A program made the position numbers and the translations under genes. A DNA stretch of 64,000 nucleotides from Candidatus Thiodiazotropha endoloripes (lineage in GTDB: Bacteria > Pseudomonadota > Gammaproteobacteria > Chromatiales > Chromatiaceae), in NCBI GenBank assembly GCA_001709035.1, contig LVKA01000016.1, positions 186,001 to 250,000 on the forward strand. The letters run 5' to 3'. Position 1 is the stretch's first letter, and the number at the start of each line of letters is the position of its first letter. Below, in pieces: positions 1 to 64,000 of the stretch. The notes beneath the pieces are model-generated. The model was not told the origin of the DNA, searched no databases, and saw nothing but the letters and a program-made list of their open reading frames with translations.

Positions 1-631
1 GGATACCCAGCACGAATTCAGCAATTATCGAGACAATATAAAAGGCTGGCCCATAACCCCGCTCCGTCTTGAACACCACCCGATCCACAGTATGTCCAAT
101 GATTCTTGAGAGAAAGACCACAAAGGTATTGACCACGCCCTGGATCAAAGAGAGGGTTACCATGTCCCCATTGGCCACATGGCTGACTTCATGAGCCAGC
201 ACCGCCTCGACTTCGTCCCGGTTCATCTGCTGCATCAGGCCGGTGCTGACCGCAACCAGGGCATCATTCTTGTTCCAGCCGGTGGCGAAGGCATTGGGTG
301 AAGCGTGATTGAATATGCCCACTTCCGGCATGCCGATACCTGCCCGCTGGGCTTGGGATTCCACAGTGGCAACCAGCCAGCGCTCCACCTCATTGCCGGG
401 GGTCTGGATGAGCTGAACCCCCATGCTCCGCTTGGCCATCCATTTGGAGATAAAGAGAGAGATCAGAGATCCGGAAAAACCGATGACCGCTGAATAGACC
501 AACAGTGCATTGATATCCAGGTCGACCCCATTCTGCATCAGCAGCCCTTCAATTCCGAGGAGTCTGAAGGTGATACTGATCAAGGCCAGAATCGCCAGGT
601 TGGTACCGAGAAAGAGTGCAATCCTCATCAT
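1..631 (-). CDS. htpX: HtpX membrane zinc metalloprotease, C-terminus cut by window edge
   Basis: HtpX is an inner-membrane M48 protease that degrades misfolded membrane proteins. About 210 residues are present. The start MMRIALFLGTN is the family's usual N-terminus, followed by two hydrophobic segments (about residues 4-25 and 42-62). The zinc-binding HEVSH motif lies at about 147-151 and is followed by NGDM, as in the Escherichia coli protein. The third zinc ligand and the later membrane segments lie beyond the left edge. Two ATG codons occur in tandem, and I chose the upstream one because the family begins MM. No truncation or frameshift is visible. Identification is secure from motif and overall similarity. 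Confidence 0.95.
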   Translation of the reverse strand, partial: MMRIALFLGTNLAILALISITFRLLGIEGLLMQNGVDLDINALLVYSAVIGFSGSLISLFISKWMAKRSMGVQLIQTPGNEVERWLVATVESQAQRAGIGMPEVGIFNHASPNAFATGWNKNDALVAVSTGLMQQMNRDEVEAVLAHEVSHVANGDMVTLSLIQGVVNTFVVFLSRIIGHTVDRVVFKTERGYGPAFYIVSIIAEFVLGI

Positions 632-816
632 ATCCGTTTCACGTCCTGATCGTTTTAAACTCTAAAAAGAATCTATCTGAATATGGGATCATTGATACTG
701 ATTTTCAATTGAAGTTCCCAATCACACGCCATGGGCACCAAACCGAGCCTTAAAAAGACGGAACAGGTTGCAGCCTCAAATTCGAATTGGTTTTCTACAC
801 CACACTACCGGTGCTC

Positions 817-2040
817 TCAGGCTGACAGCTTGGCCTTGCTGTCCGTTGCAACAGAACTTTGATCAGACTCGACAGCCTGGTAGTCGATACTGATGCGATC
901 ACCGGCGATAGGACGGAAAAAACCGTCCGCGAATGCCACATGATCCACATGCTCGCGATAACTGTCTATCACGGCAGGGTGACAGAATTTCACCAGCCAG
1001 GTGTAGCGATATCCAGCACTCTCTTGTACTGCATCACCGGTAAATACCCGGCGCACACCGGGAATGGCGCCGAGGACCCGCCTCCCCTCCTCCATCATAT
1101 GATTGATCTGCTTCTCATCGTCGATACTGGTATTGTAGATAATCAGATGCTCAACCGGCAGCCAGGGATCAGATTCGGCCAATACCTCCGAGGCGCGTCC
1201 AGCAGATCCCCAGAGTGACATGCATCGTGCCGCCTCCTCGCGGATTGCATCGCTCACCCCTTGCATCAGACCGGTATAACCCAACAGATGCTGGCCCGCA
1301 TTCTTAGCCATGCATGCGCCAGCCGCATCGGCCAAGGCGGTATAGTAGTTGATCTTTGCGATACCGTTTTCGATCAGCCTTTTATACTGCTCTGCAGAGA
1401 GTCCGGTACCGCCATGCAGGACCAGCGGTACAGCCAGGGACTCATTGATCTGCTGCAGACGCTCGAAATCAAGATTTGGCTCCCCTTTCATGCGGCCGTG
1501 GACCGTGCCGATTGAGACAGCCAGAAAATCCACCCCGGTCAGCTCAACAAACTGCCTGGCCTCATTGACCGAGGTAGTGCTCATTTCACCAGGATGCTGC
1601 TCCGCATCCTCGCCCTCCACCCCGGGTACATAGCCAAGCTCCCCTTCCACAGGAATGCCACAAGCATGTGCCATGGAGACGACCTGGGCAGTAGTCTCCA
1701 CATTCTCCTTGAACGATGTGTGGGAGGCATCGACCATGACCCCATTACAACCCAGCCGAATCGAGTCGATGGCAGACTCAACACTCTTCCCGTGGTCCAG
1801 GTGAATCGCCACTGGAACCGCAGCGCGTTTCGCAGCTGTCTCGACGGAGGACATCAACAACTCGAAATCGTAGTGCTGGAAATGGGACTCGGCCAGGGAG
1901 AGGATTACCGGCGAGGCGGTCTGTTCGGCAGCAGCCATCACACCGGTCACAAAATCCAGGCTGACCACATCGAAAGCACCCACAGCATACCCATTGGCAT
2001 GGGCGTGATTGAGCATCTGTTTCATATTTACCAGCGGCAC
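817..2040 (-). CDS. Class II ketose-bisphosphate aldolase fused to a C-terminal Dabb-like domain
   Basis: Residues 1-285 form a class II aldolase barrel of the fructose/tagatose-bisphosphate (Fba/GatY/KbaY) type. Visible are HLDHG (80-84, with catalytic Asp82 and zinc His83), Glu134 in VEGELG, His181 in GTVHG and His209 in VLHGGTG. The usual NVNTEL phosphate-binding stretch is altered to NYYTAL. Residues of about 296-390 (VEHLIIYN, later HVDHVAFADGFF and D-R-I-S) look like a Dabb (stress-responsive A/B barrel) domain, which I do not know as a usual aldolase partner. I start at GTG because AAGGAG lies 7 nt upstream and the protein then begins MPLVNMKQML like its family; an upstream TTG would add 7 residues. 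The gene is divergent from a CbbR-like regulator, which suggests a role in carbon fixation or glycolysis. The substrate is not determinable from sequence. Confidence 0.85.
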   Translation of the reverse strand: MPLVNMKQMLNHAHANGYAVGAFDVVSLDFVTGVMAAAEQTASPVILSLAESHFQHYDFELLMSSVETAAKRAAVPVAIHLDHGKSVESAIDSIRLGCNGVMVDASHTSFKENVETTAQVVSMAHACGIPVEGELGYVPGVEGEDAEQHPGEMSTTSVNEARQFVELTGVDFLAVSIGTVHGRMKGEPNLDFERLQQINESLAVPLVLHGGTGLSAEQYKRLIENGIAKINYYTALADAAGACMAKNAGQHLLGYTGLMQGVSDAIREEAARCMSLWGSAGRASEVLAESDPWLPVEHLIIYNTSIDDEKQINHMMEEGRRVLGAIPGVRRVFTGDAVQESAGYRYTWLVKFCHPAVIDSYREHVDHVAFADGFFRPIAGDRISIDYQAVESDQSSVATDSKAKLSA

Positions 2041-2124
2041 AGAATCTCTCCTTATTCCCAATAGAGGTGTTATGGCGGATGACGGCTTTTCCCCGGCAAC
2101 TTTACGCCTGCTTAACTGTTAGGT

Positions 2125-2136
2125 TAATTTAAATTA
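2125..2136. promoter_or_regulatory. Palindromic AT-rich operator candidate between aldolase and LysR genes
   Basis: TAATTTAAATTA is a perfect 12-bp palindrome. It lies beside a TTAA-N8-TTAA pair (2112-2127) in the 128-bp divergent intergenic region. LysR-type regulators usually bind such dyads between their own gene and a divergent target. Which dyad is used is inference. Confidence 0.4.
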
Positions 2137-2168
2137 TACTAATATTTCGTTATATTCAGGTAAAACCT

Positions 2169-3083
2169 TTGATCAGGCGCTTAACACTCCATCAACTGAC
2201 AATATTCGCGGCGCTCGCCCAGCACGGAAATATGACCCGGACTGCCAAAGCGCTGCATATGAGCACCCCGGCCCTATCCATTCAGATCAAACAGATGTCC
2301 GATGCGATCGGCATGCCGTTGCATGAGCAGATTGGCCGGAAGCTCTATCTGACCGATGCGGGCAGACGGGTCGAAGAGGCCGCCCGTGACATTCTGAACC
2401 GGTTAGAGGCACTGGGCTCGGAGATTGCGGAGCTGCAGGGTTTGGAACAAGGCAGGCTCAGACTCTCCATTATCACCACCGCCAAATACTTTGTACCCAA
2501 GTTACTGGGTTCGTTTTGCCAACTGCATCCCGCTATCGAGGTCTCCCTGGATGTGGCGAATCGCGATCAGTGTCTGAACCGTCTGGAGCGAAATCTCGAC
2601 GACCTCTATATCATGGGAAAATACCCCGAAGCGCTCGCTGTTGAAGCCGTTCCCTTCATGGAAAACCCGCTGCTGGTGATCGCACCGAGCGGCCACCCCC
2701 TGGCCGACCGAAAAAACATCTCCCCCAAGCTGCTGGCTGATGAGTCCTTTGTGATGCGCGAACAGGGTTCCGGTACCCGTCTTGCAGCCGAAAGTTTCTT
2801 TGAATCTCACAAGATAGAACTGAAGACCCGCATGACCCTTGGCAGCAATGAAGCTGTCAAGCAGGCCGTTGCCGGTGGCCTGGGGCTGGCGGTGCTATCC
2901 CAACACACATTAACCCTTGATCGAGCCTCGGGTGCCTTTGCGGTTCTGGATGTGAAGGGATTTCCATTGATCAGACAGTGGTATGCGGTCTATCCACGGG
3001 GCAAGCGGATATCAGCAGTTACCAGTGCCTTTCTTCAGTATCTGATTTCTGAGGGTGAGAAGAGTACTCGTTCACTTCCCTGA
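2169..3083 (+). CDS. LysR-family transcriptional regulator, CbbR-like
   Basis: The 304-residue length is typical of LysR regulators. Residues 5-65 are the winged helix-turn-helix (LTLHQLTIFAALAQHG, then TPALSIQIKQM). Residues of about 90-295 form the periplasmic-binding-protein-like effector domain. The N-terminal pattern and the segment LPLVIAPSGHPLA-like at about 170-180 resemble CbbR/RbcR proteins that control Calvin-cycle genes. The start is TTG with CAGG 8 nt upstream; no better ATG restores the conserved N-terminus. The divergent aldolase gene is the obvious candidate target. The family call is firm, whereas the CbbR role is inferred from context and similarity. Confidence 0.85.
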   Translation: MIRRLTLHQLTIFAALAQHGNMTRTAKALHMSTPALSIQIKQMSDAIGMPLHEQIGRKLYLTDAGRRVEEAARDILNRLEALGSEIAELQGLEQGRLRLSIITTAKYFVPKLLGSFCQLHPAIEVSLDVANRDQCLNRLERNLDDLYIMGKYPEALAVEAVPFMENPLLVIAPSGHPLADRKNISPKLLADESFVMREQGSGTRLAAESFFESHKIELKTRMTLGSNEAVKQAVAGGLGLAVLSQHTLTLDRASGAFAVLDVKGFPLIRQWYAVYPRGKRISAVTSAFLQYLISEGEKSTRSLP

Positions 3084-3103
3084 CGCCATAGTGTCATCAA
3101 CCT

Positions 3104-3180
3104 CTGATGAGCAGGGATGGTGTCGCTGCAGCGTCGGCGTCACTGCGTTCCTTTCAAACGAAGGGTTCGAACCAAAACCT
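3104..3180 (+). repeat. Diverged single copy of the tRNA-Ser-derived repeat
   Basis: This stretch matches parts of the 161-bp unit found tandemly at 6675-7350: GATGAGCAGGGAT, then GCGTCGGCGTCACTGCG, TTCCTTTC and CGAAGGGTTCGAA. The central part of the unit is deleted and several bases differ. It starts 21 bp after the LysR stop and abuts the insertion-sequence remnants, so the two repeat loci bracket the whole remnant region. Confidence 0.75.
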
Positions 3181-3232
3181 GAGGACAGAAACTTGGCAAT
3201 TCACGAACTCAGCCCAACCAGTGTCAAGAATG

Positions 3233-3478
3233 TAGTGGTCAAGCCCTTTTGGCCACGGTTTTTTGTGCATTCCATTATCGCTGCTCAAATACCCTACCTA
3301 GGCGCCAACCCATCGTTGTGTGTATGTGGCCTGAAATGGCTATCGTATCCAATAAACTACTTCGTGATATGGCACTTCGCTTCCTTAAATGTGCGATAAC
3401 CGATCTCAGGCATCCATTCGGTTTTCAAGCTTCTTAAAAAATCGTTCAACTGGGTTATTGTCCCAGCAGTTTCCGCAT
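3233..3478 (-). pseudogene. Remnant of IS3-family transposase OrfB (C-terminal end)
   Basis: Read on the minus strand in two frames, the stretch gives CGNCWDNNPVERFF and then SLKTEWMPEIGYRTFKEAK, followed by DSHFRPHTHNDGLAPR and WNAQKTVAKRA. These are the classic last blocks of the IS3-family rve integrase domain and tail. At least two frameshifts and several stops are present, so it is dead. The N-terminal two thirds and orfA are missing. The right side joins abruptly to an IS91-like fragment. Confidence 0.75.
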
Positions 3479-3600
3479 TGCCGGCATCACCAACACCCGG
3501 TGCCGGCGGCCAGGTGCAAACACCCCAGGAAAGCGGGTAAGGCTGACTCTTGGCCGGGGTGTCATCGCAGACAGCCGGGTGACGCACAAGGATGTGCCAT
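3478..3600 (-). pseudogene. Fragment resembling an IS91-family (Y2) transposase
   Basis: The minus-strand reading includes TPRPRVSLTRFPGVFAP, which matches the block (P-R-V-x-L-T-R-F-H-G-V-F-A-P) typical of IS91/IS801-like putative transposases. Only about 40 residues are recognisable. The frame runs directly into the IS3 remnant and stops. It is a fragment without the catalytic tyrosines. The identification rests on one conserved block, so moderate confidence. Confidence 0.55.
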
Positions 3601-3699
3601 CTATTCCAGCAACTCAAAAATCACAGGCGTGGTGCCGTCATGCGATGTCGTCTTGAGCTCGCAGTGCAGCATAAGCTGATACAAGTCATGATGAAATGA

Positions 3700-4236
3700 C
3701 AGTGTGAGAAGAATCTGGGCGGTCCCATTGATAAGGATGAGTCTTATATTGGCGGCGAGAAGCCCGGTAAACGTGGACGGGATTCGCGTAACAAAATCCC
3801 TTTCGAAGCCGCCATTGAGATGAGGCAGGACGGCAGGCCACTTAAGATTCATCTATGCCGGATACGTGGTTTTCGTAGTACGGAGATTACCCGATATGCC
3901 AAAGCCAGATTGGTTTCGGGTAGTACCGTCTATTCGGATGGATTGTACTGTTTCAAGGCAGTCACCGATACCGAGCATGAGCATATTGCTCTTTTTATGG
4001 ATGGTGGAAGAAAGAGCGTCCGGCTGTTCATCTTCAAATGAGTGAATACTATGCTGGGATCTTTTCATGCTATTCGTGAAAAACATGCGCCTCGCTATTT
4101 AACAGAGATCGAGTATCGATTTAATCGTCATTTCAATTTTCCAGAAATGATCGAGCGGCTACGCTTTGTTGCTCTATGCACATCACCGATGCCATATCGT
4201 CTCTTGAGGATGGCTGAGTTTATGGGTAATCAGGAA
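3700..4236 (+). pseudogene. IS1595-family transposase pseudogene, N-terminus missing
   Basis: One frame reads DKDESYIGGEKPGKRGRDSR, then VSGSTVYSDGLYCFKAV and, after an in-frame TGA, VNTMLGSFHAIREKHAPRYL and EYRFNRHFNF. This is the ISXO2-like DDE domain of IS1595 elements (D in DESYIGG, D in SDGL, N near the third position). The TGA at 4039-4041 falls where the family has Trp (x-W-V-N-T), so it looks like a TGG-to-TGA nonsense change. The N-terminal zinc-ribbon half is absent. No terminal repeats were recognised. The gene is non-functional as a transposase unless suppressed. Confidence 0.8.
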
Positions 4237-4366
4237 ATTTTTTTTGGTTGCTTGGGTGTTATTCAGAGATCTTGCTCAAAAATCGCAATGGTACAGGGAT
4301 CTCGTTAACGTAACTCTTAATGTGAAAGCAGAAAGTAAAACTTGAACTCAACAAACTGGATTGATT

Positions 4367-4558
4367 ATGAATAACAAAGTTATCGGAATTGTGTTCATGA
4401 TTGCTGGTGTTGTTTTGGCAGCATGGGGTTACAACATTTATGATCCTGCTGGTTTTCAGGTTAGCAGCGTCTTAAGTGATGACGCACCAATTGAGGCTTG
4501 AGCTGGTATGGTGGGTGGTGCCATTTGTATCGTATTTGGCGTCTTAAAAGTAAAGTAA
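4367..4558 (+). pseudogene. DUF3185-like small membrane protein interrupted by an in-frame TGA
   Basis: The frame begins MNNKVIGIVFMIAGVVLAAWG, reads 44 residues, meets TGA (4499-4501), and then continues AGMVGGAICIVFGVLKVK to TAA. Two hydrophobic segments separated by a short polar loop match the architecture of DUF3185 proteins (about 60 residues, two membrane spans) as I recall that family. The single nonsense codon splits the second span from the first. No other disruption is visible, so the loss may be recent. Function is unknown. The gene sits in AT-rich, IS-rich sequence. A sequencing error is the main alternative. Confidence 0.5.
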
Positions 4559-4758
4559 AAATAACCTACAGGGTCCAAGAGAAAATGTTTCTAATTATAA
4601 AGATTATTCCGCTCCGGCCTTGTTTATTAAGGAAGCTTAAGAAAACAGGTTCGGGTTAGACAGCGTTTGTTTCTGATATTAGAGTTTATGTTCGCTGATG
4701 ATGTTTTTTTCAGGTTCGATCTCGTTTTTTTTAAATGAAATGCTACTATTATCGTACA

Positions 4759-4779
4759 CTGCAGGATGCTCGCCTGCAG
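4759..4779 (+). other. Stem-loop in the upstream region of the diheme cytochrome gene
   Basis: CTGCAGG-N7-CCTGCAG forms a perfect 7-bp stem 69 nt before the cytochrome start. It has no T-tract. It could lie in the 5' leader or end a short transcript from the left. The surrounding 4559-4847 interval holds no gene that I can see. Confidence 0.35.
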
Positions 4780-4847
4780 CATAGGAATGGTGCCGGAGGG
4801 ATTCAATCGATATCAAAATAATCAAATCTATGAGAGAGAGGATCTAT

Positions 4848-5459
4848 ATGAATAACAAGCAACGCGTTGCCGTGTTTGGCATACTTTCATCCATTTGTGT
4901 GGTGTTCTCCGGTTCCGTATTCGCGGCCAGCCTATCCGATATGGCAAAGGAATGTGATGAGTGTCATGGCAGCAACGGCAACAGCACAGATGACAAGGTT
5001 CCTTCGATAGCCGGTTTTTCCGAATCCTCAATGGTAGATATGATGGAACAATACAAGGCGGGGGATCGACCTGCGGACAAGTACAAGCCCAGTGGTGGCG
5101 AGGAAACCGACATGCAGGTGATTGCCAAGGATATGAGTGACAAGGATATCAATGCGATCTCCGCCCACTACGCCAAGCAGACTTTCAAACCCATCAAACA
5201 GGATTTCGATGCAGTGGCCGCCAAACGGGGTGCAGAAGTGCACGACAAGCTATGTGAAAAATGCCACTCGGAAGGCGGCGCCAATGCCGATGACGACGCA
5301 GCAATCCTGGCAGGTCAGTGGCGCGGCTATCTGGAACGACAGTTCGCATTGATCACCTCGGGCGAACGCGAAACGACAAAAAAGATGAAGAAGAAAATGA
5401 AGAAGGTCAAAGACGAAGACATTCAACCGCTGATCGAGTTTTACATCAGCAAACAATGA
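4848..5459 (+). CDS. Periplasmic diheme cytochrome c (c4 / FccA-like)
   Basis: The 203-residue protein has a signal peptide (1-27, cleavage near FAA) and two haem-binding motifs, CDECH at 36-40 and CEKCH at 136-140, about 100 residues apart. This two-lobe spacing is that of cytochrome c4 and of the cytochrome subunit of flavocytochrome c sulfide dehydrogenase. Met89 or Met95 are plausible axial ligands in lobe one. The tail is very Lys-rich (KKMKKKMKKVK). I start at the second ATG, where AGAGAGG lies 7 nt upstream; an upstream ATG would add 6 residues. No flavoprotein partner is adjacent. The gene is flanked on both sides by dead insertion sequences. It probably shuttles electrons in sulfur or respiratory metabolism. 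Confidence 0.85.
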   Translation: MNNKQRVAVFGILSSICVVFSGSVFAASLSDMAKECDECHGSNGNSTDDKVPSIAGFSESSMVDMMEQYKAGDRPADKYKPSGGEETDMQVIAKDMSDKDINAISAHYAKQTFKPIKQDFDAVAAKRGAEVHDKLCEKCHSEGGANADDDAAILAGQWRGYLERQFALITSGERETTKKMKKKMKKVKDEDIQPLIEFYISKQ

Positions 5460-5470
5460 ATTGACATTCC

Positions 5471-5513
5471 ACGGCGGCCGTCATCTCGTATTGGTTGGAG
5501 ATGCCCGGCCGTC
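5471..5513 (+). terminator. Weak hairpin downstream of the cytochrome gene
   Basis: GGCCG-CATCTC pairs with GAGATG-CGGCC around a 10-nt loop, with one or two bulges, 12 nt after the stop codon. A T-rich stretch follows only after 15 nt, so terminator activity is uncertain. Confidence 0.3.
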
Positions 5514-5658
5514 TAGTGTGTCATCATTGTTTTCCCGGCACGACGTGCGAGCCGAATGGGTGCATACACCCACCCAGCAGGAATTGACTGCAAGGGCGCA
5601 AAGTGATCACGCTGCAGACCATCACGGCGAGGGAAGAGGATGATCGGTTATCGCCAAG

Positions 5659-6338
5659 CTAATGTAGTTGAGCCAGACTGGGGAAGAGATATAGATCCAG
5701 AATTTTATTTCTCAAACTCTGGCTGAAGCGATCGATGAATGCATTTTGGTTTGGCTTACCCGGCTACTATGTAGTCGATAAAGATAGCATTGGCTTGGCA
5801 CCATTCGACAAAGATACCGCCCAGGAACTCAGAGCCATAGCCCACCCGAAGTACATCTGGCAGGCCCCTCGTCTCTTTCAAACGCTCGAACACCCGGACT
5901 AGGCGAGCAGCACGAAGTGAGGTGTCGATTTTGATCACCAGCGACTCCCGGTTAAAATTGTCGATCACGTTGAACATACCGAATCGTGACCCTCGAGTCT
6001 GAGGAACAAACAGAGGAATTGGATCGCAATCTGGTAGGCGCTTCTTCGTCGACCTGGACTGATTTAATCCCAACTCATAGTACACCCGGTAAATCTTCTT
6101 GTGGTTCCAGGGGTAGCCCCAGAGAGCAAGAATATCCCGATATTTCCAGAAGCCGAAACGGGGAAATTCCTCCGTCAGCTGATTCAAGGCATCAATACCC
6201 GGCTTGTCTGCTGCATCCAGTCAATTGGCTGTTGATAGAACGCGGTGCGAGACAAGCCTACACAGCGACAGCTCCGGGATATGGAAATGTCATGATTCTG
6301 AATCATGTACTCAGCCGCCTCACATCTTTCAGACGGTC
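5659..6338 (-). pseudogene. IS3-family OrfB remnant (multiple frameshifts, 3' truncated)
   Basis: The longest surviving stretch (5756-6187) reads EEFPRFGFWKYRDILALWG, then NHKKIYRVYYELGLN and the first DDE-domain aspartate in FNVIDNFNRESL. The second block appears as GSEFLGGIFVEWC, where the family has NGxEF. A frameshift near 5765 moves the final KPNQNAFIDRFSQSLRNKIL block to another frame. The glutamate block is followed by an abrupt end. It is a dead transposase. Confidence 0.8.
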
Positions 6339-6604
6339 TTAGAGCTTTTTTCCAATCAGGTCCTTCATTGCCCTGTTTTCCAGTGCTAGATTCGCAAACA
6401 TGCGTTTCAAATGCGAGAGTTCGGCTTCCATCTCTTTCTCCGTTTCAGTTCCGAGGCGGACATGCCTCCGTACTTCGCTTTCCAGTTGTCGTAGGTCGCC
6501 TCGGAAGTGCCGTGTTTACGACAGAGATGAGCAACCTTCATGCCGGCATCCGCCTCGTTCAGGACTGAGACGATCTGTGTTTCAGTGAATCGGAACTTTT
6601 TCAT
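6339..6604 (-). pseudogene. IS3-family OrfA remnant (frameshifted)
   Basis: The frame opens MKKFRFTETQIVSVLNEAD, then CRKHGTSEATYDNWKAKYGGM, the helix-turn-helix of IS407-group OrfA proteins. A frameshift after MSASEL breaks it, and the remaining coiled-coil part (MEAELSHLKRMFANLALENRAMKDLIGKKL-like) continues in the next frame to TAA. With the shift repaired, its length and content match a normal OrfA of about 88 residues. Confidence 0.8.
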
Positions 6605-6674
6605 CTGAGCCTCCTGGCTGTAGTTCGCCAGAAAAACCCAGTTTCAATCTGTTTTCAGGGGGGGAAGCTTACGA

Positions 6675-7350
6675 GGGTTCTAATCAAATCCTGCCTCTCC
6701 GCCAATAATAAAGAGTGCTCGTCACGCGAGGTTTGGGTGCCTGCTGATGGGCAGGGATTGATTCGCCTTCGGCTCACCCCTTCGGGGCGCCTACGCTGCG
6801 CTGCGGCGTCGGCGTCACTGCGTTCCTTTCGAACGAAGGGTTCGAATCAAATCCTGCCTCTCCGCCAGTAATAAAGGGTGCTCGCCACGCGAGGTTTGGG
6901 TGCCTGCTGATGGGCAGGGATTGATTCGCTGCGCTCACCCCTTCGGGGCGCCTCCGCTGCGCTGCGGCGTCTGCGTCACTGCGTTCCTTTCGAACGAAGG
7001 GTTCGAATCAAATCCTGCCTCTCCGCCAGTAATAAAGGGTGCTCGCCACGCGAGGTTTGGGTGCCTGCTGATGGGCAGGGATTGATTCGCTGCGCTCACC
7101 CCTTCGGGGCGCCTCCGCTGCGCTGCGGCGTCTGCGTCACTGCGTTCCTTTCGAACGAAGGGTTCGAATCAAATCCTGCCTCTCCGCCAGTAATAAAGGG
7201 TGCTCGCCACGCGAGGTTTGGGTGCCTGCTGATGGGCAGGGATTGATTCGCTGCGCTCACCCCTTCGGGGCGCCTCCGCTGCGCTGCGGCGTCTGCGTCA
7301 CTGCGTTCCTTTCGAACGAAGGGTTCGAATCAAATCCTGCCTCTCCGCCA
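6675..7350 (+). repeat. Tandem array of 161-bp units carrying the 3' end of tRNA-Ser
   Basis: Copies of GGGTTCGAATC start at 6675 (as GGGTTCTAATC), 6838, 6999, 7160 and 7321. The periods are 163, 161, 161 and 161 bp. The last three full units are almost identical, while the first differs at several bases. Each unit begins with the T-arm and acceptor 3' strand of tRNA-Ser (GGGTTCGAATC, an AAAT insertion, then CCTGCCTCTCCGCCA) and ends with an inverted piece of the same region (GGCAGGGATTGATTCG). The array lies opposite in strand to the real tRNA gene. Small open frames that recur every 161 bp (61 codons) are products of the repeat and are probably not genes. The plan recalls the rtT repeats of the Escherichia coli tyrT operon. 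Confidence 0.9.
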
Positions 7351-7403
7351 AATAAAAAGGGGTGCTCATTTGAGCACCCCTTTTTATTTGGCGGAGAGGC
7401 AGG
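7336..7403. terminator. 68-bp perfect palindrome acting as bidirectional terminator of tRNA-Ser
   Basis: Two 33-bp arms, 7336-7368 and 7371-7403, are perfectly complementary around a TT loop. The core (AAAAAGGGGTGCTCA / TGAGCACCCCTTTTT) is a textbook intrinsic terminator in both directions. The outer arms are the tRNA-Ser 3' end on one side and its mirror copy on the other. Confidence 0.85.
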
Positions 7404-7479
7404 GATTCGAACCCTGGGAGGGCTACTAACCCTCAATGGTTTTCAAGACCACCGCATTCGGCCGCTCTGCCACCTCTCC
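7389..7479 (-). tRNA. tRNA-Ser (anticodon UGA)
   Basis: The minus strand folds as a class II tRNA: acceptor GGAGAGG/CCTCTCC, anticodon loop CTTGAAA with anticodon TGA, a long variable arm (GAGGG/CCCTC), T-loop GGTTCGAATCC, and an encoded CCA. tRNA-Ser(UGA) reads UCA and UCG codons. A Bax-inhibitor-1 family gene follows on the other strand, similar to the serT-yccA neighbourhood of Escherichia coli. Confidence 0.97.
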
Positions 7480-7650
7480 TGAAGGGGCGCTAGGATACAT
7501 AACCATCCTTGAAATTGCTAGTGTTATCCCTACCTATATATGTATTGACCTTTTGTGCCGGCACGGTATGCTGTGCTGAACATTTCATGGCAGCCACTGT
7601 CTGATACAAAGAGTTTGATTTTTGGGAATAAATCAGGAGATTACACCAAA

Positions 7651-8322
7651 ATGAATCGTCTAGATTTCACTGCAACACAATCGATTGAGTCCACTCTTTC
7701 GACTAATAAGCTAATAAAAAATACTTATATGTTGCTATCCGCCACTCTGGTTTGGAGTGCGTTGATGGCGCTTGTTTCCATGGCCATCGCACCTTCACCG
7801 ATGATCTCCCTGGGAACCTCACTCGGTGCCTTGGTGGTGCTTTGGTTTGTACTGCCCCGCTATGCCAACTCTGCCGCAGGCCTGTGGGTAGTATTCGGTG
7901 TCACCGGCTTGTTGGGTTTTGGCCTCGGCCCCACTCTGAACTACTATGTCGCCCTCTCTAATGGCGGTCAGATCGTAGCAACGGCATTTGGCGGTACCGG
8001 TATCATCTTTCTTGCGCTTTCCGGTTATGCCCTCTCGACCAAGCGGGATTTCAGCTTCATGGGCGGCTTTATCTTTGCCGGTATGATTGTTGTGATGCTC
8101 GCTTCACTTGCCGGTCTGTTCCTGGATATGCCTGGCCTGCATCTGGCCATCTCCGCAGCCGTGATCCTGCTGATGTCCGGTTATATCCTGTTTGAGACCA
8201 GCCAGATGGTTAACGGCGCTCAGACCAACTACATCATGGCCACGGTAAGTCTCTATCTGGCCATTCTCAACATCTTCACCAGCCTGCTGCATCTGCTTGG
8301 CGCACTGGGTGGGGAAGATTAA
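7651..8322 (+). CDS. Bax inhibitor-1 / YccA family integral membrane protein
   Basis: The 223-residue protein is almost entirely hydrophobic after a polar N-terminus of about 30 residues (MNRLDFTATQSIESTLSTNK), with about seven membrane spans. The pattern GTSLGALVVLWFVLP, GYALSTKRDFSFMGGFIFAG, then YILFETSQMVNG and AILNIFTSLLHLLGALGG is characteristic of the BI-1/YccA/YbhL group. YccA in Escherichia coli modulates FtsH proteolysis, and related proteins leak Ca2+; the role here is not shown. I start at the ATG preceded by CAGGAGA (11 nt); a longer frame upstream has no ribosome site. An intrinsic terminator follows. Confidence 0.93.
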   Translation: MNRLDFTATQSIESTLSTNKLIKNTYMLLSATLVWSALMALVSMAIAPSPMISLGTSLGALVVLWFVLPRYANSAAGLWVVFGVTGLLGFGLGPTLNYYVALSNGGQIVATAFGGTGIIFLALSGYALSTKRDFSFMGGFIFAGMIVVMLASLAGLFLDMPGLHLAISAAVILLMSGYILFETSQMVNGAQTNYIMATVSLYLAILNIFTSLLHLLGALGGED

Positions 8323-8348
8323 TCAGCACAATTGATGTGGTGAGAGAA

Positions 8349-8372
8349 CCCCGGCTATGCCGGGGTTTTTTT
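8349..8372 (+). terminator. Intrinsic terminator after the BI-1 family gene
   Basis: CCCCGG-CTATG-CCGGGG is followed immediately by TTTTTTT, 26 nt after the stop codon. It is a classic rho-independent terminator. The next small gene therefore needs its own promoter or readthrough. Confidence 0.9.
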
Positions 8373-8389
8373 ATAGAACAGGCAAAACG

Positions 8390-8569
8390 ATGGATTGGGT
8401 AAAAATATTCTCCGCCATCCTCATCGTGGGATGGATCATATTCCTCTGGCCACGGGCCAAACACTGGATGAAGAACAGTCCCAAGGCGAAAGAGGGAGAC
8501 TGGATGGCTGCCATTTTGCCACTGGCCGCTGTAGTGGGCTTTGTGGCCTTACTGATCATGATGGTCTAG
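8390..8569 (+). CDS. Small two-span membrane protein, function unknown
   Basis: The 59-residue protein (MDWVKIFSAILIVGWIIFLWP...) has a membrane span at 5-21, a charged middle (RAKHWMKNSPKAKEGD) and a second span at about 36-57. I do not recognise a named family, but such small proteins are widespread in gammaproteobacteria. I use the ATG after the upstream terminator; a longer frame starts inside the hairpin and is unlikely. It ends 12 nt before the convergent serS stop. Coding is supported by the clear alternation of hydrophobic and basic segments. Confidence 0.65.
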   Translation: MDWVKIFSAILIVGWIIFLWPRAKHWMKNSPKAKEGDWMAAILPLAAVVGFVALLIMMV

Positions 8570-8581
8570 CCACCCATTCCT

Positions 8582-9856
<1,275 letters not shown>

Positions 9857-10168
9857 TTATTTACCCATATTAACCTGGGCAGGCCAGCTCACTACGTAAC
9901 CTGGCTCTACCCATTGATTCAAATCTTGTAAAACCTTTTCCACCCGATCCGGGCTATCAAAGAACTCGATCACCAGAGGAAGATCCATGGAGATGTCCAA
10001 AAGTGACGCCTCATGGGCTCTGCCCGAGCGGCCAAAGCCCGCAATGCCGCGAAATGCAGTGACTCCCCTTACCTGCTCTTCATTATGCAGGAAGTCGAGC
10101 AGCTTTCTCAGCTGGTGATCTCCCTCGGTGATATAGACCCGCACCATGGTGACTTCGGCCTGTTTCAT
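9857..10168 (-). CDS. DUF190 family protein, PII-like fold
   Basis: The 103-residue protein reads VRVYITEGDHQLRKLLDFLH, then VRGVTAFRGIAGFGRSG and LPLVIEFFDSPDRVEKVL. That matches DUF190 proteins, which have a ferredoxin-like fold related to PII and are often encoded beside crcB. I start at the ATG preceded by GGGAGG (8 nt); a longer upstream frame is the crcB shadow. Its start overlaps the crcB stop by 4 nt (ATGA), implying translational coupling. Its function is not established, and a regulatory or sensing role next to the fluoride channel is a guess from neighbourhood. Confidence 0.85.
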   Translation of the reverse strand: MKQAEVTMVRVYITEGDHQLRKLLDFLHNEEQVRGVTAFRGIAGFGRSGRAHEASLLDISMDLPLVIEFFDSPDRVEKVLQDLNQWVEPGYVVSWPAQVNMGK

Positions 10169-10539
10169 AGTTGCCTCCCGAGTACCAGACCCAGCCAGCA
10201 AGCCAACAAACAGGCCACCACACTGAGTAGAACATTCAAGCCCGCTTTTAGGACCTCGGCCTGCTCCAGCAGGTTCAAAGTCTCCATAGAGAATGTGGAG
10301 AAAGTGGTAAAAGCCCCCAGAAAGCCGATCAACAATCCGGCCCGCCATTCAGTCGAGACCGCCATGCGTTCAATAAACAACACATAGAGGAATCCCATCA
10401 CCAGGGAACCCAATACATTGACCGCCAGGGTGCCATAGGGAAACCCTCGTCCCAAAACCCCATAGACGCCGCTGGATACCCAAAAGCGGAATAGAGCTCC
10501 GGCGGCACCGCCGCTGGCAATAACGAGTAGTTGATACAA
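10165..10539 (-). CDS. crcB: CrcB/Fluc fluoride ion channel
   Basis: CrcB exports fluoride as an antiparallel dimer. The protein has 124 residues and four membrane spans, with the signature GGAAGALFRFWVS at 10-22 and GTLAVNVLGSLVMGFL, then GFLGAFTTFSTFSMET (the Phe-box and TFSTF Na+ site region). The start is TTG, with AGGA about 8 nt upstream. I looked for a fluoride riboswitch in the 138 nt upstream and did not see its conserved pattern. Synteny with rarA upstream, usual in gammaproteobacteria, is interrupted here by the multiheme locus. Confidence 0.95.
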   Translation of the reverse strand: MYQLLVIASGGAAGALFRFWVSSGVYGVLGRGFPYGTLAVNVLGSLVMGFLYVLFIERMAVSTEWRAGLLIGFLGAFTTFSTFSMETLNLLEQAEVLKAGLNVLLSVVACLLACWLGLVLGRQL

Positions 10540-10677
10540 TCCGGAATCCTAGGGACTGGAAAAGATGGGATTATAACCGCTGTTGATGGACTTTTGGCTA
10601 GGGTAAATAAAAATATTTGGACCAAAAAAGGATCCGTTGTTACATCCCTAGAGCTTTCAGTGGCCGTTTGCTGAAGT

Positions 10678-13218
10678 TTAAAAATCCCATCGGTAGCCCG
10701 CATAGAAGAAGTAGTCGGTAAAATTGGTCACTTCCGTACCATCATCCTCTTCAAACCAGTTGAGTCCCCCCTCCAGTTCGAAGCTGAAGTCTTTCCGCAA
10801 ACGGTAGTCCATCCGCAGAAACGGACTGACCGTAAACCGGGTTCCTTCATTCTCTTTGTTTTCCCGATAGGAGACGTCCAGACGCGGATTGACCCGCCAG
10901 GCGTTGGTGATGGGATAACGGCTGCTGACCCCAACCCGATAGGTATCCGAGGTATCCGAATCGGAATATCGGAGGGTGAACACTCCGATATCCCCCTGTT
11001 TCAGCAGATCGTTCTTGATCACCTGAAAGGAGTAAAAGAACTCCGTATCGGTGGCCTCCGTGGCCAGTACGCCACCTGAAGCGGGGGTTTCACCGGTTTT
11101 ACTGGCCGTAAAGTCGCCACTCAATTGCAGGGTGTCCGAGAAAGGATGGGTGACACCAAAGGAGATACTCGAGGATTTGGCAGTACGATCCAGGGCCAGA
11201 TCATAGATCTCATCGTCGCTATAGAAATCCTGCATCTCCTCAACTGACTCGATCGGCAGAAAGGTGTCCGGGTCTGATTGTCCACTCAGGGCATTCGAGG
11301 TCATCAGAATTGGACTGCTGCGATAATCCAGATTGAGATAGAGGCTGGTTTTGTTCTCCAGGCGCCAGTTGGTCTGCAGCATAAAAATACCCAGCTCTTT
11401 GTGGAAGATATCGTAATCGACCAGACTGAACAGGGACTTTTGCGGATCGTAATAGCGGACCTCACCACCCAGTGCTCTTCGGTCAACCAGACCATCGACC
11501 CGCTGCTCGACTAAAAACAGGCTCGCATCCCAGTTTTCAAATATGCTGGAGAAATCACCACTGATCCCGGCAAACTGTTTGTGTTCATGCAGAAAGGTAT
11601 CCCGGGAGCGTTCGACCGGCAGACCCGCTGAGGCCCGGAGTTTGATATCCGGGGTGAGCTCGTAACCGAGTACCAATCCATCAAATCGGTTCAGGATACC
11701 GCTTGAACGGAGTCTCTGACGGCCAAACTTGGCGCTGGTCCGGGTGTCCAGGTGTTCAACATCGATATAGGCATCGCTGAGGGTGGTATCGTTTTCCCCA
11801 TCATCCAGCAGATCGTAGATATAACTGCCGGTGATTTTCATGCGCATGTCGTAATCTTCACTGCGGCGACGGGCATTGAAATCGACGAAACTCTCAATCT
11901 CCGAGCGGGAGATACTGTCTTCGTCCTCGACAAAGGGACTGTCGATCTTATCCCGGCGGTAGTTCTGGGAGAAACTGCCGTAGACATCCCAAATCGCCTT
12001 CTCCCCTTCCTCTTCGCTGCCTGGTTCCCCCGGCTTGGGCCTTTTGCGTAAGGTCTCTTTGGGCCGTTGAGGTGCGGTCTCAAGGCCCAGCAGACGCTGT
12101 GTCACCCGCTCCGCATCCTCACCTTCCGGGTACTTTTCCAGATAGAGTCTGTACTCCCCTTTCGCATGGGCAATCTGACCGTTACGTTCACGGGAGAGAC
12201 CCAGCAGCTCCAGGGCTTCCTGGGTGTAGATGTTGTCAGGCTCTTCCAGCAGGGCTTCCAACAAGCGTACCGCTTTGGCATAGTCACCCGCCGTGATGGT
12301 GCGCCGGATCATCTCCATCATCTTGGTGATACGGGGGTCCACATTGGCCAGTTCAGGCTCCTCCATGTATTGACCGTCCAATCCCGGCTCCAATCCCCTC
12401 TCAAAAAAGGCCTGTCGACGCTCAACAATATCCGCCGTGTCGATCCAGGCATTCGGATAGAAGCTCTTTACCGCCTCTAACTGCCGTTTGGCATCCTGCT
12501 TGGTGCGAAAAAATCCGAGCCGCAGACGGTAGATCGGATTACCTTCGATCTCCCCCTTGGTGCTGTAGAGCAGTTGATTTTCGCCGATTGGCACCGGTGG
12601 CATCTCCTCATAGTCGACCGGTTCGGATTGGACACCGAGATTGAGTACATAGATCACCAGGGGCAGTGACTTGACACTCAATGGCGCCTTCATTTCAGGC
12701 ATTTCGGTCTGCAGCGTCTTCAATCTGGCCTGGCCGAAACCAGAGCTGCGTTTGGCCTGTTCCGGGAGAACAAACTCCATCACATAGAAATCCCTGCCCT
12801 GGCGGATTTTCACATCCCTGACCGGCGTGGCGAATGAGACCAGCAGGGTGGAGGTGCCTAGACGGCTACCCTGAAAAACCACTTTATCAAGTGGTATCGC
12901 AGCAGATGGGCTCCAGGTTAGTTGATCCTCCTGATCGAGCTCGCCATCCTGGTCCTGCTCGGTTGTCGCACCCAGCTCTTCATCCGTGGTCTGTCCTACC
13001 CTGACCTGCACTCCCAGTTCACTGTTTGACTCATTGATCAGGTGAGACACATAACGGACCGGCACATTGAAGTGGACAGCGATGACATTTGCCCCCGCTT
13101 CAGAATCGATTTCAATACGATCGAGAATTCTGGATGCAGCCTGTGACTGTGTGGTCAATAGCAACAACACGATTGACAACAGCCAGAAATAGACCCTCGA
13201 TTGAACTTTGAGCTGCAC
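10678..13218 (-). CDS. Outer-membrane beta-barrel protein with SPOR-like and TPR regions, multiheme locus
   Basis: The 846-residue protein has a signal peptide (1-27), an AMIN-like beta domain (about 30-150), a SPOR-like segment (about 216-262: YRLRLGFFRTKQDAKRQLEAV), a tetratricopeptide pair (about 307-375) and, from about 405, alternating beta strands ending in the aromatic C-terminus YRWDF. That last feature is the usual outer-membrane assembly signal. No CxxCH motif is present. It follows the giant cytochrome in the same direction after 153 bp. It is not recognisably MtrB, yet position and architecture make it the candidate outer-membrane partner of the cytochromes. The SPOR-like segment could bind septal peptidoglycan. 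The start is GTG with an AGG about 9 nt upstream. The barrel call is strong; the function is inferred. Confidence 0.75.
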   Translation of the reverse strand: MQLKVQSRVYFWLLSIVLLLLTTQSQAASRILDRIEIDSEAGANVIAVHFNVPVRYVSHLINESNSELGVQVRVGQTTDEELGATTEQDQDGELDQEDQLTWSPSAAIPLDKVVFQGSRLGTSTLLVSFATPVRDVKIRQGRDFYVMEFVLPEQAKRSSGFGQARLKTLQTEMPEMKAPLSVKSLPLVIYVLNLGVQSEPVDYEEMPPVPIGENQLLYSTKGEIEGNPIYRLRLGFFRTKQDAKRQLEAVKSFYPNAWIDTADIVERRQAFFERGLEPGLDGQYMEEPELANVDPRITKMMEMIRRTITAGDYAKAVRLLEALLEEPDNIYTQEALELLGLSRERNGQIAHAKGEYRLYLEKYPEGEDAERVTQRLLGLETAPQRPKETLRKRPKPGEPGSEEEGEKAIWDVYGSFSQNYRRDKIDSPFVEDEDSISRSEIESFVDFNARRRSEDYDMRMKITGSYIYDLLDDGENDTTLSDAYIDVEHLDTRTSAKFGRQRLRSSGILNRFDGLVLGYELTPDIKLRASAGLPVERSRDTFLHEHKQFAGISGDFSSIFENWDASLFLVEQRVDGLVDRRALGGEVRYYDPQKSLFSLVDYDIFHKELGIFMLQTNWRLENKTSLYLNLDYRSSPILMTSNALSGQSDPDTFLPIESVEEMQDFYSDDEIYDLALDRTAKSSSISFGVTHPFSDTLQLSGDFTASKTGETPASGGVLATEATDTEFFYSFQVIKNDLLKQGDIGVFTLRYSDSDTSDTYRVGVSSRYPITNAWRVNPRLDVSYRENKENEGTRFTVSPFLRMDYRLRKDFSFELEGGLNWFEEDDGTEVTNFTDYFFYAGYRWDF

Positions 13219-13332
13219 GCTTGTTACCTGATTGAATTAAAAAATGTTATTAAATAAAGACTGCTGGTTGATGGGCTGCAAGGCCATCCTATCAGGTCAT
13301 GAGAATAATGAACAAAGTGCTTAAAATGACCC

Positions 13333-13362
13333 GAATAATCCCTAATCACTAAGGGATTATTC
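13333..13362 (-). terminator. Stem-loop immediately after the giant cytochrome gene
   Basis: GAATAATCCCT and AGGGATTATTC form a perfect 11-bp stem with an 8-nt loop, 9 nt past the stop codon. No T-tract follows, so it may protect the mRNA 3' end or attenuate transcription into the barrel-protein gene. Confidence 0.55.
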
Positions 13363-13371
13363 AGATATCAT

Positions 13372-16300
13372 TTACCACTCCCTGTCGCTCACTCTATGAC
13401 AGCCGCTGCTTCCGCAATTACGATCAGCACTGAGTCCGCTATGGTCATCTTCACCATTTTCGTAGTCGTTTGCATGACATCCCGCACAGGAGCGAGCATA
13501 GCTTGGAAACGGCCAAGGCACTGACTCACTGTTACTTGTGTGACAATCTTGGCATGACAGGTTAGCCCGGTGATCACCCGGATAGTTTCCGGATGTATGA
13601 CGATAGTTTATTACGGGCAACCAACCATTGGTGGTATGGCAGGCATCACACTGCTGGGTGGTAACGAAATGCCCTTGAGGCTTACCGGTGGCCGTCGTAC
13701 CGTTATGGCAGCTGTTACAGTTACCCGTTACACCACTGTGATCAAAAGTAACGCTGAGCCAGTTACTGGTTGAGGTATGGCAATTATCACACTGAGCCGT
13801 GGTGGGCAGATGGCTAGCCGACTTACCCGTGGCGAATGTGCCGTTGTGGCAGTTGGAGCAGGTACCCGCCACATTGGTGTGACTGAAGGTCACATTCAAC
13901 CAGTTGTCGGTTGAGTTATGACAGATATTACACTCTTGCGTAGTGGGTATATGGTTGCCGGGCTTGCCGGTCGCCAGGGAACCGTTGTGACAACTTGAAC
14001 AACCGGTAATGATGCTGCCGTGGTTGAAATCGACATTGGTCCAATCGGTTGTGGATATGTGGCAAGTATCGCACTGACCTGAAGTCTGGATATGGCCGGC
14101 ATGTTTGCCGGTTGCAGTCACACCGTTATGACAGGTTGAACAGGTACCCGCCACATTGCCATGGGTAAAGCGCACGTTCAGCCAGTTGGTTGTCGAGAGA
14201 TGGCAATCATCACACTGTGCGGTGGTCGGCACATGCCCCGGATCCTTACCGGTAGCGGTGATGCCATCATGGCAGTTGGAGCAGTTACCCGCCGCATTGG
14301 TGTGATCGAACCTGACCGCCAACCAGTTCGTTTGGGAGGTATGGCAGGCATCGCACTCGGATGTGGTCGGTACATGGCTAGCCGGTTTACCAGTAGCGGT
14401 AACCCCATTGTGACAGCTTGAACAGGTACCGGTAACCACAGAGTGATCGAAGTTGACGGCTGTCCAGGTAGTCTGGGAGGTATGACAGACATCACAGGCT
14501 GCATTGGTGGCCACATGGCTTGCCGATTTTCCGGTTGCAATGGTGCCGTTATGGCAGCTCTGACAGCTACCGGTCACTGTGCTGTGGTCGAAACGTACCG
14601 AGCGCCAGTTGGCGGTTGAGATATGACAACTGTCGCACTGGCCGCTGGTGGCGATATGGGCCGCATGTTTACCCGTGGCAATGCTGCCATTGTGGCAACT
14701 GGAACAGGTTCCAGCCACGCCGGCATGATCGAATGTGCCGGTTGCCCAGGTCACCGTGGTATGGCAGTTCTCGCACGGCTCATTGGTCGGTATGTGATTG
14801 GCCGGCTTACCCGTGGCATCCACATTGTTATGGCAGCTTGCACAGCCGGAGACGATACCGGTGTGATCAAAGCGAATGTTCAACCAGGTGGTATTGGAGA
14901 TGTGGCAGTTGTCACAGGCGGCATTGGTCTGGACATGATTGGCCGGCTTGCCGGTTGCTGTATTGCCATCGTGGCAGCTGGCACAGGCACCGGAGACCAC
15001 CGCATGATCGAAAGTGATCTGCAACCAGTTGTTGGTTGACGTATGACAAGCCTCACAGGAGGCTGTGGTCGCCACATGGGCGGCATGCTTGCCGGTTGCC
15101 CTGACCCCGTCATGACAGGATTGGCAGCTACCGGTAACCCCATCATGATTGAAATTGGAGATATTCCAATTGCTGGTGGTATGGCAGGTATCGCAGGTGG
15201 CGTTGGTCAACACATGGGATGGCGACTTGCCGATGGCGATATCTCCGTTATGGCAGAGGTGACAGGCTGTTGTGACACCACTGTGGGTGAAACCGTTGAG
15301 GTTCCAGTTAGTGGGGGTATGACAATCCTCACATAGTTGGCTGGTGGCAATATGTCCGGCATGTTTACCGGTGGCGGTGGTCCCGTCATGGCAGGATTCG
15401 CAATCCCCAGTAATCCCCGCATGGTCAAAATTGGAGATCAGCCATCCATCAACCGTATGACAGGTATCGCACTGGGCATTGGTCTGCAGATGACCGGCGT
15501 GCTTACCGGTTGCCCGCACCCCGTTGTGACAGCTCGAACAGATCCCTGAGGTCGGCACCGCATTGTGATCGAAACTGACCCTCAACCAGCTGGTGGTCGA
15601 GTTGTGGCAGACATCACACTGCTCAGTGGTGGCAATGTGGTTGCTATGCATACCGGTGGCGGTGGTGCCGTTGTGACAGCTTGAGCAGACACCGGTGGTG
15701 GTCACGCCACTATGATCGAAGCTTGTATCCTGCCAGTTGATGGTAGAGAGGTGGCAAATATCACACTGAGCGGTCGTTTCGATATGTTGTGCATGTTTAC
15801 CAGTTGCCTGCGTACCATCGTGGCAATTTGAGCAGTTACCGCTGGCAGCCACATTGTCATGATTGAAGGTGGTCAGCAGCCAGTCGATGGTTGACGTATG
15901 GCAGCTGTCACACTGGGCATCGGTGGGAATGTGTGAGGCGTGTTTGCCTGTTGCAACCACACCGTCATGACAACTTGAACAGGCCCCTGCCACACCGGCG
16001 TGATCAAAACGACCGGTACTCCAGGTAATGGTGTTGTGGCAGTTCTCACAGGGCTCTGTGGTGGGTATGTGGGTATCGGGTTTACCGGTGGCATCCACCC
16101 CGTTGTGGCAGGATTCACAACCACTGGTAATGCCGCTGTGATCGAAGCGCACCGCTGTCCAGGTCTCATTGGAGATATGGCAGTTGTCACAGGCCGCATC
16201 GGTCTCGATATGGTCGGCCGATTTACCAGTTGCAGTCACGCCATCATGACAGCTGGCGCAGCTACCGGTCACGATTGAATGGTCGAAAGTGACTTCCGCC

Positions 16301-18312
16301 CAACTGGTTGTCGAGGTATGACAACCTTCACAGACCGCCGTAGTGGCCACATGGGTATCGTGTTTGCCGGTGGCACGAACACCATCATGACAGGAGTGAC
16401 AGCTCTCGGTGACCCCTTCATGACTGAAGTTGCTGATCGTCCAGGCGTTGGTAGTGTGGCAGTTGTCGCATGATGCCGAAGTTGGAATGTGGTTATCGTG
16501 TTTACCGGTGGCCACACTGCCGTTATGGCAGGATTCACAGGTACCGGAGACACCTTCATGGGTAAACCCTGTCAGAGTCCAGTCATTGGTTGAGTGGCAG
16601 GCCTCACAGGGTGAGCTGGTCAGGATATGATCCGAATGCTTACCGGTGGCGGTCACCCCGTTGTGGCAGGACTCACAATCCGCGGTGATACCCTCATGGG
16701 AGAAGTTGTTGACGTTCCAGGCAGTGGTTGTGTGGCAGGTGTCGCACTCGCCGTTGGTCTGCAGGTGATTGGCGTGTTTACCGGTGGCGCGTACACCGTT
16801 GTGACAGGTGGAGCAGACGCCTGCGGTTTCAATCGAGCTGTGATCAAAGCTGACATCACTCCAGTTACTGGTTGAGTTATGACAGACATCGCACTGCTCG
16901 GCAGTCTCAATATGCGTCGCATGCATGCCGGTTGCCTGGCTGCCGTTATGGCAGGTGGAGCAGCGCCCGGCGGCATCCACGCCGCTATGATCAAAACTGG
17001 TATTCAGCCAGTTGTCGGTAGAGAGATGACAGACATCGCACTGTTCGCTGGTCTGAATGTGCAGTGCATGCTTACCGGTCGCCCGGGTACCGTCGTGACA
17101 GGTGGAACAGACGCCAGCACTCTGGAATCCGTCATGGCTGAAATTGATGACATGCCAGTTGGCGGTGGTCGCATGGCAGACGTCGCAGGATTCATTGGTG
17201 ACAATATGGGTATCGTGTTTGCCTGGCGCCTGTACTCCGTCGTGACAACTTGCACAGGTACCCGGTACAACCTCACTGTGATCAAATCCGACCACACTCC
17301 AGTCTTCTGTTGAGGTATGACAGGTATCGCACTCTGCCGTGGTCTGTACATGATCCGCATCCTTACCGGGCTGTGTAATACCGTCATGACAACTGGAGCA
17401 ACGGCCAAACACCTCCTCTCCATGGACAAAGTTAACCACCAACCAGGAATTGGTCGAGGTATGGCAGATCTCGCACGGCTCCCTGGTTGGCACATGACCG
17501 ACAGGCTTTCCGATTGCACTGACCCCGTTATGACAGCTCTCGCAATCTCCCCGGATCCCGGCGTGGGAGAAGTTATCCACTTGCCAGCTGTTGGTGGTGT
17601 GGCAGAGATCACAGGCCTCATTGGTCACAATATGATTGGCCGATTTACCTGTGGCGCTGGTGCCGTTATGACAGCTTTCACAGCTGCCGGCGGCGACGGT
17701 AGAGTGATCAAAAAAGACCAGTAACCAGCTGTTGGTGATATGGCAGGTATCGCAGGGCTCTTCAGTTGCGATGTGGGTATCGTGTTTGCCACGGGCGATG
17801 TTGCCGTTATGGCAACTCTCGCAGGTGCCTGTGACGACCGAGTGATCCACACGGCTGACCCGTCCCCAACTGAAAGTGGTGTGACAGAACTCGCAGGTAT
17901 TCCCGGTACTGATATGATCACTGTCCTTGCCCTGGGCAGCGGAGCCGTTGTGACAGGAGAAACAGCCACTGTCGATGGTACCGTGATCGAAGCGGGCCAC
18001 ATGCCAGCCGACAGTGGTATGGCAATCGTCACAACGGTCGTCACTTTGAATATGATCAATCGGCTTACCGGCTGCATCGGTATCGTTGTGGCAGCCGTCA
18101 CACATGACCGGGGTACCCTGGAACTGGCCCTTGTCATGACACTGATCGCATTCAACATTGCGATGCTCACCTGTGAGCGGAAAGCCTGTTTCAAAATGGT
18201 CGAATTCAGCACTCTCTGCCTGCACGAAATTCATCAATGACAGACTGACAACAAAGAGCAGTAGCCAACTGGCCTGTTGTAACAGTAATCTATATTTGGG
18301 CAGTCTCATCAT
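13372..18312 (-). CDS. Giant multiheme c-type cytochrome: 67 CxxCH plus one CX4CH
   Basis: About 1,646 residues: a signal peptide (MMRLPKYRLLLQQASWLLLF..., cleavage near VQAESA), then haem motifs to the end. I count 67 CxxCH and a terminal CGSSGCH (CX4CH). Motifs 2-65 form 32 tandem modules of 46-49 residues with the plan CxxCHxG-x2-ATGK-x3-H-x7-CxxCH-x4-W-x3-FxH. Each module thus has two haems and two spare histidines, the number needed for bis-His ligation. A Trp follows every second haem. The N-terminal segment (FPLTGEHRNVECDQCH) resembles modules of the upstream 21-heme protein. I start at the ATG with GGA 7 nt upstream; an in-frame ATG 12 nt earlier is possible. The gene begins 22 nt after the 21-heme gene, so co-transcription is likely. 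Expected location: periplasm or beyond, as a long-range electron carrier (inference). Confidence 0.93.
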   Translation of the reverse strand: MMRLPKYRLLLQQASWLLLFVVSLSLMNFVQAESAEFDHFETGFPLTGEHRNVECDQCHDKGQFQGTPVMCDGCHNDTDAAGKPIDHIQSDDRCDDCHTTVGWHVARFDHGTIDSGCFSCHNGSAAQGKDSDHISTGNTCEFCHTTFSWGRVSRVDHSVVTGTCESCHNGNIARGKHDTHIATEEPCDTCHITNSWLLVFFDHSTVAAGSCESCHNGTSATGKSANHIVTNEACDLCHTTNSWQVDNFSHAGIRGDCESCHNGVSAIGKPVGHVPTREPCEICHTSTNSWLVVNFVHGEEVFGRCSSCHDGITQPGKDADHVQTTAECDTCHTSTEDWSVVGFDHSEVVPGTCASCHDGVQAPGKHDTHIVTNESCDVCHATTANWHVINFSHDGFQSAGVCSTCHDGTRATGKHALHIQTSEQCDVCHLSTDNWLNTSFDHSGVDAAGRCSTCHNGSQATGMHATHIETAEQCDVCHNSTSNWSDVSFDHSSIETAGVCSTCHNGVRATGKHANHLQTNGECDTCHTTTAWNVNNFSHEGITADCESCHNGVTATGKHSDHILTSSPCEACHSTNDWTLTGFTHEGVSGTCESCHNGSVATGKHDNHIPTSASCDNCHTTNAWTISNFSHEGVTESCHSCHDGVRATGKHDTHVATTAVCEGCHTSTTSWAEVTFDHSIVTGSCASCHDGVTATGKSADHIETDAACDNCHISNETWTAVRFDHSGITSGCESCHNGVDATGKPDTHIPTTEPCENCHNTITWSTGRFDHAGVAGACSSCHDGVVATGKHASHIPTDAQCDSCHTSTIDWLLTTFNHDNVAASGNCSNCHDGTQATGKHAQHIETTAQCDICHLSTINWQDTSFDHSGVTTTGVCSSCHNGTTATGMHSNHIATTEQCDVCHNSTTSWLRVSFDHNAVPTSGICSSCHNGVRATGKHAGHLQTNAQCDTCHTVDGWLISNFDHAGITGDCESCHDGTTATGKHAGHIATSQLCEDCHTPTNWNLNGFTHSGVTTACHLCHNGDIAIGKSPSHVLTNATCDTCHTTSNWNISNFNHDGVTGSCQSCHDGVRATGKHAAHVATTASCEACHTSTNNWLQITFDHAVVSGACASCHDGNTATGKPANHVQTNAACDNCHISNTTWLNIRFDHTGIVSGCASCHNNVDATGKPANHIPTNEPCENCHTTVTWATGTFDHAGVAGTCSSCHNGSIATGKHAAHIATSGQCDSCHISTANWRSVRFDHSTVTGSCQSCHNGTIATGKSASHVATNAACDVCHTSQTTWTAVNFDHSVVTGTCSSCHNGVTATGKPASHVPTTSECDACHTSQTNWLAVRFDHTNAAGNCSNCHDGITATGKDPGHVPTTAQCDDCHLSTTNWLNVRFTHGNVAGTCSTCHNGVTATGKHAGHIQTSGQCDTCHISTTDWTNVDFNHGSIITGCSSCHNGSLATGKPGNHIPTTQECNICHNSTDNWLNVTFSHTNVAGTCSNCHNGTFATGKSASHLPTTAQCDNCHTSTSNWLSVTFDHSGVTGNCNSCHNGTTATGKPQGHFVTTQQCDACHTTNGWLPVINYRHTSGNYPGDHRANLSCQDCHTSNSESVPWPFPSYARSCAGCHANDYENGEDDHSGLSADRNCGSSGCHRVSDREW

Positions 18313-18334
18313 CCTATTTTCCATACCGAATCGA

Positions 18335-19909
18335 TCAACGAATTTCCGGGTTTTCGAACGTTTCTGTAGAGTGGCAACGATCGCAATGCCGGCCAAATCC
18401 ACCTCGATGTATGTCATCCCCCCGATGACAACCGTAACAATGGTTGGCTGACTGTTTATGTTCGGTCAGCTCAGCGCGGTGACAAGCGTGGCAGAAAACC
18501 TCGCCGTGCTTACCATCCAATGGAAATTCTGTCTGTTCATCGTGATTAAAAGTCCAGAGCATCCAGGCATTTGGGTTGTGGCAATCGCCACACAACTCAC
18601 CCATTTTTCCTTCATGGGTGTCATCTTTTTCATGACAGGACAAGCATTCAATCTCTGTCTGTGGGTAGACAGCATTGAGATGACAGGATTCACAGGCAGT
18701 AACACTATGGATACCGATCAGTGGAAAGCGTGTGATGTCATGCTCAAAAAAGAGCTTCTCAGTCCAGCCCTTTTCATTGTGGCAGTAGCCGCAATCCTCA
18801 CCCAAGTCACCTTTGTGCAAATCGATTGCCCTATGGCAGGTGATACACTCGGCCTCTTTCAAATCATCCATTGCGGCATTTCGATGACAGGCGTGACAAC
18901 TCAGCTTTTTATGCTTGCCTTTCAGTTCGAATTTAGCGTCTTTGCCGTGATCGAACTGTGTTTCTGTCCAACTTGATGGACGATGACAGTCCTGGCACTT
19001 CTCGCCATTACGTCCTTTATGATCGTCATCTTTCTCATGACAGGCGAAACACTTACTTGAGATTTTCTTTTCGAACGGGCCGCGGATATGGCAGGTATCA
19101 CAAGGCACATCCTTATGACGCCCTTCAAGCGGAAATTTGGTATCCGCACGGTGGTCGAATGAGAGCTCTTTCCAATCCTCGGTTGCGTGGCATTTCGCAC
19201 AGACTTTGCCATATCGGCCATTGTGCGCATCATTGATCAAATGGCAGCCAATACACTCTTTGGGTGTATTTTTGTAGTGTTCATCGGCGTGGCAGAGCTT
19301 GCAGTCGAGATCCCGGTGTTTACCGGTCAATGGATAGTCGGTATCCAGATCATGATCGAAATCCTGTTTACGCCAACCCTTTTCGTTATGACATTTATCG
19401 CACTCTTCACCCAACTCCCCCCGGTGGGCATCGTCCGACTCATGGCAATCGAAACAGAGTGAGGGGGCATGACTGTACTTTTTCAGATCTTGCTTATGAC
19501 AAAGCTGACAGGCCAGCTGCTCATGACGACCCCGTAACTGAAAATCGGTCTGTGAATGGTCGAAATCCTCAGTGTCCAGATTGACGATATCCCGATCTCT
19601 TCCTTTATGCTCGGTATGGCACTGCTTACAGTTGGCGGCGCGCTGTTTGTCCAGTCGTCCGTGAAAACCTGTGCCTTGCTCAATATCTTCGGCCACATCG
19701 CTGTGATCGTGACAGGCGAGACATCGCTCAACTTGATCCGCTTTTTTCAAGGTCTCATGACAGCTCTCACACTTCTCTTCGAACTCGGCATGGCCTTCGA
19801 TGACCGGTCCCGGCATCAACAGTAGATCCAGCTTCCCTGCGTGGCTTTGAGATAGGGTAAATATCATCAGCAATAGTACGCAAATGACATGACAGCCAAA
19901 TCGGTTCAT
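18335..19909 (-). CDS. 21-heme c-type cytochrome
   Basis: The 524-residue protein has a signal peptide (1-24, ending SQSHA) and 21 CxxCH motifs. After a three-haem N-terminal part, six modules of about 65-70 residues repeat, each with three haems and the pattern FPLxGxHxxxxCxxCH, CxxCHxxDDxHxGxxGxxCxxCHxxxxW, FDHD. Additional His residues (GxH, DxH, FDH) supply probable distal ligands. It is highly charged, unlike the Ser/Thr/Asn-rich giant cytochrome next to it. It starts 35 nt after the membrane cytochrome gene in the same direction. A periplasmic electron-transfer role between inner-membrane donor and giant cytochrome is inferred from order. Confidence 0.93.
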   Translation of the reverse strand: MNRFGCHVICVLLLMIFTLSQSHAGKLDLLLMPGPVIEGHAEFEEKCESCHETLKKADQVERCLACHDHSDVAEDIEQGTGFHGRLDKQRAANCKQCHTEHKGRDRDIVNLDTEDFDHSQTDFQLRGRHEQLACQLCHKQDLKKYSHAPSLCFDCHESDDAHRGELGEECDKCHNEKGWRKQDFDHDLDTDYPLTGKHRDLDCKLCHADEHYKNTPKECIGCHLINDAHNGRYGKVCAKCHATEDWKELSFDHRADTKFPLEGRHKDVPCDTCHIRGPFEKKISSKCFACHEKDDDHKGRNGEKCQDCHRPSSWTETQFDHGKDAKFELKGKHKKLSCHACHRNAAMDDLKEAECITCHRAIDLHKGDLGEDCGYCHNEKGWTEKLFFEHDITRFPLIGIHSVTACESCHLNAVYPQTEIECLSCHEKDDTHEGKMGELCGDCHNPNAWMLWTFNHDEQTEFPLDGKHGEVFCHACHRAELTEHKQSANHCYGCHRGDDIHRGGFGRHCDRCHSTETFENPEIR

Positions 19910-19944
19910 GACGAATGTAGGTAGAGTGTTGCTTGCTTAACGGT

Positions 19945-20856
19945 CTAGTAGGCATGCACAGCATAGACATGCACAAAACCGGTAATCACCATCATGATGA
20001 AGAGCGGCATATGCAGCAGATGCCAGATCGCAAAAAGTCTTTCATAGAAATGTAGCTCTAGAACCTGCCGAAGGATAGACCTGTGGGACAACAGCATTTT
20101 TCTGATGCGCAACTGATTGCGTCGAACTTTGGACTTGGACCAGCCTTTTTTGTAGCCCACGGCCAGCAGTTTCTTGTTCAGAGAACGCATCACCTTTGGG
20201 TAGAGTACCGCAGAAGTATAGCGCATTTTGACCCAGTGCTTGGCGCTGGAGATCGGGCCGGTAGGAGCATTCATGACATCCTTTTCATACTGCTTCATCA
20301 GCTCCTTGGCTTTCGGATTCAATTCGAACAGACGTCCCAGTTTTTTCTTCAGCACCAGAGAGTCAGCGTGCAAGGAGGCAAATGTCGCCTTTTTACCATA
20401 CAAACCGTAGTGGATTCGGGTATAGAAGTAACGGCCGAACAGACCGCTGATTGCTACAAACAGCATACTGTAGAGTGCAACCTGGCCATTCAGGGAGCCG
20501 ATATGGAAGCTGGAGTGCATCATGATCAGAACCGGACCCAGCACACCAAACACCATGTGCAGACGGAACCAGAACTTGACAGTCAGCCATTTGGACATAA
20601 AGTGTAAACGTTTGCGCATCGGATAGAGCAGCAACAGCAACATCATGCTGCCACCGACGATACCTAACCAGTAGCCCCAGCCGACCTCAGCTGTCCATAC
20701 TGCCTGGGAGTGGTTCAACCAGGCCATATAGAGGAGCAAGAGTGAAAACAGGGTAAATCCCAGGGTTGTTATAAACCCCGCTCTGCGTTGCCAGGCAGAG
20801 AGAATGCTCTCCAGTAGAGTCTCATTTACACTGGTTGATATGGCTGCTGTTTGCAT
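19945..20856 (-). CDS. Polytopic b-type-cytochrome-like membrane protein
   Basis: The 303-residue protein has about five membrane spans (28-47, 61-79, 98-116, 125-145, 277-300) and a basic cytoplasmic loop between the last two. Histidines lie in and near spans: His100 and His114/His118 (FRLHMVFGVLGPVLIMMHSSFH), and a cluster at the end (WHLLHMPLF, HVYAVHAY). The pattern resembles b561/ferric-reductase-like haem-b proteins, so it may accept electrons from quinol or from the divergent flavoprotein. I start at the third of three closely spaced candidate starts because AGGTGA lies about 7 nt upstream. It is first in the cytochrome operon. The haem-b assignment is moderate. Confidence 0.75.
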   Translation of the reverse strand: MQTAAISTSVNETLLESILSAWQRRAGFITTLGFTLFSLLLLYMAWLNHSQAVWTAEVGWGYWLGIVGGSMMLLLLLYPMRKRLHFMSKWLTVKFWFRLHMVFGVLGPVLIMMHSSFHIGSLNGQVALYSMLFVAISGLFGRYFYTRIHYGLYGKKATFASLHADSLVLKKKLGRLFELNPKAKELMKQYEKDVMNAPTGPISSAKHWVKMRYTSAVLYPKVMRSLNKKLLAVGYKKGWSKSKVRRNQLRIRKMLLSHRSILRQVLELHFYERLFAIWHLLHMPLFIMMVITGFVHVYAVHAY

Positions 20857-21047
20857 CGACATCACCTACATATTTAGTATTAATTTCAATCACTTACTTT
20901 TTTATTACTGCTTTTTATTTAGAATGAGAGCCGCGATCAGCATTTTCTCCACATTACGTCTCTATGTTATGTTGGGACAAATTTCCCATCCATGAAGGGC
21001 TTCACAAAAAATCACTCTAAATACATTTATGTTTTCGGCAGAAACCT

Positions 21048-21065
21048 CAGTGATTGAAATTACTG
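21048..21065. promoter_or_regulatory. Palindromic operator candidate in the divergent multiheme promoter region
   Basis: CAGTGATTGAAATTACTG is an 18-bp imperfect palindrome (outer CAGT/ACTG and inner ATT/AAT match). It lies between the two divergent transcripts of the multiheme locus, 75 nt before the flavoprotein start. It is the best dyad I see in the 283-bp gap; no regulator is assigned. Confidence 0.35.
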
Positions 21066-21139
21066 TGTACAATTTAGGCATCCTTTCCCACAAACTGTGA
21101 CAGTTAGCACTCTTTTGAGCCTTTGAGACACGATCAACA

Positions 21140-22456
21140 ATGCAGTACACCATCGATTTCCTGCTGATCTACCTAATACCCATACTACTTGTATGGGCTA
21201 TTTACATATTGCATAGCCGCAGGAAAAGTAAAAAGAATCTTGCTCTTAAGACAGAAGAGTTCGAAGCAGGCCTGACCGAACCGGCCTCGCTCCACCCATT
21301 GATCGATCCTGCAAAATGCATGGGCTGTGGAACCTGCGTAAAAGCCTGCCCGGAGCAGGCCAACCATCCCGTACTGGGGCTGATCGACAATAAGGCTGAG
21401 CTGATCGCCCCAACCAACTGCATCGGCCACGGCGCTTGTAAAACCGCCTGCCCTTTCGATGCCATTACCCTGGTCTTCGGCACAGAACGACGCGGTGTCG
21501 ATATTCCCCTGCTGGATAATTTTCAAACCAGCATGCCGGGCATTTACATCGCCGGTGAACTGGGTGGCATGGGTCTGATCAGAAATGCCATCGTACAGGG
21601 AACCAAAGCCATGGATCAGATCCTGGAGGCACTCAAAAGTGAAGGCAGCGCACCCCTCGATCTACTGATCGTAGGAGCCGGACCTGCTGGATTCTGTGCC
21701 TCATTGAGGGCGATGGAGAAAAAGATCAAATACAAGACTGTGGAGCAGGAGTCTCTGGGTGGAACGGTTTTTCAATTTCCCAGAGGCAAACTTGTGATGA
21801 CCGCACCGGTAAAGCTGCCCTTGGTTGGTGAGGTCAAATTTACTGAAACCACCAAAGAGAAGCTGCTTGAGTTCTGGGAGGATGTAGAGCGCAAGACCGG
21901 CGTGCAGATCAGCTACCATGAGCGGGTGGAGAAGATTACAGCCAACCCTGCTGGTGGCTATGATGTCAAAACCAACAAAGACGCCTATCATACCCGCATG
22001 GTCCTGCTGGCCATCGGCCGACGGGGCACTCCCCGGAAACTCGGTGTACCTGGGGAGGATCTGAGTAAGATCACCTATCGTTTAATCGATCCGGAACAGT
22101 ATAAAAACCAGCATGTCCTGGTGGTTGGCGGCGGTGACAGTGCGCTTGAGGCTGCAACCAGTATCGCTGCGGAGCCAGGCACCACAGTCACCCTCTCCTA
22201 CCGCAGTGGAGCCTTTAGCCGGGCGAAGAAAAAAAATCGGGAAAAGGTGGATCAAGCTGCCGAATCAGGCCAGATCAACCTGTTACTCAGCACCAATGTC
22301 ACTGAGTTCACTGAAGAGACTGTCACCATCGACAAGGGTGGAGAGAAGATTGAAATTCCTAATGACGCTGCCATCATCTGCGCCGGCGGTATACTTCCAA
22401 CAGGATTTCTTAAAGAGACCGGCATCAATGTGGAAACCAAACATGGCACCGCCTAG
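21140..22456 (+). CDS. Membrane-anchored ferredoxin-domain NAD(P)/FAD oxidoreductase
   Basis: The 438-residue protein begins with one membrane span (5-27). A two-cluster ferredoxin region follows: CMGCGTCVKACP (60-71) and CIGHGACKTACP (94-105). In the second, a His replaces one Cys. From 172 comes a thioredoxin-reductase-like flavoprotein with FAD motif GAGPAG (179-184) and NAD(P) motif GGGDSA (330-335), but no redox CxxC. It therefore probably passes electrons between NAD(P)H, FAD and Fe-S centres rather than reducing disulfides. It is divergent from the cytochrome operon and overlaps the downstream Sel1/ankyrin gene, so it is likely part of the same system, feeding or draining the membrane cytochrome (inference). 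Confidence 0.85.
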   Translation: MQYTIDFLLIYLIPILLVWAIYILHSRRKSKKNLALKTEEFEAGLTEPASLHPLIDPAKCMGCGTCVKACPEQANHPVLGLIDNKAELIAPTNCIGHGACKTACPFDAITLVFGTERRGVDIPLLDNFQTSMPGIYIAGELGGMGLIRNAIVQGTKAMDQILEALKSEGSAPLDLLIVGAGPAGFCASLRAMEKKIKYKTVEQESLGGTVFQFPRGKLVMTAPVKLPLVGEVKFTETTKEKLLEFWEDVERKTGVQISYHERVEKITANPAGGYDVKTNKDAYHTRMVLLAIGRRGTPRKLGVPGEDLSKITYRLIDPEQYKNQHVLVVGGGDSALEAATSIAAEPGTTVTLSYRSGAFSRAKKKNREKVDQAAESGQINLLLSTNVTEFTEETVTIDKGGEKIEIPNDAAIICAGGILPTGFLKETGINVETKHGTA

Positions 22457-24488
22457 ATCCAACACAATAATCAGACAGACAGGGATGGTAATGTTACTGT
22501 GTCTCATGCTGGTAGTACCCTTTCCAATACTCTCAGCAGAACATGCCGAGGCCGAAGCGGCGATTCGTATCCGGGATTTCAATCGTGCCGTGGAGATCTA
22601 CACTCAACTAGCCGAACAGGGAGATGCCGAGGCGCAATTTGCATTGGGCGGTCTGTATCGTGCCGGCCGCGGTATTAAGAAGGATTATGCCAAGGCACTC
22701 CACTGGTACTTGAAAGCCGCCAACCAGGAGCATACCGAAGCCCAATACACCACCGGAACCATGTATGAGAACGGCTGGGGAATTGATGCGGATTCAGCGG
22801 TTGCCAGTGATTGGTATGACAAAGCCGCCATACAGGGTCATCGGTTGGCGAAAAAGCGGATGGAAAATCTCTCCACCACCTCCCCGGTGACAGGCTTGAG
22901 CGACCAGCAGGCGGCTGAGTTTCTCAATCGCGCGGCGGCAGCGGGCAAGAGTGAAACCCTGAAACGTATCCTGGCGTCAGGCCTCTCTCCCGACACCCGA
23001 GATGAATTCAGCCGTAGCGCCCTGCATGAGGCGGCCATCAATGGCCGTACAGATGCGGTTGAAATCCTGCTTGCGGCAGGTGCCAACCCGAATACCAGTG
23101 ACAGCCTTGGGGACACCCCACTCCACTCCGCTGCAGGATTGGGGTACACATCGATTGTGCGCAGCCTGATCAAGGCTGGCGCCAAGTCGGAAACCCTCGA
23201 CGCCAATGAAAACACAGCTTTGTTGGTTGCCACCGGCAGAAAGCACCTGGAGACCATCAAGGTACTGTTGGAAAACGGTGCCAGCGTAAATGCCAAAAAC
23301 CGTAAAAAACAGACTTCGCTGGATATGGCACTGCTGCGCAATGACAAAGCGATTGCCAAACAGCTCAAGGCAGCTGGTGGCATAGCAACCCAAACTCGAA
23401 ATAAAACCAAAGAGTTCCCGGATCTGGCGAAGATCAGCGCATCAATATCCCTGTCCAATGAAAACCCGGATAACAAGAGTAATCCCTTTGCAGGCTGGAG
23501 CACTTTGCATCTTGCTGCCTGGCGCGGCCAGAAGCCTTTGATCGAGGCTCTACTCAAGCAGGAGAATGAACTCGACACACTGGATCCGGAAGGCTTAACC
23601 CCGTTAAGCCGAAGCGTATGGCAAGGCCATGCTGAAGTGACCACATTACTGCTTGATCATGGAGCCGATCCCAATCTGGCAACCCCTGGCAGCCCCACCC
23701 CGCTTCTGCTGGCCTGCCGTGAGAATAATCTGAAACTGGTAAAGCTGTTGATAGCACGTGGCGCCAAAATCGATGTCTCAGGTAAAAATGATATAACGCC
23801 ACTGCATTTGGCGATCGAGCAGCAGAATCTGGAACTGGTAGAGCTGTTGATCAAAAACAATGCCCGATTGTCCAAGACCACCGACACCGGCATCACACCA
23901 CTGATTCTGGCTGTACTCAAATCCCAGCCTGAGATCGTTAAAATATTGCTTTCGCGCGGTGCCTCACCGGATCAGGCAGACAACAAGGGCCGAACCCCGC
24001 TCTACCATGCGATTGGTGTTGGTGATCCCGCGATTTTTCATCAACTCTTGAAGAGTGGTGCAAAAATCGAGTTGCAGGCTGATGATGGACTCACACCCAT
24101 GATGCGCGCCGCTGCAAACGGTCATGCCGACATGGTGAAAGAGTTGATTCCCCGTGAAGGTTATGTGGACCGGCTGAGTAACAATGGCAATACGGCATTG
24201 ATGCTGGCAGCCAGAAGCGGTTCACTAAACACTCTGAACATCCTGTTACGCTATTCTGAAAACCTGGAACATCGCAACAATGCGGGAAACAGTGCCCTGA
24301 TGCTTGCAGCAGAACAAGGACATCTCTCCGTTGTGAAACGCCTGTTGGAGATGAAAGCCAACGCCCACCATCTCAACCTCCGACGTGAGAGTGCCGAAGA
24401 CCTCGCCAGACAGGGTAATCATGATGAGGTGGCCGAGTATATCGAGGCCAATAAAGGCAGTGGCGGACTGCTCGACTTGATGCGTTAG
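22443..24488 (+). CDS. Sel1-repeat and ankyrin-repeat secreted protein
   Basis: The 681-residue protein has a signal-like hydrophobic segment (15-31), two to three Sel1-like repeats (about 40-140: DAEAQFALGGLYRAGRGIKKD, and HTEAQYTTGTMYENGWGI), then about a dozen ankyrin repeats in two blocks (155-320 and 355-675) of the form G-x-TPLHxA-x6-G-x3-I-V-x2-LL-x2-GA. Such solenoids bind proteins. The export signal suggests a periplasmic scaffold. The start overlaps the oxidoreductase gene by 14 nt, suggesting coupling; a later ATG near 22485-22491 would also keep the signal segment. It contains no haem motif. A role in assembling or docking the cytochromes is speculation from position. Confidence 0.85.
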   Translation: MAPPRSNTIIRQTGMVMLLCLMLVVPFPILSAEHAEAEAAIRIRDFNRAVEIYTQLAEQGDAEAQFALGGLYRAGRGIKKDYAKALHWYLKAANQEHTEAQYTTGTMYENGWGIDADSAVASDWYDKAAIQGHRLAKKRMENLSTTSPVTGLSDQQAAEFLNRAAAAGKSETLKRILASGLSPDTRDEFSRSALHEAAINGRTDAVEILLAAGANPNTSDSLGDTPLHSAAGLGYTSIVRSLIKAGAKSETLDANENTALLVATGRKHLETIKVLLENGASVNAKNRKKQTSLDMALLRNDKAIAKQLKAAGGIATQTRNKTKEFPDLAKISASISLSNENPDNKSNPFAGWSTLHLAAWRGQKPLIEALLKQENELDTLDPEGLTPLSRSVWQGHAEVTTLLLDHGADPNLATPGSPTPLLLACRENNLKLVKLLIARGAKIDVSGKNDITPLHLAIEQQNLELVELLIKNNARLSKTTDTGITPLILAVLKSQPEIVKILLSRGASPDQADNKGRTPLYHAIGVGDPAIFHQLLKSGAKIELQADDGLTPMMRAAANGHADMVKELIPREGYVDRLSNNGNTALMLAARSGSLNTLNILLRYSENLEHRNNAGNSALMLAAEQGHLSVVKRLLEMKANAHHLNLRRESAEDLARQGNHDEVAEYIEANKGSGGLLDLMR

Positions 24489-24627
24489 ATTCACTCAACT
24501 CGCCAATTCACGCCAGGCACTGCTAAAAGGCGCGAATGGATCTAACGAGTGATTAAAGTGTTGGCGTGTACTTGCGGTGATTTGCGTAATTTGCGGCTAG
24601 ATCTGGCAGAAGTTTAGGAATCACACA

Positions 24628-25959
24628 TCACTCCTCGCCTGCTTCTTGATCCAGCTTGCGCAGAAACGCCAGTTTTTCTGCGATTTTGATCTCCATACCC
24701 CGATCTACCGGATCGTAGTAGTGACACCCCTGCAACTCCTCCGGCATATAGCTTTCACCAGCTGCATAGGCGTGAGGTTCATCATGGGCATAACGATAAG
24801 CCTTACCGTAGTCCAGAGACTTCATCAGCTTGGTCGGTGCATTTCGAAGCGCCAACGGCACCTCCAGTGAGCCTGAAGATTTGGCATCCGCAAGCGCGCT
24901 TTTCCAAGCCATATACACCGCATTACTTTTCGGCGCACAGGCCATGTACACCACAGCCTGGGCAATCGCCAGTTCCCCTTCCGGACTGCCCAGCCGCTGC
25001 TGGACATCCCAGGCATTGATCGCCAGTTGCAAGGCCCGGGGATCCGCGTTGCCGATATCCTCTGAGGCCATTCTGACCACCCGGCGGGCGACATAGAGGG
25101 GATCGCAGCCTCCATCGATCATCCTGGCCAACCAGTAGAGTGAGGCATCCGGTGATGATCCACGAACTGATTTATGCAGTGCGGAGATCTGGTCATAAAA
25201 GGCCTCGCCACCCTTATCGAAACGACGCAGGGTACCACTCGCCACCTCCTCGACCGTCGCAGTTCCGATCTGTTTGGAATCACTCAGATCGGCGGCAATC
25301 TCAAGCAGATTAAGCGCCCTTCGGGCATCCCCGTCGGCGGCTTCAGCAAGTAAGGCCAGAGCCTGTTTTTCGATACGCAACTGCCTGACACCAAGACCGT
25401 TCGATGCATCTTCCAACGCCTGCAGGATAATCTTTTCGATCTCACTTTTTGTCAGCGCTTTGAGAACGTAGGTACGGGCCCTTGAGAGCAGCGCGTTATT
25501 CAACTCAAACGATGGATTTTCAGTGGTGGCACCAATGAACACCACCGTGCCGTCCTCCACATGAGGCAGAAAGGCATCCTGCTGTGATTTGTTGAAGCGG
25601 TGCACTTCGTCAATGAACAACACCGTCGGACGCTGTTGCTGCTGAGAAAGTTTCGCTTTTTCCACCGCCGCACGGATCTCCTTGACCCCGGAGAGTACCG
25701 CGGAAAGGCTGAGAAACTGCGCGCCGGAATGTTCAGCAATCATACCGGCCAGGGTGGTCTTGCCGGTGCCTGGGGGCCCCCAGAGTATCATCGAGTGGAG
25801 ACGATCCTCTTCGATCGCTACCTGCAGTGGTTTACCGGAGCCGATGATGTGGCCTTGGCCGATGAACGCCGCCAGTTTGCGGGGTCGCATACGGTCAGCA
25901 AGAGGTCGAAACTCCTCAACCCGGTTTTGCGTAAAAAGATCCTGATCCTGAACCGTCAT
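24628..25959 (-). CDS. rarA: RarA replication-associated recombination ATPase
   Basis: RarA (MgsA) is an AAA+ clamp-loader-like ATPase that acts at stalled replication forks. The 443 residues include Walker [10 protein letters not shown] (61-69), Walker [10 protein letters not shown] (114-122), the sensor segment [13 protein letters not shown] and the C-terminal tetramerisation region ([23 protein letters not shown]). The length is normal. Its start overlaps lolA's stop by 4 nt (ATGA). In many gammaproteobacteria crcB and serS follow directly; here the multiheme locus intervenes downstream. Confidence 0.97.
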
Positions 25960-26582
25960 AGATCGCCAATGAGGTCGATCAGAGGGGGTGGTTCGAATTC
26001 GAACAACGCATCATCCAACTTAGGGTTGCGTTGCATATTATCGAAGAAAAACCGGGTGACCTGGCCAAAATTATCAAACATCTCCATGCGTTCAAGGCGA
26101 CTCTCCTGGAGTGCCAGGCGAACACTGGCAAACTGAGCCTCTTTGCCTTTTGGAATCAGCTCAATCCAGGTCAATTCACTCTCCACGCCCAGCTCATTGA
26201 CCTCAAAGTGTTGGGAGATCGGTCCGGTACCGCTCAGCAGTTGTGCCGGAGTACCATCCAATACCGCCTCTTGGCTGCGGTGGGAGACCTGTTCCAGTTC
26301 GATGTCATGCAACCAGACCCGATCCCCGTCAGCTACGATCAACTGTTCACTGGGCGTCTGATACTCCCAACGCAACTGTCCGGGGCGTCTCAGATAGAAA
26401 ACCCCGTTACTGGCATAGACCTGATCGTAATCCGGCTGTTGCAGGGTTTGACGAAAGTCGGCTTTGAGGGTTTTCAGATCCTGCAAAAAAGTCTCCAGCT
26501 GGCGGATTCCACTCTCCGCCCAGAGGCTTTGGGAGAAGCTTAAGAACAGCAGCAGCATCAAGCCGCTCAGGCACTTTTTCAT
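25956..26582 (-). CDS. lolA: LolA periplasmic lipoprotein carrier
   Basis: LolA accepts lipoproteins from LolCDE and hands them to LolB at the outer membrane. The 208-residue protein has a signal peptide (1-22, ending SLWAES) and the LolA pattern [15 protein letters not shown], then [28 protein letters not shown] and [21 protein letters not shown]. It sits between ftsK and rarA, its standard position. It follows ftsK after 24 nt and overlaps rarA by 4 nt. Confidence 0.97.
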
Positions 26583-26606
26583 AGAGTGATCCGTTTACGA
26601 GTTGGT

Positions 26607-28919
26607 TTAATCTTTAGGCGGAGGTGGTGCCAGTACAGTACGGCTGCCATTATTTTCAGCCGGTCCGACAATCCCGGTACGCTCCATCTCTTCTATCATT
26701 CTGGCAGCCCGGTTGTAACCAATCTTCAACCTGCGCTGCACGCCGGATATTGAGGCCCGCCGGGTCTCCGTGACAATTCGTACCGCTTCGTCATAGAGCG
26801 GATCATTGTCCTCCGTATCACCGCTTTCAGCTGGAAATCCAGGTACCGATTCCGTCGCTTCCTGCACGATCTCTTCCAGATAGTCGGGTTGCCCCGAATC
26901 CTTCAGGTGTTTCACCACCCGATGCACTTCGTTGTCGTCGACAAAGGCGCCATGCATACGCTGGGGTATATTACTGCCGGTTCCCATATAGAGCATGTCA
27001 CCATGACCCAACAGATGTTCGGCCCCCATCTGATCGAGGATTGTTCTTGAATCGACTCTGGATGAGACCTGGAAAGCGATTCGGGTAGGAATATTCGCTT
27101 TGATCAGACCGGTAATGACATCCACTGAGGGCCGCTGGGTCGCCAGGATCAGATGGATACCGGATGCCCTCGCCTTCTGCGCCAATCGTGCAATCAACTC
27201 CTCGACCTTTTTTCTTGCCATCATCATCATGTCGGCAAGCTCGTCGATAATGACCACAATAAATGGCAGAGGTTCCAGGGTCGGATGAGCCATCGCTTCG
27301 ATGACTTCGGTCGGTTCCGGCTGAAACAACGGATCCTTGATCGGCTCGCCCTTTTTGATCGCCTCTTTCACTTTACGGTTGTAGCCAGTGATGTTACGAA
27401 CCCCCAGACTGGCCATCAGACGATAACGACGCTCCATCTCACCGACACACCAGCGCAGGGCATTGGCTGCCTCCTGCATGTCGGTCACCACCGGAGTCAG
27501 CAGATGAGGTATGCCCTCGTAGACCGAAAGTTCCAACATTTTCGGATCGACCATGATCATCCGCACTTCATCCGGTTTCGATTTGTAGAGCAGACTGAGA
27601 ATCATGGCATTGATCGCAACGGATTTACCGGAACCGGTGGTACCTGCGATCAGTGCGTGGGGCATCTTGGCCAGATCAGCACACATCGGATTACCCGCGA
27701 TGTCCTTACCCAGAGCGAGTGTCAGGGGCGACTTTGAGGACTCGTAGGTCTCCGACTGCAGCACCTCACTGAGGAAGACCATCTCCCGATACTCATTCGG
27801 GATCTCCAGGCCAATCACCGATTTCCCCGGAATGACTTCCACCACCCGCACCGCAACGGTTGAGAGTGCCCGGGCAAGGTCTTTCGACAGGCCACTGATC
27901 TTACTGACCTTGGTACCTGCCGCCAGCTTCAACTCATAGAGGGTGACCACGGGTCCGGGATGTACGGCAACCACCTCGACATCGATATCGAAGTCGGCAA
28001 ATTTGAGCTCCACCTGACGTGACATGGCCTGCAGCGCCTCAGGTGAATAGGCCTGCACCGTCTGCTTGGCCGGATCGAGTAGTGCCAGAGGTGGAAGCTC
28101 GCTGTTGGGATCGGCTTCAAACAGAGGGACCTGACGCTCCTTCTCAACCCGCGCACTGGGTTTAGGCGCATTGATTACCGGTTCTATTCTGGGTTGTTTG
28201 CGGCTCTTCTCCTTTTTCTGCTCCTTTTTGATCAACTCCACCCGTTCCTGTCGCGCACGCTTCGCAGCATGACGCTCCTGCAGTGAAAGAAATCCCCGCT
28301 GAAGAGCGTGTGTGGTTTTCAGTACCAGGCCACCGAGAAAATCCATTACGGTGAACCAGGAGACGCCGGTAAACAGGGTAAAACCGCTGAGAAACAGAGC
28401 CAACATCAACAGACTGCTGCCTGAACTACTGAAAACAGCCTCGAAATAGTTACCCAGAAGCGTACCCAGAGCCCCGCCCGTACCGGTAGGCAGATTAGCC
28501 ATCAGATGATTGGTATGCAGTGCCGCCAGCGCACATCCTGAGGCCAGGGTGATGAAAAAACCGAGCCAGCGAACCAGTACCAGATTGATGTTTACAGAGT
28601 CGTCCGGATTGCGACGGCGAAAAACCAGTACCGCACTCCAACTCAGCATGATCGGAAACAGATAGGCAAAGATGCCAAACAGATAGAGAAAGACGTCCGC
28701 AAACCAGGCGCCGGCGGGTCCCCCTGAATTGAGAACCTTGGCTTCCGAACCGGTATAGGACCAGCCCGGATCAAGCGGGGAGTAACTGAACAGCGAAAGA
28801 AGCAGATAACCACTAAGACAGAACAGGCTCCACATGATACCTTCCCGCATGGCATGACTGACATGGGAATGGAAGGCACTCTGTGCTGGTGTTTGTTGGC
28901 TTTTTGCCTGTACTGCCAT
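26607..28919 (-). CDS. ftsK: FtsK DNA translocase
   Basis: FtsK couples chromosome dimer resolution to septation. The protein has 770 residues: four N-terminal membrane spans (about 25-205), a short basic linker (about 210-280; much shorter than in Escherichia coli), the motor domain with Walker A (AGTTGSGKS) and Walker B ([12 protein letters not shown]), and a C-terminal gamma winged helix ([33 protein letters not shown]), which recognises KOPS sites. ATG start. It leads the ftsK-lolA-rarA operon, divergent from nothing close; ald lies 177 bp upstream on the same strand. Confidence 0.98.
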
Positions 28920-29096
28920 AGTTTCGTCTCAATCCAATCGCTGACCCTGGCGGGTTCAATCAGGAGCGTGCGCCCTAAGGAGGAATATTCCACAGGGGTC
29001 TGCGCTCAAGCTGTGGTTTCCGGTTATTTCAATCTGGAATATTCTATCAATTATCACTTCTATATTATAGGGTTACATATTTTTGTTATTCTTGAT

Positions 29097-30161
29097 TCAC
29101 AAGTATTGATCGCGCAATACAGGATGCACAAGTTCCCCCTTTGCCAGGTTTACCGCACCCCACAGCTGCTGATCACTTTGCCAATCTTCCCCGACCAGAC
29201 GATGTAGATAAGGCATCATTGATGCCGACAGGGCCTGACTGGCGCTTCTCGGCACCGCACCAGGCATGTTAGTCACGCAGAAATGCGTCACACCATCCAC
29301 TTTGTAGGTTGGATCTTCGTAACTGGTCGGTCGGGTGGTCTCAATGCACCCACCCTGATCCACGGATATATCCACCACCACACTACCAGGACTCATTGAG
29401 GAGATCTGCGACCGATCAACAATTTTGGGTGCCTTGGATGCGGGAATCAGTACAGCCCCGATCAACAGGTCCGCATTTGCCACGGCCTCACTCACCGCAT
29501 CCGTATAGGGATAGATTGCGGTCACATTCCTACCGATCCGGCGCAACTCCCCCATCCTCTCCCTCAATCGGTCAAACACAGTCACCCGCGCTCCCATGGC
29601 GGCAGCCAACTCCGCAGCATTTCCACCCGCCTGACCGCCACCGAGAATCACAACGTGACCCCGCTCTGCAGCCGGTAAACCACCAAGCAGCAATCCCTTG
29701 CCGCCCTGATGATGGTGCAATAGAGTGATGCCGTTCTGAACTGCAAGACGTCCGGCAATATCGCTCATGGGCGCCAAAATCGGTAATTTACCCTGCGCCT
29801 CCACCGTCTCGAATGCAATTCCTGTGACCCCGGATGCAAGTAGCCGCCGGGTCAGTGATTCATCAGCAGCGAGATGCAGAAAGCAGAACAGCAACTGCCC
29901 GGCCCGTAGCATCTCCGGCTCATCACCATAGGGCTCCTTCACCTTGACCACCAGATCAGATTCCTGATAGATCTCTGCGGCACTTCCGACAAGGGTTACC
30001 CCCAGCTTCGCATAGCTCTGATCCGGGTAGCCGCTTGCCAGGCCGGCTCCACTCTGCAGAAGCACTTGATGACCTTTCTTCACAAGCTCTGCACAGGCTT
30101 CCGGCACCAGGCCAACACGCCCCTCCAGGGGTTTGATTTCTGTTGGAATACCAATTTTCAT
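29097..30161 (-). CDS. ald: Alanine dehydrogenase
   Basis: Ald interconverts L-alanine and pyruvate with NAD+/NADH. The protein has 354 residues, close to the usual 370. Visible are the N-terminal MKIGIPTEIKPLEGRVGLVP with catalytic Lys (VVKVKEP region), HLAADESLT, the Rossmann motif VILGGGQAGGNAAELA and the conserved VDISVDQGGCIETTRPTSY. It starts at ATG. It is divergent from trxB across 176 bp. The C-terminus (LAKGELVHPVLRDQYL) is shorter than in the Bacillus enzyme, yet no catalytic block is lost. Confidence 0.93.
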   Translation of the reverse strand: MKIGIPTEIKPLEGRVGLVPEACAELVKKGHQVLLQSGAGLASGYPDQSYAKLGVTLVGSAAEIYQESDLVVKVKEPYGDEPEMLRAGQLLFCFLHLAADESLTRRLLASGVTGIAFETVEAQGKLPILAPMSDIAGRLAVQNGITLLHHHQGGKGLLLGGLPAAERGHVVILGGGQAGGNAAELAAAMGARVTVFDRLRERMGELRRIGRNVTAIYPYTDAVSEAVANADLLIGAVLIPASKAPKIVDRSQISSMSPGSVVVDISVDQGGCIETTRPTSYEDPTYKVDGVTHFCVTNMPGAVPRSASQALSASMMPYLHRLVGEDWQSDQQLWGAVNLAKGELVHPVLRDQYL

Positions 30162-30331
30162 ACCATGTTTCTCGTGGTGAATCTTTACCCAGGAGTGATG
30201 ATTCCGTAGTATTCCCGCATTCTCTAATTCAGACTTGGATGCGGGTCTCCGATTTTCGGACTCTATAATCTTCTAGTCCCATAGTTTTTCATAATCTGCC
30301 GCCGATTCAGGGCAGATTCCGAGTGGAGTAA

Positions 30332-31303
<972 letters not shown>

Positions 31304-31317
31304 CCACTCTGGACTAG

Positions 31318-31342
31318 CCCGGTTTCTGAAACGGAAACCGGG
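31318..31342 (+). terminator. Stem-loop after trxB
   Basis: CCCGGTTTC and GAAACCGGG pair perfectly around a 7-nt loop, 14 nt after the trxB stop. No T-tract follows, so termination would be inefficient or Rho-assisted. Confidence 0.5.
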
Positions 31343-31475
31343 ATAGATACAATAGGCTCATGAATCTGGCTGCCTCCCTCCCCCGCTCATCCGGTCAAGC
31401 CAAACACCACTACCCTCACTCGCCGGTCAATAGGCAGTTTTCCCTGAGTGCCAGTCTGCTGCCATCTGTTTGCGT

Positions 31476-31655
31476 ATGGCCGGGTTAATCGTATTGCTCA
31501 TCATCACCCTGGGTAGTGCAATCCTCTGCCACAGGATCGCTGTAAAAAGAGGAGGAAATGGTGCTGTTTGGGGCCTGTTAGGCCTGCTATTAGGGCCGAT
31601 AGCGATACCTTTTGTCTTTTTAGTCAAGCCCAAAACGCGCAACACCGACGAGTAG
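31476..31655 (+). CDS. Small two-span membrane protein, function unknown
   Basis: The 59-residue protein reads MAGLIVLLIITLGSAILCHR, then GGNGAVWGLLGLLLGPIAIPFVFLVKPKTR. Two membrane spans are joined by a basic loop (RIAVKRGGNG). The pattern basic-G-x-x-W-x2-LGLLLGPIA is common in small uncharacterised bacterial membrane proteins. The ATG lacks a strong ribosome site; a TTG six nt upstream is an alternative. No operon partner is evident. Function unknown. Confidence 0.6.
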   Translation: MAGLIVLLIITLGSAILCHRIAVKRGGNGAVWGLLGLLLGPIAIPFVFLVKPKTRNTDE

Positions 31656-31714
31656 TGGCACATAATCAGGCGTAACCCCTTCCTAAGAAGTATCTAAAGA
31701 GGGGGCTGAGGCTA

Positions 31715-32383
31715 TCAGCCTCGCTCGCGGGCAATACTGCCAAGCACATAGGAGCAGAGCAGTAACTGCTGAAAGCGATTGAGTCCGCGAAACTCCAGGC
31801 CGTGCAGATAACGCATAGACCCATCAGGCGCAGGTGTCTCACGGATATTCCTGATCGTGGCCAACACCTTGAGGACATCATTGCCACCACAGACCGATAG
31901 GGTCTGGGTAATCTGAATGATCGATCCCACATCACCAAGTTTGTCACTATCGATTACCCTTGCGCCGGTACTGCTCAGGTCGGTGATGATCACATGTCGC
32001 TGCAGATCAGTGCCGCTTGTGCCTTGTGGCTTGATAACCACAGCCTGCAATTCAGTGGGTACACGAGGTGCGTTTCTTACCACCGCACTCTCAACATCGT
32101 CAGGATAGGCCAGATGAATGTGTGGATAGGGCTTTGACGAGGCGTGAAGCACTCTGGCGACAAATCCGAAAATGTTACTGCCCTGTAACATCCGTACCGT
32201 AAAACTCTGACCGTCGCGGACAATGATGGGATTACCGGCTTTACGTGGTGTGGTGATCACCAGGCTTTGACCTGGCAGAAACCCGACCAGGGTAGCGGAA
32301 TAGCGATCCAGGTTTTCCGCGGGAGGTGCAAACTGTAATTGTAATACATCACCAATCTGCAGGTGTTTGACGGCGTCAGACAA
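31715..32383 (-). CDS. YcgR-like PilZ domain protein (flagellar brake family)
   Basis: The 222-residue protein has an N-terminal YcgR-type domain (about 1-105: GDVLQLQF, LVGFLPGQSLVITTP, GQSFTVRMLQGSNIFGF) and a C-terminal PilZ domain (about 115-215) with the c-di-GMP-binding RxxxR (RNAPRVPT) and DLSSTG motifs. YcgR-like proteins slow flagellar rotation when c-di-GMP is high. Start chosen at TTG with GGAG 7 nt upstream; a TTG 15 nt earlier is the alternative. No flagellar gene is adjacent, but the flagellar cluster lies 15 kb away. Confidence 0.85.
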   Translation of the reverse strand: MSDAVKHLQIGDVLQLQFAPPAENLDRYSATLVGFLPGQSLVITTPRKAGNPIIVRDGQSFTVRMLQGSNIFGFVARVLHASSKPYPHIHLAYPDDVESAVVRNAPRVPTELQAVVIKPQGTSGTDLQRHVIITDLSSTGARVIDSDKLGDVGSIIQITQTLSVCGGNDVLKVLATIRNIRETPAPDGSMRYLHGLEFRGLNRFQQLLLCSYVLGSIARERG

Positions 32384-32675
32384 AACAATACTCCGCAATC
32401 TGATTCAAAATAAATACCCCTTCAAGCCATCGAGACAATCTGACAACAATTGTATACAGGTGCTTACTGCTTAGCTTATACCGCTACCGGAGATCAGTTG
32501 CACTTCCATCTCCCCAGCCAATACCAGAGCCGCATCCCAATCAGTGATGTGGACCCGGGAAAATATTTCAGCGCTTTTCCGATAACCACATATTCATCCG
32601 GTGAATAATGCGAATTTTTTATTGTTTGTACAAGTGCCTGTTATGATTATATTAAAACCAGGCTATAAACAAACT

Positions 32676-33383
32676 ATGATTTTTCTACTCGACGATAACC
32701 CTAACACCCCGTTCCCGGATGTGTCACTGGCTGAAAAAGAGCCGGATGGGTTGTTGGCAGTGGGTGGAGATCTCACCCCTCAACGCCTTATTCAGGCCTA
32801 TCAGTTGGGCATATTCCCCTGGTTTTCCGAGGGTGAGCCCATACTCTGGTGGTCACCTGACCCTCGAACCGTGCTCTATCCCGAAAAGATCAAAATCAGT
32901 CGCAGCCTACGTAAAACCCTGAGAAAAAAACTCTATCGTGTCACCTTTGACCATAAATTCGATGAAGTCATTCGAGCCTGTGCAGCGCCCAGAGACGACT
33001 CACCTGGGACCTGGCTGGTGCCGGAAATGATCAATGCTTACACTGAACAGTATAAGCTGGGGCTTGCCCACTCAGTCGAGGTTTGGAAGGAGAACCAATT
33101 GGTGGGTGGGCTATACGGTATGGCGATAGGGCGTGTCTTTTTTGGCGAGTCCATGTTCAGCCGGGCGAATGACAGCTCCAAGGTTGCCCTGGTCTATTTA
33201 AGCAGCCAGTTGAAAGCATGGGGTTTCAGAATGATCGATTGTCAGGTCTACACCAGACATCTGGCCAGTCTTGGAGCTGAGGAGATTCCGAGACAGCAAT
33301 TCTGTCAGGACCTCTACAGCTGGACCCGCCTCGATACCCAGGTAGGCAGCTGGGCAAGCATCGAGCCAATCCAACCATGTTAG
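32676..33383 (+). CDS. aat: Leucyl/phenylalanyl-tRNA-protein transferase
   Basis: Aat adds Leu or Phe to N-terminal Arg or Lys of proteins, marking them for ClpAP (N-end rule). The 235-residue protein has FLLDDNPNTPFPDVSLAEKEPDGLLAVGGDL, QLGIFPWFSEGEPILWWSPDPR and FFGESMFSRANDSSKVALVYL, the diagnostic family blocks. I start at the ATG giving MIFLLDD, matching the family, rather than 75 nt upstream. Its stop overlaps the next gene by 7 nt. A short open frame without start on the minus strand lies just upstream (32478-32590) and looks non-functional. Confidence 0.97.
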   Translation: MIFLLDDNPNTPFPDVSLAEKEPDGLLAVGGDLTPQRLIQAYQLGIFPWFSEGEPILWWSPDPRTVLYPEKIKISRSLRKTLRKKLYRVTFDHKFDEVIRACAAPRDDSPGTWLVPEMINAYTEQYKLGLAHSVEVWKENQLVGGLYGMAIGRVFFGESMFSRANDSSKVALVYLSSQLKAWGFRMIDCQVYTRHLASLGAEEIPRQQFCQDLYSWTRLDTQVGSWASIEPIQPC

Positions 33384-34123
33384 ATAACCCGGGCTTTGCA
33401 CAGGAGAATGCCTATGCGCTCTATATGAGCCAATTGCATGAGTGTTCCTATTTGCCTGGTAGAGAAGCCAGAAACCTGTTTCTCGACCCTATGGCAAAGG
33501 TCACTGATGAACTCTACCAGCAGTTGATCGACAGAGGTTTTAGACGCAGTGGCTGTTATCTCTATCAGCCCGCCTGTCCCAACTGCACCAGTTGTGTCTC
33601 GCTACGAATACCGGTCGAAGCTTATCGACCATCACGCAGTCAGCGTAGAAACTGGACAAGGAACCGTGATCGTTACCAGGTCAAACTCTTGAACTCCGAC
33701 TACTCTGATGAACACTACCAGCTCTACAAGAGATACCTTCTGCAGAGACATCCTGATGGCGCCATGGCATGTAACAGTCCCGGGCAATATACCCAGTTTC
33801 TTACCTGTGATTGGGCTGAAACGCAGTTTATTGAATTCCGTGATGCCGATCGTTTAGCTGCTGTTGCGGTCAGTGATCTACTGCCAAATGGCACTTCATC
33901 AGTCTATACCTTTTATGATCCGCAACTGACCCGGGAGGGTTTGGGTGTGTTTGCTTTGATATGGCAGATCTACCATACAAAAGAGCTCGGCTTGGAGTGG
34001 GTTTACCCGGGGTTCTGGATTGAAGCCTGCAGTAAAATGAACTATAAGTCCCGCTTCCGCCCGTTCGAATACTGGACAGGACAACAGTGGGCCAGTCATA
34101 CAGAAATAGTGGTCGAGGAATAA
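33377..34123 (+). CDS. bpt: Aspartate/glutamate leucyltransferase
   Basis: Bpt transfers Leu from tRNA to N-terminal Asp or Glu, the bacterial counterpart of ATE1. The 248-residue protein contains HECSYLPGREARNLFLDP, the Cys cluster CPNCTSC, RNRDRYQVK and FYDPQLTREGLGVFALIWQI, then YPGFWIEACSKMNYKSRF, all typical. It overlaps aat by 7 nt, so the two N-end-rule enzymes form a translationally coupled pair. clpS and clpA are not in the window. Confidence 0.96.
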   Translation: MLDNPGFAQENAYALYMSQLHECSYLPGREARNLFLDPMAKVTDELYQQLIDRGFRRSGCYLYQPACPNCTSCVSLRIPVEAYRPSRSQRRNWTRNRDRYQVKLLNSDYSDEHYQLYKRYLLQRHPDGAMACNSPGQYTQFLTCDWAETQFIEFRDADRLAAVAVSDLLPNGTSSVYTFYDPQLTREGLGVFALIWQIYHTKELGLEWVYPGFWIEACSKMNYKSRFRPFEYWTGQQWASHTEIVVEE

Positions 34124-34366
34124 CTCGGTCTATACGATTCAGTCATCAATCGTAAATCACACGTTATCCGCTAGCCCGCACAATAACACCAACTCGCTCT
34201 ACTGCAACAAGTCAGACAAAAATAACACCGGCATCAACCCTATGAGAATTCGTTAACCTCTTTGTCTGGTAAAACTTGCCTTTGATCTTTCCTTTACTGA
34301 GCTGTTGCAGGTCTTCCTGATTGGTCTATATCCGCCCTTGTACCCGTGTTGAGTTTTTCCTCGGAG

Positions 34367-34618
34367 TCAGAGATCGAGAACAAGCTTTTTACGCCTTGGT
34401 TTGTACGTAACCTGTGGTTGATTCTTCTTTCGATCTGTAACAGTGGGTTTAAGTGTGGTCGAATTCATTCTGTTCGCGAGCTCTTCGCGCAATATCAACA
34501 CATCAGATGGCGCATCGATCCCAAATCTTACATTGCCATTATGGATACTCAGAATCCTAAGTGTTACTGCCTCTCCTACTTGCAGTGACTGATTCAAATG
34601 GCGTGTCAGTACCAGCAT
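34367..34618 (-). CDS. CsrA-family RNA-binding protein with a basic C-terminal extension
   Basis: CsrA proteins bind GGA motifs in mRNA and control carbon storage and motility. Residues 1-52 are a CsrA core: MLVLTRHLNQSLQVGEAVTL, GNVRFGIDAPSDVLILREEL, with the key Arg of (L)REE present. Residues 53-83 form a lysine/arginine-rich tail (DRKKNQ, KPRRKKLVLDL) absent from classical 61-residue CsrA. The core differs from consensus (LTRRVGE becomes LTRHLNQ), so this is probably a paralogue rather than the housekeeping copy. An AGGAGGT-type site (ACCTCCT on the plus strand) lies about 8 nt upstream of the ATG. Confidence 0.88.
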   Translation of the reverse strand: MLVLTRHLNQSLQVGEAVTLRILSIHNGNVRFGIDAPSDVLILREELANRMNSTTLKPTVTDRKKNQPQVTYKPRRKKLVLDL

Positions 34619-34707
34619 TAGCTACCTCCTTGGAGCATATAATTATTAAGTTTACCGTACAGAACCGACATGGCCTGGTCAGTTTTTTCATATAGCGAGT
34701 GATGAAT

Positions 34708-34747
34708 GTACAGTAGAACTAATAGTCCAATCATACATTATTGGATA
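34708..34747. repeat. Diverged direct repeat A, copy 1, with internal dyad TCCAAT-N8-ATTGGA
   Basis: TGTACAGTAGAACTAATAGTCCAAT... is repeated, with a 3-nt gap and several changes, at 34993-35028. The dyad arms are at 34726-34731 and 34740-34745. It lies about 100 nt upstream of the csrA-like start. Confidence 0.5.
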
Positions 34748-34854
34748 TGCAGATCCACAGAAACTCAACCCAATTTTAGTTGATTTTTTTTGATTGCGGT
34801 GACTGCAACAAATATGGAGTACAGCTTTTTTTTATTATCAATAAATAGTGATTG

Positions 34855-34869
34855 TTCAATTATATTGAA
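34855..34869. promoter_or_regulatory. Palindrome B, copy 1 (TTCAATTATATTGAA)
   Basis: A perfect 6-bp-arm dyad spaced by 3 nt. A near-identical copy (TTCAATTACATTGAA) is at 35077-35091. Both are preceded by TTG. Likely protein-binding sites or duplicated spacer sequence. Confidence 0.4.
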
Positions 34870-34992
34870 TCGGAACAGACCCTTTGAGTATGGTAATTAC
34901 ATCCCAATAACAATCGAGTATTTGAAGTCATACCGATAAAAAAGCAATCTTTGACGATCTTAAAACTCTGCCGCTAGTCATCCGTCACGATC

Positions 34993-35028
34993 TGTACAAT
35001 AACTCGATAGTCCAACAATCTATTGGAT
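34993..35028. repeat. Diverged direct repeat A, copy 2
   Basis: TGTACAATAACTCGATAGTCC... with dyad TCCAA-N7-TTGGA (35011-35027) mirrors copy 1. The whole 34619-35263 interval is AT-rich, has no convincing gene, and holds two A and two B elements in the order A-B-A-B. Confidence 0.5.
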
Positions 35029-35076
35029 TGCTGATAGGAACATCTTTCCTATACATCCTGAACTTAAATTAAGTTG

Positions 35077-35091
35077 TTCAATTACATTGAA
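35077..35091. promoter_or_regulatory. Palindrome B, copy 2 (TTCAATTACATTGAA)
   Basis: Second copy of the TTCAAT-N3-ATTGAA dyad, 222 bp after the first. It differs at one central base. Confidence 0.4.
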
Positions 35092-35263
35092 GTGTCTAGT
35101 CTTTACAGCATTTGTAGAACAGCAGAAAGCAAACAGGCCCTAAGAGCCTAATGGCTATTCCATGCGGTAACATCCAAAAATGACCGCTGTTCAGATAGAA
35201 AAATATTACCCACATATTCTGAGATTTCTACAGACGGCAGCACTTCAAGGGGGTGGAAAATCG

Positions 35264-36991
35264 TTAAAGTGTTACGCTGTTCGCCTGAGTGAGGCAAAAT
35301 ACCTCTACCGGTTTGCCTTTTTTATGCTGTCTCGGCCAGAGTGCATACCGACCTGCCATATGGTTACTCTCAGATAACTGATTAATCATACTCACACCGC
35401 TATCGGTCAAAGTAATGACAGGTAATCTCCTTCGACTGCCTTGCACAACTACCTTCTCGCTCCGGGTCAATCGATCTGCGATCCATCGGGGTGTTTTACC
35501 GTTGACCAAGCTGAATTGACAGTAATCCCATAGCAACCACTCCTCTAACTCCGGAGCATCATCTAGGTAGGGAATAATGAAATTGCAGACCTTTTCAAAG
35601 AGTTTGTCAGGCTGCAGGTTGTGCCTGGCAATCTCCACTCCTGAAACCTCAAGCAACCGATCAAAGCAGAGGCTGACACTTGCTGTAAAACAGTGCTTTA
35701 CAAGTCCCGACAAGGTAGTTTTTAGCAAACCACTGTTGTAGAGCCTTTCGAGTAATTCCGCGTAGCGCTTAAATTGCGCTATCTCTTTGAATTCTAAAGA
35801 TGGATTGGACAATACCTCATAGGGTGGCTCGGTATCCCACCGATAACCGAGTTGCACAGCCTGCTGCTGTAAAGGGGTCCCCGGGAGCATTTTCAGAATG
35901 CCCAGTTGCAAATGATCCGGATAGAGCCTGAAAGTCTGATCCAGGGAGCTGGCACACAGTTCAACGGACTCCCCTGGAAGCCCAACGATCAGGTCAAGGT
36001 GGACCGGATGTCGTCTCATCTCAACCAGGCGACGAATATTCTCCAGTGACTTTGCCACATCCATGTGGCGATCGATATTGAAAAGCACCTGGTCGTTCAG
36101 GGTCTGTAATCCGATCTCAAACTGGAACTTCCCCGGCATCGATTCCCGGAACACACGCATGGCCTGTTCAGAGATCCGGTCAGGATTGAGTTCCAGATGA
36201 AAGCGCAAGCCTGCAGGCGTTGCAGCAAAACGTCGTAGCAGTGTTGTGGTGCGTTTTTCTCCCAGATGAAAGCTACGATCCAGTAGTTTGACGGTTTTAT
36301 TGGATAACCGTTCGAGCACTTGCAGATCGGCTTCGACCCGATCCATGGGATAAGCTCTCAAGCGCTCTGTTGCACTACTACAGAAGCTGCACTGATAGGG
36401 GCAGCCTCTGGAAGTTTCCCAGTAAACCAAGGGCTTGTCGCTATCGAACCGTCCTTCTGTCAGAACCGGGGGAATCTCGGATACAGCCATCAATTGAATT
36501 GGATTTTGTTGAATCTGATTGTTTTTCCGGTAGACCAGACCTGAAACCGCCTCATAGCTCCCTTGCGCCTGAATAATCACGTTCATCAGGTCGGTAAAGG
36601 CGGCTTCCCCCTCCCCTTCGATCACATAGTCGATTTCAGTCACCCTGCTTAGTAGCTCTTCCCCTCTGGCGCCAGCCTCCGGCCCACCGAATACCACATG
36701 CGTATCAGGCAATAATTGCTTAAGCAGTCTGGTCAAACGTATGCTGGCTGCGATATTCCATAAATAGGTGGAGAAACCGAGGATTTTCGGTGCATATTCA
36801 ACCAGCCTCTCAATCAGCACCTGGTGATTGGTATTCACCAGCGCATCAAACAACTTCATCCGGTGCTCACAGCCTCGAGCATCCGCATAGGCTGCAATGG
36901 ATTGGAGAGCAAGCGAGCTGTGGCTGTAACCAGCATGCAGCGCTACAAGCGCAACCTTGGGACGATTTTCTGAAGCTGTTGGCGGTAACAA
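35264..36991 (-). CDS. B12-binding-domain radical SAM protein (DUF4080 type)
   Basis: The 575-residue protein has a cobalamin-binding-like Rossmann domain (about 10-140: VALVALHAGYSHSSLALQSIAAY, ILGFSTYLWN, VVFGGPEAG), a radical SAM barrel with CPYQCSFC as the CxxxCxxC cluster (about 199-206), and a C-terminal DUF4080-like region (after about 400). This group is widespread and uncharacterised; most members act as methyltransferases or related enzymes. The start is TTG with GAGGA 5 nt upstream. It has no operon partner. The substrate is unknown. Confidence 0.88.
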   Translation of the reverse strand: MLPPTASENRPKVALVALHAGYSHSSLALQSIAAYADARGCEHRMKLFDALVNTNHQVLIERLVEYAPKILGFSTYLWNIAASIRLTRLLKQLLPDTHVVFGGPEAGARGEELLSRVTEIDYVIEGEGEAAFTDLMNVIIQAQGSYEAVSGLVYRKNNQIQQNPIQLMAVSEIPPVLTEGRFDSDKPLVYWETSRGCPYQCSFCSSATERLRAYPMDRVEADLQVLERLSNKTVKLLDRSFHLGEKRTTTLLRRFAATPAGLRFHLELNPDRISEQAMRVFRESMPGKFQFEIGLQTLNDQVLFNIDRHMDVAKSLENIRRLVEMRRHPVHLDLIVGLPGESVELCASSLDQTFRLYPDHLQLGILKMLPGTPLQQQAVQLGYRWDTEPPYEVLSNPSLEFKEIAQFKRYAELLERLYNSGLLKTTLSGLVKHCFTASVSLCFDRLLEVSGVEIARHNLQPDKLFEKVCNFIIPYLDDAPELEEWLLWDYCQFSLVNGKTPRWIADRLTRSEKVVVQGSRRRLPVITLTDSGVSMINQLSESNHMAGRYALWPRQHKKGKPVEVFCLTQANSVTL

Positions 36992-37285
36992 GTTTTTCCT
37001 CTAACCTTAATACGATCCAGGAATAAGATTCATCTATCAGACTTCACTATCCAGAAGCACTGGCAGCCTGACCAGCTTAGGTCCTTGATGACAAAATCAG
37101 CTGTGTATTGTACACCTTCCGGGTTCCTCATCATTGCCACTTCGTCATTAGAAATTCCTCGATTTCAATGGCCTGCCAAGTTATCATTCATCAGCCTGAT
37201 TGCAGATATTGAGACTCTGCTCAATTTTCTCAAGTAACACTCTGATTACGCATTAACACTCTCATGGCAGAAAGGATTTGGAAGC

Positions 37286-38563
37286 ATGATCGATTTCGAT
37301 AAAGTGCACATAGGTGTACTTGGTCTTGGTTACGTTGGGCTGCCTCTGGCAGTTGAGTTCGGAAAGAAATTTCCCACCATCGGTTTGGACATCAATGAAG
37401 CACGTGTTGAGGAGCTGAAACAGGGCAAGGACAGCTCTTTGGAGGTCGATCCGGCTGAGCTTCAGCAGGTACCCCACCTCAGCTATACCAGCGAGCCTGA
37501 AGACCTGAAACCATGCAATATCTTCATTGTTACGGTTCCAACACCAATCAATGAGCACAAGCAGCCGGATCTATCTCCGCTGATGGATGCCAGCCATCAG
37601 CTGGGCAAGGTGTTGAAACCTGGTGACATTGCGATTTTCGAATCAACGGTCTATCCGGGTGCGACTGAAGAGGTCTGCGTACCGATTATGGAAGCGGAAT
37701 CCGGATTGAAATTTAACCAGGACTTTTTTGTCGGATACAGCCCTGAGCGTATCAATCCCGGAGATAAAGAGCACAGACTGCCCACCATCAAGAAGGTGAC
37801 CTCTGGCTCCACCCCGGAAGTCGCTGATTTTGTTGATGAACTTTACAAGACAGTCATCACGGCCGGAACCCATAAAGCAAGCAGCATCAAAGTGGCTGAA
37901 GCGGCAAAAGTCATCGAAAATACCCAGAGGGATGTCAATATCGCCCTGATTAATGAGTTGGCTCTGATTTTCAACAAATTGAATATTGATACTCTGGAAG
38001 TGCTTGAAGCGGCCGGAAGCAAGTGGAACTTTCTTCCCTTCAGACCAGGACTGGTGGGTGGCCACTGCATTGGCGTTGACCCCTACTACCTTACCCACAA
38101 AGCCCAGTCCATCGGCTATCAGCCGGAGATTATCCTCGCTGGTCGTCGTCTCAATGATGGCATGGGGGCCTATGTGGTACACAGCGTCGTCAAGATGATG
38201 ATGAAACGGGGATTGTCCACCAACAACAGCCGTGTTCTGGTACTGGGCCTGTCATTCAAGGAGAACTGCCCGGACCTGAGAAATACCAGGGTCGTCGATA
38301 TCGTCAGTGAATTTGAGGAGTACGGGGCATCTGTCGATGTCTATGACCCCTGGGTCAATCCGCAGGAGGCAGAGGAAGAGTACGGATTACGCCCCATCGA
38401 TAGTCTATCTGAAGGCACTTATGATGCGGTCATCCTGGCGGTAGCCCATCAGGAATTCCAACAGATGGGGGCGAACCAGATCAGAGCACTTTGCAAAGAG
38501 AACGGCGTACTATTCGACGTTAAGAACGTACTCCCGGTTGATGAGGTTGATGCCAGACTATGA
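37286..38563 (+). CDS. tviB: Nucleotide-sugar (UDP-HexNAc) 6-dehydrogenase, TviB/WbpO-like
   Basis: TviB oxidises UDP-GlcNAc or UDP-GalNAc to the uronic acid for surface polysaccharide. The 425 residues show the NAD motif [16 protein letters not shown] (10-25), [12 protein letters not shown], the catalytic Cys261 in [11 protein letters not shown] and Lys208/Asn212 ([13 protein letters not shown]). The C-terminal domain ([20 protein letters not shown]) is intact. It overlaps the next gene by 4 nt (ATGA), giving the classic tviB-tviC pair of the Vi-antigen and O-antigen pathways. No transferases are nearby, so glycan assembly genes must lie elsewhere. Confidence 0.9.
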
Positions 38564-39591
38564 CTACTTATGAATCACTGAAAGAGCGCCTTAAAAACCA
38601 ACAGGCCACCTGGCTGATCACCGGTGTAGCTGGGTTTATAGGCTCTAACCTCCTGGAAACTTTGCTGAAACTGAATCAGAAAGTTGTCGGCCTGGATAAT
38701 TTCGCAACCGGCCATGCGTACAACTTTGACAAGGTTCAGGCCGCTGTTTCCGCAGAACAATGGTCCGGTTTCCGTTTCATCGAGGGTGATATTCGTGATT
38801 TGCAGACCTGCCACGATGCCTGTAACGGGGTTGACTATGTACTCCATCAGGCGGCTCTCGGCTCGGTACCCCGCTCGCTTAGTGATCCGATAACCACCAA
38901 TGAGAGCAACATCAGCGGATTTTTGAACATGCTGGTTGCCGGCAGGGATGCACAGGTCAAGCGTTTCGTCTATGCCGCCTCAAGTTCGACCTATGGCGAT
39001 CACCCGGGTCTGCCAAAGGTCGAGGATAAAACCGGAAACCCGCTCTCACCCTATGCCGTCACAAAGCTGGTAAATGAACATTATGCTCAGGTATTTGCCC
39101 GTTGTTATGATTTCAACACCATCGGCCTGAGATATTTCAATATCTTTGGCCAACGCCAGGATCCGAATGGGGCCTATGCGGCTGTGATTCCCAAATGGGT
39201 GGCTTCGATGATCGACCGGGAGGATGTCTTCATCAATGGGGATGGTGAGACCAGTCGTGATTTCTGTTATATCGACAATGCGGTTCAGGCAAATCTGTTA
39301 GCTGCCACAACCACCAATCCGGATGCGACTAACCAGGTTTACAATGTGGCGGTAGGTGATCGAACCAGCCTCAATCAGTTGTTCACCAAAATCAGAGACA
39401 CCCTTGCAGACAGGTTTAACTATCTGAGTGATCTGGCCCCGGTATACCGGGACTTCAGGGCAGGTGACGTTCGTCACTCCCTGGCCAATACCGATAAGGC
39501 AAAATCCCTGCTTGGCTATCAACCCAGCCATAACATCGATCAGGGTCTGGCTGAAGCGATGTCCTGGTATATCGATGATTTAGCCAGCTGA
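38560..39591 (+). CDS. tviC: UDP-N-acetylhexosamine(uronate) 4-epimerase, TviC/WbpP-like
   Basis: The 343-residue short-chain epimerase has GVAGFIGSN (22-30), the catalytic Tyr-x3-Lys ([14 protein letters not shown]) and the TviC/WbpP features [30 protein letters not shown] and [22 protein letters not shown]. It would convert UDP-GlcNAc(A) to UDP-GalNAc(A). Coupled by ATGA overlap to the dehydrogenase gene. A 95-bp gap follows, then the lspL-like gene. Confidence 0.9.
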
Positions 39592-39686
39592 ATCAAATCA
39601 TCTGATCTCATAGCTGTCGATCAGCTACAGATCATTTCTATCTAATTACACTCAGGAATCTGTATTTAAAGGAGGAAATTGAAGTC

Positions 39687-40694
39687 ATGCGTGTACTCAT
39701 CACCGGCGGTGCCGGATTTATCGGATCCGCCCTGGCTCTGCGTTTGTTGGATAGGGGCGATGAGGTCATCAGCATCGATTGCCTGAACGACTACTACGAT
39801 GTGAATCTGAAAAAGGCACGGCTGGCCCGTACTCAGGCACACGCAAATTTCACCGACCTTCGAACGGAGCTTGAGGACAGGTCTGGGATTGCAAAGATTT
39901 TTGCAGAGTATCAACCCCAAAGGGTTGTCAATCTGGCCGCCCAGGCCGGGGTTCGTTATTCGATCGAAAACCCACTGGCCTATGTCGATTCCAACCTGGT
40001 CGGGTTCGGTCATATTCTGGAGGGTTGCCGTCATCACGGCGTTGAGCACTTGGTGTATGCATCGAGCAGCTCCGTCTATGGAGCAAATACCTCCATGCCC
40101 TTCTCTGTGCATGACAATGTGGATCACCCGGTCAGCCTCTACGCCGCAACAAAAAAAGCCAATGAGCTGATGGCTCACACTTACAGCCATCTCTATCGCC
40201 TGCCGACGACCGGATTGAGATTTTTCACGGTGTATGGCCCCTGGAGCCGCCCGGACATGGCGATGCTGAAGTTTGCCCACAAAATTATGCAGGGTGAGCC
40301 GATTGATGTCTTCAACTATGGTAAACACAAGCGGGATTTCACCTATATCGACGACATTGTCGAAGGGGTGATCAGGGTTTTGGACAAGATACCTGAGCCC
40401 AACCCGGAGTGGGATTCCGACCATCCCGATTCCGCCAGCAGTACCGCCCCCTACCGCCTCTATAACATCGGTAACAATCAACCGGTGGAGCTGATGCGCT
40501 ACATCGAGCTTCTCGAAGAGAGCCTGGGTAATAAGGCACAACTGAATCTGCTGCCACTTCAGGATGGGGATGTGATAGCAACCTACGCTGATGTGGCAGA
40601 GTTGATCGAAGATACCGGATATAAACCCGCTACACGCCTGGAAGACGGCGTCACCAACTTCGCCCGCTGGTTCCTCGACTACTACGATTACTGA
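39687..40694 (+). CDS. lspL: UDP-glucuronate 4-epimerase-like NAD-dependent epimerase
   Basis: LspL-type enzymes convert UDP-glucuronate to UDP-galacturonate. The 335-residue protein has [14 protein letters not shown] (7-20), [51 protein letters not shown] and [18 protein letters not shown], diagnostic of the GAE/LspL/Cap1J clade. AAAGGAGG stands 11 nt before the ATG, a very strong ribosome site. Probably co-functional with the tviB/tviC pair, but with its own leader. A hairpin follows at 40784. Confidence 0.88.
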
Positions 40695-40783
40695 TCAATC
40701 GTCACCTTCTTAACCGAAAAACTCAATAGGTTCTGTTCAGGGCATTTTTTAAGCCGCTAACCATCTGAATCTAAAAGATAGGT

Positions 40784-40817
40784 CTAAGCGTGCGTGCCCG
40801 TATCAAGGCACGCTTAG
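40784..40817 (+). terminator. Hairpin downstream of the lspL-like gene
   Basis: CTAAGCGTGC and GCACGCTTAG form a perfect 10-bp stem with a 14-nt loop, 89 nt after the stop codon. No T-tract follows; it could be a Rho-aided terminator or an RNA-stabilising element. Confidence 0.5.
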
Positions 40818-40909
40818 GCGTTACCTAACCTGTTCAGCTACCGGTTTAATTAGAGCCACAATCGCTGACGAACGACAATCGCAAACAGCCTGGGAGGGAG
40901 TATATTTGG

Positions 40910-40963
40910 AAAAAAAACAGGCGGGGGATGGCCCTGGAGGCAGTTGGGCCATCGATCCCCGCC
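40910..40963 (-). terminator. Strong intrinsic terminator on the minus strand
   Basis: A two-part stem (7 bp GC plus 7 bp) with an 11-nt loop precedes CTG and eight consecutive T residues on the minus strand. It is the best terminator in the window after the tRNA-Ser one. Confidence 0.85.
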
Positions 40964-41003
40964 AGACTAGCGCTTAACACGGAAACGACCAACCGTGAGC
41001 GTA
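40910..41003 (-). ncRNA. Candidate small RNA of about 95 nt ending in a strong terminator
   Basis: On the minus strand a TATAGT -10 box (41016-41011) is followed by about 95 nt with a first stem (CACGG/CCGTG), a single-stranded A/T-containing linker (TTAAGCGCTAGTC) and a terminator hairpin (GGCGGGG...CCCCGCC, with an inner ATGGCCC/GGGCCAT stem), then eight T. This is the usual layout of Hfq-type small RNAs. No ribosome site and frame of note is present. An FNR-type box lies upstream. The alternative is that the hairpin only ends the rdgC transcript, whose stop is 190 nt upstream. Confidence 0.55.
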
Positions 41004-41036
41004 GGGAGAGACTATAGGCTCTCTTCCCGGCGGACA

Positions 41037-41050
41037 TTGACCTGAGTCAA
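41037..41050. promoter_or_regulatory. FNR/CRP-type box TTGACCTGAGTCAA
   Basis: TTGAC-N4-GTCAA is a perfect dyad matching the FNR-family half-sites (TTGA...TCAA). Its centre is 30 nt from the centre of the TATAGT box, about 2 nt shorter than the spacing of classical class II FNR promoters. It is oriented to activate the minus-strand small RNA. Confidence 0.55.
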
Positions 41051-41151
41051 TAAACCCTAAACTACATCAGGTTATTCGGGAACAATGTCCAAAAAACTAC
41101 GACAAGCACACATACCCGCCTGGTAACCAAGCCAAACATATCTGGGCCCAC

Positions 41152-42057
41152 CTATTCCGAGGCACCGCCAAAGAGCTCGATCAGACTGGGTAGAAATCGC
41201 CGAAACTCCAGACACATCAAGGTGAAGTGGCTGTCGAATGCATCTGCCTCAGTCTCAATCTGATTGTCTGCAGCCTGCTCTTGAATCAGATCCAAAAACC
41301 GTAACCGTTTGATCGAGAGATCTGACTCGATCAGACAGGAGATACGCTCATCCCACTCAACCGCCAGCTTGACCACATCCTTACCCGCTTCCAGATGGGC
41401 CAGGATCTCATCAGCAGTCAAGTCCTGTCCCTTGCAGCGCACCACACTTGCCTCTTCCGATCGATCTTGTAGTTCACAGCTGTCCAGCAGGCTGAAGTTC
41501 TTATGCTGACCTGGGTGTTTCAACCACTCCGTCATGATAAAACTTGGCGCTGTGGCGCTCTCCAGAGGTTTCACCGGCAGAGAACCCAAAGTATCCCGTA
41601 GCAGGGAAATCAAAGCCTCTGCCCGGTTGGCACTGGCGGCATCCACCAAAATCCATCCCTGCTGTTTGTCGATCATGGCATATTGCCGGGTATGGCGGCT
41701 GAAGGCCTGGGGTAACAGCTGCTGGAAGGTATCCTCACGCAGCTCGGTACGCTCTTTGCGCCCCACCTTACGCCCCTCGGTCTGTTCGATCTCAGAGATT
41801 TTTTCCTCCACGATCTCATTGATGACCGTCGACGGTAACAACTTCTCTTCCTGGCGGGCACAGATCATCTGGCACCCTGCGATCTCATGAACCAGCAGCT
41901 CCGACTGCCTGCCAAGAGGTGTATCCCACCCCAGACTCATCAGTTCCTGACTGCTACAGGATTGAAAGGCCTTGCTTTTCAGCTGCTCCTCCATGGCTTC
42001 CTGTGAGAGATTCAAAGGTTGTTGCAACAGATAGATCCGGAGATTCTTAAACCACAT
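41152..42057 (-). CDS. rdgC: RdgC recombination-associated protein
   Basis: RdgC forms a ring-shaped dimer on DNA and limits RecA access. The 301 residues match the family from MWFKNLRIYLL and SLGWDTPLGR through LPSTVINEIVEEK and EGRKVGRKERTELREDTFQQLLPQAFSRH to the C-terminal helix region FRRFLPSLIELFGG. The length is normal and the ATG start gives the family N-terminus. A monocistronic unit, as far as can be seen. The 329 bp upstream (42058-42386) hold no recognisable gene. Confidence 0.95.
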   Translation of the reverse strand: MWFKNLRIYLLQQPLNLSQEAMEEQLKSKAFQSCSSQELMSLGWDTPLGRQSELLVHEIAGCQMICARQEEKLLPSTVINEIVEEKISEIEQTEGRKVGRKERTELREDTFQQLLPQAFSRHTRQYAMIDKQQGWILVDAASANRAEALISLLRDTLGSLPVKPLESATAPSFIMTEWLKHPGQHKNFSLLDSCELQDRSEEASVVRCKGQDLTADEILAHLEAGKDVVKLAVEWDERISCLIESDLSIKRLRFLDLIQEQAADNQIETEADAFDSHFTLMCLEFRRFLPSLIELFGGASE

Positions 42058-42386
42058 ATATTATTTCCATCGGAGAGTGTCAGGGAGCGGATTATCCAGA
42101 ACTCTCAGTTGTCGAGTCAAACCGATTTTCCTGCAATCTCCGGTAATGGGTGATGCAACCATCATGCTTTCATTGGGAAATCAGAGAGTTCAGTCAACTA
42201 TAAAAAATCTCTGCTCTGATTGTACTCGGGCACCTGCTGCCGGTAGGCTATTCTTTAAGAGTGGAGAGGTTCTGACTGATTGCATTTTCATCTCTTCAGT
42301 TCATCTCAAGTAAATGGCAAATCGGGGCCTGTTGGCTTAAAGTACCAACACTCTGCCCAATCCACAGCAACGGAGTTAGGGCCTGT

Positions 42387-42962
42387 ATGACCTCCGAATT
42401 CACCACCCTTTCCGATCAGGATCGCGCCCGATTACTGGATATTGCAAACCGCTCAATCGACTACGGCCTCAAAAATCACACATCGCTGGAAGTGAAGCCG
42501 GAGGACTACCCAGAAACACTGCGAGCCATCCGCGCCAGTTTTGTCACCCTGAAACTGGCTGATCAGCTACGTGGTTGCATCGGTCACCTGGAAGCCATCC
42601 AGCCGGTGGTATGCGATGTGGCTGGAAATGCCTACGCAGCGGCTTTTCGTGACCCTCGATTTCCGCCATTAACCCCCTCGGAAAGAGAGCAGGTGGCGAT
42701 TCATCTCTCCCTTCTAACCCCTTCGGTTGCCATTGAATTCAGCTCCGAAGCCGATCTGTTGGCCAAGATCAGACCCGGCATAGATGGATTGATTCTGATC
42801 GAAGGGATACGGCGAGGTACCTTTCTGCCATCGGTCTGGGAGTCGTTGCCCAATCCACGGGATTTTGTTGACCAGCTCAAACTGAAGGCCGGTCTACCCA
42901 GTAACTACTGGTCAGACAGCCTGGAAGTGATGCGATACGAAAGCGAATCCTTTGCAGAATAA
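42387..42962 (+). CDS. AMMECR1-domain protein (AmmeMemoRadiSam system protein A)
   Basis: The 191-residue protein carries the AMMECR1 fold with its conserved LRGCIGHLEA block (about 61-70), FRDPRFPPLTPSE, and GIDGLILIEGIRRGTFLPSVWE. Family members usually travel with a MEMO1-like protein and a radical SAM enzyme; neither is adjacent here, which is unusual for this genomic group. The function of the system is not known to me. GGAG lies 14 nt before the ATG. Intact in length and motifs. Confidence 0.92.
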   Translation: MTSEFTTLSDQDRARLLDIANRSIDYGLKNHTSLEVKPEDYPETLRAIRASFVTLKLADQLRGCIGHLEAIQPVVCDVAGNAYAAAFRDPRFPPLTPSEREQVAIHLSLLTPSVAIEFSSEADLLAKIRPGIDGLILIEGIRRGTFLPSVWESLPNPRDFVDQLKLKAGLPSNYWSDSLEVMRYESESFAE

Positions 42963-43004
42963 TTCGAGTCGATTTGTTCTCACTGATCAACCCATTGGCA
43001 AGAT

Positions 43005-43024
43005 CAGGTTAGAGCCTTAACCTG
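43005..43024. terminator. Short hairpin between convergent genes
   Basis: CAGGTTA and TAACCTG pair perfectly around a 6-nt loop. It lies between the AMMECR1 gene and the oppositely oriented pentapeptide gene. It has no T-tract, so its activity is uncertain. Confidence 0.35.
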
Positions 43025-43044
43025 GTTGTCCAAGTTATCCCCAC

Positions 43045-43821
43045 CTATCGGCAAGTTCCCAATGACTGTTCAGCACATTGCCTGCCATCGGTCCAGATTG
43101 CATCATCGAGTCGGGATCCCGACAACAGCACCCCTTGCATACGCGCACCGGTAAAGTCTGCAAAGCGTAGATCACCCTCTCTGAGGTCAGCATCGCGAAG
43201 ATCGGCCCCCTGTAGATTGGCGCCAACCAGCAGTGCATTGGTCAATTGCGCATAACGCAGATCTGCCTTCCTCAAATCGGCATAACTGAGATCAGCAGCC
43301 GAAAGGTTGGTGGCACTGAACTTTCCCTGACGCAATACAGCGCTGTTCAAATTAGCGCCGGCCAAACTCGATGAACCGACGTCGATACCCAACAGCAGAC
43401 AGTTACGCCAATTGACACCAGGCGCCGGCGGTTGATCACATTGGGGGGTATCAATCTTCTCTGGCATACCGATCAAGAGTGAGAGCAGCAACACCCCAAG
43501 CAGAATCACCACAGTGACCACCAGCGGTACGACTGGAATCCTTCCCACTCGCGCCCTTTCCTTGGAGCGCTGCTTGGCTCTGGCCTCAACCTTGGCCATG
43601 GCCGCTTTATCTCCCGATTCAGCACGCATCTGCAGGGGAACAACCTCAGCAACCCTACCGATCTCCAGCCACTCCTGCTGATCCAGGCTGATCTGATCCG
43701 TCAGATTTAATAATCCCTCGAGCAACTGCTGTCTGATACGAGCCTCGCTGACCGGTCCTGAGATCAAGCCATCATGGCGGGTGAACCAGGCCTTTGGGGA
43801 TTCGCTGTTTTGTTCGTTCAT
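43045..43821 (-). CDS. GYF_2-domain / pentapeptide-repeat membrane protein
   Basis: The 258-residue protein has three parts: a GYF_2-like domain (about 10-58: KAWFTRHDGLISGPVSEARIRQQLLEG), a single membrane span (about 95-118) and a pentapeptide-repeat region (about 147-245, with ADLSYADLRKADLRYAQLTN, GANLQGADLRDADLREGDL). Two or three Cys flank the repeats (CDQ, NCLL, CAEQSLGTC), perhaps forming disulfides outside the membrane. I start at the ATG giving MNEQNSESPKAWF. The function is unknown. The fusion suggests a membrane-tethered scaffold. Confidence 0.8.
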   Translation of the reverse strand: MNEQNSESPKAWFTRHDGLISGPVSEARIRQQLLEGLLNLTDQISLDQQEWLEIGRVAEVVPLQMRAESGDKAAMAKVEARAKQRSKERARVGRIPVVPLVVTVVILLGVLLLSLLIGMPEKIDTPQCDQPPAPGVNWRNCLLLGIDVGSSSLAGANLNSAVLRQGKFSATNLSAADLSYADLRKADLRYAQLTNALLVGANLQGADLRDADLREGDLRFADFTGARMQGVLLSGSRLDDAIWTDGRQCAEQSLGTCR

Positions 43822-43978
43822 AGTAAACCGCTGACTGGAAATTTGACCGGGCTCTGTCTTAGGACCTTCAAGCATCTCCTGAATGCGGAACGAAGCCTGA
43901 ATTCCTGAAAGTGAACTATTTGGTCACCGGACTGATAAGTTGAGTATACTTCTGATTATCCATCCACTGGAAGTTTCC

Positions 43979-45190
43979 ATGCCCTTTTCGATCGCCAAAA
44001 TTTTACCGCCACTGCCGACCACAACCAGTGCCAGATCACTGCTTGAGGCAATTCAGCCCGGGCAGTTGTTAAAAGGTACAGCACTGTCCGAAAACCTCAA
44101 TGGGGCCATGAAATTACAAATTGGCGTAACCCAGTTGACTGCCCAGACAACCTTGAGTGTCACTCCTGGCCAATCCCTGTTACTTCAAGTGGAAAAGGCC
44201 GGTAAGTTACCTGAATTGCGAGTCCTCACTCAACCCACCCAGAAGGAGCTGACTGCCTGGGCATTGAAAAGTAATCTACCGCGACAACAGCCCCTGCCTC
44301 AACTGTTCAAAGCACTTACCCAGCTGGCCTCGGAACCACAGACAAAACCGCTACCGGAACCGGTCAGACAGGCGATCAGCCAGGTTTTGACAAGCGCCCT
44401 TTCGATTGACAAGCCAACATTTAAAACTGAGCTGAATCAGGCATTGCAACTGAGTGGTAACCAGACTGAATCCCTACTGATTCGACAATTACCGGCAAAT
44501 CAGGATCTGAAGCTCAATCTGCTCAGATTGATCAGCATTATCAAACCCTATCTTGCTCAATCATTTGAGTCCGCAGGTCTAAAGCTCCCCGTGACTGGCG
44601 CACCCGCAACCAGCCAAAACAATCCATCGTCATCTGCCCCAGCCGTGACTTTACCCAATCAAATCCTGCTATCCAATCCGCAGGCGGCATTGCCAGCCCA
44701 GACCCTGGAAGCCAGCCCCACACTGAAGTTGTTGCTCGATCTGTTCAAACATCTCGATGGCGCCATCGCCAGGATTCAAACCAACCAGCTCAGTTCATTG
44801 CCACCGACAGACGAATCAGCCAGACAGATCTGGCAGTTCGAGTTGCCGATACGGCATGAAAACGGTTTCGACCTGTTTCACCTGAAAATTGCCAGGGATG
44901 GACATCGGGGTGCTGCCGCCCAACCCGGATGGCAGTTAACCCTGCACATGAACATACAACCACTTGGTCCCATGCGTATCAAACTGCATCTGGTTGGTGA
45001 AAGCCTCTCGACCACCATCTGGTCGGAAAACCCGAGTACATCAAAGCTGGTAAGCAACCATCTGGACAGGCTGCGCATCGGTTTTGAAACCGCTGGTCTG
45101 GAAGTGAAGAAGCTGGAATCCTTTCAAGGTGCTGCGCATAACGAAGAGCAGATACATGGCGAACATTCATTACTCAACGAGCAGGCATGA
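43979..45190 (+). CDS. FliK-like flagellar hook-length-control family protein
   Basis: The 403-residue protein is Gln/Leu/Pro-rich with low-complexity stretches and ends in a FliK C-terminal-like domain (about 290-385: WQFELPIRHENGFDLFHLKI, WQLTLHMNIQPLGPMRIKLHLVGESLSTTIW, LDRLRIGFETAGLEVKKLE). FliK measures hook length and triggers the export switch in FlhB. The gene is outside the fliE-fliJ block and overlaps an FlhB-C-domain gene by 4 nt. I start at ATG with GGAAG 7 nt upstream. It may be a second FliK-type protein rather than the main one. Confidence 0.75.
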   Translation: MPFSIAKILPPLPTTTSARSLLEAIQPGQLLKGTALSENLNGAMKLQIGVTQLTAQTTLSVTPGQSLLLQVEKAGKLPELRVLTQPTQKELTAWALKSNLPRQQPLPQLFKALTQLASEPQTKPLPEPVRQAISQVLTSALSIDKPTFKTELNQALQLSGNQTESLLIRQLPANQDLKLNLLRLISIIKPYLAQSFESAGLKLPVTGAPATSQNNPSSSAPAVTLPNQILLSNPQAALPAQTLEASPTLKLLLDLFKHLDGAIARIQTNQLSSLPPTDESARQIWQFELPIRHENGFDLFHLKIARDGHRGAAAQPGWQLTLHMNIQPLGPMRIKLHLVGESLSTTIWSENPSTSKLVSNHLDRLRIGFETAGLEVKKLESFQGAAHNEEQIHGEHSLLNEQA

Positions 45191-45477
45191 ATAAAAAAGA
45201 CCTAGATAGCTCGGATCTTGCCGTCGCACTCAAGTACGATGGGGAAAATACCCCAAGGCTGACGGCGAAAGGCCGCGGTGAACTGGCGGAAAAGATCCTG
45301 GCTCTGGCGGAAGAGCACAATATTCCTTTGCATGAAGATGTGGAGCTTGCCGCCCTACTCTCTCAGATACCGCTTGGAGATGAGATACCCCAGGCTCTCT
45401 ATCGGGCCGTTGCAGAGGTGATTGCCTTCGCCTATCTGCTCTCCGGAAAACGTCCGCCTGGGTTTGAGGACCAATAA
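45187..45477 (+). CDS. FlhB C-terminal-domain homologue (FhlB-like)
   Basis: The 96-residue protein aligns with the cytoplasmic domain of FlhB/YscU export switches: VALKYDGENTPRLTAKGRGELAEKILALAEEHNIPLHEDVELAALLSQIPLGDEIPQALYRAVAEVIAFAYLL. It lacks the membrane part and the self-cleaving NPTH sequence. Such stand-alone C-domains can substitute for the FlhB C fragment in some bacteria. It is coupled (ATGA) to the FliK-like gene, so the pair likely acts in substrate switching. The short N-terminal segment before VALKY replaces the cleavage site. Confidence 0.85.
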   Translation: MNKKDLDSSDLAVALKYDGENTPRLTAKGRGELAEKILALAEEHNIPLHEDVELAALLSQIPLGDEIPQALYRAVAEVIAFAYLLSGKRPPGFEDQ

Positions 45478-45530
45478 CTCTCCTAGGGCCTGTTAACATT
45501 AATCACCACACTGCAATCACGGAGCGAATC

Positions 45531-45800
45531 ATGCCGAACAAAAGAAAGATATTGATCTATAGCCTTTTGCTAGGTTGTTTTTCAATTGCCATGAGTCTGC
45601 AGGCTGAAGAGAAAGCTACTGAGCAAACACCATCTGCACAGAACAAAACCTATACCGCGGGTAGCGGCAGCAGACCGAAGCTCAGTCGAAAATGCGCTAT
45701 CTACTCAGGTATCTGTCCAATGAGCAAACGCAGTGAGGTCGGTGCCTACTGCATATGCAATACACCATCAGGGCCGATACACGGTGTTGTGATTCCATAG
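45531..45800 (+). CDS. Small secreted cysteine-containing protein
   Basis: The 89-residue protein has a signal peptide (1-25, ending SLQAEE), a Thr/Ser/Gln-rich linker and a C-terminal domain with four Cys: KCAIYSGICPMSKRS...GAYCICNTPSGPIHGVVIP. The spacing C-x6-C...C-x-C and the end CxC-x-TPxGPxxGxV are shared by a group of uncharacterised periplasmic proteins as I recall them. Two disulfides are plausible. No partner gene is evident. Confidence 0.7.
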   Translation: MPNKRKILIYSLLLGCFSIAMSLQAEEKATEQTPSAQNKTYTAGSGSRPKLSRKCAIYSGICPMSKRSEVGAYCICNTPSGPIHGVVIP

Positions 45801-45904
45801 TGCCTGGAAAAACAACTGATTGAACAGAATAAGGCGTCAGGTATGGATCGGTGGTTTACCCTGACATGTGAATCAACCGCCATTTCTTGCGGATGGTTAC
45901 AATC

Positions 45905-47164
45905 TCATCTCTCCTGAATCTCCTCAGCGGAGAACACCCCTCTGATCTCCTCAACCCGTTCAAGCGCATGGACATACATCGTATTCAGCTGTTCTACCGG
46001 AAGCAGCTTTGTCGATTCACTCATCCAGTGACATCTTTCGAGATCGATAGCACATTGAAGACCATTACCGAATGGGCCGGAGTGTCGACCAAGGGCTTCG
46101 ATCATATGGTCCGCCAGAGGGATCTCTTTGAGCAGCTGTTCCATCGGTTGATTCAACATCGCGTCGAGGGTGGATAGCAAGCCTACGGTATAGCCGCTAT
46201 CGGGATGGCCAGTGTTGAACTCATCGGCCAGCGCTCTGCACATCTCTGCCCTGACCAGACTGGTGGTGATCAATTCGGGAGAAGCCTCCTCAATACTGGC
46301 CATCACAAACAGCGTCGACCAGGCCCTTAGACGATTCAGGCCGATAAAAACAACCGCCTCCTGGATCGATGATATCTTGCGCGTCAATCCCTGAGCGGCA
46401 GAGTTTATGACCCGTAGCAGCTTAAAACTCAAATTGGGATCGAGCTCAATCAGTTTGGCCACTTCCTCAATGTCCGCATTGGGATCGTTGATCTGAGCGA
46501 TGGTTTTGAGCAATATACTCCTGTTACCTGGGTTTCGGGTGGTACTGAGTGTTTGGGGCTTGGCAAAGAAATAGCCCTGAAACAGGGTAAAACCGAGACG
46601 TTTTGCGGTTTCAAACTGCTCGCGGGTTTCCACTTTTTCAGCAAGCAGTGTGATACCTCGTCTCAGCAGATCATTGATTGGCTCAACATAATTCTCGAGA
46701 TCAAGCCCCAGAATCTCGACCTTGATCAATGAACAATAAGGCAGCAAGGGTATCCAGCGTTCCTCGAAACGATAGTCATCCAATGCAATCGCATAGCCGG
46801 CTTCATGGAGTTTTCGAATACCGTCAACAACTGCCTGTGTCAGCTCAAAGTCCTCCAGAACCTCGATCACAATCTGATGTGGGTCAACAGGCAATGAAGT
46901 AAACTCTGTAAAAAACCGCTGAGTCATGTTGATGAATACACGATGTTTGCCAACCAGGCGATGCAGGCCAAACTCCAGAAAACTGTTCAGCACAGTACGG
47001 GCAGTCGCCATATCACCATCAAAACCCTGCTGTGAGTCAGAGATTGACCGATAGAGCAACTCATACCCATAGACATTCAGGTTTTTGTCGAGAATAGGCT
47101 GGCGACCCACCTGAACGACTTCCGGGGGCAGATGCAATTCAGCGTCTGGCATCGTTTCACTCAT
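45905..47164 (-). CDS. Degenerate EAL plus HDOD domain protein (YuxH/CdgJ type)
   Basis: The 419-residue protein has an EAL-like domain (about 15-210) and an HDOD domain (about 215-400: LLKTIAQINDPNADIEEVAKLIELDPNLSFKLLRVINSA, SIQEAVVFIGLNRLRAW). The EAL signature reads ELLYR, and the double-Asp motif is DDY and the last motif AEKVET; several metal ligands are altered, so c-di-GMP hydrolysis is unlikely. Such proteins (for example CdgJ) affect motility in other species. I start at MSETMPDAEL because earlier codons do not resemble the family. A further 66 codons upstream are open and cannot be excluded. Confidence 0.85.
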   Translation of the reverse strand: MSETMPDAELHLPPEVVQVGRQPILDKNLNVYGYELLYRSISDSQQGFDGDMATARTVLNSFLEFGLHRLVGKHRVFINMTQRFFTEFTSLPVDPHQIVIEVLEDFELTQAVVDGIRKLHEAGYAIALDDYRFEERWIPLLPYCSLIKVEILGLDLENYVEPINDLLRRGITLLAEKVETREQFETAKRLGFTLFQGYFFAKPQTLSTTRNPGNRSILLKTIAQINDPNADIEEVAKLIELDPNLSFKLLRVINSAAQGLTRKISSIQEAVVFIGLNRLRAWSTLFVMASIEEASPELITTSLVRAEMCRALADEFNTGHPDSGYTVGLLSTLDAMLNQPMEQLLKEIPLADHMIEALGRHSGPFGNGLQCAIDLERCHWMSESTKLLPVEQLNTMYVHALERVEEIRGVFSAEEIQER

Positions 47165-47548
47165 GCTGTTTATCATACATAAGTTAGAGTTATCAGTCCT
47201 TGATTTCAATAAAGTTAACTGTACGACTACCATGGTCGTTGAGCGGGAAAATGTAAATCCATTCGGTTCTACAAACCTTGAAATGGAGCAACATTGAGTA
47301 AGGAAAAAACCTGGCCGTTGCCACTGAACAACGAACACAACCAAGCGGTACATTTTCTGCAAGATACCAAAGTGTCGGTACTGATTGGATTTGTGATAGC
47401 AGATTTAAGCTGTGTAATCTATTCAGACTGCAGTGTTCAACTAGCTATGTAAGATATAAAACTGAGGTTTATGCAAGACGTCAAGCATCTACCGAATCTA
47501 GTGGGCCACTAGGGTTGGCTCGAAGAAAAGACCTTTATAAGAGCCGTG
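47165..47548. other. Non-coding interval with a 15-bp palindrome, no gene seen
   Basis: The 384-bp space between the EAL-HDOD gene and fliJ contains CTAGTGGGCCACTAG (47498-47512), a perfect palindrome. I find no convincing gene or terminator in it. The short open frame overlapping fliJ in antisense is not supported. Confidence 0.4.
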
Positions 47549-47977
47549 TCAGCGATTTCTTTGATTATGGTCGTCGTTCTCTTTCTGCTCTCTGCGATCT
47601 GCACTTTTCTGTTCTTCTTCACGATAACGATCGAGCACTTTATTCAGTGCCTGAGTACGACTGTGTTTCTGTTTCCAATTGGTTTTCTGGCTATTGTGAT
47701 TGACCATACTGGCGGCAACGACCTGTTGCTGCTGATTGATCGCCTCATCCAACTTCGCAAGAAAGGTTCGGTATTCCTGCAGTTGTGTGGATGTCATGCC
47801 TTCCCGCGCCATCAGCTCAAAGCGCTCCAGATACTCTTGATGGTATTGCTTCAGTTGTTTTAGCTTCGCCTCCTCCTGCTCAAGATTCTTACGCGCCTTT
47901 CCCATAGTGCGCGCTGCATTCTGCTCCTTGGAGTGTGCGAATCTCTGTACTGGCTTGAGTCGTTTCGAAGGCGACAT
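47549..47977 (-). CDS. fliJ: FliJ flagellar export chaperone
   Basis: The 142-residue protein is almost entirely charged coiled coil (about 15-130), with KARKNLEQEEAKLKQLKQYHQEYLERF and AREGMTSTQLQEYRTFLAKLDEAI, the FliJ pattern. FliJ couples the FliI ATPase ring to FlhA. It is the last gene of the fliEFGHIJ run. The C-terminal tail is unusually rich in Glu, Arg and Asn (REEEQKSADRREQKENDDHNQRNR). Confidence 0.92.
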   Translation of the reverse strand: MSPSKRLKPVQRFAHSKEQNAARTMGKARKNLEQEEAKLKQLKQYHQEYLERFELMAREGMTSTQLQEYRTFLAKLDEAINQQQQVVAASMVNHNSQKTNWKQKHSRTQALNKVLDRYREEEQKSADRREQKENDDHNQRNR

Positions 47978-47994
47978 AATCGATTCTCAGTTTG

Positions 47995-49398
47995 TTATTC
48001 CACAGGATTCGGCAGATTCAAACCTGCCGGCATCTCTGCTTCAGGCTCCGGCTCAGCTGGAAACAGGGTTTCAAGGTCCTCAAGACTCTGTGCCAGAGTC
48101 ACGGGTGTGTGCATGTCCTGGCGTAAAAACTCATTCAGTGCCGGCATCGCTGATATCGCAATATCGATCTGTTCATCACTGCCAGCCTCATAGGCGCCAA
48201 CACTGATCAAATCTCTGTTCTGCTGATATAGAGAGTATAGATGCTTAAACGAGCGCGCGGCATCCTGATGGCTATAGCTGGTGATATCGTTCATCGCTCG
48301 ACTGATCGAAGCCTCGATATCGATTGCCGGATAGTGACCAGCATCCGCCAATTGTCGGGAGAGTACAATATGTCCATCCAGAATTGCCCGGGCCGCATCG
48401 GCAATCGGATCGTTTTGATCATCCCCTTCAGTGAGGACCGTATAGAATGCAGTAATTGAGCCCCCACCCTTATCGCCATTACCGGCCCGCTCCACCAATT
48501 GTGGCATTTTGGCAAAAACCGAGGGAGGGTAACCCTTGGTTGCCGGCGGTTCATGGATGGCCAGAGCAATCTCACGCTGTGCCTGGGCAAAGCGGGTCAG
48601 TGAGTCCATCAGCAGCAAAACATGTTTACCCTGTTCTCTGAAGCTCTCGGCAATACTGGTGGCGAGCATAGCGCCATGCATTCTTCGCAGCGGAGGGTTG
48701 TCGGCCGGTACGGCAACCACGACGGCACGTTTCAATCCCTCTTTTCCCAGGATATTTTCGACAAACTCCTTCACCTCACGACCACGTTCACCGATCAACC
48801 CCACCACAGTGACATCCGCATTGGTGTAGCGGGTCATCATCCCCAGCAACACACTCTTACCAACACCGGAGCCGGCAAAAAGACCCAGTCGCTGGCCCCG
48901 CCCGACACTCAGCAGTGAGTTGATCGCACGCACACCGACATCCAATGGCTCCCTGATCGGGGTTCTGGCCAAGGGGTTGAAACTGGTTCCGGTCAGGGGA
49001 CGACGTTCGTCGTTGTGGATAGGTCCGAGGTTGTCCAGCGGTTTTCCGGCGCCATCAATGACCCGTCCAAGCAGGTGTTCACCAACCACAGCTTCGCAGA
49101 CACGCCCGGTCGGAATGACTCTCGCCCCCTGCTCCAGGCCATGAATATCTCCTGTGGGCATCAGGTAGAGACTGTCTTCACCAAATCCAACTACCTCGGA
49201 CTCAATATGCGTACCGTTGCTGCTGACCACATCACATTGGCCACCGATCACGGCGCGACATCCAATCGCCTCAAGGGTCAGACCGACCATTCGCGTCAAT
49301 CGACCTTCAACCACCAGACCCCGGTCATCTCCGAGTCGATCCTGATAGCGGCGTAACCGTTCCGCCCAAATCTGATGTCTCTCCGCACCCAGTTGCAT
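47995..49398 (-). CDS. fliI: FliI flagellar export ATPase
   Basis: The 467-residue ATPase resembles F1-beta. Walker A is [16 protein letters not shown], Walker [12 protein letters not shown], and the ATPase hallmark [14 protein letters not shown] is present, as is the C-terminal region [13 protein letters not shown]. It energises unfolding and export of flagellar substrates at the cytoplasmic side. It lies between fliH (5 nt upstream) and fliJ (17 nt downstream). Confidence 0.97.
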
Positions 49399-49403
49399 AA
49401 TGA

Positions 49404-50087
49404 CTACTCCTCTTCCATCTGCTCGTCGATGGCACGGGCACCGGCCAACAGTGGCGCAATCAGACTGGCGAGCCTGGATTCCAATGATGCATCGACCTGG
49501 GAGGTATCGGTCACCACTTTACAGCCACCCCGATTGATCACCGGATCCTCAATCAGATGCCAACCCACTTCGGAATCACCCAGCGCGTAGACCTCACGTA
49601 TCAGTTCAGCATCCTCCGGATGCAGCAGCAGTCGTACATTGCGTGAAGAGACCGGTAATACGGAAAGCGCTTCCCTGACCACACCGACAATCAGATTTGG
49701 GTCACTTTTGACCTCCCGGCGGACAAGCTGCTTAACAATTGCAATAACCAGCGCCAGCAGCTCTTTCTCAATCTGATTGTCCAGATTTCTCAATGGCCGT
49801 TCGAAGGTTTGCAGCAGGCGATCAAATTGAGAGGTATACTGTTTCAGCTCCAGCTGGGCCTGGTTCAGACCCTCTTTATGGCCATACTCAAATCCCTCCT
49901 GCTTACCCTTTTCGAAGCCCTCTTCATAGGCCTGGCGCTGTATCGCCTCAAGCTCTTTTGCAGTAGGTGGCGCACTGGGGGGATTGATGGTGCCTCGATT
50001 TGTCCGTTTCTTGCCATCTCCCATTTCCGGCGGCAACCACTGCCTGATATCTGCAGTGCCACCGTCACCGGACTTAGACGAACTCAT
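49404..50087 (-). CDS. fliH: FliH flagellar assembly protein
   Basis: FliH holds and inhibits FliI. The 227-residue protein has a disordered N-terminus ([21 protein letters not shown]), GxxxG-type repeats ([25 protein letters not shown], about 70-95) and the C-terminal V-ATPase-E-like domain ([18 protein letters not shown]...). I start at the ATG inside the end of fliG (14-nt overlap); 11 more codons upstream are open but are fliG sequence in another frame. Confidence 0.94.
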
Positions 50088-51132
50088 CGCCACCGCCTCC
50101 GAGCATGATCTCACCGGCATCCGCCAGGCGGCGTGCTACCTGTAGTATCTCTTTCTGCGAGGCCTCCACATCACTCAACTTGGCAGGAGCGGCTGCTTCC
50201 AGGTCATCCTTGAGCATTTCAGCTGCACGTTTCGACATATTCTTGAAGATCTTCTCTTTCAGTGCTTCATCGGCACCACGCAGCGCCAGAAGCAGCTGCT
50301 CGGTACTGACTTCACGCAGCAGTGCCTGAATACCCCGGTCATCCACATCGATGAGGTTTTCAAACACAAACATATTATCCTGCAGCTCCTGACCAAGATC
50401 CGAATCCACTTCAATGATCTCTTCCATCAGTTTGCTCTCAACCGCGCCATCCAGCATGTTGAGAATTTCGGCTGCAGTTTTGACGCCACCCAGGTTGGAT
50501 GATTTGACGTTGGAGGCGCCGGAAAACTGCTTTTCAAGGATCTCATCAAGCTCCTGCAAAGCAACCGGTTGAATGCCATCCAGAGTGGCTATGCGCATGA
50601 TCACATCAGTACGTACGCGATCAGCGAACTGACTGACCACCTGAGCAGCCTGATCCGGCTCCAGAAAAGAGAGTACGATGGCGATGATTTGTGGATGCTC
50701 TAGGCGAATCAACTCGGCAATTCCGCGGGGATCCATCCACTTCAGTTGTTCGAGACCTTTACTGTTGCGACCCAGAAGGATGCGGTCGATGACACCGCCG
50801 GCCTTATCCTCTCCCAAGGCATTGGTGAGCATGTTGCGAATATATTCATCAGAGCCCAGTCCTAAGGCAGTCTGTTTTTCCAGTGTGGATACAAATTGAT
50901 GCATCACCGCTTCCATTTGGTCCGTGCTCACCCCTGTCAGAGAGGCCATTGCAAGCCCCACATCCTGAACCTCTTTGGGTCCCATATGACGGAGGATTTC
51001 AGCCGCATCTTTCTCACCCAGTGCCAGCAACAGAATTGCAGACCGTTCAAGTCCACTCGTTTTATTGACATCCGAGGCATTACCATCAGATGCCGTCATT
51101 GCTTGTTTAGCCGTTTGATTATTTGTTGCCAT
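50074..51132 (-). CDS. fliG: FliG flagellar motor switch protein
   Basis: FliG joins the MS ring to the torque generators. The 352-residue protein shows GLERSAILLLALGEKDAAEILRHM, the middle-domain EHPQIIAIVLSFLEPDQAAQVVSQF and EHPQ motif, and the C-terminal torque helix (EKIFKNMSKRAAEMLKDDLEA). It starts at MATNNQ, overlapping fliF by 14 nt. The motor charges are conserved by eye. Confidence 0.97.
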   Translation of the reverse strand: MATNNQTAKQAMTASDGNASDVNKTSGLERSAILLLALGEKDAAEILRHMGPKEVQDVGLAMASLTGVSTDQMEAVMHQFVSTLEKQTALGLGSDEYIRNMLTNALGEDKAGGVIDRILLGRNSKGLEQLKWMDPRGIAELIRLEHPQIIAIVLSFLEPDQAAQVVSQFADRVRTDVIMRIATLDGIQPVALQELDEILEKQFSGASNVKSSNLGGVKTAAEILNMLDGAVESKLMEEIIEVDSDLGQELQDNMFVFENLIDVDDRGIQALLREVSTEQLLLALRGADEALKEKIFKNMSKRAAEMLKDDLEAAAPAKLSDVEASQKEILQVARRLADAGEIMLGGGGDEFV

Positions 51133-52798
51133 CTTCAGCAATCCACTTTTTAACTACCTGAGCCACTCGCTTAGGATCGTCTTGAATCATATTACGTGCA
51201 GCATCCAGTGTTTTCTCATAACTTCTCGGCCCTGGCAGCTGCAGGGAATCATCATCTTCGGACAGCATACCCATTTCACCACCGCCAGCGCCACCAGGCA
51301 TCTGCGCCATACCTCCCTCACCTGCAACGGCCCCTGCGGTCGCCATCGATTCACTCATCTGTGTCGTCACCACCTGCTTGGTCAGTCGGGTCATGGTGGG
51401 CTTCAGCACACCGAAAACCAACAGCAGGAACAGCAATGCGCCGCCAACCTGACGAATCAGATCCCAAAACCAGCTCTGTTCCCACATCGGCACTTCAGGC
51501 AGTGGTTCCATGGGCTGAGGGACATAGAATGCCTCACTGATCACCTGTACTCTGTCACCACGCTGGATCTCGAATCCGACCGCCTCTTTGACCAGGTTGG
51601 AAATGCGGGTAATCTCTTCCGCTGTCCGTTCAACCGGCACCGCCACACCATCCTCACCGGCCTGATAACGATCATTCACCACAACAGCAACTGAGAGTTT
51701 GCGCAGCCGACTGCTAGGCAAACGGGTGTGGCTGATGGTCTTGTCCAGCTCGAAATTGCGGGTGGCCCGTTTGCTGGTATTGACTGGAGTACCACCGGCT
51801 TCACCCTCTCCACCAGCCACCTGAGGCGCATTCGCAGCGGCCGGAGGCTGATTGGTCAGGGCACCTGGAACACCTTGCACATCGCTCAACACAGATTGCT
51901 GCTCATTGATCTGCTCTGATCGCAGTGCGTTCACATCCGGATTATAGTATTCCTGGGTCTGTTCAACATAGGTGAAATCCACATCAGCGGTAACTTCTGC
52001 TCGCAGATTTTCCCGTCCGACCACAGGCTCAAGGATATCTTCAATCCGCTGCTTGTAGTGGCCTTCAAGCTCGCGAGTGTATTCAAATTGCCGGGAAGTC
52101 AGTTGCATTTCACGGCTGTCTTTCTTGGTGCTCAGCAGACGTCCTTTCTGATCGACCACCGTGACATTTGATACATCCAGTTCAGGCACGCTCGAGGCGA
52201 CCAGATGGGTGATCGCTTCCACATGCCCCTTTTCCAGGCTTCGTCCGGGATAGAGTTTCACCACCACCGAAGCACTTGGGAATTTTCTTTTACGGATAAA
52301 CACTGACTGTTTCGGTGTTGCCAGATGTACCCGAGCGCTATCCACATTGGCCATGGTCATGATCGAACGGGCCAGTTCCCCTTCGATGGCACGCTGATAA
52401 CGGGCCGTCTCCACCAGTTTGCTGGTTGAGAATCCGGTATCCTCCTGCATCAGTTCGAAACCGGTCGATCCGGAACGCGGCAAACCCTGGCCGGCAAGTT
52501 TCATCCGCGCCTCTTGCAGGCTTGAACTGGGTACCATCACGATGCCGTTGGCCTGATCGATTTCATAATCGATACCGGCCTGCTGCAGAGCCTGTGAGAT
52601 CTCCATGGCATCCTTGTTGGGAAGGTTACCGAACAGTGGCGCATAGCTCGGCTTCTGGGTCCACAGCACAACGGCTACCCCCAATGCGACACTGGCTGCT
52701 ATACCCACCATCACGGCGATCTGCCTGACGATGGGGTTATCCTGTATACGTGCCACTTCGACTTCGTTTGCTGCTTGTTCGGGAGTTACAGTTGCCAT
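51119..52798 (-). CDS. fliF: FliF flagellar MS-ring protein
   Basis: The 559-residue protein has two membrane spans (about 25-45 and 440-465) bounding a large periplasmic domain. YscJ-like blocks are visible: YAPLFGNLPNKDAMEISQALQQAGIDYEI, GLPRSGSTGFELM, and ARVHLATPKQSVFIRK. A Gly/Pro/Ala/Asn-rich segment lies near 310-340. The C-terminal tail (DPKRVAQVVKKWIAEDGNK) is the FliG-binding region. Confidence 0.97.
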   Translation of the reverse strand: MATVTPEQAANEVEVARIQDNPIVRQIAVMVGIAASVALGVAVVLWTQKPSYAPLFGNLPNKDAMEISQALQQAGIDYEIDQANGIVMVPSSSLQEARMKLAGQGLPRSGSTGFELMQEDTGFSTSKLVETARYQRAIEGELARSIMTMANVDSARVHLATPKQSVFIRKRKFPSASVVVKLYPGRSLEKGHVEAITHLVASSVPELDVSNVTVVDQKGRLLSTKKDSREMQLTSRQFEYTRELEGHYKQRIEDILEPVVGRENLRAEVTADVDFTYVEQTQEYYNPDVNALRSEQINEQQSVLSDVQGVPGALTNQPPAAANAPQVAGGEGEAGGTPVNTSKRATRNFELDKTISHTRLPSSRLRKLSVAVVVNDRYQAGEDGVAVPVERTAEEITRISNLVKEAVGFEIQRGDRVQVISEAFYVPQPMEPLPEVPMWEQSWFWDLIRQVGGALLFLLLVFGVLKPTMTRLTKQVVTTQMSESMATAGAVAGEGGMAQMPGGAGGGEMGMLSEDDDSLQLPGPRSYEKTLDAARNMIQDDPKRVAQVVKKWIAEDGNK

Positions 52799-52821
52799 TT
52801 TTCGCCTTCTTATTCAATCAG

Positions 52822-53142
52822 TTAAATTGGCATGCTCATGACATCTTTATAGGCCTCAACCAGCTTGTTGCGGACCTGCACCATGGCTTCGAAAGAGAGG
52901 CTCGATTTTTGTGCCGCGATCATCACCTGAGCCAGATCCATCTCACCTTCGCCGCTCTCAAAGCTGGTGCGAAGTGCACTGGCTTCCTGTTGGATCGAGT
53001 TAACCCGGTCGATCGATTGCTTCAGCAGATCGGAAAAATCGGCCCCTGAGCTTTTCGGTGACTCCTGTGCATTGTCAGCAGCTTGAGCAGACATCACCCG
53101 CATTTGAGCCAATACTTGATCGATGTTCATGCTGTTGTTCAT
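52822..53142 (-). CDS. fliE: FliE hook-basal body protein
   Basis: FliE joins the MS ring to the rod. The 106-residue protein ends in SSLSFEAMVQVRNKLVEAYKDVMSMPI, the family signature. It opens the fliEFGHIJ operon. A GG-N10-GC sigma-54 element lies upstream. Confidence 0.96.
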   Translation of the reverse strand: MNNSMNIDQVLAQMRVMSAQAADNAQESPKSSGADFSDLLKQSIDRVNSIQQEASALRTSFESGEGEMDLAQVMIAAQKSSLSFEAMVQVRNKLVEAYKDVMSMPI

Positions 53143-53181
53143 TCGTAAAGCTCCATTATCTTCATAACTACTTAGGTCTAT

Positions 53182-53195
53182 GCACTATCCGCACC
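53182..53195 (-). promoter_or_regulatory. Candidate sigma-54 promoter upstream of fliE
   Basis: On the minus strand GGTGCGGATAGTGC gives GG-N10-GC, the -24/-12 spacing of sigma-54 promoters, 40 nt before the fliE start. The match to TGGCAC is partial. FleR activation fits known flagellar hierarchies. Confidence 0.5.
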
Positions 53196-53197
53196 AG

Positions 53198-54538
53198 TTA
53201 GCCCGGTATGGCCACACCCGCATCCCGCATACGGGCAATCTTGTAACGTAATGTCCGTTCACTGATACCGAGACGACTGGCGACATGTTTTCTGCTGGTC
53301 CCACCTTCACCCAGGGCATCCAGAATCATCTGCTCCTCCACTGAACGGAGATCGTCAGGAAGTTTTCCGGCATTGCCGGTTTGTCGCTCCATCTCGGGCT
53401 TGGTATCAATGGTCGTCGACTCAAAGCAGAGATCATCAACACCGATCTCACCACTGCCGTTGAGAATCAATGCACGCTGCATCAGATTGTCCAGCTCCCG
53501 GACATTGCCGGGCCAGGGGTGTGTCATGAGTTGCTGCTCAGCAGTTTCACTGAACTGAGGCAGCTTCTGGCCGGGACGCAGACTCTTCTGCAACAAATGG
53601 TTCGCCAATGGCAGGATATCCCGCTGCCGCACACGCAGCGGTGGCAAAGTCAGCGGGAAGACATTGAGTCGATAGTAGAGGTCTTCACGAAATCTACCGG
53701 CCGAGACCTCCTCCCGAAGCTTGCGATTGGTGGTCGCCAGAACCCGCACATCCAGTTCAATCATTTTACGACCACCCAGCCTCTCCAGCTCCTTCTCCTG
53801 CAGTACCCGTAACAATTTGGCCTGCAGAGCCAGACTCATCTCGGAGATCTCATCCAGCAGCAGGGTACCGCCCTGGGCCTGCTCAAATTTGCCGGCTGTG
53901 GCCTGATAGGCACCGGTGAAGGCCCCTTTTTCATAACCGAACAGCACCGCTTCGAGCATGTTTTCAGGAATCGCGGCACAATTGATCGCAATGAAAGGTC
54001 CGCTGTTTCGTGGGGAATGCTGATGGATATAACGGGCAAATACTTCCTTACCCGTACCACTCTCGCCATTCAGCAATACCGTAGCCTCGCTTTGCGCCAC
54101 CCGATGGGCCAATTCAAGTACTTCACGACTACGCACATCTTCAGCAACCGGTCCGGCATCCACCGATTCCACCAGTGGTAGAATATTGCCTGCCACTTTG
54201 CTGACCAGGACTTCCGCCTCAAAAGGTTTGACCAGATAGTCGACGGCACCGTCATGCATTGCCATAACCGCTTTTTCAATACTGCCATAGGCGGTCATCA
54301 GCAGAACCGGCAGGTCGGGATAGCCTTTTCTGAGCTCTCGCAACAGGGTATGGCCGTCCATGGGTTGCATCTGCACATCACTGACAACCATGCCAACAGG
54401 CGCCTGCTTTAACAGCTCAAGGGCCGATCTGCCATCTTCAGCGGTGACCACCGAATAATCGGCCAGTTCTAGGGTATCGCTCAGCGCTTCCCGCAGTGCA
54501 GGATCGTCTTCTACTATCAGCACCGTCGTTTGACTCAT
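53198..54538 (-). CDS. fleR: FleR/FlrC sigma-54-dependent response regulator
   Basis: The 446-residue protein has a receiver domain (1-120, phospho-acceptor Asp54 in VVSDVQM), a sigma-54 AAA+ domain (about 140-370) with [15 protein letters not shown], the GAFTGA loop and LLLDEISEM, and a Fis-type helix-turn-helix at the C-terminus (GTSRKHVASRLGISERTLRYKIARM). It activates class III flagellar genes with its partner kinase. Overlaps the kinase stop by 4 nt. Confidence 0.94.
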   Translation of the reverse strand: MSQTTVLIVEDDPALREALSDTLELADYSVVTAEDGRSALELLKQAPVGMVVSDVQMQPMDGHTLLRELRKGYPDLPVLLMTAYGSIEKAVMAMHDGAVDYLVKPFEAEVLVSKVAGNILPLVESVDAGPVAEDVRSREVLELAHRVAQSEATVLLNGESGTGKEVFARYIHQHSPRNSGPFIAINCAAIPENMLEAVLFGYEKGAFTGAYQATAGKFEQAQGGTLLLDEISEMSLALQAKLLRVLQEKELERLGGRKMIELDVRVLATTNRKLREEVSAGRFREDLYYRLNVFPLTLPPLRVRQRDILPLANHLLQKSLRPGQKLPQFSETAEQQLMTHPWPGNVRELDNLMQRALILNGSGEIGVDDLCFESTTIDTKPEMERQTGNAGKLPDDLRSVEEQMILDALGEGGTSRKHVASRLGISERTLRYKIARMRDAGVAIPG

Positions 54539-55767
54539 GACAGGCTCCTTATGTGTGCAACGCCAAGCGTTTGTTTTTCTTTGTCGAATCCCACCGGAGA
54601 AAGCTGCTCGATTGCCGGTGAGGCAAGTGGGAAATGGATTTGAAAGAGTGCCCCGCCGAGGCTTGAGTGACTTGCCAGAATCTCACCACCATGGTTAAGC
54701 ACCAGATTCTGCACCACTGCCAAACCTAAGCCAGTACCGCCACTTCTGGTGGTGAAAAATGGATCAAAAATTCGTGGCAACAGCTCATCGGAAATGCCAT
54801 TACCGTCATCGGCCAGATGAATCTCTATCTCGTCTTCAACCTGCAGCACGATCTGCACAACCTTCGCTCCTTGCTGAATTGCGTTCTCAAGGAGATTGCT
54901 CAACATACCCAGTAAGGCATCTTCCCGCCCCAACATGACCGCCCGTCCCTGACTCTGATCATCGATCACCAATGAGACGCTACTCTGTTGCAGATCATGC
55001 TCGACAGTGGAGTAAAAACGCATTAGCAGCTCACTGAGCAGAATGCGCGATTCGCCAGCATCTTCACCCCGGGCAAACATCAGGATGTCGTGAATTTGAC
55101 GCTCCATATGCTGCAATCGGTCTCTCAACTTTGAGGTAAATTGCTGACGTTTGGCCAGATTCAGATCCTCACTGGCAAGATGGGAAGCATAGAGTAAGGC
55201 GCTGCTCAGCGGGGTGCGCATCTGATGGGCCAGTTGAGCAGACATTTCGCCCATCGCGGTCAACCGCTCACGACGGTTGAGTCGTTCCTGCAACTTGCGG
55301 GTTTCGGTGACATCAACCAGCACCAGGATATGGCCAGGTGCCTGTTCCAGGCGACTGGATGAAAGCGTTAGCAAATGACCGCTGAGCAGTTTCAGCTCGT
55401 TGCCTTTGATCACACCGCCCAATGCTTTCTGACGAACAACCTCAGGCCATGGAGCCATGGCCTCTAGACCGCCCAGCAGACGTTGTGCGGCCGGGTTGAA
55501 CTCACGAATCCGCTCTTCACCATCGAGTACGATCACCGCCGCTGGCAGGGTCTCCAGCAACCTTTCCAAACGATCGGCCAAACGTTCTTTCTCGGCCAGC
55601 TGCACCATCCGCTCGCTACGTGCCGCCGCCAGCTCCTGACTCAGTTCCAGAACCTGGGATTGCAACTGCTGGTAGGAGCCGGTCAACTCTTCGGAGAGTT
55701 GATTGAACATAGTGAAGGCCGCCTCAAGGGCGTGTTGTCGATCGGCAAGTGATGGTTTTGGTGACAC
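54535..55767 (-). CDS. fleS: FleS/FlrB PAS-domain sensor histidine kinase
   Basis: The 410-residue soluble kinase has an N-terminal coiled coil, a PAS domain (about 65-155: LETLPAAVIVLDGEERIREFNPAAQRLLG), the phospho-accepting His in AQLAHQMRTPLSSALLYASHL, and an ATPase domain with NAIQQGAKV, DDGNGI and GGTGLGLAVVQN. No membrane span, as in FleS/FlrB. Start GTG. It forms a two-component pair with the next gene. Confidence 0.93.
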   Translation of the reverse strand: MSPKPSLADRQHALEAAFTMFNQLSEELTGSYQQLQSQVLELSQELAAARSERMVQLAEKERLADRLERLLETLPAAVIVLDGEERIREFNPAAQRLLGGLEAMAPWPEVVRQKALGGVIKGNELKLLSGHLLTLSSSRLEQAPGHILVLVDVTETRKLQERLNRRERLTAMGEMSAQLAHQMRTPLSSALLYASHLASEDLNLAKRQQFTSKLRDRLQHMERQIHDILMFARGEDAGESRILLSELLMRFYSTVEHDLQQSSVSLVIDDQSQGRAVMLGREDALLGMLSNLLENAIQQGAKVVQIVLQVEDEIEIHLADDGNGISDELLPRIFDPFFTTRSGGTGLGLAVVQNLVLNHGGEILASHSSLGGALFQIHFPLASPAIEQLSPVGFDKEKQTLGVAHIRSLS

Positions 55768-55813
55768 GTCGATAGCCTCTGTAGTCAGTCTTTATTCATC
55801 ACTGACTAATGAA

Positions 55814-55827
55814 GCAAAATGTGTGCC
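55814..55827 (-). promoter_or_regulatory. Candidate sigma-54 promoter upstream of fleS
   Basis: On the minus strand GGCACACATTTTGC matches the -24/-12 consensus GGCAC-N5-TTGC closely. It lies 47 nt before the fleS start, consistent with FleQ-dependent class II expression. Confidence 0.75.
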
Positions 55828-55881
55828 TATACTATTTTTTATTTATTATCAGTAGGTTATAAATTCTAAACTGAAGAGACG

Positions 55882-57354
55882 TCAAATTCCCGTCGACTCT
55901 GTTTGACGCTGAAGGCCATATTTCCGTAACTTCTCCACCAGTGTGGTACGGCGCATATGCAAACGTTTGGCGGCATGGGCTACGATACCGTCCGACTCAT
56001 CCAGGGCCTGCTGAATGAGACTCTGCTCCAGGGAGTTGAGGTGGGCCTTGAGGTCGATGCCGTCATTCGGCAGTCGTGGCGCATTCTGGGTCGTGCCAGG
56101 CTCATCCCCGTCCAGACTGACCTGTGGCAGCTTGGTGGTGTCGATCAATTCAGCCGCCGGTTTAAACTTCTCCGGTAGCTCCCCCATATCCACAACTCCA
56201 TAGGGATAGAGAATCGCCAACCTTTCGATCAGATTCGCCAGCTCCCTGACATTTCCCGGCCAGCGGTAGTGGCTCAAAGCCGCAATTGCTGCAGGGGTCA
56301 GCCTCACGGAACCCCGCTTCTCATTCTCAATCCGGTGGATCAGGTCATTCACCAGCACCGGGATATCTTCAACCCGATCCCTGAGCGGCGGCATCTCAAT
56401 CGGGAAAACGTTGAGACGATAGAAGAGGTCTTCACGAAAATCACCGTTTTTGATTGCCGATTCGAGGTTACGGTGGGTAGCCGCAATGATCCGCACATTA
56501 CAGGGGATGGTTTTGTTGCTGCCGACACGCTCAAAGGAACGCTCCTGCAAGACTCTCAGCAGTTTGACCTGCATCGGCATGCTCATGTCACCGATCTCAT
56601 CGAGGAACAGGGTGCCACCCTCGGCCATCTCAAAACGGCCCTGACGGGCACTGATCGCCCCGGTAAACGCCCCTTTCTCGTGACCAAACAGCTCACTTTC
56701 CAGCAGATCACCCGGAATCGCACCACAATTCACCGGCACAAACGGTTTGCCGCGGCGAACCGAGTGAAAATGGAGTTTACGGGCAACCACCTCTTTACCG
56801 GTACCCGACTCCCCAAGAATCAGAACGGTTGCCTCGGAATCGGCAACCTGTTCGATCATCTTATTGACCTGGCGCGTCGCACGACTGCTACCGGAGAGAC
56901 TGCGGAACAGCTCCACAGGTCTTGAACTGCCTGCTTCAGGATTCTTCAGCTCCTGAAATACCTGCGCCTTGTGAGCCAGGGCCATGAGATCGTCATAAAG
57001 GGTGGGTAGTTTGAAGCTGCCAATGACATTTTCGAGACCCTCGAATAGCTGAGGTGCGCCCTCTTGCTCATCGTAAATCTGAAACACGGGCAGGTTAGGA
57101 TAGCTCTCGGCAAGATCCTTGGCCATGGCCAGTTGCTTATCACGCCCCTCTCCGGCGCCGACCATCACGGCCACACAGTTATACCGACTCTGCTCACTGA
57201 GTTCGATCTGAGAGGTGTCATCAACCACAACCACATCCCCTTCAACAAAGCTCAGGATGTGTTGTAGATAATTTTGACGCTGATCGTCTTGATCGAAAAG
57301 ATAAATACAGAGATTAGGAAACACTGAACCGTCTTTGTCAGAACTCTGCCCCAT
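55882..57354 (-). CDS. fleQ: FleQ/FlrA master flagellar activator
   Basis: The 490-residue protein has an atypical receiver-like N-terminus (1-125), a sigma-54 AAA+ domain (about 160-395: [24 protein letters not shown] loop, [12 protein letters not shown]) and a Fis-like helix-turn-helix ([22 protein letters not shown]). FleQ is the top activator of flagellar genes and binds c-di-GMP in Pseudomonas. Its position beside fleS/fleR reproduces the Pseudomonas and Vibrio order. It lies 114 nt upstream of fleS. Confidence 0.93.
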
Positions 57355-57537
57355 TCATCAGGCCCTAATTGCAGTGAGAATTTTGTAGCAATGGTGCGAA
57401 GTTAAGCAGCATTTTTGCAAAATGTCAAAATTACGACGAACCAAGATTTTAATTAAACAAGTTCCATTAACATATTGTTATTAAATAAGGTTAGCAGAAA
57501 TATAGGCTGATATTGAAATCCCCTCTTCGCAGTAGTT

Positions 57538-57558
57538 TAATTCCCAGAATGGGAATTA
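57538..57558. promoter_or_regulatory. 21-bp palindrome upstream of the FHA gene
   Basis: TAATTCCC-AGAAT-GGGAATTA has 8-bp perfect arms and a 5-nt centre. It is 80 nt before the FHA start and 184 nt upstream of fleQ's start on the other side. The rest of the 283-bp gap is AT-rich. Confidence 0.5.
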
Positions 57559-57637
57559 GAAAGTGAGTTTATTAGTGATTTATCAATGAAACTGGATATA
57601 TACTTACATTTGTACAGGTTGTATCTAAAATAGCTCC

Positions 57638-58279
57638 ATGCCAAAACTAACCCTCTCCTTCAAAGGTCGAGTTATCGACGTTTTTCACCTTGAAACCGAT
57701 TCGACCAAGATCGGTCGTGATCCGGACTGCGCCATCGCCATCGATAGCCTGGCCATCGCGCCAGTACAAGCCACCATTACCGAATCCGGGGATGTCTATC
57801 GCCTGGAAGCTCAGGATGAGGCGTTTCCGGTGCTGGTCAACCATGCAAAGACAGAAGAGATCAATCTCCATCATGGTGATGTCATACAGATCGGCAAGCA
57901 CACCCTCACCTTTGCTGAAGATGTGATGGAACTGGGTGCGGATCTTACGCTCTCCCCTGCCGCAGCGGACGAGCAACCCCAGGCTGAGACAGAAGATGAA
58001 AGTGAGGAGAATGAAGAGGCTTCCTCCAGTGTATTGCAGATTGTCAATGGCGACAATTTCGGCCGCATAATCTCGCTACACCGCCACATGACCCGAATCG
58101 GGCATACCGGTGGGGATTGCGCCATGATCGCCCGTCGTGAAGAGGGTTACTACATCTCCTTTCTCGAAGGGATCAATCCACCCACAGTGAACAAACAGCC
58201 CCTTGCAGATCAGGGTCAGCTGCTGAATGATGGGGATTTGATCGAAGTGGGCGGCACACAGATGCAGTTTCACGCCTAA
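57638..58279 (+). CDS. Tandem FHA-domain protein
   Basis: The 213-residue protein has two FHA-like domains (about 1-95 and 130-213) separated by an acidic linker (ETEDESEENEEASSS). The first has IGRDPDCAI; the second ITRIGHTGGDCAMI and NPPTVNKQPL. The usual S-x2-H phosphothreonine-contact motif is altered in the first copy. No kinase is adjacent. A PilZ gene follows after 12 nt. Probably a phospho-signal adaptor. Confidence 0.82.
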   Translation: MPKLTLSFKGRVIDVFHLETDSTKIGRDPDCAIAIDSLAIAPVQATITESGDVYRLEAQDEAFPVLVNHAKTEEINLHHGDVIQIGKHTLTFAEDVMELGADLTLSPAAADEQPQAETEDESEENEEASSSVLQIVNGDNFGRIISLHRHMTRIGHTGGDCAMIARREEGYYISFLEGINPPTVNKQPLADQGQLLNDGDLIEVGGTQMQFHA

Positions 58280-58291
58280 CCAGAGTCATCT

Positions 58292-58657
58292 ATGAGTGAT
58301 CACGACAACAAAGAGCGCAGACGCTTTCACCGCATCATTTTCGACGCTCGGGCCACCCTTGAAACCAGCAGTGGCAGCTATGAAACGGAACTGATCGATA
58401 TCTCCTTGAAAGGCGCCCTGGCTAAGATACCGACAGCCTGGTCACCCGAGGTGGGAGAGAGTGTCACCCTGAAAGTGCTGTTGGACGATGGGGGCACCAT
58501 TTCGATGCTGGCCTCCTGCGCCCATGTCGAAAAGGATCAGCTCGGCCTGCTCTGTGAAGAGATCGATATGATCAGCATCTCTCTGCTGCGCCGTCTGGTT
58601 GAACTGAATCTCGGTGACGACATCATCCTGCACAGAGATTTGGAAGCCCTTGGTTAG
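58292..58657 (+). CDS. Single-domain PilZ protein
   Basis: The 121-residue protein begins NKERRRFHRIIFDARATL (RxxxR) and continues LIDISLKGALAKIP (DxSxxG), the c-di-GMP-binding pair of PilZ domains. The tail EIDMISISLLRRLVELNLGDDIILHRDLEAL is the usual end of this short PilZ group. It is in an operon with the FHA gene. Convergent with radA. Confidence 0.92.
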   Translation: MSDHDNKERRRFHRIIFDARATLETSSGSYETELIDISLKGALAKIPTAWSPEVGESVTLKVLLDDGGTISMLASCAHVEKDQLGLLCEEIDMISISLLRRLVELNLGDDIILHRDLEALG

Positions 58658-58696
58658 TGGGCCACGCGGCAAATAAGATAACGCCCTGCCGCTGAT

Positions 58697-60070
58697 TCAA
58701 GTGATCTGCAAAACCTCAGCCAGGGTCTCAACCGGAACCACTTCCAGACCTTCAATCGGCTGTTTCGGGGCGTTGGCTTTAGGCACCACGGCCCGTATGA
58801 AACCGTGTTTCGCCGCCTCACGCAACCGTTCCGCTCCGTTCGGGACCGGCCTGATCTCCCCGGTCAATCCCAATTCACCGAATACCACCAACCCCTGATC
58901 GAGTGGTCGGTTGCGGAAACTGGAGAGGGCCGCCATCAACACAGCCAGGTCCGATGCGGTCTCCGTGATCCGCACTCCACCGACCACATTGACATAGACA
59001 TCCTGATCGAACATGCCGATACCACCATGCCGGTGGAGCACCGCCAGCAACATGGAGAGCCGGTTCTGCTCCAGACCCAAGGTGATACGTCGCGGATTGG
59101 CCAGGGGACTCTCATCCACCAAGGCTTGAACCTCGACCAACAGCGGGCGGGTTCCCTCACGGGTTACCAGAATCACACTGCCCGGCACCTGCTCCGCCTG
59201 GCGCGACAGAAATATGGCGGAGGGATTGCTGACCGCCTTCAAACCCTTGTCGGTCATGGCAAACATGCCCAGCTCATTGACCGCACCGAAACGATTCTTG
59301 ATGGTACGGATCAGACGAAACTGACTCCCCGCTTCCCCTTCGAAATAGAGCACCGTATCCACCATATGCTCCAGCACCCTGGGTCCGGCCAGGCTGCCCT
59401 CCTTCGTCACATGGCCAACCAGAAACAGTGCGGTACCGGTTCGTTTGGCGTAGTGCACCAGTTGCGCCGTTGCCTCCCGCACCTGGGAGACGGAACCCGG
59501 TGCAGACTGCAGCAGCTCGGTATACATGGTCTGAATTGAATCCAGCACCATCACCTGCGGCTTCTCCTGCTCGGCGACAGCGATGATCCTCTCAACACAG
59601 GTTTCGGGTAACAGCTTCAACTTGTCGACCGCCAGATCGAGTCGCTTGGCGCGTAGCGATATCTGCCGTGGAGACTCTTCGCCCGACACATAGAGAGAGC
59701 GCATATTCACGGACAATCTGGCCAGGGTCTGGGTCAGCAGAGTTGACTTGCCGATGCCGGGATCACCGCCAATCAGCACCACCGAACCTTCGACCAACCC
59801 CCCACCCAGAACCCGATCGAGTTCCGCACTATCGGTGGTGGTGCGGGCCTCATGCTCTGTCTCTACCTCAGTCAGCGGCATCACCTGCTGACCACCGGTT
59901 CCTGCATAACCGGCAAAGCGTCCCTTTGCGGATGTGGCCGGGGCCAGGCTCTCCTCCAGCACATTCCAGGAGTGGCACTCGGAACATTGACCGGACCATT
60001 TGGCAAAACTGGCGCCACAGGCACTGCAGGTATATTGGGTTTTCGCCGCTTTTTTACTGCCCTGCGCCAT
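58697..60070 (-). CDS. radA: RadA DNA repair ATPase
   Basis: RadA (Sms) drives branch migration during recombination. The 457-residue protein starts with a zinc finger (YTCSACGASFAKWSGQCSECHSW), then Walker A GGDPGIGKST, the RadA-specific KNRFG motif (IKNRFGAVNELGMF) and a Lon-like C-terminal domain (DLAVLMAALSSFRN). The start codon shares a base with the alr stop (TAATG). Confidence 0.97.
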   Translation of the reverse strand: MAQGSKKAAKTQYTCSACGASFAKWSGQCSECHSWNVLEESLAPATSAKGRFAGYAGTGGQQVMPLTEVETEHEARTTTDSAELDRVLGGGLVEGSVVLIGGDPGIGKSTLLTQTLARLSVNMRSLYVSGEESPRQISLRAKRLDLAVDKLKLLPETCVERIIAVAEQEKPQVMVLDSIQTMYTELLQSAPGSVSQVREATAQLVHYAKRTGTALFLVGHVTKEGSLAGPRVLEHMVDTVLYFEGEAGSQFRLIRTIKNRFGAVNELGMFAMTDKGLKAVSNPSAIFLSRQAEQVPGSVILVTREGTRPLLVEVQALVDESPLANPRRITLGLEQNRLSMLLAVLHRHGGIGMFDQDVYVNVVGGVRITETASDLAVLMAALSSFRNRPLDQGLVVFGELGLTGEIRPVPNGAERLREAAKHGFIRAVVPKANAPKQPIEGLEVVPVETLAEVLQIT

Positions 60071-61170
60071 TACCCCTCCAGCTGTTGACGATTGAGATCG
60101 TGAAATCGAACCCGTCGCTTGACACCGCAGAGCAGCTCATAGGCGATGGTACCCGCCTGCCGGGCGATCTCCTCCACCGGCAATTCCCCTCCCCACAATA
60201 CTGCTTCATCGCCAACCTGTATTCCGTTCAGCGCCCTGGCATCGACACACAGCATGTCCATCGAAACCCGTCCTACCAGCGGAAGTCGAACCCCATTGAC
60301 CAGCACCGGCGTGCCGTTCGGCGCGTGACGGGGATAACCGTCCCCATAGCCAATTGCAACCACGGCCACCGGCATGGCTTCGGGGCAGACATAACTCCCC
60401 CCATAGCCGATTGCATCTCCCGCCTGACAGGATTTGACCGCCATCACCCGACTGCTCAGGGTCATCACCGGCTGCAGTCCCAACTGTGCTGCGGTTGTAT
60501 TGATGAAAGGGGAAGCACCATACAACATGATACCGGGCCGCACCCAGTCAAGATGGGTTGCGGGATTTGCCAACAGCCCGGCTGAGTTTGCCAGTGAGCG
60601 TGCCGTATAAGGGGATGGATCGATTTGCATCAGCTGCTCACACTGAGTAGCCGTCATCGGATCGTCAGGATCATCCCCATTGGCCAAATGGCTCAACAGA
60701 TTGATATCACCAACAACCGGCAGAGTCTTGAGTTGCGCCAGGCTATCGTTGAGCTCAGCCGGAGTAAACCCCAGTCTGTGCATGCCGCTATCGAGCTTTA
60801 ACCAGACGGATAGCCGCTGGCCTGTCGAGGAGAGGGACTCTAAAACATCCAACTGATCTCGATGATGCACAACCACCTGCAGATCTGCATATATGGCCTG
60901 TTCGAAATCAGATCGGCTGATGCAGGCTGAGAGCACCAACAGGGGTTTGACCACACCCTGTTGTCTGAGCGCCATTGCTTCATCAAGCCGCGCAACAGCA
61001 AACCCATCTGCCTCATCCAACGCCTCGGCAACCCGGAACAGACCATGGCCATAACCGTCCGCTTTGATGACCGCCCAGGTTTTACTCGTGTCAGCGGCTT
61101 GTCGGGCAAGTCTCAGATTGTGCCTCAGGGCAGCATGATCGATTAATGCCTGTGGGGCAAACTCCATCAA
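60070..61170 (-). CDS. alr: Alanine racemase
   Basis: Alr makes D-alanine for peptidoglycan. The 366-residue PLP enzyme has Lys36 in VIKADGYGHG, the catalytic Tyr in the C-terminal domain (AIGYGGSYVCPEA), and GRVSMDMLCVD. ATGA overlaps dnaB at its start. Order dnaB-alr-radA is common in gammaproteobacteria. Confidence 0.96.
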   Translation of the reverse strand: MMEFAPQALIDHAALRHNLRLARQAADTSKTWAVIKADGYGHGLFRVAEALDEADGFAVARLDEAMALRQQGVVKPLLVLSACISRSDFEQAIYADLQVVVHHRDQLDVLESLSSTGQRLSVWLKLDSGMHRLGFTPAELNDSLAQLKTLPVVGDINLLSHLANGDDPDDPMTATQCEQLMQIDPSPYTARSLANSAGLLANPATHLDWVRPGIMLYGASPFINTTAAQLGLQPVMTLSSRVMAVKSCQAGDAIGYGGSYVCPEAMPVAVVAIGYGDGYPRHAPNGTPVLVNGVRLPLVGRVSMDMLCVDARALNGIQVGDEAVLWGGELPVEEIARQAGTIAYELLCGVKRRVRFHDLNRQQLEG

Positions 61171-62573
61171 TACCCCTCGTCGCCGTAGACATCTTCCGTA
61201 TAGTTTTCAAATTTGGTGTATTTTCCAAGGAAGGTCAGACGTGTGGTTCCAATCGGACCATTACGCTGTTTACCGATGATAATCTCTGCAATGCCTTTAT
61301 CCGGGCTGTCTTCGTTATAGACTTCATCCCGATAGATGAAGACGATCAGATCCGCATCCTGCTCAATCGCACCGGACTCACGCAGGTCAGACATGATCGG
61401 CCGTTTGTTGGTTCTCTGCTCAAGGCTGCGATTGAGCTGAGACAGAGCGATCACCGGCACATCCAACTCCTTTGCCAACGCCTTCAAGGAACGGGAGATG
61501 GCGGAGATCTCATTGGTCCGGTTCTCCCCTTCACCAGGTGCCTGCATCAACTGCAGATAGTCGATCACAATCAGTCCGAGATCATCGTGTTCCCGTTTCA
61601 GGCGACGGGCTCTGGCACGCACCTCGGTCGGCGACATGGCCGGAGTATCGTCGATATAGAGCTTGGTCTCTGCCAGCATACTCACGGCGGAAGAGAGCCT
61701 CGGCCACTCCTCATCCTCCAGTTTACCGGTACGCACCCGCAACTGATCGATACGCCCCAGGGATGACATCATACGCATCGCCAGAGCGTCGCCCGGCATC
61801 TCCATACTGTAGACAGCCACCGCTTTGCCCGCCTGAATGGCGACATTCTCGGCAATATTCATGGCAAAGGTGGTCTTACCCATCGAGGGACGGCCGGCAA
61901 CAATAATCAGGTCCGCATGCTGCAGACCGGAGGTCATCTGATCAAAATCGGAAAACCCGGTACTGATACCGGTGATCGGCTCATCCTGCTGGAACAGGGT
62001 TTCAATCCGGTCAACCGCCTTGGTCAGCAGGGATTTGATTGGTGTGAATCCACCCTTACCCTTACTGGTCTGTTCAGCGATCTCAAAAACCTTGCGTTCA
62101 GCGACATCAAGCAGCTCTTCAGCCTTACGACCCAGGGGGTGAAAAGCACTATCGGAGATATCGGTACCAACCGAAATCAGCTGGCGCATTACCGAATACT
62201 CACGCACGATCCCGGCATAGGATTTTATGTTTGCGGCACTGGGCGTCTCTTCCGCAAGGCGTACCAGATAGGGTAAGCCACCGGCATCCCCAAGCTCCTC
62301 TTTACGCTCCAGATGCTCTGCCAGGGTCACCACATCAAAAGGCTGGTTATCCTCAGCCTGTGCGGCGATGGCGCTAAAGATCAAACGATGCTCTTTGCGG
62401 TAGAAATCCCCATCGACCACCAGATCCGCCACCTTGTCCCAACTGGCATTATCCAGCAGCAATCCCCCAAGAACCGACTGCTCGGCCTGGCTTGAATGGG
62501 GCGGTACCTTGATCGCCCGCTGTTCGACTTCCGGATAGACAGCAAGCTCTTCTGGATAGGCAGATTCAGACAT
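61167..62573 (-). CDS. dnaB: Replicative DNA helicase DnaB
   Basis: The 468-residue protein has an N-terminal primase-binding domain (about 25-125: PHSSQAEQSVLGGLLLDN), Walker A AGRPSMGKTTFAMNIAEN, Walker B LIVIDYLQLMQ and the arginine-finger region SQLNRSLEQRTNKRP. The acidic first 20 residues are extra. No intein is present. It is 565 bp downstream of rplI, unusually far. Confidence 0.98.
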   Translation of the reverse strand: MSESAYPEELAVYPEVEQRAIKVPPHSSQAEQSVLGGLLLDNASWDKVADLVVDGDFYRKEHRLIFSAIAAQAEDNQPFDVVTLAEHLERKEELGDAGGLPYLVRLAEETPSAANIKSYAGIVREYSVMRQLISVGTDISDSAFHPLGRKAEELLDVAERKVFEIAEQTSKGKGGFTPIKSLLTKAVDRIETLFQQDEPITGISTGFSDFDQMTSGLQHADLIIVAGRPSMGKTTFAMNIAENVAIQAGKAVAVYSMEMPGDALAMRMMSSLGRIDQLRVRTGKLEDEEWPRLSSAVSMLAETKLYIDDTPAMSPTEVRARARRLKREHDDLGLIVIDYLQLMQAPGEGENRTNEISAISRSLKALAKELDVPVIALSQLNRSLEQRTNKRPIMSDLRESGAIEQDADLIVFIYRDEVYNEDSPDKGIAEIIIGKQRNGPIGTTRLTFLGKYTKFENYTEDVYGDEGY

Positions 62574-62597
62574 CGGAATACGTTAGTTTTTGGGTTG

Positions 62598-62804
62598 AAC
62601 CTAGAATCCGCAGTTGGACAGGGTGAAGTGTGCGCTTGTGGGGGTGCAGGGCAAGGAGTTGCAACGCCGCCATGCGCCGCCACAAGCGTGCAATTCGCCC
62701 TGTAGCCTGACCCACCCAGCGAGGGACACCCTCTATCGAAACTTTTTTCATCTCATTCAACAAAATAGCAACAGAATGGAGCGGTCAACTGCGGAATCTA
62801 GGTT
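62598..62804. repeat. Nested inverted-repeat element (MITE-like) between dnaB and rplI
   Basis: Outer 19-bp arms AACCTAGAATCCGCAGTTG (62598-62616) and their inverse (62786-62804) differ at one base. Inside, 24-bp arms (62618-62641 and 62680-62703) match at 20 of 24 positions around a 38-nt loop, forming a large hairpin. No transposase is present. It may be a non-autonomous mobile element. No coding frame in it is convincing, nor in the remaining 62805-63137, for which I see only a GC-rich hairpin. Confidence 0.7.
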
Positions 62805-63070
62805 TATCAAATTGGCCGCAAGGACAGACAAGGATACGGTATTGGAGGAGTCGAGGAAAGAGAACCCGTCCCTTGCTTCGGCTGGAGCACGCATCAAAAC
62901 GGCCCGATGGGGGAATGAAAAGCCGCGGATCAATCACCGTGCTGAGAGGCGTATTGAAGGTAGTGTGGCAAATGGTTGAAACAACTGCAAAAACTGCCAG
63001 CTGCATACCATTGAGCGAAAGCGAAGCTGTCGTGCCGCTGGCTGAAACAGCCGGCATCACATATCCTCAA

Positions 63071-63091
63071 ACGGCGCCTGAAAGGCGCCGT
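63071..63091 (-). terminator. Hairpin downstream of rplI
   Basis: ACGGCGCCT and AGGCGCCGT pair perfectly around GAA, 46 nt after the rplI stop. Only three T follow on the minus strand, so it is a weak intrinsic terminator at best. Confidence 0.55.
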
Positions 63092-63137
63092 CGAGAACTG
63101 TGGCTAGCGGGTAACGATCGACAGCCGAGGCTGGCGA

Positions 63138-63587
63138 TCAAGCCTCTGGAACGATGGTCAGTTTGATGGTGACGTCCACATCCGCATGCAGATGCAGGTC
63201 GACTTCATACTCACCGGCAATCCGGAAGGGGCCATTCGGAAGCATGACCTCTTTCTTCTCCACCGACTCGCCAGCAGCGCTTGCCGCCTTGGCGATATCC
63301 GAGGTGCCGACCGAACCGAACAGACGTCCTTCATCACCCGCCTTACAGGTGATGGAGAGTTCCATACCGTCCAGCTTGGCTTTGCGGGCCTCGGCAGCCT
63401 GCAATTTCTCCTGAGCCTCTTTTTCAAGCTCAGCACGACGCTGCTCGAAAACCTTCAGATTCGCTTCGGTAGCCGGAATGGCTTTACCGCTGGGAATCAG
63501 AAAGTTACGGCCGAAACCGCTCTTAACGTTTACCTTTTCACCCAGATCACCCAGGTTATCCACTTTTTGCAATAGAATAATTTCCAT
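63138..63587 (-). CDS. rplI: 50S ribosomal protein L9
   Basis: The 149-residue protein matches L9: MEIILLQKVDNLGDLGEKVNVKSGFGRNFLIPSGKA, a central helix (about 45-75) and the C-terminal rRNA-binding domain (GRLFGSVGTSDIA). I start at MEIILLQ; an ATG-like codon 9 nt earlier is not conserved. It is between the DUF2232 gene and dnaB. Confidence 0.98.
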   Translation of the reverse strand: MEIILLQKVDNLGDLGEKVNVKSGFGRNFLIPSGKAIPATEANLKVFEQRRAELEKEAQEKLQAAEARKAKLDGMELSITCKAGDEGRLFGSVGTSDIAKAASAAGESVEKKEVMLPNGPFRIAGEYEVDLHLHADVDVTIKLTIVPEA

Positions 63588-63658
63588 TGTAATCACCCTT
63601 ATTAGGTCAAATCTTTAGTTGCGTCCAAACCACCTTCGGCGGCTTGTCGCGCGACTTC

Positions 63659-64000
63659 TTACCCGCTGCTTTGCGATTTAAAGCGGGCTCGAAAATCGAT
63701 CCAAATATCCAGCAGACCAATACTGATCATCACCAGCACCATCTGCGGTAAAAAAACAATCAGCATCAGGTAGGTCACTACCAACCAGAGCTGGGCGGAT
63801 TTGATCAGTTTCACCAGACCATGAATCACCGCCATGCCCTGCAGAAACAACAACCCCAGAACCACTGCTCCCAAACAACCCAATATGGCCGGATAGCTCT
63901 GTTCCGGAAGCAGTCCCAGCAACAGTGCCGCAGCACCTGCAACGCCCACAAACCGGTGCAGTCGCATCTGCTGATACTCTTCGGCAAACCCGCCCGGGTT
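63659..64000 (-). CDS. DUF2232-type membrane protein, N-terminus beyond window
   Basis: The last 113 residues of a polytopic membrane protein are visible, with three or more spans (GVAGAAALLLGLLP, LGCLGAVVLGLLFLQGMAVIH, LWLVVTYLMLIVFLPQMVLVMISIGLLDIWIDF). The pattern LPQMVLVMISIGLLDIWIDFR and the position before rplI match DUF2232/YybS-like proteins of the rpsF-rpsR-rplI region. The frame is open to the window edge. The function is unknown. Confidence 0.8.
   Translation of the reverse strand, partial: NPGGFAEEYQQMRLHRFVGVAGAAALLLGLLPEQSYPAILGCLGAVVLGLLFLQGMAVIHGLVKLIKSAQLWLVVTYLMLIVFLPQMVLVMISIGLLDIWIDFRARFKSQSSG

Follow-up and report, generated by a model that had tools for sequence, protein, structure and literature searches.

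A 68-haem cytochrome in a Candidatus Thiodiazotropha-like clam symbiont, the predicted extracellular component of a proposed PCC3-type porin-cytochrome conduit

What might a single protein chain do with 68 haems, and on which side of the outer membrane would it do it? The question is raised by one gene in the window analysed here, a 64,000-nucleotide stretch of DNA from a Candidatus Thiodiazotropha-like clam symbiont. On the minus strand a frame is open from 18417 to a stop at 13372; its likely start is the ATG at 18324 (MENRMM), the alternative being 18312, which the first-pass annotation had chosen. That annotation had reported 67 CxxCH motifs and a terminal CGSSGCH, and a recount from the translation bears this out, giving 67 CxxCH, one CX4CH and no CX3CH. 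All 136 cysteines lie within haem motifs, 88 histidines lie outside them, and the density is 24.3 residues per haem. Shuffled copies of the protein (500 shuffles) contained a mean of 1.06 and a maximum of 5 CxxCH motifs, and a chance origin of the 67 was rejected on these grounds. The parts of the gene are as follows:

13372..18324, minus strand: long (extracellular-type) multihaem cytochrome of the PCC3 cluster, 1650 residues from the start at 18324
18217..18324, minus strand: N-terminal segment resembling a Sec signal peptide (by eye), ending VQA-ES, with no lipobox cysteine
18103..18216, minus strand: head with haem 1 (FDHxxTGFPLTGxHRNVxCxxCH...GTPV), resembling periplasmic cytochrome units
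13555..18102, minus strand: array of 32 two-haem modules (haems 2-65), from the sequence
15982..17109, minus strand: modules 8-15, one duplication copy (nine-module offset)
14707..15834, minus strand: modules 17-24, the other duplication copy (nine-module offset)
13375..13554, minus strand: C-terminal cap, haems 66-68 and the terminal Trp, from the sequence and relatives
13396..13416, minus strand: terminal CX4CH motif CGSSGCH (haem 68; residues 1637-1643)

The dN/dS ratios of the long cytochrome gene, 0.035 and 0.039 against two near relatives, L037 and L039, and 0.066-0.090 against four more distant species in which synonymous sites are near saturation, indicate that it is under purifying selection. 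Promoter and terminator scans returned matches no more frequent than in shuffled sequence.

The first-pass annotation had described the interior as 32 modules of 46-49 residues, a length that holds for 31 of them, the last having 55. Its two spare histidines, one at module position 17 and one after the tryptophan, are present in 32/32 modules, as is the tryptophan itself; the motifs around them are looser than described, with A.GK in 29/32 and exact ATGK and F[DS]H in 23/32 each. In 57 eight-module segments from 20 sources, chosen for their likeness to the window segment, overlapping and at most three per protein, 16/16 spare-histidine columns were invariant (65 segments were candidates; of the eight omitted, most were irregularly spaced segments from L071 and L092), and across 34 selected complete proteins there are 1.03-1.38 spare histidines per haem. 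The earlier proposal that all haems have bis-His ligation is thus well supported, albeit indirectly, by conservation rather than by structure. An AlphaFold prediction of modules 8-15 made with the 57 aligned segments gave a poor model (pLDDT 54.6, pTM 0.32), and the reach of about 50 nm once suggested for the chain is arithmetic on an assumed haem spacing.

Three neighbours on the same strand bear on the role of the protein:

10678..13218, minus strand: porin, 846 residues, with a SPOR match and a predicted barrel, downstream of the long cytochrome
18335..19909, minus strand: periplasmic-type multihaem cytochrome, 524 residues, 21 CxxCH, upstream of the long cytochrome
19945..20865, minus strand: inner-membrane protein (IMP), cytochrome-b-like by its motifs, 306 residues

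The gene order is porin, long cytochrome, 21-haem cytochrome, IMP. These are the four parts of PCC3, a proposed electron conduit between cell and surroundings that was described from genomes in 2017 and is composed of a porin, a long multihaem cytochrome, a periplasmic multihaem cytochrome and an IMP (He et al. 2017, PMC5566968); lying side by side as they do, they place the gene in a PCC3-type cluster. This setting accounts for the protein, and the first-pass annotation had not drawn on it. The published IMPs have about 300 residues, two WX3HX13H motifs, one SGXXG and five transmembrane helices, and the published haem medians are 34 for the long and 21 for the periplasmic cytochrome, with 22-39 residues per haem in the former (PMC5566968). 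The IMP of the window has WX3HX13H at 99 and 281 and SGXXG at 140, and a PDB search with its alignment returned no match at E 0.1; the 21-haem cytochrome is built mostly of three-haem units. The cluster has a predicted barrel porin, a long repetitive multihaem cytochrome, a 21-haem partner and an IMP of the expected size and motifs. A chain of 68 haems is large but within the known range, since PCC3 long cytochromes include those of Amphritea atlantica, with 63 haems, and Agromonas oligotrophica, with 85 (PMC5566968). The likeness to the PCC3 cytochromes of that paper extends to gene set and order, haem range, low number of residues per haem, internal repeats, IMP motifs, porin and periplasmic partner; the present case comes from a Candidatus Thiodiazotropha-like genome and appears to add the head, the cap and two further neighbours. 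The long cytochrome is a strong new example of the PCC3 kind and no new kind. MtrCAB, MtoAB and PioAB resemble the cluster in combining a porin with multihaem cytochromes, but the cytochromes here carry 68 and 21 haems rather than about ten, and the porin had no match to the NCBIfam MtrB/PioB families at E 0.001. A search of the symbiont's own genome for the same families was uninformative, as the control matched in 0/14 genomes.

The porin comprises an N-terminal part with the SPOR match and helices, and a barrel part that ends in Phe. The AlphaFold model, which begins at residue 24 of the protein, has 22 strands in model residues 387-822 (pLDDT 81.9, pTM 0.52). The 50 Foldseek matches listed, which include MOMP, FimD, AlgE and OprD-type porins, are without exception outer-membrane proteins, but their TM-scores are low (0.14-0.31 by query length). 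The modelling supports an outer-membrane barrel and does not indicate a particular family.

We consider it likely that in the clam symbiont the long cytochrome belongs to a PCC3-type porin-cytochrome conduit, as the member predicted to lie outside the cell; electron conduction itself we infer from haem density, ligands and neighbours. In such a conduit two b haems of the IMP would pass electrons to or from the quinone pool, the 21-haem protein would ferry them across the periplasm, and the porin would let that protein contact the head of the long cytochrome. Beyond the outer membrane, the stack of bis-His haems would carry the electrons on towards a donor or acceptor, with the C-terminal cap as its far end; the number of modules would set the length of the wire, with head and cap as its docking ends. 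The first-pass annotation had the chain itself crossing the periplasm, which is probably misplaced, as in the PCC3 model a separate periplasmic cytochrome does so while the long one lies outside (PMC5566968), and here that task would fall to the 21-haem protein at 18335-19909. By analogy, the long cytochrome is more likely to lie outside the cell, the periplasm being served by a partner of its own; it should be emphasized that the published locations were themselves predicted, with CELLO and PSORTb (PMC5566968). Two features of the cluster sit awkwardly with the conduit, as does the poor AlphaFold model of the array. The long cytochrome has no lipobox, which leaves its anchoring at the surface unexplained, and the 22 predicted porin strands contrast with the up to 42 obtained by another method for PCC3 porins (PMC5566968), a difference that counts against the proposal.

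As to the direction of electron flow, we lean modestly towards uptake from reduced external compounds. Lucinid symbionts are reported to carry Cyc2 orthologs, iron oxidation being unproven in them as of 2025 (PMC12442345), and these orthologs would make electron uptake more plausible. The published record of PCC3 expression is mixed, and part of it counts against the conduit: in Sideroxydans ES-1 both PCC3 clusters are down on Fe(II) (PMC8788666), and in ES-1 proteomes the sole extracellular PCC3 cytochrome listed stands at 0 in all eight columns (PMC12016527); in CL21, PCC3 is expressed above the mean, in a 2025 paper that calls PCC3 functionally unverified (PMC12442390). Within the literature covered, a search found no paper joining ‘Thiodiazotropha' and ‘multiheme'.

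A scan with the IMP alignment found 169 relatives, of which the best 80 were kept as loci. The closest are from Candidatus Thiodiazotropha and lucinid-clam symbionts, the first four being 95-98% identical. A strong match, defined as E 1.1e-48 or lower (the next match being 1.7e-10), was found in 29/210 genomes of the order and in 20/22 of the genus, the window's own included; of the two remaining genus genomes one had no match (G138) and one a weak match (G139), and in another (G133) the match lies in two pieces. At E 0.001 the tally rises to 66/210 genomes, the weak matches being taken as putative other b-type cytochromes. The periplasmic cytochrome accompanies the IMP in 77 of the best 80 loci. 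With a PCC3 neighbourhood and the IMP of the cluster in 20/22 genus genomes, the possibility that the gene is an isolated oddity was set aside. A search of plasmids returned one record, in Emticicia, at 25.5% identity. The cluster can also lack the long cytochrome, which speaks against generality, as two loci (L073 and L074) have the porin after the periplasmic cytochrome with no frame of at least six CxxCH between them.

The number of haems varies among the relatives. Fifteen complete long cytochromes are available from the genus, the window included, of which 12 have 67 CxxCH plus one atypical motif (67+1), two have 61+1 (L048 and L050) and one has 49+1 (L047); tubeworm symbionts (L053, L054 and L056) have 47+1 and Sedimenticola 62+1. 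Five of the 67+1 relatives (L037, L039, L041, L046 and L049) were aligned module by module, and each of their 32 modules pairs with its counterpart in the window. In the three shorter genus proteins the last module is clearly conserved (76-83% against the window) and the first two modules match in order at 58-65%, little above the best interior modules (up to 63%); in the interior no in-order match to the window modules was seen. Thus, the interior has turned over and the end has stayed. In one tubeworm symbiont (L053), 9/22 modules have window module 26 as their best match, as if recently homogenized. The periplasmic partner has 21 haems in 16/16 genus loci; outside the genus it usually has 18, 21, 24, 27 or 33, and also 22 or 23, fragments aside.

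Conservation of the ends extends well beyond the genus. Among the best 80 of the 169 loci there are 44 complete long cytochromes; the other 36 comprise 24 truncated at contig ends and 12 that either lacked another multihaem frame or, as with L101, were excluded. A single atypical motif, CX3CH or CX4CH, occurs in 37/44 (including L052, whose frame contains N); these 37 also terminate in Trp or Phe, with or without one further residue, while 7/44 have neither (L063, L087 (runs of N), L088, L090, L095, L107 and L115). The atypical motif is the last haem in 34/34 position-checked proteins, the window included, a set picked by hand from which complete-looking proteins lacking the motif were left out. 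A terminal Trp or Phe resembles the C-terminal signal of barrel proteins. At the other end, a strict expression for the head matched 50/67 proteins, with L052 excluded. The 17 misses comprise eight genus proteins with YDH for FDH, three near variants by eye (L063, L082 and L105), two proteins with a long extension at the start (L065 and L079), one unrelated frame (L083) and three frames that open inside the upstream gene (L093, L107 and L112). Judged from these sequences, head and C-terminal cap are widely conserved and the interior is variable. Three betaproteobacterial proteins (L107, L115 and L117) have an alternative ending, RQxRGxxRxKPxPV, in place of the atypical haem and Trp/Phe.

It could be argued that, instead of forming a wire that covers distance, the haems serve mainly as a capacitor that buffers electrons at times of oxygen or nitrate shortage. 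Indeed their number is far beyond the need for crossing a membrane, and the capacitor idea has been raised for PCC3 in a study that modelled other PCC3 cytochromes as long and mostly linear, a shape that favours the conduit, and suggested capacitor or long-range roles (PMC10734462). The combination of a variable interior with a conserved head and a conserved cap, however, suits a wire with two docking ends, whereas a store would not call for special ends. The argument is indecisive, as the two roles can coexist, and we regard storage as the main function as unlikely though worth keeping in view.

Less probable still is a position within the periplasm or the porin, from which the long cytochrome would itself bridge both membranes. 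Its N-terminus is signal-peptide-like and without a lipobox, and its head is 32-42% identical to units of the 21-haem periplasmic partner, both of which are compatible with such a position. The separate partner, with its constant 21 haems within the genus, already suits that task, and a range of 50 to 68 haems among close relatives would be odd for a protein spanning a fixed gap.

Polymerization into a filament, as in the OmcS, OmcE or OmcZ nanowires, is a poorer explanation again. High haem density and a predicted location outside the cell speak for it, and are shared with the dense haem chains of the OmcS and OmcZ filaments. A PDB search at E 0.001, however, matched 6f0k_A (a cytochrome c family protein, which we take to be part of alternative complex III) and NrfH (2j7a_C) and no filament cytochrome, and one chain already holds 68 haems, so that the stack would be a single chain rather than, as in OmcS and OmcZ, a polymer of small subunits. 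Comparable by description is the 113-haem cytochrome of Methanoperedenaceae, which is archaeal and likewise has many haems per chain and a proposed role in extracellular electron transfer (PMC7082337).

The structure of the array at the DNA level bears on how it arose. Protein identity between modules averages 51%, and their DNA identity does not exceed 73%. Five of modules 8-15 and seven of modules 17-24 have their best partner nine modules away, and at that offset the DNA matches itself at 71% over 1143 columns; together these point to one old duplication. The longest exact DNA repeat within the gene is 19 nt, and Tandem Repeats Finder reported no array in 12000-20000. That the array was mis-assembled, a concern for any protein so repetitive, can be dismissed with near certainty, since exact repeats are so short, no tandem array was reported and 67+1 is also the count in 11 further complete proteins of the genus.

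The upper end of the haem series lies in groundwater. One locus (L071) runs off its end at 89 CxxCH, and the longer stretch of its contig (L116:77-12337; JACQWY010000013.1, a groundwater Gammaproteobacteria MAG) holds an open frame of 4086 codons for a PCC3 long cytochrome with 133 CxxCH and 11 atypical motifs (10 CX4CH and one CX3CH), a terminal Phe and no N. Its repeats have diverged, the 15 longest self-matches being 72-81% identical, but one exact repeat of 74 nt leaves the count provisional. A paper of 2020 gives 113 haems as the highest number on record (PMC7082337), and a literature search for ‘133 heme' returned none among the matches listed.

Beyond the IMP lie two genes on the opposite strand:

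21140..22456, plus strand: Fe-S flavoprotein, divergent neighbour, with two [4Fe-4S]-type motifs and an FAD/NAD(P) oxidoreductase domain
22374..24488, plus strand: protein with Sel1 and ankyrin repeats, after the flavoprotein (22374 is the start of the query)

The flavoprotein has a hydrophobic segment at its N-terminus (by eye), and in its second cluster motif, CxxHxxCxxxC (CIGHGACKTAC), His replaces a Cys. Its N-terminal part matches [4Fe-4S] proteins and its C-terminal part matches structures of the thioredoxin-reductase and ferredoxin-NADP-reductase type, the best being 7a76_A and Bdr (7a7b_A). Counting the best blastp match that covered half the query or more, wherever in the locus it lay, a flavoprotein-like protein is found in 60 and an ankyrin protein in 46 of the best 80 IMP loci, figures in which ankyrin repeats may inflate the latter and loci cut by contig ends may deflate both. 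Across the 210 genomes of the order the flavoprotein (E 1e-60) occurs in 29, the strong IMP in 29 and both in 28 (Fisher p 1.6e-32, uncorrected for kinship, the genomes belonging to about six genera). In each of the two genomes with one alone the contig breaks off close to the expected start of the partner, 99 nt beyond the IMP (G137) and 319 nt beyond the flavoprotein (G044). The ankyrin protein (E 1e-60) occurs in 28/210 genomes and accompanies the IMP in 27 of the 29 IMP genomes. The word ‘ankyrin' is absent from the main texts of PMC5566968 and PMC10734462 and from the other PCC3 electron-transfer papers among the matches listed in a literature search; the single listed paper containing it is unrelated.

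Through the neighbouring flavoprotein the conduit may be connected to NAD(P)H, and this protein and the ankyrin protein are specific candidates for a role at the inner end of the pathway. Taken together, the observations allow a tentative proposal, to which we give somewhat less than even credence. In many lineages PCC3 would be a six-gene conduit: the 2x[4Fe-4S] flavoprotein, tethered to the membrane, and the Sel1/ankyrin protein would belong to it and connect its inner end to NAD(P)H. The outer cytochrome would be a wire of head, stack and cap. In evolution it would gain and lose two-haem modules, so that its length ranges from about 14 to about 144 haem sites with both ends unchanged; lucinid and tubeworm symbionts would have in it an extracellular electron route beside sulfur oxidation.

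This study extends the description of PCC3 with the IMP of the cluster in nearly all genomes of one genus, a series of haem numbers, conserved ends, two frequent neighbours and a relative with 133 CxxCH. That a strongly selected 68-haem member belongs to a cluster carried by 20/22 genomes of a genus of animal symbionts suggests electron exchange between these bacteria and their surroundings. The related proteins with 50, 62 and 68 haems form a natural length series with which to ask whether haem number sets the distance of conduction. A practical consequence concerns gene naming: through its many repeats the long cytochrome scores 218 bits against TIGR03508 (DmsE decahaem), in 11 stretches and above the cut-off of 192.2, and automated annotation may therefore misname it a decahaem cytochrome.
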